Shown one piece after another: positions 1 to 41,401 of a stretch of DNA of 41,401 nt. Under the pieces are notes generated by a model. It was given only the letters and a program-made list of their open reading frames with translations, was not told the origin of the DNA and searched no databases. Within the stretch, counting starts at the first letter, position 1. Every line of letters starts with the position of its first letter. The stretch covers positions 1 through 41,401 of the forward strand of contig CAMVNW010000008.1 in the NCBI GenBank assembly GCA_947168965.1, given 5' to 3'. The position numbers were made by a program, and so were the translations under genes. Source of the stretch: an uncultured Caryophanales bacterium (GTDB taxonomy: Bacteria; Bacillota_I; Bacilli_A; RF39; UBA660).

Positions 1-461
1 TTTATATCTGTGGTTAAGCTTATTGAATTATTTTTAAAGTATATTATTAAGTTTTTTACTCTTCTAAAGTCTATATTTTTATCTATTACATCTATATCAT
101 ATTTTTCTTTATTATTTTTTATATCTTCATTTACTAGTTCCATTAGGTCATATCCTGAATTTTTTAGAGCTATTCCTACTACGTCTGTGCATACTCCATA
201 TTCATCGTTTGGATATCCAGTGTTATAGTATTTACTTTTATAGATTGGTTTTGTATTTATATATTCTCTAGTACTATTTAATATATCTGTTTGATCATCT
301 ATTCCATCTTTATCCTTATCTATTTTACTTTTATATGTTTCTATATTGAAGTCTTCATTTGTATATTTTTTATGTTCTATGTAGTTATTTCTATATAGAA
401 AGTATATTATTATGGTTATAAGTATTATTAATATTATAATTAATTTAGTTATTTTTTTCAT
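1..461 (-). CDS. DUF1287 family exported/membrane-anchored protein (3' end outside window)
   Basis: This gene is cut at its C-terminus by the window edge; about 153 residues are visible. The start ATG (461-459) overlaps the stop of the upstream CDF gene in a TAATG junction, so the two are translationally coupled. Residues 1-22 form a hydrophobic anchor after MKK. The rest carries the DUF1287 signature: YYNTGYPNDEYGVCTDVV, then GYDLMELVNEDI and a D-K-N-I-D-F-R-R-V-K-N-L block. The Cys in GVCTD is the conserved Cys of the family, whose fold is thought to be related to NlpC/P60-type papain-like hydrolases. The exact substrate is unknown to me. Family call is firm; enzymatic role is inference. 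Confidence 0.85.
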   Translation of the reverse strand, partial: MKKITKLIIILIILITIIIYFLYRNNYIEHKKYTNEDFNIETYKSKIDKDKDGIDDQTDILNSTREYINTKPIYKSKYYNTGYPNDEYGVCTDVVGIALKNSGYDLMELVNEDIKNNKEKYDIDVIDKNIDFRRVKNLIIYFKNNSISLTTDI

Positions 462-1345
462 TAGTGATGATGATGGTGATGATGTTCTTTGTGTTCTATT
501 TTACATGTTTTATGTTCGCATTTTTCTGTTTCTAGTTCTAATTCTATTGTTGAGTGACATATCCCATGTTCCTCTAGTTCTTCTCTTATTTGTTTTTTTA
601 TTTCTGAATCATATTTTTTTACTTGTGCATGAAGTGTTATGAAGTTATTGTATCCATCTATACTTCTTATATGAATATGATGTATGTCTATTACTCCTTT
701 TATTTCTTTTAAGTGATGTTTTAGTTCTTCTAGATTTATATTTTCTGGTGCCTTTTCTAGGAATAGGTCTAATACTTCTTTTATATTTCTAGCTGCATGT
801 CTTAATATGAATAGCGCAACTCCAATTGATAATATTGCATCTATATATGTAATGTTTGTAAATTTTATTAATATTGATCCTATTAATACTACTATCCAGC
901 CTAATACGTCTTCTAACATATGTAGGTTTACTGATTTTTGATTTAGTGAGTCGCCTTCTTTTGTTGCCATGGCTGCTAGTGTATTTACTAATACTCCTAT
1001 TATGGATATTATAATCATTCCATTATAGTTTATTTCTTGTGGGTTGATTAATCTTTTTATTGCTTCATATATTACAAATATTGATCCTGTTAGTAGTATT
1101 GTAGATGTTATTATACTTCCTATTACTGAATATCTAATATATCCATATGTATATTTTTCATCTGGTTTTTTCTTACTTTTCTTTTCTAGTATGTATGATA
1201 GTCCAATACTTAGTGCATCTCCTATATCATGTACTGAGTCTGATAGTATTGCGATACTTCCAGTTATTATTCCTCCAAATAGTTCAAATATTGAGAATGA
1301 TAGGTTTAATAAAAATGCGATTAATATATTTTTTTCTGTTTTCAT
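461..1345 (-). CDS. Cation diffusion facilitator (CzcD/ZitB-like) divalent metal exporter
   Basis: A 294-residue CDF family transporter that exports Zn(II) or a similar divalent cation in exchange for protons across the cytoplasmic membrane. About six transmembrane helices occupy residues 8-190. The metal-site motif HDIGD (H39, D43) is in TM2 and a matching HMLEDVLGW (H/D) is in TM5. A C-terminal cytoplasmic ferredoxin-like domain (about 200-270) contains HHIHIRSIDG. The protein ends in a Cys/His-rich tail closing with seven consecutive His residues, a probable metal-sensing or buffering tail. The start is supported by AAAGGA eight bases upstream. The gene lies just downstream of a histidine phosphatase gene (11-nt gap) and overlaps the DUF1287 gene. 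Metal specificity cannot be read from sequence alone. Confidence 0.92.
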   Translation of the reverse strand: MKTEKNILIAFLLNLSFSIFELFGGIITGSIAILSDSVHDIGDALSIGLSYILEKKSKKKPDEKYTYGYIRYSVIGSIITSTILLTGSIFVIYEAIKRLINPQEINYNGMIIISIIGVLVNTLAAMATKEGDSLNQKSVNLHMLEDVLGWIVVLIGSILIKFTNITYIDAILSIGVALFILRHAARNIKEVLDLFLEKAPENINLEELKHHLKEIKGVIDIHHIHIRSIDGYNNFITLHAQVKKYDSEIKKQIREELEEHGICHSTIELELETEKCEHKTCKIEHKEHHHHHHH

Positions 1346-1356
1346 ATTATTCCTTT

Positions 1357-2010
1357 CTATACACCATGATTATATGGTATATCTTCGAATTCTATTAATT
1401 CGATATCTTTTATTTTATTTTCTTCAAAAGTCAATTTAAATACCTCTGGTGCGTTTATTGGTTTATCAAATACTATTTTATTATTGAATTGATATTTAAG
1501 TTTTTTATCTATTATGCTTATCAATTTACAATATTTTAATAAATAGAATGTTATTGCGTATCCATGTGAGAAGATTGCGATTCTTTTGTCTTTATGTTCT
1601 TTTAATATTTCTGTTATTGCTTCATCCATTCTATTTCTTACGTCTTTTTGTGATTCTCCTCCAACTGTTTTGAAGTTTTCGTCTTTGTATTGTCTTTCAA
1701 ACCAATCAGGATAGTATTTATCATTTGCAAGTCCTACTCTTCTTTCATCTAGTCTATCGTCTATTGTGACACTCAAGTTTTGTTTTTCTAATAAGTATTT
1801 GGCTGTTTGTAATGTTCTTACACAGTTTGATGCATATACTACGTCTATGTTTTTTAGTTCTTCTTTTTCACTTAGTAGTTTAGCTCTTGACTCTCCATCG
1901 CTCGATAGTATTATTTTTTCATTAAGTATTAGTTTATCTTGATTAGTTTTATATTTTATTTTATTTAATGGCATTCTTACTGAATGTCTTATTAAGTATA
2001 ATGTTGTCAT
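1357..2010 (-). CDS. Histidine phosphatase (phosphoglycerate mutase-like) family protein
   Basis: A 217-residue cytosolic protein of the histidine phosphatase superfamily. The phospho-accepting motif is LIRHSVR at residues 6-12 (R8-H9), with Ser in place of the usual Gly of RHG. Other expected elements are a SNCVRTLQTA block (second Arg), LDERRVG (acid/base region) and FSHGYAI (second catalytic His, about residue 146). Members remove phosphate from small metabolites or phosphoproteins; the substrate here is not predictable. A -10-like TATAAT and an AAGGGTGATTAA ribosome-binding region precede the start, so it probably heads a three-gene unit with the CDF and DUF1287 genes. Confidence 0.85.
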   Translation of the reverse strand: MTTLYLIRHSVRMPLNKIKYKTNQDKLILNEKIILSSDGESRAKLLSEKEELKNIDVVYASNCVRTLQTAKYLLEKQNLSVTIDDRLDERRVGLANDKYYPDWFERQYKDENFKTVGGESQKDVRNRMDEAITEILKEHKDKRIAIFSHGYAITFYLLKYCKLISIIDKKLKYQFNNKIVFDKPINAPEVFKLTFEENKIKDIELIEFEDIPYNHGV

Positions 2011-2100
2011 TTAATCACCCTTTTAATTATATCAAAAATATTTAGTTTTTTTCTAGGTTTGGATGATAAGTATTTATTTGTTTTACGTTTTATTGATTAT

Positions 2101-2123
2101 TAAAAGGAATCTTATGATTCCTT
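2101..2123 (-). terminator. Rho-independent terminator overlapping the stop of the IseA-like gene
   Basis: Perfect 8-bp arms AAGGAATC / GATTCCTT with a TTAT loop that contains the stop codon. On the minus strand the hairpin is followed by TTTTAATAA. Confidence 0.7.
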
Positions 2124-2696
2124 ATTGTATACGTCTTGGTATTCGTTTATTACCCAGTTATTGTTTTCTTTTATTAGTGTTGCTTTCATATTGAATGATT
2201 CTTTTGGATTTAGTTCGTTTTCTATTGTTTCAAATGTTCCTTCTACTTCTATATAGTCTTTTGTTTTGTTTATGTTTGTTATGTTAAAACTATTTTGTTG
2301 GTATTGTAAGTCGCTTACTTCTTTTGCTAGACAATATAGTTTGTCTTGTTTTTCTTTGAAGTTTTTTATTAAGTTTTCGTTTATGTATTTTTCTGATATA
2401 AATGTTTTATAGTAGTTTTTTGTTTCTTCTATTGTGTTAAATGTTTTTGTATTTATATAGTATACTTCGTATGTATCACTATAGTTTAGTTCTCCACAAT
2501 AGTTTGATGAGTGTTTTTCAAAGATGTTGTTATAGTATTTTTCCATTGTAGTTAGTACTATATTATTTATTTCTTCTGTTGTTGGTTCTATTTCTTCTTT
2601 TGGTTTAAAAAAATTTTTTGTAAATATTAAACATATTACTATACATGTTGTTATTACTATTGAATTTATTAATATTAGTCCTATTTTTTCTTTCAT
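2112..2696 (-). CDS. Membrane-anchored protein, IseA-like (possible DL-endopeptidase inhibitor)
   Basis: A 194-residue protein with one N-terminal transmembrane segment (about 7-27) and an extracytoplasmic domain. The middle and end (YINENLIKNF, KLYCLAKE, DYIEVEGTFE, then a final NNWVINEYQ strand) follow the pattern I associate with IseA/YoeB inhibitors of cell-wall DL-endopeptidases. That family matches helices with a cystatin-like sheet. Two Cys residues (Y-C-G and Y-C-L) could pair. Its ATG overlaps the stop of the upstream DUF2779 gene (ATGA), so the two are co-translated although no functional link is obvious. The family assignment is from remembered motifs only; an NTF2-like lipid or wall-binding domain is an alternative. 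Confidence 0.45.
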   Translation of the reverse strand: MKEKIGLILINSIVITTCIVICLIFTKNFFKPKEEIEPTTEEINNIVLTTMEKYYNNIFEKHSSNYCGELNYSDTYEVYYINTKTFNTIEETKNYYKTFISEKYINENLIKNFKEKQDKLYCLAKEVSDLQYQQNSFNITNINKTKDYIEVEGTFETIENELNPKESFNMKATLIKENNNWVINEYQDVYNKES

Positions 2697-4150
2697 ACTA
2701 TCTCCTTTAGTTTTTCATATATTTTTACCATTGCGTATGTGTCTAATTCACAGTATCTTAGTAGTCTTTCTCTTATGTATTTTTGTTCTTCTTCTTTCTT
2801 ATTTATTAGGTCTTGAAATGATGACATTGCTTCTCCACCATTATGTATTAGGTCTAGGTTTTTATAGTTTAGTGATGGATCATCTGGGAAAAGTGCGGGT
2901 AGAACGTATTTTATTGAGTATGATCCATGCATGTCTTTTGTATAGTAATATCCTTTTTGAAATGGTATCATTAAATCTTTTATGTTATCGTGTATATTCA
3001 TTAGGTGTTCACTTAAGTCTGGATATAGTTTTGATAGTCTTTTTATTACTCCTTTTTCAAATCCCATATTGTATGCGAGTGTTGTTGTATTTTTTGGTAT
3101 ATCTTTTACTAGTTGTTCTGCTAATGCTCTTCTAGGATCTGTTCCTGCTTGTGCTAGAAATTCTTTATGTTTTAAGTTTGATTCAATATAGTGTAGTGAG
3201 TATTGAAATGGAATTTGCTCGTATGGGCTTACATTATTGTATAAAGGTATTGGCATTTGATATGTTTCGAAGTCTAGGAAGTATATTGGTTCTTTTAATG
3301 TGTTTAAGAATTCTTTTATTTTAACTTTGTCTATATAGTCTTCTTTATTATATAGTTCGTATTCTAGGATTTTTTTTGTATTTTCGTTTATTTCTTCTTT
3401 TAATAGGTCTTCGTAACTATATATTCCTTTTTTATATAGTTTTAGTTTTTGTCTTGTTTGCATTCTTGGTATATCGAATATGTTTTTTTCTGGTAGATGT
3501 TTTGTACAATATTTAAAGAATGGACATGGATATGGTTTGAAGCAATTTTCGTCTATATCTTTTATTTCTTCACTTTTTTCAACATATTCATTTATTTCTT
3601 TTATGTTGTTTTTTACTGTTTCTTGCAAGTCTTTAATCTCTTTTGTTATGTCTTGTTTTATAAATAGTTGATCTAGGTCTAAGTCACCAATTCTTATATA
3701 ATTACTGTTTATATGTACTAGTGATACTTTTGTTACTTTTAGGCCTAGACTAGTTAATACATAGTATTGATATGATGCATCATTTATATAGATGTCTTTT
3801 AGTTCTGTTGAACTTTTTATTTCATATATTTCATATGAGTTATTGTTCTTTTTTAATATGTCTACACTACAGAAGTTATTTTTATAGTTGAATGATGCTT
3901 CTGTTATTATTACGTCTTTATAGCTATCTATTGTATTTATTGTGTCTTCTATCATTTGTGGTAGATTTTCTCTATATTCTATATTTATATGACTACCAAA
4001 TAAGTATCTAGCTACTTCATGTATGTCATTACCTTGTTCTAGGATTCTATCGTTATTTGTTTCTTCTTTTTCTTCAGGTTTATGTTTTTCTAACCATAGT
4101 ATTTTTTTACATTGTATACCTCTACAATATGATGATTTTGATAGATTCAT
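2693..4150 (-). CDS. DUF2779 protein: Cas4-like Fe-S nuclease fused to RNase H-fold exonuclease-like domain
   Basis: A 485-residue predicted nucleic-acid processing protein. The N-terminal half resembles Cas4/AddB-type PD-(D/E)XK nucleases: LSKSSYCRGIQCKKILWL with C14, H44, D97, and the E110-I-K112 motif. Three Cys (C203, C209, C215) form the rest of a probable 4Fe-4S site. A helical linker with TRQKLKLYKKGIYSYEDLL (helix-hairpin-helix-like, about 232-250) follows. The C-terminal DUF2779 domain starts at YFLDFETYQMP (D293, E295) and contains PFQYSLH, YNMGFEK, DLMIPF, GSYSIKYVLPAL and CELDTYAM, which fit a DEDD exonuclease-like fold. The family is known by sequence; its biological role is not established. 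It precedes the IseA-like gene with a 4-nt overlap. Confidence 0.85.
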   Translation of the reverse strand: MNLSKSSYCRGIQCKKILWLEKHKPEEKEETNNDRILEQGNDIHEVARYLFGSHINIEYRENLPQMIEDTINTIDSYKDVIITEASFNYKNNFCSVDILKKNNNSYEIYEIKSSTELKDIYINDASYQYYVLTSLGLKVTKVSLVHINSNYIRIGDLDLDQLFIKQDITKEIKDLQETVKNNIKEINEYVEKSEEIKDIDENCFKPYPCPFFKYCTKHLPEKNIFDIPRMQTRQKLKLYKKGIYSYEDLLKEEINENTKKILEYELYNKEDYIDKVKIKEFLNTLKEPIYFLDFETYQMPIPLYNNVSPYEQIPFQYSLHYIESNLKHKEFLAQAGTDPRRALAEQLVKDIPKNTTTLAYNMGFEKGVIKRLSKLYPDLSEHLMNIHDNIKDLMIPFQKGYYYTKDMHGSYSIKYVLPALFPDDPSLNYKNLDLIHNGGEAMSSFQDLINKKEEEQKYIRERLLRYCELDTYAMVKIYEKLKEIV

Positions 4151-4209
4151 ATTATTACCTTCTTTTTTTTATTATAACATATATTTTTTTATTATTTAAG
4201 AAATAGTAA

Positions 4210-4233
4210 AATAAAAGCACCATTTTTTGGTGC
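4210..4233 (-). terminator. Rho-independent terminator of the alpha-CTD-like/coiled-coil pair
   Basis: Arms GCACC / GGTGC (4217-4221, 4229-4233) with a T-rich loop. On the minus strand the tail is TTTTATTTT. Confidence 0.75.
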
Positions 4234-4238
4234 ATATT

Positions 4239-4388
4239 TTATATTTTTTTTAGTTCTTCTAATATTTGTTCTTTTTTTGTTATTCTTCTTTTTATTATAT
4301 TCATTTCTGCTTCTAGATCAGCTATTACTTGTTCTAGTTTTTCTAATTCTATATCTATTGTTTCTAATATTTTTTGTTTATTTTCCAT
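4239..4388 (-). CDS. Small coiled-coil protein (49 aa), partner of the alpha-CTD-like protein
   Basis: A 49-residue ORF beginning MENKQKILETIDIELEKLEQ and ending EEMNIIKRR-type charged helix, EELKKI. It is entirely predicted helix with a heptad spacing of I/L residues. Its ATG (4388-4386) lies inside the last codons of the upstream 233-residue gene (11-nt overlap), with GGAAAG a few bases before it, and a terminator follows the stop directly. Length and overlap suggest a co-expressed subunit that pairs with the upstream protein's C-terminal coiled coil. That pairing is inference; no family is recognised. Confidence 0.6.
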   Translation of the reverse strand: MENKQKILETIDIELEKLEQVIADLEAEMNIIKRRITKKEQILEELKKI

Positions 4389-5079
4389 TTTTCTTTCCAT
4401 CTCTTTTTACTGAATTAATTACTTCATTTAATTGGTTATCAATGTCTTGTTCTTTTGATTCAAGGAATCTTTTTTCTTCCATCATTTCTTTGTATGTTTT
4501 TAATAGTTCTTGTTTTTTTTCTATTCTTTCTGTTCTTTCGTTTATTTCTTCTGTTAATGAGTTTACTTGTTTATTTAGTTTTAATTGTTCTTCTATTTCT
4601 TCACTATAGTTACAGATTATTTGTCCTTCTTCTTCTGTTATGTCTATTCCTAGTTTTTTTAGTTTTTCTGTTATGTCTTTTAATACAACTTTTTGAAATG
4701 GTGTTTTTAATACTCTTTGATTTAATATTATTAATAAATCTTTTACTGTGTTTATGTTAGCTCTTTTTAGTGTATTATAACTTTTTATATTTAAATTTAG
4801 TTTATCTATTGGTGTATCTACTGTATTTGTTTCTGGTATTTGATTCTTTATTCTAAAACTAAATCTTTTTATGTTATTATCATATTCTAATCCATATTTT
4901 CTTAGTTTTATTTTTACTTCTATTATTTGTGATTTATCTAGTTTTTCTTCTAGTAGGTACCATTTTCCTATTATATCTCCTATTGTATTTATTTCTTCTT
5001 TAATTAAAATACGATATGTTGAATTCTTTAAGTCTATGTCTTCTATTATTATTTTTGATATTTCATTTAAATTTCTCAT
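4378..5079 (-). CDS. Protein with two RNA polymerase alpha-CTD-like domains and a C-terminal coiled coil
   Basis: A 233-residue protein. Residues about 88-150 match the C-terminal domain of RpoA closely: TPIDKLNLNIKSYNTLKRANI, VKDLL, then RVLKTPFQKVVLKDITEKLKKLGIDI. This is the same layout as the PVDDLELTVRS...TPNLGKKSLTEI stretch of E. coli alpha. Residues 8-72 form a second, diverged copy (EDIDLKNSTYRILIKEEINTIGDI ... EVKIKLRKYGLEY). From about 160 on it is charged coiled coil. There is no alpha N-terminal assembly domain, so it is not RpoA. The alpha-CTD fold binds UP-element DNA and activators, so DNA-binding or RNAP-competing regulation is an inference. A promoter lies at 5107-5134; a small coiled-coil gene overlaps its 3' end. 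Confidence 0.7.
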   Translation of the reverse strand: MRNLNEISKIIIEDIDLKNSTYRILIKEEINTIGDIIGKWYLLEEKLDKSQIIEVKIKLRKYGLEYDNNIKRFSFRIKNQIPETNTVDTPIDKLNLNIKSYNTLKRANINTVKDLLIILNQRVLKTPFQKVVLKDITEKLKKLGIDITEEEGQIICNYSEEIEEQLKLNKQVNSLTEEINERTERIEKKQELLKTYKEMMEEKRFLESKEQDIDNQLNEVINSVKRDGKKNGK

Positions 5080-5106
5080 TATATCTCCCCTTTTTTGAAC
5101 ATCAAT

Positions 5107-5134
5107 ATTATATACTAATTATTAAAAAAGTCAA
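5107..5134 (-). promoter_or_regulatory. Sigma-A-type promoter for the alpha-CTD-like gene
   Basis: On the minus strand: TTGACT (5134-5129), 16-bp spacer, TATAAT (5112-5107). This lies about 28 bases upstream of the start codon. Confidence 0.75.
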
Positions 5135-5151
5135 ATTTTAGAGAAATTTAT

Positions 5152-5207
5152 AAAAAAAACTCAATAATGATGTCTCCTATTTGGGATTCACATCAAAATT
5201 GAGTTTT
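5152..5207 (-). terminator. Long rho-independent terminator after valS
   Basis: Outer arms AAAACTCAAT / ATTGAGTTTT enclose an inner TGATGT / ACATCA and TCC / GGA pairing. An eight-T run follows on the minus strand. It separates valS from the alpha-CTD-like gene. Confidence 0.85.
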
Positions 5208-5210
5208 ATA

Positions 5211-7616
5211 TTAATTATCAGTTTTTAGTTCGATTTTTTCTATTTTGAAGCCGTTATCTTGGTTTTTGATTTTTATATTTTCAATAAATAGTGTTGCTTT
5301 GAAGTCTTTCATGCAATTATTTAGTGCTTCTTCTATTTCTTTGTCTGTGCTTAATTCTAGATATTCTATTGGTGTTTTTAATGACATGTTGTTGTTTGAT
5401 TTTTCACCTCTTGCTTCACTTATTATTTCAATTATTGAGTTTCCATTTTTTATTTCTTTATTGAAATCATAGTTTAATGGTTTTATTTCTGTTATATGTA
5501 TTGATTGTTTTTCTTTATATAATTCTTGATATATTTCTTCTGTTATAAATGGGAAGAATATACTGAAGTCTTGTAGTAGTTTATATAGTAGTATATATAT
5601 TGTTTTTTGTCCTGAGTATCTTGGAGTACTACCAAATTCTTCTGGTCTATATAGTCTATGTTTTACTATTTCTATGTAGTTGTCACAGAAGTTCCAAAAA
5701 AATTTTTCTAGTGTATTTAGCGCTAGTCCTATTTCGTAGTTATCTAGATGTTTTATGTATGTTTCTTCCATTTTTTGATAGTTTCCTATTATCCATTTAT
5801 CTATGTATTCAAATTCTTTAAAGTCTTTATCTTTATAGTCTTGTAGATGCATTTCTATGAATTTTGAAACGTTCCATATTTTATTTATTAGTTTTTTTCC
5901 TCTTAGGAATGTTTCTTCATTGAATATTATATCTGTTCCTAGTTTACCAGATCCTGCCCAGTATCTTACTACGTCTGCTCCATAGTTTTCTAATAGTTCG
6001 AATGGTTCCATTTTTGAGTTTTGTTTTCTTTTTGATATTTTTTCTCCCTTATTTGCCATAACGAATCCTGAAATCATTATATTGTTCCATGGTTTTATAT
6101 TAAAGTTATAGTAGCTTTTTACTATACTATAGAAGTCCCATGTTCTTATGATATCGTGTGCATTGCATCTTAATCCCATTGGTTTTAGTAGGTTTTCTAG
6201 TGAGTCTTTTTCTTTGTATTTCATGTTTAATAATGGTGTTATACTTGATGTTTGCCATGTATCCATTATGTCTTTTTCTGGTATGAATTCGTTGCATCCA
6301 CAACTACATGGTTGTTTTGGTTTATCTATTAGTGGGTTTACTGGTAGGTCTTCAATATTAGCTAGTATTGTTTTTTTACAGTTTTTACAGTACCATACTG
6401 GAAATGGTACTCCAAAGTATCTTTGTCTTGATATGCACCAGTCCCACATTATGTTTTCTACCCATTCGTTGTATCTAGTATGCATGTGTTTTGGATACCA
6501 GTTTATTTCGTTTCCTAGTTTTATGAAGTCTTCTTTATGATTCATTATGTCTATGAACCATTGATTCATTATTGTGTATTCTACTTCTTTACCACATCTT
6601 TCATGTGTTTGTACTTCGTGTTCTAGTTCTTCTTGTTTTATTAGATATCCTTGTTGTTTAAAGTCTTCTATTATTTTTTCTCTTGCTTGTTTTATTTTTA
6701 GTCCACCGTAGTTAGGTATTTCTTCTACTATTTTTCCATCATTTGTGAATATATTTTTTAGTGGAAGGTTATATTTTTTCCACCATTCTATATCTGTTTG
6801 ATCTCCAAATGTACAGCACATAACTATTCCTGTTCCTTTGTTTTCGTCTACTTTTTCGTCTGCCATTATTGGTACTTCTATGTCTAATATTGGTATATGA
6901 GCTGTTTTACCTATTAGGTGGTTGTTATTTTTATCGTTTGGATTTATGAATATAGCAACTATTGCTGGGATTAGTTCTGGTCTAGTTGTAGCTATTGTGA
7001 ATGTTTCTTTTTCTGTTGTTTCGTAATTGATGTAGTTAAATGTTGTTTTTATTGTTTTTGTTTCTAGTTCTGCTTGTGCGATTGATGTTAAGCATTCGTT
7101 ACACCATAGCGCTGGACTTTCTTTGTGGTAGCATTTGTTTTTTTCTACTAGTTCTATAAAGTTTAGTTGACTTATTTTTTGAGATGATTTACTTACTGTT
7201 TTATAGGCATTATCTATATCTGCACTAAATCCTGCTCGTTTGAATAGTGTTTTGAAGTCGTCTTCGTATTTGTTTGTTGTTTCAAAACATAGTTTATTAA
7301 ATTCTTCTCTTCCTATTTCGTGTGCTCTTTTATTTTGTTCTCTTTCTACTAGTCTTTCACTAGGTAGTCCATTGTCATCAAATCCGAATGGATAGAATAC
7401 GTTATATCCTCTTAGTCTTTTATATCTAGCAATCATTTCTGCTTGTGAGTATGAGAATATGTGCCCTATATGTATTTTTCCATTAACGGTTGGTGGTGGT
7501 GTATCTATTGAGTATATTTCTCTTTGATCTGGTTTAAATTCATAGATTTTGTTTTTATTCCAATAATCTATCCATTTTATTTCTTTTTCTTTGTAATCAT
7601 ATTTTTTATCTAACAT
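5211..7616 (-). CDS. valS: Valyl-tRNA synthetase, archaeal/rickettsial-type
   Basis: An 801-residue class I tRNA synthetase that charges tRNA-Val in the cytoplasm. The HIGH motif is at 49-52 after PPPTVNGK. The CP1 editing domain has TIATTRPE (208-214). Zinc-type Cys pairs are WCNEC (171-175), YCKNC (409-413) and CSCGC (437-441). WDWCISRQRYFGVPFPVWYC is typical. The KMSKS loop is altered to KISKR (526-530), followed by KQNSKMEP. VFYPFGFDDNGLPSERLVE and the ~800-residue length without the long C-terminal coiled coil match the archaeal/alphaproteobacterial ValS subtype rather than the ordinary Bacillus ValS. The start is fixed by GGAGAG seven bases upstream. Expression is T-box controlled, and the GUA specifier supports valine. 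Confidence 0.93.
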   Translation of the reverse strand: MLDKKYDYKEKEIKWIDYWNKNKIYEFKPDQREIYSIDTPPPTVNGKIHIGHIFSYSQAEMIARYKRLRGYNVFYPFGFDDNGLPSERLVEREQNKRAHEIGREEFNKLCFETTNKYEDDFKTLFKRAGFSADIDNAYKTVSKSSQKISQLNFIELVEKNKCYHKESPALWCNECLTSIAQAELETKTIKTTFNYINYETTEKETFTIATTRPELIPAIVAIFINPNDKNNNHLIGKTAHIPILDIEVPIMADEKVDENKGTGIVMCCTFGDQTDIEWWKKYNLPLKNIFTNDGKIVEEIPNYGGLKIKQAREKIIEDFKQQGYLIKQEELEHEVQTHERCGKEVEYTIMNQWFIDIMNHKEDFIKLGNEINWYPKHMHTRYNEWVENIMWDWCISRQRYFGVPFPVWYCKNCKKTILANIEDLPVNPLIDKPKQPCSCGCNEFIPEKDIMDTWQTSSITPLLNMKYKEKDSLENLLKPMGLRCNAHDIIRTWDFYSIVKSYYNFNIKPWNNIMISGFVMANKGEKISKRKQNSKMEPFELLENYGADVVRYWAGSGKLGTDIIFNEETFLRGKKLINKIWNVSKFIEMHLQDYKDKDFKEFEYIDKWIIGNYQKMEETYIKHLDNYEIGLALNTLEKFFWNFCDNYIEIVKHRLYRPEEFGSTPRYSGQKTIYILLYKLLQDFSIFFPFITEEIYQELYKEKQSIHITEIKPLNYDFNKEIKNGNSIIEIISEARGEKSNNNMSLKTPIEYLELSTDKEIEEALNNCMKDFKATLFIENIKIKNQDNGFKIEKIELKTDN

Positions 7617-7617
7617 T

Positions 7618-7696
7618 TTAATCTCTCCTTCTTTTTTTATATATTTTAATTAAAACATCAGACTCGTACATAATCACCCTTTAATATATATTTCAT
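7618..7696 (-). other. Two possible leader micro-ORFs between the T-box terminator and valS
   Basis: Downstream of the T-box terminator, AGGAGA precedes an ATG at 7696-7694 that opens a 12-codon frame, MKYILKGDYVRV, stopping at 7658. Inside it, AAAGGGTGATT precedes a second ATG (7671-7669) that opens a 17-codon frame, MYESDVLIKIYKKRRRD. That frame stops at 7618, one base before the valS ATG. Both have credible ribosome-binding sites. They may be chance ORFs or translational-coupling leaders; there is no homology evidence. Confidence 0.35.
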
Positions 7697-7720
7697 GTTT
7701 ATCATCTCCTATTTTTTATT

Positions 7721-7955
7721 AAAAAAAGAGCAAGTCATCCTAAAGGACGAATTGCTCGTGGTACCACCTTAATTTATAGTATTTCTACTATCTTGAAGTC
7801 TTAATGCGACTAACATTATATCTTACTTTTATTTCAGATATACAACTCCCAAGCTACCTTCAATTAGTTTTCGTTAAGAAAGACTTTCAGTCGGTGATCT
7901 TTCATTCCTACTAACTACTAATCTAATTTACTCCTCTTGTTCTTCGTTTTTATGT
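7721..7955 (-). promoter_or_regulatory. T-box riboswitch (tRNA-Val) controlling valS
   Basis: The T-box sequence AAGGTGGTACCACG is at 7770-7757 (minus strand). The downstream terminator has arms GAGCAA / TTGCTC (7757-7728) followed by seven T. The Stem I region (about 7945-7840) shows AGTCGG/AAAGATC-type distal elements. In the specifier loop GAAG-GTA-GCTTGG, GTA is at 7857-7855 and reads as a valine codon. Uncharged tRNA-Val would pair with the specifier and with the T-box bulge to prevent termination. The layout is standard for the class; the exact Stem I boundaries are approximate. Confidence 0.9.
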
Positions 7956-7960
7956 GTTTA

Positions 7961-7989
7961 ATATTATCACTTTTATTGAGGTTTGTCAA
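7961..7989 (-). promoter_or_regulatory. Sigma-A promoter of the valS T-box transcript
   Basis: Minus strand: TTGACA (7989-7984), 17-bp spacer, TAATAT (7966-7961). The -35 matches consensus exactly, and the promoter sits just upstream of the T-box leader. Confidence 0.85.
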
Positions 7990-8002
7990 ATTTGGTTATG
8001 GG

Positions 8003-8160
8003 TGCTCTCTTCAGAGGGTGGAATAATTTAACCATTCTTTTGTCCGTCACAGTACGTATTTTCCTTTATAAAATAAAGTTTTGTACACTATAGTTCATTT
8101 TTATAGATTTTTTCTACATACCATTTTAGATACCAAATGGTATGTAAAACTGTACCTAAA
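8003..8160. repeat. Left flank of the restriction island: repeat words and nested inverted repeat
   Basis: This non-coding stretch between the valS promoter and the DUF6119 terminator holds TGCTCTCTTCA (8003-8013). It also has a perfect 12-bp inverted repeat, TACATACCATTT (8115-8126) / AAATGGTATGTA (8135-8146), and the units TTTTAGATACC (8124-8134) and TGGTATGTAAAA (8138-8149). A weaker related unit, TGTACCTAAAA, follows at 8151-8161. Both main words and the unit type recur beyond the other end of the restriction island (15787-15836). No gene is seen here. Confidence 0.55.
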
Positions 8161-8180
8161 ATCTTATATAAAAATGTAAT

Positions 8181-8220
8181 AAAAAAGCATATATAGATTC
8201 GTGGCTATATATGCTTTTTT
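8181..8220. terminator. Strong (possibly bidirectional) terminator after the DUF6119 gene
   Basis: Perfect 16-bp arms, AAAAAAGCATATATAG (8181-8196) and CTATATATGCTTTTTT (8205-8220), with an 8-base loop. A T-run is present in both directions. It closes the restriction island transcript eight bases after the DUF6119 stop. Confidence 0.9.
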
Positions 8221-8227
8221 ATTCTCA

Positions 8228-9823
8228 TTATTGATTATAATAATTAATTCTTATAACAGGAATTTTATTAGCTGATAGAACTTTATTAGACCATTCTGTT
8301 AATTTATTTAAAAACATTATTGATTCAAAGGATAATAAATTTATATTATTGTCATTATCATAAAATTTATTTTTTCCTGTGACAAATAGCCATAAGCCTA
8401 TTTTTTTAACATTCTTATATTTATTTATTAACTCATCAGTATCATATGAATTAGAAACGAATGTGTCAACTGTAAGATCAGATTGATCAATAGCATAGCA
8501 AAAATCTCTTGGAGTACCAACTTTAACGGCATAAATTATGTCGTCTTCTTTAGCTAAATCAGCAATTTCAATTTTAAAGTTTTCTCCCTTGCATATATTT
8601 ACAAGATTTCTATCTAAATTATCAAAATTATTTTTTGCAGATAATTCATTATTAATGGCTTGTTCGCGATATATAGATTTCTTATCATTTTTATCTTTAT
8701 TCTTAACATCAACTAAATTATGTTTTTCTAAGTATTCTTTATACCAATCACTTGAAAAATCATCTTTTTTATCATATTTTTCTATTTTTATATTTTTTAA
8801 TCCATCTTTTATATTGTTATAAAAGTCATTATTATAATAATATATATCTCCATCATATAAAACATATCTATCATTCCTATATTTAAAATCAAATGTAATA
8901 GTTTCATTAAACGATTTAATAAAACTAAAACCTTCATCTGATATATATTTAATTTTTAAATATTTATATATCCCACTTGTATCGATATTGTGCTTACTTA
9001 TAAACTCTTTTATATAATAGGTATTGAGAAATGGAATGTCTTCTCTAATATTTTTGTACGCCAATTCCGTTTTAAAACAGTCATCAAAAAATATAGAACT
9101 TCCTAGTATATTCATATCTTCTAACATAAAATCTGCATCTTCAATTTTTTCAGACAAGACACTTGTCAAATAATTCCATATTTCATCTAGTAATTCTTCG
9201 TTTTTCAACTTTAAGAATAATGGTATTGGCCTTTTTTCTTTTCTATTGCTTATTGTATTTAATATATCAATTATTTTATCTAATGAATCTATCATTTCAT
9301 CAACATTTATTCTTACTGATTTACCAATTCCAATACACTTTCCTAAATTTTCTATTTCGTCTGGTATTATTTCCAAATTCACTACTGACTCGCCCTTATC
9401 AACTACAATTAAATCTGAGTTGGTCAATGTTCTAACTAAACTATTTGTGCTTCCATTAAGTATTTTCGAAGCCTTTCTTTTTACTTTAGAAACCTCAACA
9501 CGTTTAGCAATATTCATAGGAAATTCAGAATCACAATATTTTTGAACAAGAGAACTACTCATACCATAAGTAATTGCATACATATCCAGACTATTATCAG
9601 CAATTAAGATTCCTTTCAAACTATCTTTATCGATAGAAATATCAACCCCAAATTCATTTAAGATTTTTTGCCATGATATAGTTGAATTATCTTTTTTACT
9701 ATAATATAGTTTTAAATCATAATCGCCGCTTTTAATTGATTTATTATTTGTAATATAGCCAGATTCTAACATTTCTTTGATTAATATATCTTTTTTTGTT
9801 ATTTTAAAAATATTATATTGCAA
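8228..9823 (-). CDS. DUF6119 / TIGR04141 family sporadically distributed protein
   Basis: About 531 residues, cytosolic. Signs of the TIGR04141 (DUF6119) family are an N-terminal LQYNIFKITKKD strand, GILIADNSLDMYAITYG (about 75-95), then FPMNIAKRVEVSKVKRK. Near residue 425 the FKIEIADLAKEDDIIYAVKVG block corresponds to the family's E-x-C/A-D-L ... HVK segment. The function of this family is not known; members occur patchily near restriction and other defence genes, as here. The start is a choice: an in-frame GTG at 9832 sits on top of the AAAGGA site, whereas a TTG at 9823 is six bases after it, so I take the TTG. The same AGTAAAGGAAGTGGT leader precedes the KAP gene. A terminator-like repeated hairpin (9846-9893) separates it from the upstream restriction genes. 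Confidence 0.7.
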   Translation of the reverse strand: MQYNIFKITKKDILIKEMLESGYITNNKSIKSGDYDLKLYYSKKDNSTISWQKILNEFGVDISIDKDSLKGILIADNSLDMYAITYGMSSSLVQKYCDSEFPMNIAKRVEVSKVKRKASKILNGSTNSLVRTLTNSDLIVVDKGESVVNLEIIPDEIENLGKCIGIGKSVRINVDEMIDSLDKIIDILNTISNRKEKRPIPLFLKLKNEELLDEIWNYLTSVLSEKIEDADFMLEDMNILGSSIFFDDCFKTELAYKNIREDIPFLNTYYIKEFISKHNIDTSGIYKYLKIKYISDEGFSFIKSFNETITFDFKYRNDRYVLYDGDIYYYNNDFYNNIKDGLKNIKIEKYDKKDDFSSDWYKEYLEKHNLVDVKNKDKNDKKSIYREQAINNELSAKNNFDNLDRNLVNICKGENFKIEIADLAKEDDIIYAVKVGTPRDFCYAIDQSDLTVDTFVSNSYDTDELINKYKNVKKIGLWLFVTGKNKFYDNDNNINLLSFESIMFLNKLTEWSNKVLSANKIPVIRINYYNQ

Positions 9824-9845
9824 ACAAACCACTTCCTTTACTACT

Positions 9846-9893
9846 AAAAAACGCCACTACAAAAACTTCTCAACAAAGCCTGTACTAGCGCTC
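9846..9893 (-). repeat. Repeated leader hairpin, copy C (upstream of DUF6119)
   Basis: On the minus strand: AGCGCTAGTACAGGC, a variable loop, GTTTTTGTAGTGGCG, then a T-run. The arms pair with G-U wobbles, as in a rho-independent terminator. The sequence is nearly identical to hairpins at 18161-18205 and 23202-23247. Unlike those, it has no promoter or palindrome of its own, because it abuts the stop of the DUF262/DUF1524 gene (9898). Confidence 0.85.
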
Positions 9894-9897
9894 TTTT

Positions 9898-12108
9898 TTA
9901 TTCTTTTTCTATAAACAATAAACAAAATAATGATATGTCTAATTGATATCTATTAAATAAATCTCTTATCCAATCAAAAATTGTAATTCTACTATAATTT
10001 GTATAAACAAATAATGATGGTAAAATTTCTTCTTGATGTTCATTTTCCTTTGTTCTTGAAAATCTTATAGTTTTACCTCTTTCATATGTATAATTACTAT
10101 TTGCCAAATCATCCAAAACAGAATTATCTATATTGTATAATAGTTTGATGATTTCTTTAAATATGCTTCTATAACTGTCAGCTCTATACTTTGTTTCTTC
10201 AAATTGGAACCCATATAACTTATAAGCAGGATTATTTTCAAATTCGTCAGCATTATCTTCAGGATTGTCTATATAAAACTCATAAAATTTTTCAAATTCT
10301 AATGTAGTATCTATATCTTTAGGATAAAGAAACTCCTTCATAATTACTTTTGATAATCTTTCTGCACGTTTTTCAATTTCATTTTCATTCCAAATATCTA
10401 TGTTGTTTTCTTCATTATTCTTTAATTCTTCATTTAATTTAACAATTTTAGTTTCACCTGTAATAAGCATATCATTATAACGTTTTTTCTTATTCAAGAA
10501 TGAATCATTACTATATTCAGAATTATAACCAGTAATGGATAAATTACCTAATGTATGAACGTATTTATCATATATTTCTTGATAATTATCACCCAAACTT
10601 GTTTTCCACTGAGTGCTTAATGTCTCAGGCATTATATGCTCTATAGTTAATTCAGACATATCAACTGGCTCTTTTCCACTATTTTCTATCAAATCAAAGA
10701 AATATCTTAATATTCTTGTTTTAGCATTTGCATACATATTACTATATAGCAAGCCCTCTTTAAACATATTATCATTAGGCATCCTGTCTTCTGTTTTTAA
10801 TGTACACAAATATGCCTCACATGCCTTAAAATAATAGTTAAAATTATTTTTATTTTTTTCAAATATTTTATTATATAAAGATGCATAAAATCTACGTAAG
10901 CTTGATGAAGCAACATTTGCTATATTACGTCTCATAGCATAATTACCAAATAATCTTATGATGTTATTAAATTCTTTTTCTTTATTTATTAATTCTAATT
11001 CTTCGTCCTTTGTTAACACTATTTTAACTTCTTCACCTAGATCATTTTTGCTTTTCATATGTAATTTTCTAATATCATCAAAATCATTACATACTTTTAA
11101 CATAAATGGATATATAGTTCTATGTTGCAAAATATTAAATATATTGCATAATTGATTTGTTTCTTTATCATAATCTTTAGAATTATTCAAAACTAGTAAT
11201 TTATAATACTGAGCATATTGAACTATTTCACTAAATATCTTTTCAATACCTTCAATTCCTATTATGTTACTATTAATATAATATTTTTTAAAATTTTCAT
11301 ATACTTTCTTTTCTTCTATGTACCTTGTATCTTTTGATACCAAAAAATCATAAAAGAATTTCTCAATATTATCTTTTCCAATTAAACTTTCAATTGTAAT
11401 CCAATAGTTTTTATATATTTCAGCCTGCTTACCAACATCTAAAATCCCCATTAATAAAAAATTTCTGATAAGGTCTGCAGTTGTTAATTTAACTCCCGTT
11501 GAATTAATACTTTCAAATATTTTTTGAGGAGAATCTCCCTCATTTAAAACTATTTCAACTATTTCTAATCTATCTATTCCTTCTACTAATTTATCAGGAG
11601 CCCATTGTTCAGATTCAATAGTCTTCTTTATTAATGTTTTAAAATGATTATAGTTAATTACAACTTTTGATGATGTATCTAAATTAGTTGTATTTCCCAT
11701 CAATACTTTTTCTAGTTCAGAATTATCATTATCACTATTTTTAAGTTTTAGTTTATATCTTTCTTCACAGTTTTCGTTATATATATTTTGTCTAATTTTC
11801 TTTTTTGTAATATTTTCAGGATCTTTAATTAAATCATCAATAGCTTTCAATAATAACATAATTGTTGTTAATCTTTGTTGTCCATCAATTATCGGACAAC
11901 TTTTTATATCATTACGTTTTGTTGTTGAATAAACTAAGCTTCCTAAAAAATGGTTTCTCTCATTTTTTATACTACTAACTATATCATTATACAATAACTC
12001 ACAGTTTTCTTTTTCCCAAGTATAATTTCTTTGATATACCGGAATCGTATATTGAACATCCGTTTTCTTTATTATATCATCATATAACATTCTATTATTT
12101 GCTTCCAT
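9898..12108 (-). CDS. GmrSD-like DUF262/DUF1524 restriction protein
   Basis: About 736 residues. The N-terminal DUF262 (ParB/Srx-like NTPase) domain has YTIPVYQRNYTWEKENCELL and the diagnostic IDGQQRLTT (about 74-82). FESINSTGVKLTTADLIRNF follows at about 198. The C-terminal DUF1524 HNH-type nuclease has IEHIMPETLSTQW (His about 491) and HTLGNLSITGYNSEYSN. This single-chain layout is that of GmrSD/BrxU/SspE-type enzymes that restrict modified or specially marked phage DNA. A further ~170-residue C-terminal region is unassigned. The longest frame opens with GTG at 12117; I choose ATG 12108 because GAGGTGG lies five bases before it. It begins just after the endonuclease stop (12120), so it is in the same operon. 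Confidence 0.88.
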   Translation of the reverse strand: MEANNRMLYDDIIKKTDVQYTIPVYQRNYTWEKENCELLYNDIVSSIKNERNHFLGSLVYSTTKRNDIKSCPIIDGQQRLTTIMLLLKAIDDLIKDPENITKKKIRQNIYNENCEERYKLKLKNSDNDNSELEKVLMGNTTNLDTSSKVVINYNHFKTLIKKTIESEQWAPDKLVEGIDRLEIVEIVLNEGDSPQKIFESINSTGVKLTTADLIRNFLLMGILDVGKQAEIYKNYWITIESLIGKDNIEKFFYDFLVSKDTRYIEEKKVYENFKKYYINSNIIGIEGIEKIFSEIVQYAQYYKLLVLNNSKDYDKETNQLCNIFNILQHRTIYPFMLKVCNDFDDIRKLHMKSKNDLGEEVKIVLTKDEELELINKEKEFNNIIRLFGNYAMRRNIANVASSSLRRFYASLYNKIFEKNKNNFNYYFKACEAYLCTLKTEDRMPNDNMFKEGLLYSNMYANAKTRILRYFFDLIENSGKEPVDMSELTIEHIMPETLSTQWKTSLGDNYQEIYDKYVHTLGNLSITGYNSEYSNDSFLNKKKRYNDMLITGETKIVKLNEELKNNEENNIDIWNENEIEKRAERLSKVIMKEFLYPKDIDTTLEFEKFYEFYIDNPEDNADEFENNPAYKLYGFQFEETKYRADSYRSIFKEIIKLLYNIDNSVLDDLANSNYTYERGKTIRFSRTKENEHQEEILPSLFVYTNYSRITIFDWIRDLFNRYQLDISLFCLLFIEKE

Positions 12109-12119
12109 TACATCCACCT

Positions 12120-13685
12120 CTACATTAGATTTTTAAGGATATCAAAAATATTTTTTTCATAATCCTTTGTGTATTGTTTCATATCTTCAAATATATTCTT
12201 CTCAACGCATATTTTATTAAACTCTTCCTTTTTATAGCACTTAGCGCTAAAACTATTATCTGAATGATCTTGAATATAATCAATTATTAAAGCATTGAAA
12301 AATCTATGTGTATCTTCATGAATAACTGGTGCTATTAAAGACATATATTTTTCATCCCAAGGTGTATCAGAAATATGTCTGAATAGATTTGATGTTTCAT
12401 AATTTAATTGTTGAGCCTTATTTCGGATAAGAGTTACCTCAATCAACCAATATTTACCTTTGCCAACAACTTCAATATCACCACAATTACCTGGTGCATG
12501 TGAAATTGGAATACCATATGAATCTGTCTTGTAATTAGGTTTAATAGAGAAAGAATCTCCATATACTAAATATAATAATATTGATATAAAAAATTCGAAT
12601 TGTAAAGGATCATCAATATATTTAAATTCTTTATTCTTGCCTTTTACTCCTATATTATTAATTAACTCTAATGTTTTCTCTTGATTTAATTTATAATCCA
12701 TTATAACTTTTTTTAGCACAAAATTATAATCATAAACATCTACGTTTGATTTTCTATTAGCATATACAACTTTCATTTCATCTTCAGTTAAATAACTAAT
12801 TTTATCAAAATAATCTTTAGGATTTAATTTCTCTTCTTCACTAACTACATATGTCTTATCCATAAAATAATCAACAAATTTTTCAGTATCCTTATTTATT
12901 TCTATTAGCAATATACCATCATTAACAATATTAACAAAACCTGTTATTCTTAGCATTCTTAATACTGTGTCTGGATAATCATTAATAACGGTATTTTCTT
13001 GATTTTGTTTTCCATAGTTTTCTTTCAAATAAGTATATACACTATTAGTTGTAGGGAAAACATTATTTTCAATCAATTCAATAAATTTATCAGAATCATC
13101 TTCTCTACTAAAAAGAGAAAGTATAAATTGATTATAGCTTAGTTTTTTATTCTTGGCAGATAATTTTCTTAAAACTTTAATAATAAATTTAAAATAATTA
13201 AAATCATTACTGACATTTCTATATGGCGACTTCCAATTATATTTCATTGTTTGAATTCCAAAAGCTTCTTGTGGATCAATAACATTTTTTAATAATTTCT
13301 TTGCAACATCACCTATAATTAATTTTTCATTATATTGTGTATAAACAAATCCGAATTCTGATAGTGTTCTCATATAAGTCCAGAATCTAGATTGATATCC
13401 TTTTGGAAAATGACCATCTCGATTTCGTGTTTTATTTATCTCGATTATTTTGGCTTTAATAGCTTCTTCAGTCTTTAAACTATTCAAATCAAGGCTATCA
13501 CTCTTAACAACCTCCTGAGAATAAATATCATATAGAATATCAAGAATAACATTGTCATTTAAAATATACCCTTCATATTCATTTAATACCTCTAAAACTG
13601 ATTTTAAACGTTCTGGATTTCTTATTGCTGTATCAAAATTTAATTCCTTATATTCAGGATTTCTCCTAGTTCCCATTCTTGTCAT
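12120..13685 (-). CDS. Type IIS restriction endonuclease, AlwI-like
   Basis: About 521 residues, partner of the adjacent fused methyltransferase. The N-terminus (MGTRRNPEYKELNFDTAIRNPERLKSVLEVLNEYEG) and the catalytic block HAPGNCGDIEV (about 396-406) then YWLIEVTL (413-419), with Q-x-N-Y-E-T and R-H following, match what I recall of the AlwI family. The Asp in GDIEV and the Glu in IEVTL would be the PD-(D/E)XK metal ligands, with Thr where Lys is usual. The frame extends upstream to 13733, but that part overlaps the methyltransferase. ATG 13685 is preferred, giving a 20-nt overlap; its nearest AAGGAGG is 15 bases off, suggesting translational coupling. Cleavage specificity cannot be stated from sequence. 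Confidence 0.65.
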   Translation of the reverse strand: MTRMGTRRNPEYKELNFDTAIRNPERLKSVLEVLNEYEGYILNDNVILDILYDIYSQEVVKSDSLDLNSLKTEEAIKAKIIEINKTRNRDGHFPKGYQSRFWTYMRTLSEFGFVYTQYNEKLIIGDVAKKLLKNVIDPQEAFGIQTMKYNWKSPYRNVSNDFNYFKFIIKVLRKLSAKNKKLSYNQFILSLFSREDDSDKFIELIENNVFPTTNSVYTYLKENYGKQNQENTVINDYPDTVLRMLRITGFVNIVNDGILLIEINKDTEKFVDYFMDKTYVVSEEEKLNPKDYFDKISYLTEDEMKVVYANRKSNVDVYDYNFVLKKVIMDYKLNQEKTLELINNIGVKGKNKEFKYIDDPLQFEFFISILLYLVYGDSFSIKPNYKTDSYGIPISHAPGNCGDIEVVGKGKYWLIEVTLIRNKAQQLNYETSNLFRHISDTPWDEKYMSLIAPVIHEDTHRFFNALIIDYIQDHSDNSFSAKCYKKEEFNKICVEKNIFEDMKQYTKDYEKNIFDILKNLM

Positions 13686-15609
13686 AATTAGTAACAAATA
13701 CCTCCTTAGATCCGGCTTTAACAGTATTGTCATTAAAGCTTATATAATTACTGTTTATTTCGTAAGTATTATATTTTTTTGACCATTTTTCAAAAATTGT
13801 ATTTTTCTTTTCTTTATGGTATACCAAATTAGTTATACCAAATCGAATTCCTTTCATATCTAATTCATCTAACAGATTATATAATTGTTTTTCATCATCC
13901 TCGTTCCATAATTTATTGTATTCACTTTGACTGATAAGATATGGGGGGTCTAATAAAACATAATCATTTTTTCCTAATTCTAAAGATTTTAAAAATTCCT
14001 TATAATCTTTATTAAAATATTCAATCTTAATACGCTTTATATAATCAAAATAATAATTTAATGAATTATATACATTACTATTAAAATCAACATTTCCAAC
14101 TGGCAAATTAAATTGTCCCTTTGCATTAAACCTTGTCATATGATTAAATCCATATATTAATAATAAATATAATTTAAGAGTATTTGTTTTATCTTTATTA
14201 AAATCATTTCTCAATTGTAAATAAGCGTCTTTATTATATTTTGCATAATATGTTTTCTTATGTAATGCTTTAAGTTCTTCTGGAACTAAATGGCCATTAT
14301 ATGAACAAGATAGTCCATAATGATTTATAGTTTTAAAAATCTTTTCAAAGAATTTTTCTTTGTCAGGAGAATATTTTTTTAACATTTCATGTATAGAAAT
14401 AATACTTGAATCTATATCATTAACTATATAATTTTTAGCTTTGACATTTAAGAATGATGAACCTCCACCTACAAATGGCTCAACATAATTAACAATTCCT
14501 TCAGGCATATATTTTTTGATTTCAGGCATTAATTTATATTTATCACCAACATAAAATAATGGTGATCTATAGGATATTTCCTTCTTAATATCTTTCTTAA
14601 CTTTAGTTATAAATATAAACTCTTTATGATTATTTAAATCAGTTTTTCCCGCATCAAATGCCTTATATTTTTTTTCAAATATTTGTGTTTCACCTTTACT
14701 AGATAATATTGTTTCAATCTCCTCCAGTGTAATTTTGTTCTTTGATGAACTACTTTTAGAATTATATGTATTATTATAAGAAACAACTATGTATTTAGCA
14801 TCTAAGCTTTGAACCAAATCATTAAACGCTATTGGAGCAGTAACCTTACAATAATCAGACATATTTTCTTCTTTAGGTTTTAAAGCTGTTCCAAATAACT
14901 CAGGCTTCTTCCATTCAGTAATATTCTCCAGAATATGATAGAATCTACTATATTGTCTTGAATTATATGGAGGATCAATGTATGCAACATCGCATTTAAC
15001 CCTTTTAGCTAAGTCATTTGAATCTTCTCTATATATTTCAATTACCTTTTTTTTCTTTTCATCTTTAGGATTAATTAATTCAAATACAAAAGATGACTTT
15101 ATTTCTTTTATTTTTCTATAAGCATCATAGTGACCAATTGTATTAGCTATTCTATCTAAAGAATATAATAGCGAAGCAATTAATATACTATATTCTTTAT
15201 AATTGATTTTGTTAGATCTTTTTAACTTTTCTATATCTTCCCTTATATATCCAATTTTTAAAGAATCATCATAATTAAAAAACTTATTTCCAAAATTAAT
15301 CGAAACATAATTATCTTTAAGTTTGGATGAGTCTAATTTCTGATATCTAATCTTTATATCATTTATCAATCCAGCGTTATATTCTTCATTTAAAAAAAAT
15401 GCATTATATATAATATTGTTTGAATATAAAAAGTCATTAATAATAAATCTATCATATTCATCAAACATATAATCCGTTACAGACCCAGTTCCGGCAAATA
15501 CATCAAAAAATGAGTGACAATTTTTACAATTTTTCTTTATTAAATCAGATATCCAATCCATTAATTTATATTTATTACCTATGTATCTACGATTTTGTAT
15601 ATCAAACAT
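13666..15609 (-). CDS. Fused two-domain N6-adenine DNA methyltransferase (type IIS, M.FokI/M.AlwI-like)
   Basis: About 647 residues made of two D12-class adenine methyltransferases in one chain. Domain 1 has RRYIGNKYKLMDWI, FDVFAGTGSV (about 36-45) and YIDPPYNSRQY (about 210-220). Domain 2 starts at SPLFYVGDKYKLMPEI and has FVGGGSSF (about 379-386) and LLDPPYLISQ (about 552-561). An asymmetric type IIS site needs each strand methylated by a separate activity, which such fusions provide. The product protects host DNA from the endonuclease encoded next. The track start at 15651 is rejected for ATG 15609, which has AGGAGG five bases upstream. A TATAAT (15655-15650) may be its -10. It heads the restriction operon. 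Confidence 0.92.
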   Translation of the reverse strand: MFDIQNRRYIGNKYKLMDWISDLIKKNCKNCHSFFDVFAGTGSVTDYMFDEYDRFIINDFLYSNNIIYNAFFLNEEYNAGLINDIKIRYQKLDSSKLKDNYVSINFGNKFFNYDDSLKIGYIREDIEKLKRSNKINYKEYSILIASLLYSLDRIANTIGHYDAYRKIKEIKSSFVFELINPKDEKKKKVIEIYREDSNDLAKRVKCDVAYIDPPYNSRQYSRFYHILENITEWKKPELFGTALKPKEENMSDYCKVTAPIAFNDLVQSLDAKYIVVSYNNTYNSKSSSSKNKITLEEIETILSSKGETQIFEKKYKAFDAGKTDLNNHKEFIFITKVKKDIKKEISYRSPLFYVGDKYKLMPEIKKYMPEGIVNYVEPFVGGGSSFLNVKAKNYIVNDIDSSIISIHEMLKKYSPDKEKFFEKIFKTINHYGLSCSYNGHLVPEELKALHKKTYYAKYNKDAYLQLRNDFNKDKTNTLKLYLLLIYGFNHMTRFNAKGQFNLPVGNVDFNSNVYNSLNYYFDYIKRIKIEYFNKDYKEFLKSLELGKNDYVLLDPPYLISQSEYNKLWNEDDEKQLYNLLDELDMKGIRFGITNLVYHKEKKNTIFEKWSKKYNTYEINSNYISFNDNTVKAGSKEVFVTNYDKNGN

Positions 15610-15649
15610 ATTTACCTCCTGATTTGTACTTAATATATTTCCTATAAAC

Positions 15650-15655
15650 ATTATA
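15650..15655 (-). promoter_or_regulatory. Possible -10 element of the restriction operon
   Basis: TATAAT on the minus strand, about 40 bases upstream of the methyltransferase start. No convincing -35 is seen at 16-18 bases, so the promoter is tentative. Confidence 0.4.
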
Positions 15656-15786
15656 TCATATAACCTTCTGTTTTTCTCATCATTTTATATGAAATATAAT
15701 AATTAATTACGAATGATTTTGTGATTACAAATTGATGTGATAATGTATTTTTAGAGGCAAAAGTGAACTGGCGTGAACAATTTGTA

Positions 15787-15836
15787 TGCTCTCTTCAAAA
15801 TGCACTATCCTGCTGGTATGTAAAAGGTATCTAAAA
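15787..15836. repeat. Right flank of the restriction island: repeat words matching the left flank
   Basis: TGCTCTCTTCA (15787-15797) and two tandem units, TGGTATGTAAAA (15814-15825) and GGTATCTAAAA (15826-15836). The same words occur in the same order at 8003-8149, where the second unit is inverted. A nearby GTGAAC-TGGC-GTGAAC direct repeat lies at about 15764-15779. The stretch 15661-15904 has no gene. Confidence 0.55.
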
Positions 15837-15840
15837 ATTT

Positions 15841-15870
15841 AAAAAAGCCTTATAAAATAAGGGCTTTTAA
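15841..15870 (-). terminator. Terminator after the NERD/zinc-finger gene
   Basis: AAAAGCC-TTAT and ATAA-GGGCTTTT arms, followed by a T-run on the minus strand. Confidence 0.75.
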
Positions 15871-15904
15871 GATACAATTTAGGACCCAGGGGGAAGAGAA
15901 CAAT

Positions 15905-16633
15905 TCAATTTCTGGTATATTTACATTTAGGATAATTAGAGCATCCTGTGAATGGTCCATTTTTTCCAGTTTTTCCGACTAAGTATGCTCCGCATAGAGG
16001 GCACTTATTTTTATTATCAATTTCTTTTTGTTCTTTTAATTCTTTTGTTATTTTATTATGCTGTTTTCTTTCTTTTTTGTCAATTATATTTATTGATTTA
16101 ATTTTATTATATATTTCTTCTTCATTATCAATTTTTTTAATATTATATGATTTTATTTTTGCTAATAAATTATTAAGGCCTACTACTTTATTTGAATTTA
16201 CTTTTATTCTTGCCCTACTAGTTATGCACACAATTGAAATAAATAAGTTTTCATCTAAATTTAGTATGTTTTTTAGAGTTTGTATATGTCCATAATTTTG
16301 ATGAATAGGATTTTTAATATAATATGTTTTCTTTGACAATTTGTATGTCCAGTTATCAACATAATCATCTCCTATTATACAAGCATTAAGATGTTTTGTT
16401 TCTATAACAAATATTCCATATTTAGAAATAACTATATGATCTATTTGGTGTGTTTTTCCATCTTCTGTTTTTATCATTAAATCATTGATTACTTTATATT
16501 CATTGTTTAATCTTTTTAGTTCTTTTTTAGTCCAAAATTCTCCTGCTTTTCCAGCAATCTTTCCCCTGTTTTTATAAAAAATTATAGATATTACCAGGAA
16601 TCCCCAACTTAGTAATAAACATATATAATACAT
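15905..16633 (-). CDS. NERD-domain membrane protein with topoisomerase-type zinc finger
   Basis: A 242-residue protein. Residues 2-20 form one membrane anchor. A NERD (nuclease-related) domain follows: GKAGEFWTKKELKRL, HQIDHIVISKYGIFVIETKH (about 66-86, the D...E-x-K type metal-binding core) and the NWTY...IKNPIHQNYGHIQTL block. Residues about 205-242 form a C4 topoisomerase-type zinc finger (CPLCGAYLV, then GCSNYPKCKYT). NERD proteins are presumed DNA-processing nucleases, but targets are unknown. It lies just outside the restriction island and has its own terminator. Confidence 0.85.
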   Translation of the reverse strand: MYYICLLLSWGFLVISIIFYKNRGKIAGKAGEFWTKKELKRLNNEYKVINDLMIKTEDGKTHQIDHIVISKYGIFVIETKHLNACIIGDDYVDNWTYKLSKKTYYIKNPIHQNYGHIQTLKNILNLDENLFISIVCITSRARIKVNSNKVVGLNNLLAKIKSYNIKKIDNEEEIYNKIKSINIIDKKERKQHNKITKELKEQKEIDNKNKCPLCGAYLVGKTGKNGPFTGCSNYPKCKYTRN

Positions 16634-16677
16634 ATTTCATTCACCTATCTTTATACTGATTATATCAAATTTAATAT

Positions 16678-16711
16678 AAAAAGAGAATTAATTTTAATTC
16701 TCTTTTTTATC
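16678..16711 (-). terminator. Terminator after the frameshifted small ORF
   Basis: Perfect 11-bp arms, AAGAGAATTAA (16681-16691) and TTAATTCTCTT (16694-16704), with A/T runs on each side. It begins right at the stop of the broken ORF. Confidence 0.75.
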
Positions 16712-16869
16712 TTTTTTTAATTTCTTCTTTGATATATTTAATAAATTCATCTATAGGTAGTGATATAGTTTCTTCTAATTCATATTTTTTATAACTAATT
16801 AGACTATTATATCTTTCTTTATCGTCTATTATTATATTAATAGGATTTTTTCATTTCATTACTATTCAT
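16707..16869 (-). pseudogene. Small broken ORF (about 54 codons) with a homopolymer frameshift
   Basis: From ATG 16869 the frame reads MNSNEMKKSY then stops. Removing one A from the run of six A's near 16848 restores an open frame: NPINIIIDDKERYNSLISYK, then YELEETISLPIDEFIKYIKEEIKKR, ending at 16707 beside a terminator. The composition looks like real coding sequence and resembles small antitoxin-like or regulatory peptides, but no family is recognised. It could be a pseudogene, a sequencing slip in poly-A, or a product of transcriptional slippage. No clear ribosome-binding site is seen. Confidence 0.45.
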
Positions 16870-16920
16870 TTTTTTTAAATTGTATCGTTGAGGTAATAGA
16901 TAGTTTAGACAATAATAAAA

Positions 16921-16941
16921 CCGATGGCTATTCACCATCGT
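16921..16941 (-). terminator. Terminator overlapping the Schlafen-like gene stop
   Basis: CGATGG (16922-16927) / CCATCG (16935-16940) with a 7-base loop; on the minus strand a GGTTTTATT tail follows. Confidence 0.6.
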
Positions 16942-18145
16942 TTATTTTTAATTTATCAATATATCCTAGCATATAATATGATGTTCCAAACAATTGATTA
17001 AATAGATTTTCATCATTATATTTAATATTTCTTTTTTGAAGATCTTTTTTATCTATAGCATAAAAATCATTCATTGGAATTCTATTACTATTTATAATAA
17101 CATTGGAACCATATTTATTATTATGTTGTATATCAAATTGTTCAAATTTTTCATAAAGCTCATCATTTGAGTTACTTAGTATTTTTGGCTTAAACATTTT
17201 TAGCACAGTTAGTTTTTCATATTTTCTTGCTTCAATGAAGTTAGAACAAAATTTTTCATCAAAAATAGAAGCATAAACATCTTTAAAAAAACTATACATC
17301 ATTGAAACAACAGCTGAAGCTATCACGTTTGAATTGACACCATCAGTAGGTGCAGTAAATACAACTCTCCCTCTTACACTTCCATCTGGTAATATTTCCA
17401 TAAAATGATTAAGACCTGCTGGAACCAGTATATCAAAATGGTCATTTCCACATTTTGGATCACCTACGGTAATACAAATTGAATAACCAACTTTTGATAT
17501 ACTATATAATGTTTTTGCTTCTTTTAAAATATTTGATACTTTTTCATAATCTGCATTTAATAATTTATGGGTTATCTTTGAAACATCTCTAGATAAAACC
17601 GAAAAGCCAAAATCTAAATATCCACATAAATTGTTAATATTATCTTTAATAGGTTCTATATAAATCTTATTTTCTATTTTTTTTATATTATCTTTTCTCT
17701 TCTCTAGTATTCTATTAATAGTTGCACTGTCACTTACAGGATTTGAACTAGAGGAAATTCTTTCATAAATGATTCCAGAATTTGTTATATAAGGTGGATT
17801 CACGCCTTCATCTATTCTTATTACATATATTTTTATTCCATCTTTACTTAATCTTTTAATATCAAAAGATGGATTTGGATTAATAAGGTCTCTAAAAACA
17901 TTGTTGATTTTTTCTTCTGTCCATCTAGTGCACCCAGTAATTCTTTTGTCATCTTCTACACCAATAAGAATATATCCACCAAATGTATTTGAGAATGCGC
18001 ATATTTCCTTTGCTAATCCCTTAGTTGTGACCTCATCACTTTTAAATTCTACAAAAAAACTTTCATCTAAATTTGTATTATTTAAAAAATGTTCAACATC
18101 AGAGTATCTTAATTTTGATAATTCTTTATCGTTAATTAATATCAT
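16928..18145 (-). CDS. Schlafen/AlbA_2-domain protein (putative defence ATPase or RNA-binding protein)
   Basis: About 405 residues. The N-terminal AlbA_2 (Schlafen AAA_4) domain is clear: ESFFVEFKSDEVTTKGLAKE, ICAFSNTFGGYILIGVEDD, ITGCTRWTEEKI, then VIRIDEGVNPPYI and GIIYERISSSSNPV. The remaining ~250 residues are conserved-looking but unassigned (contains SVRGRVVFTAPTDGVNSNVI). Bacterial AlbA_2 proteins include transcription factors and anti-phage effectors. The track start at 18178 lies inside a repeated hairpin; ATG 18145 follows GGGAGG by five bases and is preferred. It is preceded by the conserved promoter-operator-hairpin module (18161-18245), so it is probably expressed alone under that control. 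Confidence 0.8.
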   Translation of the reverse strand: MILINDKELSKLRYSDVEHFLNNTNLDESFFVEFKSDEVTTKGLAKEICAFSNTFGGYILIGVEDDKRITGCTRWTEEKINNVFRDLINPNPSFDIKRLSKDGIKIYVIRIDEGVNPPYITNSGIIYERISSSSNPVSDSATINRILEKRKDNIKKIENKIYIEPIKDNINNLCGYLDFGFSVLSRDVSKITHKLLNADYEKVSNILKEAKTLYSISKVGYSICITVGDPKCGNDHFDILVPAGLNHFMEILPDGSVRGRVVFTAPTDGVNSNVIASAVVSMMYSFFKDVYASIFDEKFCSNFIEARKYEKLTVLKMFKPKILSNSNDELYEKFEQFDIQHNNKYGSNVIINSNRIPMNDFYAIDKKDLQKRNIKYNDENLFNQLFGTSYYMLGYIDKLKINDGE

Positions 18146-18160
18146 TTTTACCTCCCAACT

Positions 18161-18205
18161 AAAAAAACGCCAATACAAAAACTCCTTAAAGCCTGTACTA
18201 GCGCT
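18161..18205 (-). repeat. Repeated leader hairpin, copy A (upstream of the Schlafen-like gene)
   Basis: Minus strand: AGCGCTAGTAC pairs with GTATTGGCGTT (11 bp including G-U pairs) around a loop containing AAGGAG, followed by a seven-T run. It has the form of an intrinsic terminator lying between promoter and gene, i.e. an attenuator position. It is almost identical to the copy at 23202-23247. Confidence 0.9.
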
Positions 18206-18217
18206 TACTAATTAAAT

Positions 18218-18245
18218 AGTATCACAAATTGTCGAAATTTGTCTA
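18218..18245 (-). promoter_or_regulatory. Promoter with palindromic operator, copy A
   Basis: Minus strand: -35 TAGACA (18245-18240), 16-bp spacer, -10 GATACT (18223-18218) with an upstream TGT. A perfect 7-bp inverted repeat, ACAAATT-GTCGA-AATTTGT (18224-18242), fills the spacer and touches the -35. This is the classic position for a repressor or activator dimer site. Confidence 0.75.
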
Positions 18246-18254
18246 CTGATTATT

Positions 18255-19262
18255 TCAAATATTTAAATTTTCATCATATTTTATACCTAAGTTATTTCTT
18301 ATTTCATTTATTTTTTTAGATGCATATATTCTAGCATTATTAGCTCCATTTTCTAGTATTTCTAATAATTCTTTACTATATCTATATTTCTTATATTTTT
18401 CTTGTATTGGAAGAATAAATTCTTCTATTATATTTGCTAAATCATTTTTAAATTCTTTATAGTTTTTATCTTTATACATATCTTCTATTTCTTTTATACT
18501 TTTATTTGTAATTGCTGAATATATTGATATTAAATTAGATATTCCTGGTTTATTTATTTCATCGTAATATATTTTATTTTCACTATCTGTTTTTGATTTC
18601 ATTATTTTATTTTTTGTTATTTCTATATCATCTAGTATAAATATTATTCCTTTATCATCTATAGGTGATGATTTACTCATTTTTTCTAATGGATTTTGTA
18701 GGTTCATTATTCTAGCTCCTATTTCTGGTACATAGTACTCTGGTAGTTTAAATGTATTTTTATATCTTTTATTGAATCTCTCACCTATATCTCTAGTTAT
18801 TTCTATGTGTTGTATTTGATCATTACCAACTGGTACTATTTCAGCATCATATAGTAATATGTCTGCAGCCATTAATGTTGGATATATTAATAATCCTAAG
18901 TCTATTCCATTAGATCCTTGTTTTTGTTTTTTTGATTTATATTGAGTCATTCTAGATAGTTCTCCTACTCTACATTGGAAGGCTATTAAGAATCCTAGTT
19001 CTGTGTGTTCTAATACATCACTTTGTACAAAGAAGTTTGTTTTTTTAGGGTCTACTCCACATGCTAAATAGATTGCTGCTAAATCTAGTATTCTATCATG
19101 AATATTCTTTGGTTCTTGATATGTAGTTAATCCATGTAGGTCTGCTATAAATATATAAGAATTATATTTATCTTGTAATTTAACAAAGTTTTTAATTGCA
19201 CCTAAATAATTTCCTAAAGTAAAATTTCCTGTAGGTTGTATACCTGTAATCATTGTTTTCAT
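18255..19262 (-). CDS. trpS: Tryptophanyl-tRNA synthetase
   Basis: A 335-residue class Ic synthetase that charges tRNA-Trp. It has TGIQPTGNFTLGNYLGAIKN with the HIGH-equivalent TLGN (15-18), SDVLEHTELGFL, PVGNDQIQHIEITRDIGERFN (about 144-164) and KMSKS (194-198). Length is normal. AAAGGA lies upstream of the ATG. A T-box leader with a UGG specifier precedes it (19341-19575). It ends at TGA 18257-18255, directly before copy A of the defence promoter module. Confidence 0.97.
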   Translation of the reverse strand: MKTMITGIQPTGNFTLGNYLGAIKNFVKLQDKYNSYIFIADLHGLTTYQEPKNIHDRILDLAAIYLACGVDPKKTNFFVQSDVLEHTELGFLIAFQCRVGELSRMTQYKSKKQKQGSNGIDLGLLIYPTLMAADILLYDAEIVPVGNDQIQHIEITRDIGERFNKRYKNTFKLPEYYVPEIGARIMNLQNPLEKMSKSSPIDDKGIIFILDDIEITKNKIMKSKTDSENKIYYDEINKPGISNLISIYSAITNKSIKEIEDMYKDKNYKEFKNDLANIIEEFILPIQEKYKKYRYSKELLEILENGANNARIYASKKINEIRNNLGIKYDENLNI

Positions 19263-19340
19263 ATAATCATTCCTTTCTTTTTATTTTAATTTAAACAACA
19301 CCATCGCTTTCTTAATATAATCATATTATACCTCCTATCA

Positions 19341-19575
19341 AAAAAAGTACCCATGCCCAAAAATAGGACAAGAGTACTTGTTATGCCACCTATTCATATG
19401 CTATCACATACGTTCTTTATTAACGGTAAGAAACTCCGTATTCCTCTACTATTATTTCGAAGAATCTCTCATTAGTCCATTCATTAGTTATTCATTATGT
19501 CTTTCCATCAACCAGACACTTTCTATAAACTTCAAACTAATTACTTCTCTAAATCGCTGATTTGTTTAAATATAT
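19341..19575 (-). promoter_or_regulatory. T-box riboswitch (tRNA-Trp) controlling trpS
   Basis: Minus strand: Stem I with GTGTCTGGTTGATGG/AAAGACA distal part, then GAA-TGG-AC in the specifier loop (TGG at 19479-19477 = Trp codon). The T-box bulge is a variant AATAGGTGGCATAACAAG (19394-19377). The terminator pairs AAGTAC with GTACTT and GTCC with GGGC and ends in a T-run at 19341. The T-box core is AGGTGGCA rather than AGGGTGGCA. Confidence 0.9.
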
Positions 19576-19579
19576 TTGT

Positions 19580-19608
19580 ATTATATACTAATATTTTTAA
19601 AAGGTCAA
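19580..19608 (-). promoter_or_regulatory. Sigma-A promoter of the trpS T-box transcript
   Basis: Minus strand: TTGACC (19608-19603), 17-bp spacer, TATAAT (19585-19580). It lies four bases beyond the stop of the upstream NERD gene. Confidence 0.85.
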
Positions 19609-19611
19609 ATT

Positions 19612-20619
19612 TTATTCATTAATAATACTTATTATTTTTTCTCCATGTGTTTTAATTTTAATATCAGGTAATATATTAGAATTTGTTAATTCTTCAATTG
19701 TTTTAGGTTTAACTTCAACCAATTTATCAAGTTCTTCATTTGTAAATACATAATAAGCTGGTATATTCATTTCACTTGATCTTTTGGTTCTAAAATCTAT
19801 TAATCTATCTTTTAGATTATCATTTGTTTGAATATTATTGCAAAACTTATTTTTATAATATTCATAATAATTAATATTTTCTTTTATTGAAAGTTCTAAA
19901 TATGCTTTTGCTCTTTCTTCCATAGTTTTTCGAGAGTCAAAATAATCAACTTCTTTATTTCTATGTTCTATATCATATTCAATTTGTCTTATTAATGAGT
20001 CTGCTCTTAATATTTTATATTTTATATTTTTAGGAGCTTTACTAGTGTTTAAAATAGTATCTTGATTAGCTGTTACTACTAAAACTCTTCTATAGTTTTC
20101 AAAGTTTTTTGTACCAAAAATTTTACTAAACAAAGATACATTACTATTCCATATTTTTTTCATAACTTCTCTTTGAGCTTCTACTTGTCTTAATGGAGAT
20201 GGCATTCCTTTTTTTATCTTTTTTCCATTAATAGTGTATTCTCTAATAAAGTCTCCTTTTTCATCAACTGTTATATTACCTACTAAGTTTTTACATTCAA
20301 CATAATAGATAAAAACAGGAGTAATAATAACATAATCAATTTGAGCTGTTAAATCTTCATATTTTACTTTTACATCTCTTAATACGTACATTCCAATATT
20401 AGATTTTTTTAATTGATATGCTATTTCATTTTCACCTTCAAAACCCTTTTTTATAAAATACATTGCACTCATTAATTCTTCATTATTTGGATATTCTTCA
20501 TTTAATCTTTTTAATGCATCATATCTATCTTGTAAATCACTATTTTCTTTATAAAAAATTGTATCTTTAAATCCAAATGCTGTTCTTGCTGAATCTATTA
20601 CATCGCCAATTATACCCAT
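19612..20619 (-). CDS. NERD-domain protein with C-terminal HRDC-like domain
   Basis: A 335-residue cytosolic protein. The NERD domain spans about 60-200: GFEGENEIAYQLKKSNIG, QIDYVIITPVFIYYVECKN (Asp...Glu-x-Lys core) and SPLRQVEAQREVMKKI. A helical middle follows. Residues about 280-333 look like an HRDC domain: RTKRSSEMNIPAYYVFTNEELDKLVEVKPKTIEEL and ILPDIKIKTHGEKIISIINE. The HRDC fold binds nucleic acid, as in RecQ and RNase D. Together they suggest a DNA-processing nuclease of unknown target. AATAGGTGATAGT precedes the start. It is the second NERD protein in the window. Confidence 0.85.
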   Translation of the reverse strand: MGIIGDVIDSARTAFGFKDTIFYKENSDLQDRYDALKRLNEEYPNNEELMSAMYFIKKGFEGENEIAYQLKKSNIGMYVLRDVKVKYEDLTAQIDYVIITPVFIYYVECKNLVGNITVDEKGDFIREYTINGKKIKKGMPSPLRQVEAQREVMKKIWNSNVSLFSKIFGTKNFENYRRVLVVTANQDTILNTSKAPKNIKYKILRADSLIRQIEYDIEHRNKEVDYFDSRKTMEERAKAYLELSIKENINYYEYYKNKFCNNIQTNDNLKDRLIDFRTKRSSEMNIPAYYVFTNEELDKLVEVKPKTIEELTNSNILPDIKIKTHGEKIISIINE

Positions 20620-20738
20620 ACTATCACCTATTATTAATTATATCAAAAACAATATAAAACAAAAAGAGATTTTGTATTTCTTAGTTATACCATTTGTATT
20701 TAAGTGTAAATGTTTTTCCCATTTTAATATACATTTTT

Positions 20739-21644
20739 TTAAATATATTCTAATAGTATTTCTCCAAAGATGGAAATATGAAATCTATCAATATTCAAAT
20801 TATTAGAAGTGCCTAATGTAGTTAAATAATCAAAGTTTAGTATTCCTAATGATTCTAATTTAATGAATGATCTAATGATATATGCCCAATCCATGGAAGT
20901 TTCATTTTTTTCGTTAATTGTTTCAAATAACAATGGCAGGCCCATTTCTTGAACTTCTAAATTGAATGTTTTTATAAAATCTTTCCAAAAAATCGTTTTA
21001 TCTTCTATTCTGAGATTTCTGTCATGATATTCAGGCATCATGAGCTTCTCTAATTTTTTTATTTTACCTTTTTTATTTTCTTCTCGTATCTGTTCGTTTT
21101 TTAACTCTTGCATTTTATTTTCTTCTCTTATCTTTTTATTATTTTCTTCAATTATTTCTTGTTTTTTTATATTTTGATAATAATAATCTCTTAATCCATT
21201 CTTACGGTATTCTTTTATCATTTGTAGTGTGATTAAATCATTTTTATTTAATTGAGATATAATTTCACATATTTCTTCTTTAGGATTTTTTTCATTTTCA
21301 TCCATTATCATGTCAACTAAAACGCTAATGTAAATATCGACCGTTTCAGGTATACAATTTATTAATATATTGTTTAAGTTTTTTGCAAAAACATACCTGT
21401 CATGTTCATTTAATTTATCAATTTTATACTTAAACTTTTCAATTGTAATTTTTTTTAGATATAATTTTTTTTCTAATCTTTTGAGTCTTTTTAAAATATC
21501 ATCAGGCCTCATTAATCCTAAAACTCGATTAATAACATAATTTATTAAAGGAACTGTAGCAAGAGGAGGAAAGAACAATGAGCCTGTGCCTGCTAACGCA
21601 TCTACTCCATCTATAATTATTTCTTTTGTATTTATTGTACTCAT
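20739..21644 (-). CDS. Unrecognised protein with N-terminal hydrophobic segment and coiled coil, downstream of KAP NTPase
   Basis: A 301-residue protein with no family recognised. Residues 14-45 (ALAGTGSLFFPPLATVPLIN then YVINRVLGL) are hydrophobic and could insert in a membrane. Residues 50-140 are helical. About 155-205 is a highly charged coiled coil rich in EEN/KKI repeats. The C-terminal ~90 residues end HISIFGEILLEYI, a small globular domain somewhat like the end of DUF4393-type proteins (weak). AAGGTGATGAA precedes the ATG. It is the next gene after the KAP NTPase (153-nt gap, no obvious terminator), so the two may be a sensor/effector pair. That is inference. Confidence 0.55.
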   Translation of the reverse strand: MSTINTKEIIIDGVDALAGTGSLFFPPLATVPLINYVINRVLGLMRPDDILKRLKRLEKKLYLKKITIEKFKYKIDKLNEHDRYVFAKNLNNILINCIPETVDIYISVLVDMIMDENEKNPKEEICEIISQLNKNDLITLQMIKEYRKNGLRDYYYQNIKKQEIIEENNKKIREENKMQELKNEQIREENKKGKIKKLEKLMMPEYHDRNLRIEDKTIFWKDFIKTFNLEVQEMGLPLLFETINEKNETSMDWAYIIRSFIKLESLGILNFDYLTTLGTSNNLNIDRFHISIFGEILLEYI

Positions 21645-21797
21645 TTCATCACCTTCTTTATTTATTCATTTCTGCTTTGGAAATAATACTACATATGTAT
21701 AGGATTTATCATATTGATAGTTTAGAACATTTATATCCATCCATTAATGATATTTTATTATTATAATCAGTTAAATTATTATTCTAAAATATTAATT

Positions 21798-23093
21798 TTA
21801 GTTATTTTCTTCTATTTGAATTCTATTTCCTATGAATGTTAGTGCTTCATTTATAGGGTATACATAAGCATTTTTTTCTTTATTAAATATTTCATGATAC
21901 ATTTCAAGAATTTTTTCAATAATTTTGTTTGGTTCAACGTTAAGTTGTTTACTTAATTTTTCTTTATAGCTTATATTTTTTTCCATTATTCTATTTGTTA
22001 TTTGTTCTACAAATTCATCATCTCTTCCTGTCATATAATTTTTAAATTCATCAATATTTATTATTTTTAGCACTATCCCAATTACTAAGAAATATTTTGA
22101 ATAAAACATCCATTTCATTTTATCAAAGCAATCTTCTTGAATAATATATTTATAGCACAAATTATACATTGAAACAAAGCGATTACACTGTCTTAAACCA
22201 AGATCATAATAATCAATTAAAAAGAAATTAACGTATGATACGAAATCTTCTTCATCATAAAAATCACAATATATTTCCAAGTATTTATTTCTTTTTTCTA
22301 GATTTATAGAAATTACTGCATCATACATTTTATTTAAATAACCATATCCATCAAAATCATAGCCATAAAATTTTCTTACACAGTTTGATAATTGTTTGTT
22401 ATCAGTAGAAACAATTATTGTTATCTTATTATTATTATAAAAATGTTTTATTGTTTCTAAGATTTTAACAGCGTAATCTGGTTTACATCTATCTAATTCG
22501 TCAATAATTAATAATAATCTTCCATCTTCTTTTATTAAATCATTGAAAATATTATCTAAACATGTTTTTTTTTCTTCATATGTGATTACATTTTTTGCAA
22601 ATGCATCAATGTCTTTTATATTATCTAAGGTATCTTTCGTTATAAAGTCAAGACTACCTTTATTTATTATATTTTTCATAATATCTTCTACTATTTTTCT
22701 GAAATTCTGATTTTTTAAATTTAATTTATTTTTAAATTGTGGAAATTGATTTAGTATATTAAAAATTAGAGATTCTATAATATTATCATGGTCATCATTT
22801 GCCCAAGCATTATAATAAACTGGAATATATTTTTCCTTTAGTTTTTCCAGAATTCTATTATCCGTTTCTTTAAAAAATTCATGGCAATCATTTTCTAAAA
22901 CATACTGTAGTTGCTTTACAAAAAAAGTTTTTCCACTTCCCCATTTTCCATCCAAAGAAATAATATAATTTTCATCAATTGCATTCAAATATTTAGCTAA
23001 ATTTATTATATCTTTTTTCCTATTTAAAGAATCATTTTCAAGTGTATATCTTATATTATTCTTATCCTCTGGATTCAATTCAAATTTTTTCAT
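21798..23093 (-). CDS. KAP-family P-loop NTPase
   Basis: About 431 residues. The Walker A motif is GKWGSGKT (about 49-56). VYYNAWANDDHDNIIESLIF is the KAP-specific block after it. Walker B is LLLIIDELDRCKPDYAVKILETIKHFY (about 194-220), followed by ITIIVSTDNKQLSNCV (sensor 1). This is a STAND-like NTPase of the KAP group, which includes the phage-exclusion protein PifA and membrane-linked KAP proteins. There are no transmembrane segments in this copy. The frame extends to 23135, but ATG 23093 is chosen because AAAGGA lies upstream and the extra residues fall in a hairpin. Two consecutive terminator-like hairpins and a palindromic promoter precede it. Confidence 0.85.
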   Translation of the reverse strand: MKKFELNPEDKNNIRYTLENDSLNRKKDIINLAKYLNAIDENYIISLDGKWGSGKTFFVKQLQYVLENDCHEFFKETDNRILEKLKEKYIPVYYNAWANDDHDNIIESLIFNILNQFPQFKNKLNLKNQNFRKIVEDIMKNIINKGSLDFITKDTLDNIKDIDAFAKNVITYEEKKTCLDNIFNDLIKEDGRLLLIIDELDRCKPDYAVKILETIKHFYNNNKITIIVSTDNKQLSNCVRKFYGYDFDGYGYLNKMYDAVISINLEKRNKYLEIYCDFYDEEDFVSYVNFFLIDYYDLGLRQCNRFVSMYNLCYKYIIQEDCFDKMKWMFYSKYFLVIGIVLKIINIDEFKNYMTGRDDEFVEQITNRIMEKNISYKEKLSKQLNVEPNKIIEKILEMYHEIFNKEKNAYVYPINEALTFIGNRIQIEENN

Positions 23094-23114
23094 AATACCA
23101 CTTCCTTTACTTCT

Positions 23115-23163
23115 TAAAAGCATCAATACAAACACTTATAATAAAATTGTACTTGTGCTTTTT
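23115..23163 (-). repeat. Diverged leader hairpin, copy D (next to the KAP start)
   Basis: Minus strand: AGCACAAGTAC pairs with GTATTGATGCT (9 of 11 pairs) around an AT-rich loop, then TTTT. It keeps the AGTAC/GTATTG arms of copies A-C but is otherwise changed. The leader after it (AGTAAAGGAAGTGGT, 23111-23097) is identical to that after copy C. A TATAAT at 23178-23173 may give it its own promoter. Confidence 0.65.
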
Positions 23164-23201
23164 CTTAATTGAATTATATCATACGTTTATCTCAAAAGTT
23201 T

Positions 23202-23247
23202 AAAAAAACGCCAATACAAAAACTCTTTCAAGCCTGTACTAGCGCTT
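23202..23247 (-). repeat. Repeated leader hairpin, copy B (upstream of KAP)
   Basis: The same arms as copy A (AGCGCTAGTAC / GTATTGGCGTT, seven-T run). It differs from A only at two loop positions (CTTTCAAG versus CTCCTTAAAG region). Confidence 0.9.
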
Positions 23248-23258
23248 ACTAACTAAAT

Positions 23259-23286
23259 ATTATCACAAATTGTCGAAATTTGTCTA
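23259..23286 (-). promoter_or_regulatory. Promoter with palindromic operator, copy B
   Basis: Minus strand: TAGACA (23286-23281), 16-bp spacer, GATAAT (23264-23259). The palindrome ACAAATT-GTCGA-AATTTGT is at 23265-23283. It is identical to copy A in the palindrome and -35. Confidence 0.78.
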
Positions 23287-23312
23287 CTAATAATTTCAAA
23301 AAATTAATTTTC

Positions 23313-23801
23313 TTATCTTGTTTTCTCCAATACTTTTTCTAATGCTTTTATATTACTTTTTCTAAATTTATCTTCTTTAATTAATTCATTAATTTCATCT
23401 ATACTCATCCAGTATAAACTATCTACTTCTTCCTCTTGAATTGTTAGTTTATCAATATCAATTTCTTTATTACAATAATATATACTTACATATCCATACT
23501 TACCTTTTACTATATCTATTTCTTTTATTTCATTTTCTTTTAGTGTTAATCCTAATTCTTCTTGAGCTTCTTTTATAACTGTTTTTAATGCAGTATCACC
23601 ATATGTTACATGTCCACCAGTTGTTGCGTATTCACTTTCTCTATTAACTGAAGTTTTTTGTATTAAGAATTTATTATTATTTTCTATAAATAATAGTATA
23701 ATCATGAAATATTTTCCTTCTGGTAGTTCTTTTTTCTTATCTCTTTCTATACTTTCATTTAACATATTTTTATTTTCATCGAATAATTGTAATAGTTCCA
23801 T
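23313..23801 (-). CDS. NUDIX hydrolase
   Basis: A 162-residue NUDIX pyrophosphohydrolase acting on a nucleoside-diphosphate-linked substrate. The NUDIX box spans 62-85: GGHVTYGDTALKTVI then KEAQEELGL, with Asp for the first Glu and Lys for the Arg of the consensus, still compatible with metal binding. An N-terminal strand (FMIILLFIENNNKFLIQK) is typical. AGGAGG lies upstream. The specific substrate is not predictable. It ends just before copy B of the defence module. Confidence 0.9.
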   Translation of the reverse strand: MELLQLFDENKNMLNESIERDKKKELPEGKYFMIILLFIENNNKFLIQKTSVNRESEYATTGGHVTYGDTALKTVIKEAQEELGLTLKENEIKEIDIVKGKYGYVSIYYCNKEIDIDKLTIQEEEVDSLYWMSIDEINELIKEDKFRKSNIKALEKVLEKTR

Positions 23802-23826
23802 AGTTACCTCCTGATTTAATTATATC

Positions 23827-23849
23827 AAAAAATCCCAAAAATTGGGATT
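23827..23849 (-). terminator. Terminator after the second DUF3298-like gene
   Basis: AATCCCAA / TTGGGATT arms overlapping the stop, then TTTTTT on the minus strand. Confidence 0.8.
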
Positions 23850-25287
23850 ATAAATCGAATGTTAATTCTTTAACATATCTTTTAATAAATTCATTGTCAC
23901 AATAAGTAATTTCTATATATATTTGTGTTTCTGTTACCTTTCTTACATATACTTGTATATTTTTATAATTATTAATTAATTCATTTACTTCTTGTTGTAT
24001 AGAATTATTAATTTCTTCTTCTTTTTCTTTATCGTTTATTATTCTAACTTTTTGATATTTAAAAGAATCATCACAATTACGAATCTCTTCTACATTCATA
24101 TTATTTAAATATATTTTTTTTCTTTCACAAGAAATGTTTTTACTTTCTAATGTAAACCTACTTCTATATTTTTTTAACATTTTGTAATCTGCAAAAATTT
24201 TTTTAACTTCATTATTATATGTATCTTTAGTCATTGTGCATTCTGCAAATGAAAAATATTCATCATTATTAATTGATGTTCCATAATGTGCTTCATATAT
24301 AAATGTAAAGTTATTTTTATCTAGTCTTTTTATATATTCATCTAGTAATTGTTTATTTTCTTCATCTTTTTTTTCGTAGGAAGCAAAATGTATTAATGCA
24401 TAATCGTCTATTAAATCAGTATGAGGTTTTTTTATTTCTCTATATTCACGATACTCTGATAACATTATATTTTTTATTCCTTCATATGTTCCATCATATA
24501 TACTATTATTATTTTTATATTTGTAATAGTAGTTGAAAAGTCTTGGATTATCTTTTGTATATAACATTATTCTATCATCACTTTTTATGTTAAGTATATT
24601 TATATTTGGTATTTCTATTCCTGCTGATGTTATATAAAATGGTGTATTTATATCGAAATTTCTAGCATATTTTAATGATTCGTCTTCAATAGTTGGTATA
24701 TAATTTTCATATATTTTAATTAATTCATTTGATTCATTAAATCTTATTCTATTAATTTCTGATTTTACTATAATTGAAGCTGTATCATAATATGCATGTG
24801 AAAGTAGCCTAATTAAGTTATTTGTATTTACTATATCACTAAGAGTTATTTCATTACCTGTTGTTAAATCTATATTTAATGTTTTATATAAATTATCGTT
24901 ATCTTTTTTAGTTTCTGTATAAACAGATAATATATTAAATGCATTTAAGGATACATATGAATCTGCATATTCATATTTATTTAATTTTGCAACCATATTA
25001 TAAAGTTTTCTATTTATTTCTGCTTCTATTTTTTTATTTTTTAATCCAGATATTTTTATATATGAGAAATGTTGTTCTTTATCTATGTATAATTTTTCAG
25101 TATATAAATCATTTTCATCATAATATCCTGTATAATCAATAAATTCATATTCATCTAGTGATTCTTTTTCTACTATTTCAGGTTCAATTGGTTCTATTAT
25201 TACTTCTCTTTTATTTTTTGAATATATGAATATTCCTATTAATAAGAATATCCATATAATAATAATTATTATTTTCCCCTTTTTCAT
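23848..25287 (-). CDS. Membrane-anchored DUF3298/RsiV-PdaC-like protein, tandem paralogue 2
   Basis: About 479 residues. MKKGKIIIIIIWIFLLIGIF is one N-terminal anchor. The extracytoplasmic part contains SYIKISGLKNKKIEAEIN, LNAFNILSVYTE, LNIDLTTGNEITLSDI and FYITSAGIEIPNIN. These are the strand pattern of DUF4163/DUF3298 domains seen in RsiV and PdaC. The C-terminal half is unassigned (CTMTKDTYN, ISCERKKIYLNNMNVEEI). It is clearly homologous end to end with the neighbouring gene (25339-26847), so a tandem duplication. The start at 25287 has AAGAGGTG upstream; the longer frame to 25329 is rejected. The exact function is not known. Confidence 0.65.
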   Translation of the reverse strand: MKKGKIIIIIIWIFLLIGIFIYSKNKREVIIEPIEPEIVEKESLDEYEFIDYTGYYDENDLYTEKLYIDKEQHFSYIKISGLKNKKIEAEINRKLYNMVAKLNKYEYADSYVSLNAFNILSVYTETKKDNDNLYKTLNIDLTTGNEITLSDIVNTNNLIRLLSHAYYDTASIIVKSEINRIRFNESNELIKIYENYIPTIEDESLKYARNFDINTPFYITSAGIEIPNINILNIKSDDRIMLYTKDNPRLFNYYYKYKNNNSIYDGTYEGIKNIMLSEYREYREIKKPHTDLIDDYALIHFASYEKKDEENKQLLDEYIKRLDKNNFTFIYEAHYGTSINNDEYFSFAECTMTKDTYNNEVKKIFADYKMLKKYRSRFTLESKNISCERKKIYLNNMNVEEIRNCDDSFKYQKVRIINDKEKEEEINNSIQQEVNELINNYKNIQVYVRKVTETQIYIEITYCDNEFIKRYVKELTFDL

Positions 25288-25318
25288 AATAACACCTCTT
25301 AAAAAGATTATAACATAA

Positions 25319-25342
25319 AAGAACTCCATATTGGAATTCTAT
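25319..25342 (-). terminator. Terminator between the two DUF3298-like paralogues
   Basis: AGAATTCC / GGAGTTCT arms (one G-U pair) followed by TTTTATG on the minus strand, overlapping the stop of the first paralogue. It may be partial, allowing read-through to the second. Confidence 0.55.
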
Positions 25343-26847
25343 TTTAAACTAAATGAATGAGTTCCTTGTATACGCTTATCTGAGTTATTTTTTGAATGAT
25401 ATACTTCTATTTCAATAGTATCTTCAGTTACATTTTTTACTGAGCTATATGCATTATCAAAGCCATATTGTTTATTAATCGATTCTATTCTATCATTTAA
25501 TTCTTTTTTTATTTTTTCAGTCAATTCAGGATTATTCTTTATGACTAGTTCTTTATCACTACTATCTATTGGACCTATTTCCATTACATTTTCATTTTGT
25601 TTATATATTTTAACTGTTCTACATGTTATGTTTTCATTTTCTATATCAAATGGTATATGTCTTTCATTACCATTTAAAATGTAATCGAAATATCTATTTT
25701 TTTCTGTTGAATCATATAGTTCTTTTGTCATGGAACATTCATTAATAATAATATAGTCTTCTAGTTCATAAGCGTCAAAAATCGCAGTAAATTTTGTTTT
25801 ATCTAATTCTTTAACATATCCATCAAATATTTCTTTCGCAGTTTCTAATATTTTATCTTCTCTATCAGAATAATAAATAACTCCATAATTATCTAATTCT
25901 TTTACATGTGGCTTTCTAACTCCTGAATATTGATTAACATATAACATGTTTTTTGTACCTTCATATGTACCATCAAATATACTTTCATCTGTTTTAAATT
26001 TGTAATAGAAATTGAAAAGTCTTGGATTTTTATCTATGCTTATTTTTATTTGAACATTTATTTTTGCGTTTCCTAATTTTATATTTGGTAATACTATTCC
26101 AAAAGGTGTTATATAGAAATCTGTATTTTCATCAATACTTCGTGCAATTTTTAAAGACTCTTCATCTATATTTTCAATTAATTTATCTAGTTCTGCATTT
26201 TCTATTTGTGATTCATCACTTCTTTTTTTTATTTCTTCAATATCTTCACAATTATTATTAACACAGTATTCATAATAATTTATGTCTCTTTCATTATAAT
26301 TTTTTTCTCTTTCTATTTGTGTAAATATGACATCATAGTACTCTTCACTTATTATTCTTTTTATATTTTTTATATTTAATATACTATTAATAGTTAGTTT
26401 TTCACCTGTTCTAAGGTCAATATTTAATACTTTGGATAGTTCAAATGCTCCATCATACGCTGCTACTTCTACAGATAACACGTTAAATGCATTTAGTGAT
26501 GGTCTTGAAGAAATATATTTATATCCATTATTCATTAATTCAGTAACCATTTCATATAATTCTTTGTTTATTTTTTCTTCTAGTTCTTTATCTTTTAATC
26601 CAGATATTTTCAAGTATGAGATATTATTTTCTCCATCAACATATATTTGTTCTGTTTCTAAGTCGTTTTCGTTATAATACCCTTTATAATCAATATATTG
26701 AAAACTACTTAAGTCTTCTGTTTCAATTACAGGTGGTTCAATTGTTTCAATTGGTTCTATTACTTCTTTTTTATTTTTTGAATATATGAATATTCCGGTT
26801 AATGATAATATCCATATAATTATTATTATTATTTTTCCCCTTTTCAT
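25339..26847 (-). CDS. Membrane-anchored DUF3298/RsiV-PdaC-like protein, tandem paralogue 1
   Basis: A 502-residue protein with the same N-terminal anchor (MKRGKIIIIIIWILSLTGIF) and the same blocks as its neighbour: SYLKISGLKDKELEEKIN, LNAFNVLSVEVA, LNIDLRTGEKLTINSI, FYITPFGIVLPNIK, NPRLFNFYYKF, FDGTYEGTKN and CSMTKELYD. It has an extra acidic insert (CVNNNCEDIEEIKKRSDESQ) absent from paralogue 2. The GIVLPNIK-type strand is typical of DUF3298, which binds or senses wall fragments in RsiV and PdaC. A PstS-like gene ends seven bases upstream, so they share a transcript. Confidence 0.65.
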   Translation of the reverse strand: MKRGKIIIIIIWILSLTGIFIYSKNKKEVIEPIETIEPPVIETEDLSSFQYIDYKGYYNENDLETEQIYVDGENNISYLKISGLKDKELEEKINKELYEMVTELMNNGYKYISSRPSLNAFNVLSVEVAAYDGAFELSKVLNIDLRTGEKLTINSILNIKNIKRIISEEYYDVIFTQIEREKNYNERDINYYEYCVNNNCEDIEEIKKRSDESQIENAELDKLIENIDEESLKIARSIDENTDFYITPFGIVLPNIKLGNAKINVQIKISIDKNPRLFNFYYKFKTDESIFDGTYEGTKNMLYVNQYSGVRKPHVKELDNYGVIYYSDREDKILETAKEIFDGYVKELDKTKFTAIFDAYELEDYIIINECSMTKELYDSTEKNRYFDYILNGNERHIPFDIENENITCRTVKIYKQNENVMEIGPIDSSDKELVIKNNPELTEKIKKELNDRIESINKQYGFDNAYSSVKNVTEDTIEIEVYHSKNNSDKRIQGTHSFSLK

Positions 26848-26854
26848 GATTCAC

Positions 26855-27796
26855 CTATTTACAAGGAACATATCCTGCTTTAGTCGCAACTTCTTGTCCT
26901 CTTTTTGATAACATATCTTCTTTTAGTTTTAAAACGTTTTCGTTTGTTTCGTCTTTTCTTGTTACTATATAATAAGCTGTTAATATTGGATATGATTCAT
27001 CTTTAATAGTATCATATGTTGGTTTAATTCCATTAATTCCTAAGTATTTTAAATCTTCACTATAATACATTTCATTTGCATAATAGTAATATGAATATCC
27101 TATTGCGTTTAATCCATTTTCATAATCAGAAACATATTCAATAATTCCTGCCATTGATAGTGTTACTTGTTCTTTAGGTGTTCTAGCTTTAACTGGTAAT
27201 TCTTTCATAACTAGACTATATAATCCTGTTTGACTTCCTGAGTTTTCTGGTCTTTGATATGCGATTATTTCAGCATCATCTCCACCTACTTCTTTCCAGT
27301 TAGTTATTTCTCCTGAATAAATTTTTCTTATTTCATCAAAAGTTAATGAGTCTACTTTGTTATCTTTATTTACGAAGAATACAAATCCTTCATTTACTAC
27401 TTTTGTTACTTCTAGTTCTACATTTGCGTCACTAGCTCTTTTTAATTCGTCTTCACTTGGTTCTGTTACAACTATTAAGTCTGCTTCATTGTTTATTAGT
27501 TTTGTGTATGCTGGATCTGTGTTAGTATATTCTACTCCCATCTCCTCAGTTGTTTTCCCTGTAAAGTTAAGTACAAATGCATCTACTAATGGTTGAGTCG
27601 CAAGTGATGCATCTACTCTTGGTAAAGTTTCTTTTGTGTATAATATTTCGTCTGATAGTTTTTCTTCTTTAGGTGCTTTTACTATTAAAAAATAATATGC
27701 AGCCATACAACTGATAATCATTAATAGTATTAATACTACATAACTTAAAATTCCTGTTTTTTTAGAGTTTGGTTCTCTATTTAGTTCTTCATTCAT
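26855..27796 (-). CDS. PstS-like phosphate-binding protein, membrane anchored (orphan)
   Basis: About 313 residues. A short cytoplasmic N-terminus is followed by a transmembrane segment (about 18-40, GILSYVVLILLMIISCMAAYYFL). The rest is a PBP-like domain: PRVDASLATQPLVDAF, EADLIVVTEPSEDEL, VNEGFVFFVNKDNKVDSLTF, IRKIYSGEITNWKEVGG, QRPENSGSQTG and NAIGYSYYYY. The GEITNW and R-x-x-x-SGS/T motifs are those of phosphate-binding PstS. No pstCAB genes are in the window, so it is either an accessory phosphate sensor or a solitary binding protein. ATG 27796 with TAGGAGTGG upstream is preferred over the frame start at 27829. Confidence 0.85.
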   Translation of the reverse strand: MNEELNREPNSKKTGILSYVVLILLMIISCMAAYYFLIVKAPKEEKLSDEILYTKETLPRVDASLATQPLVDAFVLNFTGKTTEEMGVEYTNTDPAYTKLINNEADLIVVTEPSEDELKRASDANVELEVTKVVNEGFVFFVNKDNKVDSLTFDEIRKIYSGEITNWKEVGGDDAEIIAYQRPENSGSQTGLYSLVMKELPVKARTPKEQVTLSMAGIIEYVSDYENGLNAIGYSYYYYANEMYYSEDLKYLGINGIKPTYDTIKDESYPILTAYYIVTRKDETNENVLKLKEDMLSKRGQEVATKAGYVPCK

Positions 27797-27856
27797 TATT
27801 CCACTCCTATTCTGATTAAATAATAACATTATTTTTTTATTTTTTCAATATATTTC

Positions 27857-27881
27857 AAAAAAATCCCAAAATGGGATTAAT
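27857..27881 (-). terminator. Terminator after the small beta-protein pair
   Basis: AATCCCA / TGGGATT arms overlapping the stop, then TTTTTTT on the minus strand. Confidence 0.8.
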
Positions 27882-28413
27882 TTGTAAGTGTTATTGATCC
27901 TGAATCTATGGGTAAATTATCATAATTTGCATCTGTTAAATTAATTGTTCTTGTGGCTCCTGGAGTATTTATTATTTCAATAGTTTCTGTTTGTGTTGCT
28001 AATGATGTACTTTGTACTGTACTATCGAATTCATGATCACCATCTGATGCGGTTTGCTTATAATATACTAGAGGTGCTCCTGTATCAGCAAATGGTACAT
28101 TATTAAATACTGCGTTACCTTCAGTATCTGTTGTAATTACACTACCATATTCTGTTCCTGTTGAATCTGTTCTTATAAATGTTGCGCCTACTATGGGTGT
28201 TCCTGCTGTAGTTCCAGTATCCGTTACATGAAGTGTTAATGTTCCTGTTGCTGAAATTGTAAATGCATAAGTGTTAGTAGCAGCATCTACTGTGATACTA
28301 CTTGGTGTTAGTGATGCATTATCATATCCAGTTACTTCTGCTGTTGCGGTATAAGTATCATTGATTAACTCTGTTTGACCTGTACCATTTGTAATGGTTA
28401 CTATTTTTGCCAT
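27877..28413 (-). CDS. Thr/Ser-rich beta-sandwich protein of unknown function (178 aa)
   Basis: No signal peptide or membrane segment. It is rich in Thr and low in Lys, unlike its neighbours. Residues about 60-135 (TGTLTLHVTDTGTTAGTPIVG, ATFIRTDSTGTEYG, DTEGNAVFNNVPF, VYYKQTASDGDHEF) resemble a prealbumin/Cna-B or SpaA-like fold. The C-terminus (TRTINLTDANYDNLPIDSGS) matches that of the upstream 114-residue protein, which ends with the same motif. Its ATG overlaps the upstream stop by 13 nt; GAGGAGAG lies seven bases before. The lack of an export signal makes a phage-tail-like or cytosolic structural role as likely as a surface one. Confidence 0.6.
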   Translation of the reverse strand: MAKIVTITNGTGQTELINDTYTATAEVTGYDNASLTPSSITVDAATNTYAFTISATGTLTLHVTDTGTTAGTPIVGATFIRTDSTGTEYGSVITTDTEGNAVFNNVPFADTGAPLVYYKQTASDGDHEFDSTVQSTSLATQTETIEIINTPGATRTINLTDANYDNLPIDSGSITLTN

Positions 28414-28745
28414 AAAAATATCTCTCCTCTTTCTATAGGTAGATTATAATATAAATCTACTAATGAAATAGTGATAGTTCTTGGATTATATAATGCATGT
28501 GTAAATATAAATGTATATTTACATTTTTTTGTTACATATAGATATGTATTTATTTTTTCATTTAGGAAATATGCTTTTACTTTATATATGTTTTCTTCTT
28601 TTAAATCTACTTTAATTATTCCATTATATGTTATTCCTTCATATATTTTTTTATTATTACAATATATTTTTACTTTTACTTGATATTTATCATTATATCC
28701 TGCACCTATAAATTTTAATATTTTTATATTACCATCACCTTTCAC
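28401..28745 (-). CDS. Small protein of unknown function sharing a C-terminal motif with its neighbour
   Basis: A 114-residue, Lys/Tyr-rich, beta-predicted protein (KYQVKVKIYCNNKKIYEGIT then YNGIIKVDLKEENIYKVKAY). It ends PRTITISLVDLYYNLPIERGEIFLWQK. That end aligns with the end of the following protein (x-RTI-x-L-x-D-x-x-Y-x-NLPI-x-x-G-x-I). The frame opens with GTG at 28745. The AAAGGTG site lies after this GTG with no suitable ATG beyond it, so the start is uncertain. It overlaps the next gene by 13 nt. Confidence 0.55.
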   Translation of the reverse strand: MKGDGNIKILKFIGAGYNDKYQVKVKIYCNNKKIYEGITYNGIIKVDLKEENIYKVKAYFLNEKINTYLYVTKKCKYTFIFTHALYNPRTITISLVDLYYNLPIERGEIFLWQK

Positions 28746-28791
28746 TTTATTATATACGGTAATATATTTTTTTTAAATTATTTAAACCTAA

Positions 28792-28812
28792 AAAAGGATC
28801 AATTTGATCCTT
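28792..28812 (-). terminator. Terminator after the thioredoxin-like gene
   Basis: AAGGATC / GATCCTT arms spanning the stop, then TTTTTTAGG on the minus strand. Confidence 0.75.
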
Positions 28813-29242
28813 CTGTATAAATATAATTATTAATCCATTCTTCAAATTTTTTTGAATCTTGGTATTTATCTAAATCTTTATCTTTATTTGCATCTAGATA
28901 TTCAATTATTTTTCCATCTTTAACAAGTATTATTGATGGAGCATATCTAACTTCTCTATAAAATGAAGTTTTTTTAAATTGTTCAAATGGTATTCCATAG
29001 AAATCTATTTTATATTTTTCCATATATTCTTTAAATATGTTTTCACAAGGAATTTTAAATGTACAGTAGTTATTATATGTATATAATACATAAGTATCAT
29101 TTTTTAAATCATCTAAATTTTTAATTGTTATAAATTTTCCTTCATTATAGTATTTGTTATTCAGATGAAATTTTTCTATTTGTTTTTTACTACATCCTGT
29201 TATTAATAGTAAAGTTATTATTAATAATACTACTTTTTTCAT
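28799..29242 (-). CDS. Lipoprotein with thioredoxin-like fold
   Basis: A 147-residue protein. MKKVVLLIITLLLITGCSKK is a lipoprotein signal with lipobox ITGC (Cys17). The mature part has YVLYTYNNYCTFKIPCENIF (Cys pair spaced by five), IDFYGIPFEQF, then YAPSIILVKDGKIIEYLDA with the cis-Pro expected of thioredoxin folds. The Cys spacing is not CXXC, so redox activity is uncertain. It overlaps the rhodanese-like gene by one base (TAATG), so they are co-translated and probably act together outside the membrane. Confidence 0.75.
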   Translation of the reverse strand: MKKVVLLIITLLLITGCSKKQIEKFHLNNKYYNEGKFITIKNLDDLKNDTYVLYTYNNYCTFKIPCENIFKEYMEKYKIDFYGIPFEQFKKTSFYREVRYAPSIILVKDGKIIEYLDANKDKDLDKYQDSKKFEEWINNYIYTEGSN

Positions 29243-29901
29243 TATTTAACCTCTGTTAGATTTTTAAAGTCTATATCATGATATGTTACTTTATAGAAAT
29301 CGTATTTGTCATTATTTTTTACTTCTACATTATTATTTCCATTATAATACCAATAACCACCTACGTTATAGATTTTATTTTCATCCCATCCTAGTGACAC
29401 TAATAAGTTTTTAGTCATTCCAGCGTAGCCGCCACCACCACAGATTAGAAATATGTTTTTATCTTTTGGAAAGTAATATTCTAATATTTCTAATGATTCT
29501 TTGTAATTAGGAATATATTTTCCATCTTTTTCTTTGAATAGTGTTTTTCCTTTATATGATTCACCTACTGCTTCTGGTAATCCTTTTACTTCAGTTAATA
29601 GTGGATATGGTACTACTTCAAATCCTTTTATAAATCCTGAAAGGTATGAGTCTCCTCCTATTGCTTCATAGTTTCCAGGATCTTTTAACATTCTCATATC
29701 TCTATATACTGAATCAGATCTATTTAAATAATTATCTATTGTTTCTTCATTTATATTTTTATCAATACCTAGCATTCCTCTTTCTCCACCTGTTACTTCT
29801 GGTAGTGGAAGACTTTTTTCTTTTTTATTAAATATCATATATCCTAATAATAGTCCTAATGATAAAGCTATTACTGTTATTAAAATGTTTTTTAGTTTCA
29901 T
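29242..29901 (-). CDS. Membrane-anchored rhodanese-like protein
   Basis: A 219-residue protein with one N-terminal anchor (about 5-25). The rhodanese-like domain has the active-site loop FLICGGGGYAGMTKNLLVSLGW (single Cys in C-G-G-G-G-Y-A) and YNVGGYWYYNG, typical of single-domain rhodaneses. An extra segment (about 60-130) contains NRSDSVYRDMRMLKDPGNYE and GGDSYLSGFIKG. Rhodaneses move sulfane sulfur. The pairing with a thioredoxin-like lipoprotein suggests an extracytoplasmic thiol/sulfur function (inference). AGGAGG precedes the ATG. Confidence 0.78.
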   Translation of the reverse strand: MKLKNILITVIALSLGLLLGYMIFNKKEKSLPLPEVTGGERGMLGIDKNINEETIDNYLNRSDSVYRDMRMLKDPGNYEAIGGDSYLSGFIKGFEVVPYPLLTEVKGLPEAVGESYKGKTLFKEKDGKYIPNYKESLEILEYYFPKDKNIFLICGGGGYAGMTKNLLVSLGWDENKIYNVGGYWYYNGNNNVEVKNNDKYDFYKVTYHDIDFKNLTEVK

Positions 29902-29928
29902 AATTACCTCCTATCATGTCTAATTGTA

Positions 29929-30675
29929 TCATATTTTTAATTTTAATGCTTTTGTAAATTCTATTATATCACCATCATATTTTGTTTCTTTTACAAATCC
30001 ATCATATGCGGTTTGTCCTTTATTAATTATATATAGTTTTTTGTTCTTATTGAATCTCATATCTACTATAAAGTCATGTACTAATGAAGCAGCTGGATTT
30101 ACTAATAAACTACTTCCTATTACTAATAATGTATTTGCTTTTTTGATTTCTTCCATTGAATGCATTAAGTTAAATGTATCTAGTTGTTCTTCATAAAGTA
30201 CTATGTCAGGTCTTATAATATTACCACATTCACACATTGGTACTAAATCCATATTAATTATGTCTTCTAATTTATATTTTTTATTACATTTTGTACAGTA
30301 GAAGTTTTCTGCATTACCATGTAGTTCTATTACATTTTTTGTTCCTGCTTTTTTATCTAGGTTATCTATATTTTGTGTTATTACAGAGTTTACGTATCCT
30401 TTTTCTTCTAATTCACTTATTAAAAAATGTGCTTCATTAGGTTTAACTTCATTTATTAAATTATCCCTGAAGAATTTATAAAACTCTTTTGGATTATTTA
30501 TAAAATAACTATGTGAAAGTATTGTTTCAGCATTTATGTTTTCTTTATATAATCCAAATTCTCCTCTAAAGTCTTTTATACCACTGGCTGTTGACATTCC
30601 AGCTCCTGTAAAAACCACAACATTTTTCTTTTCTAGTTGTAATAAAAAATCATTTATAAATTTATCTAATTCCAT
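29929..30675 (-). CDS. Sirtuin (NAD-dependent protein deacylase)
   Basis: About 248 residues. It has NVVVFTGAGMSTASGIKDFRG (NAD site), TQNIDNLDKKAGTKNVIELHGN (catalytic His), a CTKCNKKYKLEDI...MCECG zinc ribbon, and LLVIGSSLLVNPAA. It removes acetyl or acyl groups from lysines using NAD in the cytoplasm. GAGGG precedes ATG 30675; the longer frame to 30729 overlaps the upstream gene and is rejected. It follows the DUF3592-like gene by one base, so the two are translationally linked. Confidence 0.93.
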   Translation of the reverse strand: MELDKFINDFLLQLEKKNVVVFTGAGMSTASGIKDFRGEFGLYKENINAETILSHSYFINNPKEFYKFFRDNLINEVKPNEAHFLISELEEKGYVNSVITQNIDNLDKKAGTKNVIELHGNAENFYCTKCNKKYKLEDIINMDLVPMCECGNIIRPDIVLYEEQLDTFNLMHSMEEIKKANTLLVIGSSLLVNPAASLVHDFIVDMRFNKNKKLYIINKGQTAYDGFVKETKYDGDIIEFTKALKLKI

Positions 30676-30676
30676 A

Positions 30677-31402
30677 TTACCCTCTATAATAGTCGTCTGG
30701 TAAATTACCATTTTTTCTATTAATATCAAAATCTATATAATAATTATTAGTATCATTTTCATCTATTAACAAGTCTACAGTACTTGAATCACTTTTTTTA
30801 AATATTTGACTACTAGTTAGAGTCGCTAATTCTCCTGTTGGAAGTCTATATTCAACTCTTATACGTTGTAATGCTTGTTCATTTATAGATAAATTGGTAT
30901 TTTCTAAATCAAAAGGTAGTCCTTTTACTAGTTTTCCTGTTTCATTTAGTTTTTTAAGTCTTTTAATTTTCTTATTTACTTTACTAGTTAATAATACTCC
31001 TGGTATTATAAATCCTATTGGAATGATATTTAATATTAATAATATTTTATTTTCTTTTAATGAATAATCTGTTATACATTTAGATGGATTTTTTGAATCA
31101 TAGTATACCTTACCATTTCTTATTTTGGATATATAGCTTGATGATGAAGATGGTTTGCATTTATATTGTTTGCCATCAATATTATAATAGTATACCGGTT
31201 TGTACATTGTATCTCCATCACTATTTTCATGTGACTCAATTTCTATATGTCTTGTTACAACATATGAATCGAACGATTTTTTTCTTATTATATTTATAGC
31301 TATAATACCATCAAGTATTAGTAATATAAGTATACCCATATAGATGCATGTTCTATATAGTATTCTTTCTGTTTTTAAATTCTTATAATTTATATCGTAC
31401 AT
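30677..31402 (-). CDS. DUF3592-like two-pass membrane protein
   Basis: A 241-residue protein. TM1 is about 18-38 and TM2 about 123-143. Between them is an extracytoplasmic segment YKPVYYYNIDGKQYKCKPSS and GKVYYDSKNPSKCI, the pattern of DUF3592 proteins. A cytoplasmic C-terminal part has QALQRIRVEYRLPTGELATL and DLLIDENDTNNYYIDFDIN. Function unknown. AAGGAG lies upstream; it is in the run 32167-29929. Confidence 0.65.
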   Translation of the reverse strand: MYDINYKNLKTERILYRTCIYMGILILLILDGIIAINIIRKKSFDSYVVTRHIEIESHENSDGDTMYKPVYYYNIDGKQYKCKPSSSSSYISKIRNGKVYYDSKNPSKCITDYSLKENKILLILNIIPIGFIIPGVLLTSKVNKKIKRLKKLNETGKLVKGLPFDLENTNLSINEQALQRIRVEYRLPTGELATLTSSQIFKKSDSSTVDLLIDENDTNNYYIDFDINRKNGNLPDDYYRG

Positions 31403-31411
31403 ATTAACTCC

Positions 31412-32167
31412 TTAATACCTTCTTTTATGATTATTCTTTTGCGTAAGACTTTTTTTATTAAAGTTTTCTTCTAGGGCTTTTTTATATAGTAGTCCTATTT
31501 GTTTTACTTGTGGATTATCACTTTCTGATAGTTTTGTAATTTCTTTTGCTTGATACATTAATTCATTAATATATTTTTGTAAATCACTCAATATTTGTTT
31601 TAATACATTTTTTTGTCTTATTTCTTTTATGATTAATTCTAATACTTTATCAAATAATTCATTATTTTCATCTAAGTTTTGATCAAAGTTTATGAATTTA
31701 TGATTTTCATATTTTTCTGGTGATTTAAGTTGAGTATTTAATTTATGTTTTATTTCTTTTAATACAACAAAATCACTAGACCCTGTAATATTTCTAATTT
31801 CACTTAAAGGTACTCTTCCATTATAATTAGGTAGTTTCTTATCTTTAGCTCCAAGATATGAGATATTATATCCTTCTTCATCTATCATGTTTGTATTAAT
31901 TGTAATTATATCAGTATAATGTTTTTTATTGTTTTTTGAAAGTATTTCTAAATAATCTTGTTCATCATATTTAATTTCAAATACTTCTTTTAATGCATCA
32001 TATAATTCTTGTTCATCTAAGTCTAATATTTTGTTTTCAAGTAAGAAATTAGCTTTTTTTAGATGTGTTTTAATGGATTCAATAAATTTATCTATATCAT
32101 AATTATTTAATTCTATATCTCTTTCTGTTTCTTCTTTTAAATTAATTTTTTTTAATACTAGTTTCAT
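31412..32167 (-). CDS. Cytosolic protein of unknown function (251 aa)
   Basis: No family recognised and no signal or membrane segment. The N-terminal ~110 residues are acidic and helical (DIDKFIESIKTHLKKANFLL, LDEQELYDALKEVFEIKY). A beta stretch (IITINTNMIDEEGYNISYLG) and a helical end with QKNVLKQILSDLQKYINEL follow. GAGGTG precedes the ATG. It is first in a run with the DUF3592-like and sirtuin genes (10-nt gap). Confidence 0.6.
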   Translation of the reverse strand: MKLVLKKINLKEETERDIELNNYDIDKFIESIKTHLKKANFLLENKILDLDEQELYDALKEVFEIKYDEQDYLEILSKNNKKHYTDIITINTNMIDEEGYNISYLGAKDKKLPNYNGRVPLSEIRNITGSSDFVVLKEIKHKLNTQLKSPEKYENHKFINFDQNLDENNELFDKVLELIIKEIRQKNVLKQILSDLQKYINELMYQAKEITKLSESDNPQVKQIGLLYKKALEENFNKKSLTQKNNHKRRY

Positions 32168-32217
32168 AGTTACACCTCATTTTATTTATACTAAAAATAA
32201 TAATTTATGTCAATAAA

Positions 32218-32238
32218 AAAGACTGTATAGCAGTCTTA
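32218..32238 (-). terminator. Terminator after the PNPOx-like gene
   Basis: AAGACTG / CAGTCTT arms, 5-base loop, then TTTTTTATTG on the minus strand. Confidence 0.85.
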
Positions 32239-32628
32239 AAAGTTTATTATTTTTGGTTCTTCTGTAAATGAAGAAATAACAGCTTTTCCTGATTCAAAGT
32301 ATAGTACTGCAGTATTGTCATCGTATTCACTATACATGTTTCTTAATTCAGGATTTTTATCTAACATATCTTTTTTTGCTTCTATTCTATCGTCTAGTTT
32401 TAGAGTACCTGAAACTCTTATCCATTTTGAGTCTTTAAATGCACATAGTTCTACTTTATTGTTTTTTTCTATTTGTTTAAATACGTCTTTTTTCTTTCCT
32501 GTTTCTATATATAGATGATTTTCAAATATTTCTGCAGTACCAAATGGTCTTACTCTTGGTTGATCATTATCTAATGTCGCTAAAAAATATACTCCACAAC
32601 TTTTTAAAAATTCTTGAACTTCTTTCAT
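32236..32628 (-). CDS. Pyridoxamine 5'-phosphate oxidase family (split-barrel flavin-binding) protein
   Basis: A 130-residue split-barrel protein. It has FLKSCGVYFLATLDNDQPRVRPFGTAEIF, LYIETGKKKDVFKQIEKNNKVEL and WIRVSGTLKLDD. These small proteins bind FMN or F420-type cofactors and reduce varied substrates; the substrate is unknown. AAGGAGG precedes the start; it looks like a single-gene transcript. Confidence 0.9.
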   Translation of the reverse strand: MKEVQEFLKSCGVYFLATLDNDQPRVRPFGTAEIFENHLYIETGKKKDVFKQIEKNNKVELCAFKDSKWIRVSGTLKLDDRIEAKKDMLDKNPELRNMYSEYDDNTAVLYFESGKAVISSFTEEPKIINF

Positions 32629-32669
32629 ATATCCTCCTTAGTTATATTATACACCTTTTTTAGTTTTTT

Positions 32670-34400
32670 TTAATCGTATAATTTAACTAATATATCTGAT
32701 ACATATCCTTTAAAATATCTGAATGGATTACCTGATGAGTTTATTGAAGCACCGAATGTTAAATTAACATTGAATGGTTTTGTTAATGATTCTAGTGGTG
32801 TTTCTATTAATTTTTTTTCTTCTGAATTACCTATTTTATAATATATAATACCATTTCTTCTTGATATGTTTATAGTTCTTGGAAATGTATTTGATGTATC
32901 TTGAGCCGCTGAATTTTCTTCACCAGGCCATCTAGCTGTCATATTCATTTTTCCATTTTCATATCTATAGGCAAATCCTGGATATGTGTTATCTGCTTCA
33001 TTTTTTTCATTTACTAATGTAGCTTGACTATTATTTGAACCAATGTCTTCAAGAGTGAATGATATATCAAAGTCTTTATTACCATTTTCATTTGAGAATA
33101 AATTAATTCCTGTATCGATATAGTTTGTTCCATCAAAATGAATTATTCCATCTAATCTATATAGATTTTCTTCTTTTGTTTCTGTATATGATGATTCTAA
33201 TTTGTCTATTTCATCTAGTTTTTCTTCTTCATATATTTCAACTGTGACATCTGATAAAATTCCTTTAAATATTCTATCGTATTCTCCAGATGAGTTAATA
33301 ATTCCTCCAAATGTTAGTGGTACGTCAAATGTATCAATTGTATCGTTATATGAGTACGCTAATGAATGTTTTATAGTGTTCCAATTAACGTATATTTTAC
33401 CATTTTCTTTAATTATTGAAACTTTTACTCCTTTTTCTAATTTATATGATTTATATGTTGTTGTTAAATGTGAATCTCTCATTCCGAATTCATATTTTGG
33501 ACCTTTTGCTAATCGTAGCATTATTCCTGGCCATACACTTTCTACTGCTTCATTTTTACAGTTGAATATTGTTTGTTGATTAATATTATTTTGATTATTA
33601 TATGATTCATCATAGTCTTCTATTGTGAATGATATTCTATAGTTTTTATTAACATTTTCTTCATTATATAAATACATACCTGTATTAACAACTGAATCTT
33701 TTGTGCCATCAAATACTAGGTAATCATAGTGTTTATTTAATATTGTTTTAATACTTTTTATTACTATATCTTTTTTTATGTTTGTTAGTGTTAATGTTGG
33801 TGGATCATAGGTATAATCATTTGTTCCTGTTACTATTAAATTTTCTGGAATATCATTTATAAATGTTATGTCTATATCATCTCCATCAAAGACTATTTCT
33901 GGATAGTTATTATTTATAATATCTTCATATGTTATTGTATGACATTTTTCAAATTTAATATTTATTATTGAGTTTAATTCGTTGTTTGTTATTTCTATAT
34001 TATCTTTATATTTAAATGTTAATTCAAATGTTTTTGTTTCGTTTTTATTTAATATTCCTTCTATATTAGTTTCAATGGTTATTTGATTATTGTCATAGAA
34101 TTCATTTCCATATATTATTTCTTTAAATGCATATTTATTATCTGTATTATTTTTTACTGTTACCTCACATGTTACTGATGAATTATTATCCATTCCTAGT
34201 GTTATTTTACTATCTATAATTGTCTTATTATAGTTATTTATAATTGATCCTTCATTACATTTTATATCTGTTATTAATACTTCTTTTGGTGTTTGCGCTA
34301 TAAGTGTTCCTTTTACATCAAGTGTTAATGTTTTGGATGCATATCCTATTCCCATTAAAAGTGTTGCGAATACAATTAAAAATAAATATGTTTTTTTCAT
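32670..34400 (-). CDS. Secreted surface protein with TasA-like N-terminus and two LamG-like domains
   Basis: A 576-residue protein. The signal MKKTYLFLIVFATLLMGIGYASKT resembles SipW-cleaved TasA/camelysin leaders. Residues about 25-150 form a TasA-like beta domain (SSVTCEVTVKNNTDNKYAFKE). A linker with ITFINDIPENLIVTGTND follows. Then come two concanavalin/LamG-like repeats: YLVFDGTKDSVVNTGMYLYN ... FTIEDYDE (about 228-385) and IIHFDGTNYIDTGINLFSN ... FTLEDIGS (about 410-575). Each ends with a similar FKG-LSDVTVEIYEE / FKGYVSDILVKLYD strand. It is last in the operon 37205-32670 and probably the adhesive fibre cap or sugar-binding component (inference). Confidence 0.7.
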   Translation of the reverse strand: MKKTYLFLIVFATLLMGIGYASKTLTLDVKGTLIAQTPKEVLITDIKCNEGSIINNYNKTIIDSKITLGMDNNSSVTCEVTVKNNTDNKYAFKEIIYGNEFYDNNQITIETNIEGILNKNETKTFELTFKYKDNIEITNNELNSIINIKFEKCHTITYEDIINNNYPEIVFDGDDIDITFINDIPENLIVTGTNDYTYDPPTLTLTNIKKDIVIKSIKTILNKHYDYLVFDGTKDSVVNTGMYLYNEENVNKNYRISFTIEDYDESYNNQNNINQQTIFNCKNEAVESVWPGIMLRLAKGPKYEFGMRDSHLTTTYKSYKLEKGVKVSIIKENGKIYVNWNTIKHSLAYSYNDTIDTFDVPLTFGGIINSSGEYDRIFKGILSDVTVEIYEEEKLDEIDKLESSYTETKEENLYRLDGIIHFDGTNYIDTGINLFSNENGNKDFDISFTLEDIGSNNSQATLVNEKNEADNTYPGFAYRYENGKMNMTARWPGEENSAAQDTSNTFPRTINISRRNGIIYYKIGNSEEKKLIETPLESLTKPFNVNLTFGASINSSGNPFRYFKGYVSDILVKLYD

Positions 34401-34407
34401 ATGTCAC

Positions 34408-35460
34408 CTATTTTATTTTAATTGTATATATATATAACCTTTTATCTGTAGGTATTATAAATTTTGTATATTTTTTTTCTTCTATCATTAATATTGGGCT
34501 TTGCATCGCATCTCTTATTTCTAATAAATCCGTGAATGTACTTACATTTATTTGTTCATATTTTTCGTAATCAATTCTATTATCTATTTTTTGAATATAT
34601 TGACCATAGTTTCTAACTATTTTCTTTTTTTCTTTTTCATATTTTGTTATTATGCTTCGTGTTGTTTTTATATATAATATAAGTTTTATTATTAATATTA
34701 AATCTACTAATAATGATATTGTTGAAACTAATATATATAACAAATTATATTTTGAGTTTTTCTTATATTTTATTACATTATTATTTGTGTCTACTAGGTC
34801 ATTTTTCATGTCTATATCCATTGTATTTGTGGTAAGTGGTATTCTAAGTGTAATAATAGATTCATTGTTTTGCTCTTTAAAGTTTTCAGTTGAATTCTCA
34901 ATATTTATTATCATGTTTACTGTTAAATTACTTTCTATGTTTCCTACTTCATATATGTTTATAAAGTTATTTATTAAGTCATTATATTTATTGTAGTCTA
35001 TTTCTACAGGTTCTTTAATATTTATTTCTTTTTCTTTTATATAAAATTCTTTTTCTGGAACTAATATTTCTGTTTTATCATAAAGGTTTTTTTTAGTTGT
35101 TTTATCTGTTACTTTTACATTTGAAACTATTTTATATGTATATTTATTAATAATATTTTCTTTTTCTATTGAAAGATTATATTTAAAGTTTGCTTTTACA
35201 TTATCTATTAATGAGCTTATGTATTCTTTATTCTCTTCTAAATATTTTTCTTCAAAGAAGTTATTTTTTTTTAAATACACTTTATAATCAACATTTCCTT
35301 GTTCACTATATTTTATATATCTTATTTTATTACTTTCTATATAAAGTGTTATAAATGAAATGAGTATTGTAGATATTATAATTATAAAACTTAGGTATTT
35401 TGTTATTGTTTTATTTCTTTTTATGTCTTTTTTAAATATTTCACTAAGTTGTTCTTTCAT
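34408..35460 (-). CDS. DUF5305 membrane protein of the SipW operon
   Basis: A 350-residue protein with two transmembrane segments (about 23-42 and 240-262) flanking a ~200-residue extracytoplasmic beta domain. That domain has VDYKVYLKKNNFFEEKYLEEN, YTYKIVSNVKVTDKTTKKNLYDKTEILVPE and LTVNMIINIENSTENFKEQ. This layout matches DUF5305, which is found next to SipW-type signal peptidases. It is 7 bp after the signal peptidase-DUF5305 neighbour pair and 7 bp before the LamG gene. Probably an assembly factor for secreted fibres. Confidence 0.72.
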   Translation of the reverse strand: MKEQLSEIFKKDIKRNKTITKYLSFIIIISTILISFITLYIESNKIRYIKYSEQGNVDYKVYLKKNNFFEEKYLEENKEYISSLIDNVKANFKYNLSIEKENIINKYTYKIVSNVKVTDKTTKKNLYDKTEILVPEKEFYIKEKEINIKEPVEIDYNKYNDLINNFINIYEVGNIESNLTVNMIINIENSTENFKEQNNESIITLRIPLTTNTMDIDMKNDLVDTNNNVIKYKKNSKYNLLYILVSTISLLVDLILIIKLILYIKTTRSIITKYEKEKKKIVRNYGQYIQKIDNRIDYEKYEQINVSTFTDLLEIRDAMQSPILMIEEKKYTKFIIPTDKRLYIYTIKIK

Positions 35461-35472
35461 AGTCTACTCCTT

Positions 35473-36609
35473 TCATTTATTAAATAGTTCTCTTAACCAT
35501 ATTGTAGGATATCCTATATATTTAATTTTTTGTTTTTTTATTCCTATTATATTTTCTTTTGTTATATATCCAATATCTTCTGATTCGTTCGAGTCTCCTT
35601 TTGTTGTATATCTTATTTCGTTATTTATATTTTCTATTTTTGTTATTCTATGTATTGTTTTTATTCCTAAACTATTAAAAACTATTATGTCTCCTTTTTT
35701 TAGTTTTTGATTTTTATATTGTTCATATATAACGGTATCACCTATATTTATTGTTGGTGTCATTGATTCAGAGCCTATAACTAGTATTCCATATTTGAAT
35801 TGACATGAAATAAGCATCGTTATTAAGGTTGTTATTATTAATGTTGTTATTGTGATTATATTTTTATCTTTATAAGTTACTCTTAGTTTTTTTTTAGAGT
35901 ATGTTTGTTCTAATATTAGATATATTATATATGGATATATCATTCTTAAAAATGATCTAAAATATATATACATGTTTGGTATTACAGGAATTATATAAAT
36001 ATATAATATTGTGATTAGTTTATATATAATTACACTTTTATTTCCATATCTTTTGGTTATATAATTATAAAGCATATTACATGATATTGATGCGAATGTT
36101 ATAAATCCCATTATTGTTAGGAAGTCATCTAGTTCTTTTATATCATATAGTCTTATGTATATTAGTATATCTATCAATACTGTGTTTATAAATAGAATTA
36201 TTTTTGATATATCTAATTTTAGTATTTTTATTGTTCCATTTTGAGTTATTAATGTTTGTCTTATTTCTTCTGTTGTTATTATTATTGACGCTAATGGTAG
36301 TATATATCTATAAATTGATTTTAATCCAAATGATGTTGGTGTTTTAGAAAAATCATATGCATAAAATCCAAATATATAGAATAATCCTATATATATTAAC
36401 CCAAAAAAAATCATAGATATAAATACTTGTTTTTTATAGATTGATAATATCTTCTTTTTTTTAATTGTTATTTTTAATAATATTGTATATGTTATTAATG
36501 ATATTGATAGTGTTATATATGTTATTCTTTTTGATATGATTATGGCAATCAATAAGAAAACAAATAACAATACTTCTAATATATATAATTTAATTTTTTC
36601 TTTTTTCAT
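35473..36609 (-). CDS. SipW-type (ER-type) signal peptidase I with extra multi-pass N-terminal region
   Basis: A 378-residue protein. Residues 1-240 hold about six transmembrane helices not found in ordinary SipW (about 190 aa). The catalytic part starts at TM about 250-270, with GILVIGSESMTPTINIGDTV (Ser282) and FNSLGIKTIHRITKI (His320). YTTKGDSNESEDIGYI follows. The His in place of Lys marks the ER/SipW type. It would cleave the TasA-like preproteins encoded on both sides of it. It starts eight bases after the TasA-like gene stop with only a weak ribosome site, so translation is likely coupled. Confidence 0.88.
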   Translation of the reverse strand: MKKEKIKLYILEVLLFVFLLIAIIISKRITYITLSISLITYTILLKITIKKKKILSIYKKQVFISMIFFGLIYIGLFYIFGFYAYDFSKTPTSFGLKSIYRYILPLASIIITTEEIRQTLITQNGTIKILKLDISKIILFINTVLIDILIYIRLYDIKELDDFLTIMGFITFASISCNMLYNYITKRYGNKSVIIYKLITILYIYIIPVIPNMYIYFRSFLRMIYPYIIYLILEQTYSKKKLRVTYKDKNIITITTLIITTLITMLISCQFKYGILVIGSESMTPTINIGDTVIYEQYKNQKLKKGDIIVFNSLGIKTIHRITKIENINNEIRYTTKGDSNESEDIGYITKENIIGIKKQKIKYIGYPTIWLRELFNK

Positions 36610-36617
36610 ATAATATT

Positions 36618-37205
36618 TTATCTACTTGATACTGCATCTAATATTACATAAAAGTTTTCTGTGTGTGTTGGTTCATTTTGTTCTGATGATGTGTCTATAT
36701 ATGGTTTTTTTAATGTAACTGTTACAGTAAATGTATCTGTATTACTTCCTGTTGTTGATGGTATTGTTATATCTGATGAAATGTTTGTAGTAACTGTAAA
36801 ATAATCTGATGTAAATGGTATTTGTCCTGATGCATCTGATGTTATTTTTACATTACTTGGTTTTATTATTGCTTGTATACCATCTAAACTTGTATTTTCT
36901 ACTGTGAATGTACATGTTTGTGAGTCGTCTACATCTGTTAGTGTTACACTCATTTCGGCAATTTTATTATTTGATGTTACTGACGCTGTTGAAGATACTT
37001 CTTTTTGATTATTTTCATCTGATGGTGTTATTTGTGTTGAATCTGGTGTTGCATTTATAAAATGCACATCAAAGGCTGAAGCTGATTCTCTTGCTGTTGC
37101 AGTTCCATTTATTTTTAATGTTTGTGTTATTGCGGCATACCCTATACCTAATGTTACTGCTGCTACTAATAAAAGTAACGCTATTAATGTTTTATTTTTA
37201 TTCAT
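36618..37205 (-). CDS. TasA/camelysin-like secreted protein, SipW substrate
   Basis: A 195-residue protein. MNKNKTLIALLLLVAAVTLGIGYAAITQTLKINGT is the typical leader with G-I-G-Y-A cleavage region. A Thr/Ser-rich beta domain follows (AEMSVTLTDVDDSQTCTFTV, TDTFTVTVTLKKPY). TasA-type proteins form extracellular fibres of the biofilm matrix. It heads the operon with the signal peptidase, DUF5305 and LamG genes. GAGG lies upstream of the ATG. Confidence 0.85.
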   Translation of the reverse strand: MNKNKTLIALLLLVAAVTLGIGYAAITQTLKINGTATARESASAFDVHFINATPDSTQITPSDENNQKEVSSTASVTSNNKIAEMSVTLTDVDDSQTCTFTVENTSLDGIQAIIKPSNVKITSDASGQIPFTSDYFTVTTNISSDITIPSTTGSNTDTFTVTVTLKKPYIDTSSEQNEPTHTENFYVILDAVSSR

Positions 37206-37305
37206 TATTTTTTCCTCTTTCTTTTTTTATTAGAATAATTATTTATTACTCTAATATTTATTATTTGAAAAAGATTAAAAATAATTCAATTATTTTAGTT
37301 TTAAT

Positions 37306-37329
37306 AAAAAAAAATGGATTTTATCCATT
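37306..37329 (-). terminator. Terminator after the TfoX-N gene
   Basis: AATGGA / TCCATT arms followed by a nine-T run on the minus strand. Confidence 0.75.
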
Positions 37330-37330
37330 C

Positions 37331-37624
37331 TTATTTTTTTAAATCTTTACAAGTACCTAATATAATTTCTTTTAATTTTTCCTTATTATCTATATCATCA
37401 ACTAAATACATTGGTTTAGCTCCATCATAAGGAATAGATTCTTTCATATTATATTTTTTGTTGTTCTCTACTTTTTTTACAAGCACTCTATCATCATAAA
37501 TACCACCAAACAATACTCCATTATAATAAAGTAAATATTCTCCCATCATTGATTTACAAGTTATATTATCTAATAAGTTTAATTGTTCTAAAATAAAATC
37601 TCTATATTCTTTTGTTGTTGCCAT
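37331..37624 (-). CDS. TfoX N-terminal domain protein
   Basis: A 97-residue protein. It has DNITCKSMMGEYLLYYNGVLFGGIYDDRVLVKKVENN, then GAKPMYLVDDIDNKEKLKEII, which is the TfoX/Sxy N-domain. In proteobacteria Sxy controls competence; the solitary N-domain in Bacillota has no fixed role. AGGAG precedes the ATG. It follows the methyltransferase gene by 20 nt. Confidence 0.85.
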   Translation of the reverse strand: MATTKEYRDFILEQLNLLDNITCKSMMGEYLLYYNGVLFGGIYDDRVLVKKVENNKKYNMKESIPYDGAKPMYLVDDIDNKEKLKEIILGTCKDLKK

Positions 37625-37644
37625 GTTATCAACTCCTGTAATTA

Positions 37645-38439
37645 TTATTTTTTTAGATTAAATTCATATATCTTATAAATTGATTGTGATATTTTGCCAC
37701 AATACAAATTATTAAAAATAAATTTAGTTAACCCATTTAGATTATTATCTTCTTTTTTTATTAAATGTGTTGATTCATATTCTAAATTATTATTTAATTG
37801 TAAAAATTCTTCAGGATTATCTATTCCATATTTTACTTCAGCATTCATCTGATTAACTGGATTTTTAATTTTAGAACTTCTAACACCTTTTTTAGAATAT
37901 GCATCAAATAATAAGTGAACATCACCTAATTTATTATTTATCTGTTCTAATAATTCTTTTATTTCTTCTTCTGATAAATACATTGTTAGTCCTTCAGCAA
38001 CCACCATTATATTATCATTTATTTTTATTTCTTTTAACCATTTATAATCAACTACTGAGCTACCTATCATTTTATGTTTTGAATCTTCTTCATAAAACTT
38101 TTTTCTTATATCTATTACATTTTCATAATCTATATCATACCAAGTACCAAAATTTTGATTTACTCTTAAACATCTTGAATCAAGTCCACAACCTAAATGA
38201 ATTATAGTTGCGTTAGGATGTTCTTTGATATATTTATTACATAATTCATCAATTATTAATGCTCTAACACTCATATACATTGATAACCACTTTGATTGTT
38301 TTAATGAATTAAAATTGTAATCAATTTTAGATATTATTTCTTCTGCTTTTGGATCATGTAAAAATATATTATCCTTACTCATTATTGCTTTTCCTAATAA
38401 AGGAATAAATAGAGTTTTGCTTTCATTATTTAATTTCAT
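37645..38439 (-). CDS. Class I SAM methyltransferase, leucine carboxyl methyltransferase (PPM1/TcmP) family
   Basis: About 264 residues. IIHLGCGLDSRCLRVNQNFG (SAM motif), WYDIDYENVIDIRKKFYEE, VVDYKWLKEI and VVAEGLTMYLSEEEIKELL are characteristic of the LCM/TcmP O-methyltransferase family. Substrates are small molecules or carboxylates; not predictable here. ATG 38439 preceded by GAGGTG is preferred to the frame start at 38451. Confidence 0.9.
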   Translation of the reverse strand: MKLNNESKTLFIPLLGKAIMSKDNIFLHDPKAEEIISKIDYNFNSLKQSKWLSMYMSVRALIIDELCNKYIKEHPNATIIHLGCGLDSRCLRVNQNFGTWYDIDYENVIDIRKKFYEEDSKHKMIGSSVVDYKWLKEIKINDNIMVVAEGLTMYLSEEEIKELLEQINNKLGDVHLLFDAYSKKGVRSSKIKNPVNQMNAEVKYGIDNPEEFLQLNNNLEYESTHLIKKEDNNLNGLTKFIFNNLYCGKISQSIYKIYEFNLKK

Positions 38440-38471
38440 AGTACACCTCAATATATAAATATTATATCATA

Positions 38472-38495
38472 AAAGAACGGATTAATCCGTTCTTT
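38472..38495 (-). terminator. Palindromic terminator after the XRE-membrane protein gene
   Basis: A 24-bp perfect palindrome (AAAGAACGGATT and its reverse complement), just after the stop at 38499. Confidence 0.75.
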
Positions 38496-38498
38496 AAT

Positions 38499-39107
38499 TT
38501 ATTTACTCATAACTTTCTTAGACCAACTTCTTTTTCCACATTTAGGACATTTTAAGTATCTTGTTGTACTCATATGTGGAGCCCATAGTACATTAAAGAA
38601 TGATGGTACATGTTTATGATGACATTTTTTACATTCATAGTAACCAGCTTCAATTTCAAGTTTTAATCCATAAAAACAGATGCATACCACCAATATAGTA
38701 GAAACACATATAACTGTACCTAAAACTGGTCCATCTTCTAGAGTAAGGGCTGCAAGTGTAACAATACCTATATAGAATATACAGGCAGAAATTGTTAATA
38801 CCCACATGTCTAACATTAGTTTTCTATTTTTTATTTCATCTTGTTTAGCTAGTTCTAATAATAGTTCTTCTGTTTTCTTTTCGTAATTTTTCATATTTAA
38901 CTTTTCACCATTTAAAAGCTCATTTACATTTATATCTAGTATATTACATAATTCTAGCATTTTATCTGCATCTGGTAGTGACAATCCTCTTTCCCATTTA
39001 GATACCGCTCTATCTGTAATATATAATTTTTCTGCCAATTGTTCTTGTGTTAGTTTTTTTTCTTTTCTACAATCTGCTATAAATTTTCCAATCTTAATTA
39101 TATCCAT
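38499..39107 (-). CDS. XRE-family HTH protein with two transmembrane segments and zinc ribbon
   Basis: A 202-residue protein. The HTH is at about 5-62 (IADCRKEKKLTQEQLAEKLY, ITDRAVSKWERGLSLPDADK). Two helices at about 100-122 and 128-148 cross the membrane. The C-terminal ribbon has CKKCHHKHVPSFFN and LKCPKCGKRSW. A membrane-tethered transcription factor with a redox- or metal-binding tail is likely. GAAAGGAG precedes the start. Target genes unknown. Confidence 0.85.
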   Translation of the reverse strand: MDIIKIGKFIADCRKEKKLTQEQLAEKLYITDRAVSKWERGLSLPDADKMLELCNILDINVNELLNGEKLNMKNYEKKTEELLLELAKQDEIKNRKLMLDMWVLTISACIFYIGIVTLAALTLEDGPVLGTVICVSTILVVCICFYGLKLEIEAGYYECKKCHHKHVPSFFNVLWAPHMSTTRYLKCPKCGKRSWSKKVMSK

Positions 39108-39207
39108 GAACTTTTTCTCCTTTCATGATTTAATTATATAATAATCAATCTCGAAATTACACATACCAATGGTTGAGTTAACTTTATATATTTATTTTAC
39201 CATAGAA

Positions 39208-39228
39208 AAAGACTCTGAGAGTCTTATT
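39208..39228 (-). terminator. Terminator overlapping the surface-protein stop
   Basis: AAGACTC / GAGTCTT arms with a TGA loop, then TTTTTC on the minus strand. Confidence 0.7.
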
Positions 39229-40966
39229 TATTAAATATTTTCTTTTTAGTATATCCTACCCCTGCAAGACCTATAATACTTAATCCTAACATTGAAACAT
39301 AGAACATTATATTATCACCAGTTTTTGGATTATTTATATTATCTGTTGTTTTTTCTTCATTTGTTGTTTTAGTAGCTATAGCGTAATTAGAAAATGATTT
39401 TGTTTTAAATGTAATAGTGTTTGTTTCTGGATCATATGAATCAATTTCAATTACTTCAAATTGTTCACCATCATGAATATTGTGAACTATTACAATGTCA
39501 TTTGCATCAATACCATCTTCTAATTTCATAGATATGGTTGCATAATCACTTAATTCTTCTATTTCGGTAGACCATACATCATTTGAATCATTTTTCCCTT
39601 TATAGAACACTTGATATAAATCAATATCTAAATAATTTGATATTGTGTATTCACCAGCAGCATTTTCAAACTCAGAAATTTTATCAGAACTTAATTCAAC
39701 ATCATTAACGGTTAATTGTGCAGATCCACTTGGTAATTCATTTCCTAAATTAATACTACCACCAGAGACTTTTTCTGAACTTGCTTTTACTATATCTTCA
39801 GTTCTTGTGAATGTAGCAGCAAAATGAATATTCCCACTACCCTCAGGATTTTGTGGTAACGTGATTTCAAATCTATTTGTTGTTTCTATAGCCTCTAGAG
39901 GTTGTTCATTAATTGAAATTCCTGTTAATTGGTAACCATATTCTGGAACAAATTCAAATACAACTCTCGATCCAGGCATAATTGAAACCCATCCAAATCC
40001 ATTATTTACTCCATATTGATCGCTTCTTGACCCGTCTGGTTGCTCAACAGTATTTATATATTGGTTTGGAGCAAGTAATGTTCCATTTTCATCATATACC
40101 TCAACAACTTTGGCTGAACCATGACTAATACTAAATTGTGATGTCCATGCAGCATCTTCTTCATCTTTTGGAACATAATCAGAATTTGTCCAAATAATCG
40201 TTCTTGGAAGAACGTAACTTTCATCTCCAGCACCTGTTATCGTATAACTTGATGCCACGGGAACATCAATAATAAAGCTCCCATCCATATCAACAGTAAC
40301 ATTGGCTGAATCTTCAGTATAGCTTATTCCATTGATTACATATTCAGTAACTGGATAATCACCAAATGGTGGTTGAAATCTTAATGAGTTAGTGCCAGTT
40401 GCATTTCCGGCAGATGTAACTTCGCCATTAAATGAACTTTTTAGAATGCCATCATGATCATCCATTACAACTTTGTTATTAATCCACACATTCATATGTG
40501 TATTAGTAAAATTAATATCAAATGTGACATCTTCTGTTCCACCTTCTTGTGGTTCATTTATTTTATCTTCTACCATAAATACAGTATCTGAATTAATTAA
40601 ATTTCCCATGACGTATTCTACATGACCATTCGAATTGTATAATGTAAATTTATTTGCAGAATTATAATTTAATTCTCCAGCCATATCACTAGATGCAGTT
40701 ATAGAACAACTTGTAGTACTAGAACAATTTACTTCTCCTATTGTAGTCCCATTATATTGTAAATCTACAAATTGACCATCTATTTTCAACTGACCACCAA
40801 CTACCTCCATTGTATGTGTACCTTGTGCAGAAAAACTAATTGTATAAGTATCTAGTGCAAATACTGTTGTAATTGGCAATACATAATTTAATAGCATTGA
40901 AAATACCATTAATAAAGCTATTGTCTTCTTAGGCAATTCTTTTAATTTTCTTTTAATTTTTTTCAT
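39224..40966 (-). CDS. Cell-wall-anchored surface protein with NPKTG sorting signal
   Basis: A 580-residue protein. It has an N-terminal signal (KKTIALLMVFSMLLNYVLPI then TTVFALD) and a large Thr/Asn-rich beta extracellular region. Internal blocks include HMNVWINNKVVMDDHDG, SFIIDVPVASSYTITGAG and YGYQLTGISINEQPL. Residues 546-550 are NPKTG, followed by a hydrophobic stretch (FYVSMLGLSIIGLAGVGY) and KKKIFNK. This is a sortase cell-wall sorting signal with Asn instead of Leu. No sortase gene lies in the window. AAGGAGGAG precedes the start. Single-gene transcript. Confidence 0.85.
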   Translation of the reverse strand: MKKIKRKLKELPKKTIALLMVFSMLLNYVLPITTVFALDTYTISFSAQGTHTMEVVGGQLKIDGQFVDLQYNGTTIGEVNCSSTTSCSITASSDMAGELNYNSANKFTLYNSNGHVEYVMGNLINSDTVFMVEDKINEPQEGGTEDVTFDINFTNTHMNVWINNKVVMDDHDGILKSSFNGEVTSAGNATGTNSLRFQPPFGDYPVTEYVINGISYTEDSANVTVDMDGSFIIDVPVASSYTITGAGDESYVLPRTIIWTNSDYVPKDEEDAAWTSQFSISHGSAKVVEVYDENGTLLAPNQYINTVEQPDGSRSDQYGVNNGFGWVSIMPGSRVVFEFVPEYGYQLTGISINEQPLEAIETTNRFEITLPQNPEGSGNIHFAATFTRTEDIVKASSEKVSGGSINLGNELPSGSAQLTVNDVELSSDKISEFENAAGEYTISNYLDIDLYQVFYKGKNDSNDVWSTEIEELSDYATISMKLEDGIDANDIVIVHNIHDGEQFEVIEIDSYDPETNTITFKTKSFSNYAIATKTTNEEKTTDNINNPKTGDNIMFYVSMLGLSIIGLAGVGYTKKKIFNK

Positions 40967-41051
40967 AAAACTCCTCCTTATTATACTAATGTTATTTTAT
41001 CATATCTTAAATTACATTTATATAATTATATTTATAATTACTTAATTGTCA

Positions 41052-41080
41052 TTGACTTTTGTGTAATTTGTTATTATACT
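41052..41080 (+). promoter_or_regulatory. Sigma-A promoter for the plus-strand partial gene
   Basis: TTGACT (41052-41057), 17-bp spacer, TATACT (41075-41080), about 28 bases before the ATG. The intergenic region 40967-41108 is divergent between this gene and the NPKTG surface protein. Confidence 0.85.
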
Positions 41081-41108
41081 AATGAAAAGTAAGTGTAAAG
41101 GTGATTTT

Positions 41109-41401
41109 ATGAACTTTAGTGATAAATTAAATGATTATATAGAAATTATAGGATGTACTAATAAAAGATTATCAGATATAACTGGAATTGCTCCACCTGT
41201 TATAAGTGGGTATAGAAAAGGAAATAGATTTCCTAAATATGATAGTGAACAATTTAAGAGTTTAGTTGATGGTATTGTATCCTTAGGCAAAGAAAAAAAA
41301 ATCGATATCACACAAGAGATTGTTGAAAAAGATTTAGGAAAATTTTTAAAAAAAGATGACATAGACTTTGAATTGTTTAATAATAATTTTAATTTATTAA
41401 T
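41109..41401 (+). CDS. HTH-like regulatory protein, partial (C-terminus outside window)
   Basis: The only supported plus-strand gene. 97 residues are visible, running off the window. MNFSDKLNDYIEIIGCTNKR then LSDITGIAPPVISGYRKGNRFPK is a helix-turn-helix: it scans like an XRE DNA-binding domain, with APPVISGYRKG as recognition helix. KKIDITQEIVEKDLGKFLKKDDID and an acidic helix follow. AAAGGTG precedes the ATG by five bases. It is divergent from the surface protein and might control it (inference). Confidence 0.7.
   Translation, partial: MNFSDKLNDYIEIIGCTNKRLSDITGIAPPVISGYRKGNRFPKYDSEQFKSLVDGIVSLGKEKKIDITQEIVEKDLGKFLKKDDIDFELFNNNFNLL

What the first reader, a model, noticed from the sequence alone, without database searches (positions are those of the whole stretch)
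8228..15609. Compact restriction island: fused methyltransferase, AlwI-like nuclease, GmrSD-like nuclease, DUF6119
In one operon-like run the island encodes a system against unmodified DNA (type IIS) and a DUF262/DUF1524 enzyme of the class that attacks modified DNA. DUF6119 follows. The two restriction types together would close the escape route of phages that modify their DNA. DUF6119 has no known function; this context supports a defence role.
Basis: partly seen in the sequence, partly recalled or inferred. Interest (0 to 1): 0.65.

Follow-up and report, generated by a model that had tools for sequence, protein, structure and literature searches.

The report
Restriction island with shared leader hairpin

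Summary
The four genes are real: double D12 methyltransferase, AlwI-type nuclease, GmrSD-type nuclease, DUF6119. The first three form a tight operon, and methyltransferase-AlwI-GmrSD recurs in three other genomes of the family. The four-gene order was not found elsewhere: DUF6119 is a separate module behind the operon. DUF6119 nevertheless has a recurrent, non-exclusive link with restriction genes. In a prokaryote-wide sample of 80 loci, about a quarter have type I restriction genes nearby, often exactly between hsdS and hsdR. Its C-terminal part has an invariant E..N/ExxD/xVK/Q core that looks like a PD-(D/E)xK nuclease domain (inferred; fold search inconclusive).

Main new result: between GmrSD and DUF6119 lies a ~52-nt hairpin plus U-run. 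Copies occur in 60 of 291 family genomes. In 47 copies examined it usually follows a -10 box and stands 4-35 nt before the start codon. The downstream genes include Gabija GajA, Shedu, Avs4, Tmn, Schlafen, KAP, OLD and kinase genes, and DUF6119 itself three times. It has no Rfam match. I read it as a transcription attenuator or RNA-protein target shared by defence genes. Regulation is inferred, not shown.

The parts
13666..15609 (-). Fused double D12 adenine-N6 methyltransferase (M1-M2), 647 aa; the two halves probably modify the two strands of an asymmetric site
   Evidence: Pfam D12 two stretches; PADLOC type II MTase 3e-132; DPPY at two places; second half matches T4 Dam/DpnM structures
12120..13685 (-). 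AlwI-family type IIS restriction endonuclease, 521 aa
   Evidence: RE_AlwI 5e-49; motif DIEV..WLIEVT; overlaps the methyltransferase by 20 nt, as in Staphylococcus and Helicobacter plasmids where the methyltransferases are separate genes
9898..12108 (-). Single-chain GmrSD-family (DUF262-DUF1524) enzyme, 736 aa, family motifs kept
   Evidence: GmrSD_N and GmrSD_C; motifs VYQRNYTW, IIDGQQRLTT, FESIN, EHIMPE, LGNLSITGYN, NDSFLNKK against PMC4619093
9845..9898 (-). Leader hairpin copy 1 (hairpin + U-run), between the GmrSD stop codon and the DUF6119 ribosome site
   Evidence: R1 covariance model 70 bits; MFE z -5.2 for the surrounding 86 nt
8228..9823 (-). DUF6119/TIGR04141 protein, 531 aa, divergent member; invariant E/N/D/ExxD/xVK/Q core kept
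   Evidence: Pfam and NCBIfam; alignment of 73 members
18161..18211 (-). Leader hairpin copy 2, directly before a Schlafen/AlbA_2 gene
   Evidence: R1 71.9 bits
16928..18145 (-). Schlafen AlbA_2 gene under leader copy 2
   Evidence: Pfam SLFN_AlbA_2 4.8e-24; start checked
23202..23252 (-). Leader hairpin copy 3 with its promoter; 111 bp at 92% to the promoter-leader unit of copy 2
   Evidence: R1 68.8 bits; direct repeat D1
23114..23165 (-). Leader hairpin copy 4, in tandem with copy 3, directly before the KAP NTPase gene
   Evidence: R1 62 bits
21798..23093 (-). KAP P-loop NTPase gene (PADLOC candidate PDC-S20) under leader copies 3 and 4
   Evidence: Pfam KAP_NTPase 9.6e-33; PDC-S20 1.7e-48
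15636..15906 (-). Upstream flank and promoter (TATGATATAAT) of the restriction operon, shared (81%) with the upstream flank of the type I/DUF6119 island of genome G657
8003..8254 (-). Downstream flank with terminator, shared (74%) with the downstream flank of the G657 type I/DUF6119 island

Best explanation
A defence island built from modules. Module 1 is a type IIS restriction-modification operon: the fused methyltransferase marks both strands of an asymmetric site and the AlwI-type nuclease cuts unmarked DNA. A GmrSD-type enzyme in the same operon probably cuts DNA carrying modified bases. Module 2 is DUF6119, a restriction-associated defence protein with a probable PD-(D/E)xK-like nuclease core in its C-terminal third, acting as a second-line effector. 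DUF6119 stands behind a 52-nt leader hairpin with a U-run. Copies of this leader precede many different defence genes in this family, including the Schlafen and KAP genes of this window. The most likely role of the leader is premature termination (attenuation): the hairpin keeps the gene low and is bypassed when a signal or RNA-binding factor alters it. Shown: gene content, motifs, recurrence, leader position, orientation and association with defence families. Inferred: enzyme activities, the nuclease domain of DUF6119, attenuation and its trigger.
For: Families and motifs. Recurrence of MTase-AlwI-GmrSD in G664 (86/67/88% identity), G731 and G665. DUF6119 with restriction genes: plasmids with hsdM-hsdS-DUF6119-hsdR (hsdS-DUF6119-hsdR); 131 immediate neighbours of 79 loci give HSDR_N 9, Methylase_S 9, N6_Mtase 3 and type I genes in 18 of 80 pieces; family loci with C5 MTases, McrBC or HsdRMS. 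DUF6119 core invariant across canonical and divergent members; confident model of a canonical member, pLDDT 92. Leader: 60 of 291 family genomes, 46 of 150 genera, 1-4 copies each. In 47 copies examined, 41 have a sense start codon within 35 nt (random position 1.6%); exact TATAAT upstream 25 against 6.1 expected and extended -10 in 20; sense strand folds better in 47 of 47; 95.8% of cells paired. Downstream genes; 12 of 20 scanned have PADLOC E<1e-20 against at most 6 of 40 control genes (Fisher p 6e-4).
Against: No expression, cleavage or phage data. The leader's covariation is thin (8 cells with changes on both sides; the covariation score does not exceed shuffles), so sequence conservation rather than structure carries most of the signal. 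At least three lower-scoring leader copies precede secreted proteins (one with a G5 domain) that are not obvious defence genes, and several downstream genes have no family match. The window's own DUF6119 leader lacks a clear -10 box, so there it may act only between operon genes. Foldseek gave no significant sensible fold for DUF6119, and the usual acidic residue of the (D/E)xK motif is H or A. Expected restriction-site avoidance was not seen: GGATC is 1.49 of expectation given its parts. The 20 genes scanned with PADLOC were not a random draw.
Confidence: 0.6

Rival explanations
1. The four genes are one coordinated four-gene defence system in which DUF6119 works only together with the restriction enzymes.
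For: All on one strand and consecutive; DUF6119 is found inside type I operons in other bacteria.
Against: No second genome with the four-gene order among 291 family genomes searched for AlwI and DUF6119; terminator-like leader between GmrSD and DUF6119; DUF6119 has its own promoter-leader in L212 and L005; it stands alone in prophage D14B.
Confidence: 0.12
2. The hairpin is a mobile element (MITE-like) or a recombination site that spreads defence genes rather than a regulator.
For: Strong sequence conservation across genera, sporadic distribution, a promoter-leader unit duplicated in the window; island flanks shared with a different restriction island.
Against: Low copy number (1-4), fixed sense orientation, fixed place before the ribosome site and usually after a -10 box, folding well only as sense RNA. 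A recombination site would not need these.
Confidence: 0.15
3. The hairpin is an ordinary intrinsic terminator of the preceding gene that happens to lie before defence genes.
For: In several copies it overlaps the stop codon of the preceding gene (GmrSD here; the 289-aa ORF in L186).
Against: In many copies a TATAAT box lies about 10 nt upstream, so the hairpin begins near the transcript's own 5' end; sequence conservation goes far beyond what termination needs.
Confidence: 0.13
4. DUF6119 is not a nuclease but a DNA-binding or scaffold subunit for restriction complexes.
For: Second acidic residue of (D/E)xK missing; no significant fold match; position between hsdS and hsdR.
Against: E, ExxD, K and Q invariant over very divergent members, which is typical of catalysis; structure matches with the highest probability include R.BspD6I small subunit and OkrAI.
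Confidence: 0.35

Closest known systems
AlwI/FokI-type type IIS restriction-modification with two adenine methyltransferase domains (M.FokI; MhoVII, PMC12898733)
   Same: Double adenine methyltransferase plus a nuclease for an asymmetric site
   Different: Two D12 halves fused here (MhoVII has a YhdJ-type and a D12-type half); specificity unknown; followed by GmrSD
TgvAB in V. cholerae VPI-2 (PMC11411939) and BrxU beside BREX (PMC8565348)
   Same: GmrSD-type enzyme physically nested with a restriction or BREX system; proposed or shown to be complementary against modified and unmodified phages
   Different: There type I or BREX partner; here a type IIS partner and single-chain GmrSD; no phage data here
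GmrSD family (PMC4619093), including RloF in type I loci
   Same: All sequence motifs; restriction neighbourhood
   Different: Substrate unknown; no close solved relative by sequence
DUF6119 / TIGR04141 (no paper about the family found in the held library)
   Same: Family membership by two curated models
   Different: Window member is divergent; this report adds neighbourhood, conserved core and leader
Regulators of defence islands such as RptR (PMC12255303)
   Same: Shared control of restriction-linked defence genes
   Different: RptR is a DNA-binding repressor; here a candidate RNA leader shared by unrelated defence genes

Membership tests
AlwI-type type IIS restriction-modification | RE_AlwI nuclease domain with the catalytic-type acidic motif | tested here: met
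   Pfam 5e-49; DIEV..WLIEVT
AlwI-type type IIS restriction-modification | Two adenine methyltransferase domains with the catalytic DPPY | tested here: met
   Two D12 stretches and two DPPY
AlwI-type type IIS restriction-modification | Recognition of GGATC | tested here: inconclusive
   Second MTase half is T4 Dam-like, but GGATC is not avoided; GATC is avoided (0.55) and GGATG 0.69
GmrSD type IV restriction enzymes | DUF262 with QR, DGQQR, FxxxN and DUF1524 with (E/D)H-N-N | tested here: met
   motifs from PMC4619093
GmrSD type IV restriction enzymes | Modification-dependent cleavage | not testable with these tools
   needs enzyme assay
DUF6119/TIGR04141 | Score above curated cut-offs | tested here: met
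   55.4 against 27 bits; 53 against 35 bits
PD-(D/E)xK nuclease superfamily | alpha-beta core with D and (D/E)xK | tested here: inconclusive
   Invariant ExxD and K, but H/A instead of D/E; predicted helix and strand order compatible; Foldseek not significant
Rfam families | Match of the leader to any family | tested here: not met
   none at gathering; best at E<=1 is a chance mir-6130, 16.8 bits
Transcription attenuator (intrinsic terminator in a 5' leader) | Hairpin followed by U-run between promoter and ribosome site | tested here: met
   (promoter-like box in about half to two thirds of copies; the window's DUF6119 copy lacks a clear one)
Transcription attenuator (intrinsic terminator in a 5' leader) | Conditional termination in the cell | not testable with these tools
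   needs RNA mapping or reporters

The most novel reading that the evidence does not exclude
A previously undescribed RNA leader, restricted as far as seen to one family of small-genome bacteria, is shared by many unrelated antiviral defence genes and puts them under one common switch: an RNA-level defence regulon. DUF6119 is one of its members and is itself a restriction-linked nuclease effector.
Probability: 0.45. Interest if true: 0.8.

Novelty: new variant of a known kind. Interest (0 to 1): 0.62.

Why it matters
How bacteria keep many costly, toxic defence genes quiet until infection is poorly understood; the defence-island regulator found in the literature searched is a DNA-binding protein. 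A single conserved leader in front of Gabija, Shedu, Avs4, Tmn, Schlafen, KAP, OLD, kinase and DUF6119 genes would be a common RNA-level control point. It would also be a practical marker: genes behind it are defence candidates even when nothing else is known about them. For DUF6119, the report gives three independent reasons to call it a defence gene (restriction neighbours, prophage carriage, shared leader) and names the residues to mutate.

Tried and rejected
Genome-contig scans with protein alignments failed for lack of conserved stretches, so a degenerate DNA pattern was used; residues fixed by that pattern were not counted as conserved. Restriction-site avoidance as a test of GGATC specificity: inconclusive. 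Rfam: no match. Exact leader pattern in viral contigs: none. R1 outside the family: only 29-bit matches, treated as chance. Structure of the window's DUF6119: low confidence (69.6), not used for conclusions. Shared island flanks as widely spread mobile ends: the left-flank search in 117 genomes gave only short, terminator-sized matches besides the window itself, so mobility is left open. Phage and plasmid searches with the window's DUF6119: one unannotated faecal contig next to a SIR2-like gene.

Full report
Observation. The island is as described. On the minus strand run a fused double D12 methyltransferase (13666-15609), an AlwI-family nuclease (12120-13685), a single-chain GmrSD-family enzyme (9898-12108) and a DUF6119/TIGR04141 protein (8228-9823). 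Start codons were adjusted to the ribosome sites. Methyltransferase and AlwI overlap by 20 nt, AlwI and GmrSD are 11 nt apart; DUF6119 is 74 nt behind GmrSD. The window is one whole contig of a 1.08 Mb assembly of about 26% GC.

The restriction operon. The methyltransferase has two complete halves; the second resembles T4 Dam. In plasmids of Staphylococcus and Helicobacter the same AlwI module occurs with separate methyltransferases and without GmrSD or DUF6119, so it is an ordinary self-contained type IIS system. The GmrSD protein keeps the motifs listed for the family in PMC4619093. In this bacterial family 22 of 291 genomes have an AlwI match; methyltransferase-AlwI-GmrSD in the same order occurs in G664 (86/67/88% identity), G731 and G665, whereas G736 has a 359-aa gene and a reverse transcriptase-protease gene there and G715 has neither. 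GmrSD is thus a recurrent third gene; the fourth position varies.

DUF6119. No paper about the family was found in the held library. It is in about 2-3% of genomes of the class and family. In a pattern-based sample of 80 loci from many phyla, 79 gave the gene. Among 131 immediate neighbours Pfam finds HSDR_N 9, Methylase_S 9 and N6_Mtase 3; 18 of 80 pieces of at most 8 kb hold type I genes. If 1% of genes were type I genes, 18 of 131 would have p 2e-15 (the 1% is my assumption). Annotated plasmids show hsdS-DUF6119-hsdR-SprT. Others carry NACHT or AbiH neighbours, and one prophage carries it alone beside an integrase. In this family four of six intact or partial loci lie beside restriction genes (window, G003, G056, G657), one beside what looks to me like a Wadjet-type locus, one without.

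DUF6119 core. In 62 canonical and 11 other members, E376, N380 (two exceptions), E409, D412, K424 and Q438 (numbering of L005) are invariant or nearly so, including in the window protein; the residue before V-K is H in canonical and A, C or S in divergent ones. H422, K424 and the S/H/L/F/Q/G of the following stretch were fixed by the search pattern in the canonical set, but K and Q are invariant in the unselected divergent set too. A canonical member is predicted with pLDDT 92; the core lies on a helix, two strands and a helix. Foldseek against solved structures gives no convincing match; by probability the best sensible ones are R.BspD6I small subunit and OkrAI. I infer a PD-(D/E)xK-like domain, perhaps with a variant active site.

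The leader. The stretch between GmrSD and DUF6119 folds far better than shuffled sequence. A covariance model from eight copies finds four copies in the window: before DUF6119, before a Schlafen/AlbA_2 gene and two in tandem before a KAP NTPase gene. The promoter-leader unit of the Schlafen gene and of the KAP gene is a 111-bp repeat at 92%. In the family, 60 of 291 genomes (46 of 150 genera) have 1-4 copies; outside it only marginal matches were seen. In 47 copies (the 40 best fetched plus seven others) 41 have a sense start codon within 35 nt, against 1.6% of random positions; exact TATAAT lies upstream in 25 against 6.1 in shuffles, with a peak 10-11 nt before the hairpin; the sense RNA folds better than the antisense in all 47, as expected from the G-U pairs in the arms.

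Genes behind the leader. They include Gabija GajA (two by PADLOC) and other OLD-type TOPRIM ATPases, Shedu SduA, Avs4, Tmn, PD-T4-6-type kinase (two), Schlafen AlbA_2 (two), SLFN-g3 helicase, KAP (two), Ppl-like and other PHP-ATPase-like genes, DUF3644 (PDC-S19), PDC-S46, PDC-M49A, Mrr_cat, and DUF6119 three times (window, G056, G657). Of 20 scanned with PADLOC, 12 reach E<1e-20; of 40 random long genes of this genome at most 6 do, matching models such as DndA/SspA and mad3 (Fisher p 6e-4). The 20 were chosen to include both well and poorly annotated ones, not at random. At least three weaker copies precede secreted proteins, one with a G5 domain, and several downstream genes have no family match.

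Mechanism. Hairpin plus U-run near the 5' end of the transcript, before the ribosome site, is the anatomy of an attenuator. The strict sequence conservation of both arms suggests that a protein or RNA also reads it. In the window's DUF6119 copy, and in several copies that overlap the end of the preceding gene, no clear promoter lies between, so there the hairpin would set the level of the last gene. No RNA data exist here; this step is inference.

Flanks. 271 bp upstream and about 250 bp downstream of the island are shared (81% and 74%) with the flanks of a type I/DUF6119 island in G657, among different neighbour genes. This suggests that such islands move or exchange content, but other examples were not found in a partial search.

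Novelty and score. The restriction part is a new member of known kinds, in a combination I did not find described. DUF6119 as restriction-linked defence gene is a supported, untested proposal. The leader is, as far as I can tell from Rfam and the literature searched, undescribed, and is the part that deserves follow-up.

Noticed in passing
window 5211-7616 with T-box 7740-7953; 18255-19262 with T-box 19361-19566: Two T-box-controlled aminoacyl-tRNA synthetase genes (valS, trpS) lie among defence genes. The valS is only about 30% identical to its best matches in two same-genus genomes and seems to be the only valS in this assembly, which suggests replacement by transfer.
   Followed up: partly
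L186 11568-12490 and similar copies L280, L281, L283, L284, L291-L293: In a subset of loci the leader hairpin is preceded by the same short conserved sequence, which in L186 is the end of a 289-aa ORF resembling Fic-like ORFs of other loci; the following gene differs (Shedu, Mrr_cat, Avs4-like).
   Followed up: partly
own genome, about 430 kb sampled (L217-L236 and window): GATC is strongly under-represented (0.55 of expectation) while GGATC is over-represented given its parts; CACTG/CAGTG is the most avoided pentamer (0.44).
   Followed up: no
L302, L307, L310: A variant of the leader (GTGCTAGTACAG...TTTGTGCTGGCAC, with compensatory arm changes) precedes small secreted proteins with the motif RGCCSHHGG, one of them with a G5 domain.
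   Followed up: no
L186 9441-11105: Reverse transcriptase fused to a trypsin-like protease close behind an AlwI restriction operon; a candidate defence gene.
   Followed up: no
L036 (Pseudomonas phage vB_PaeS-D14B) 6815-8524: DUF6119 carried alone in a phage genome next to an integrase gene, as expected of a prophage-borne defence gene.
   Followed up: no
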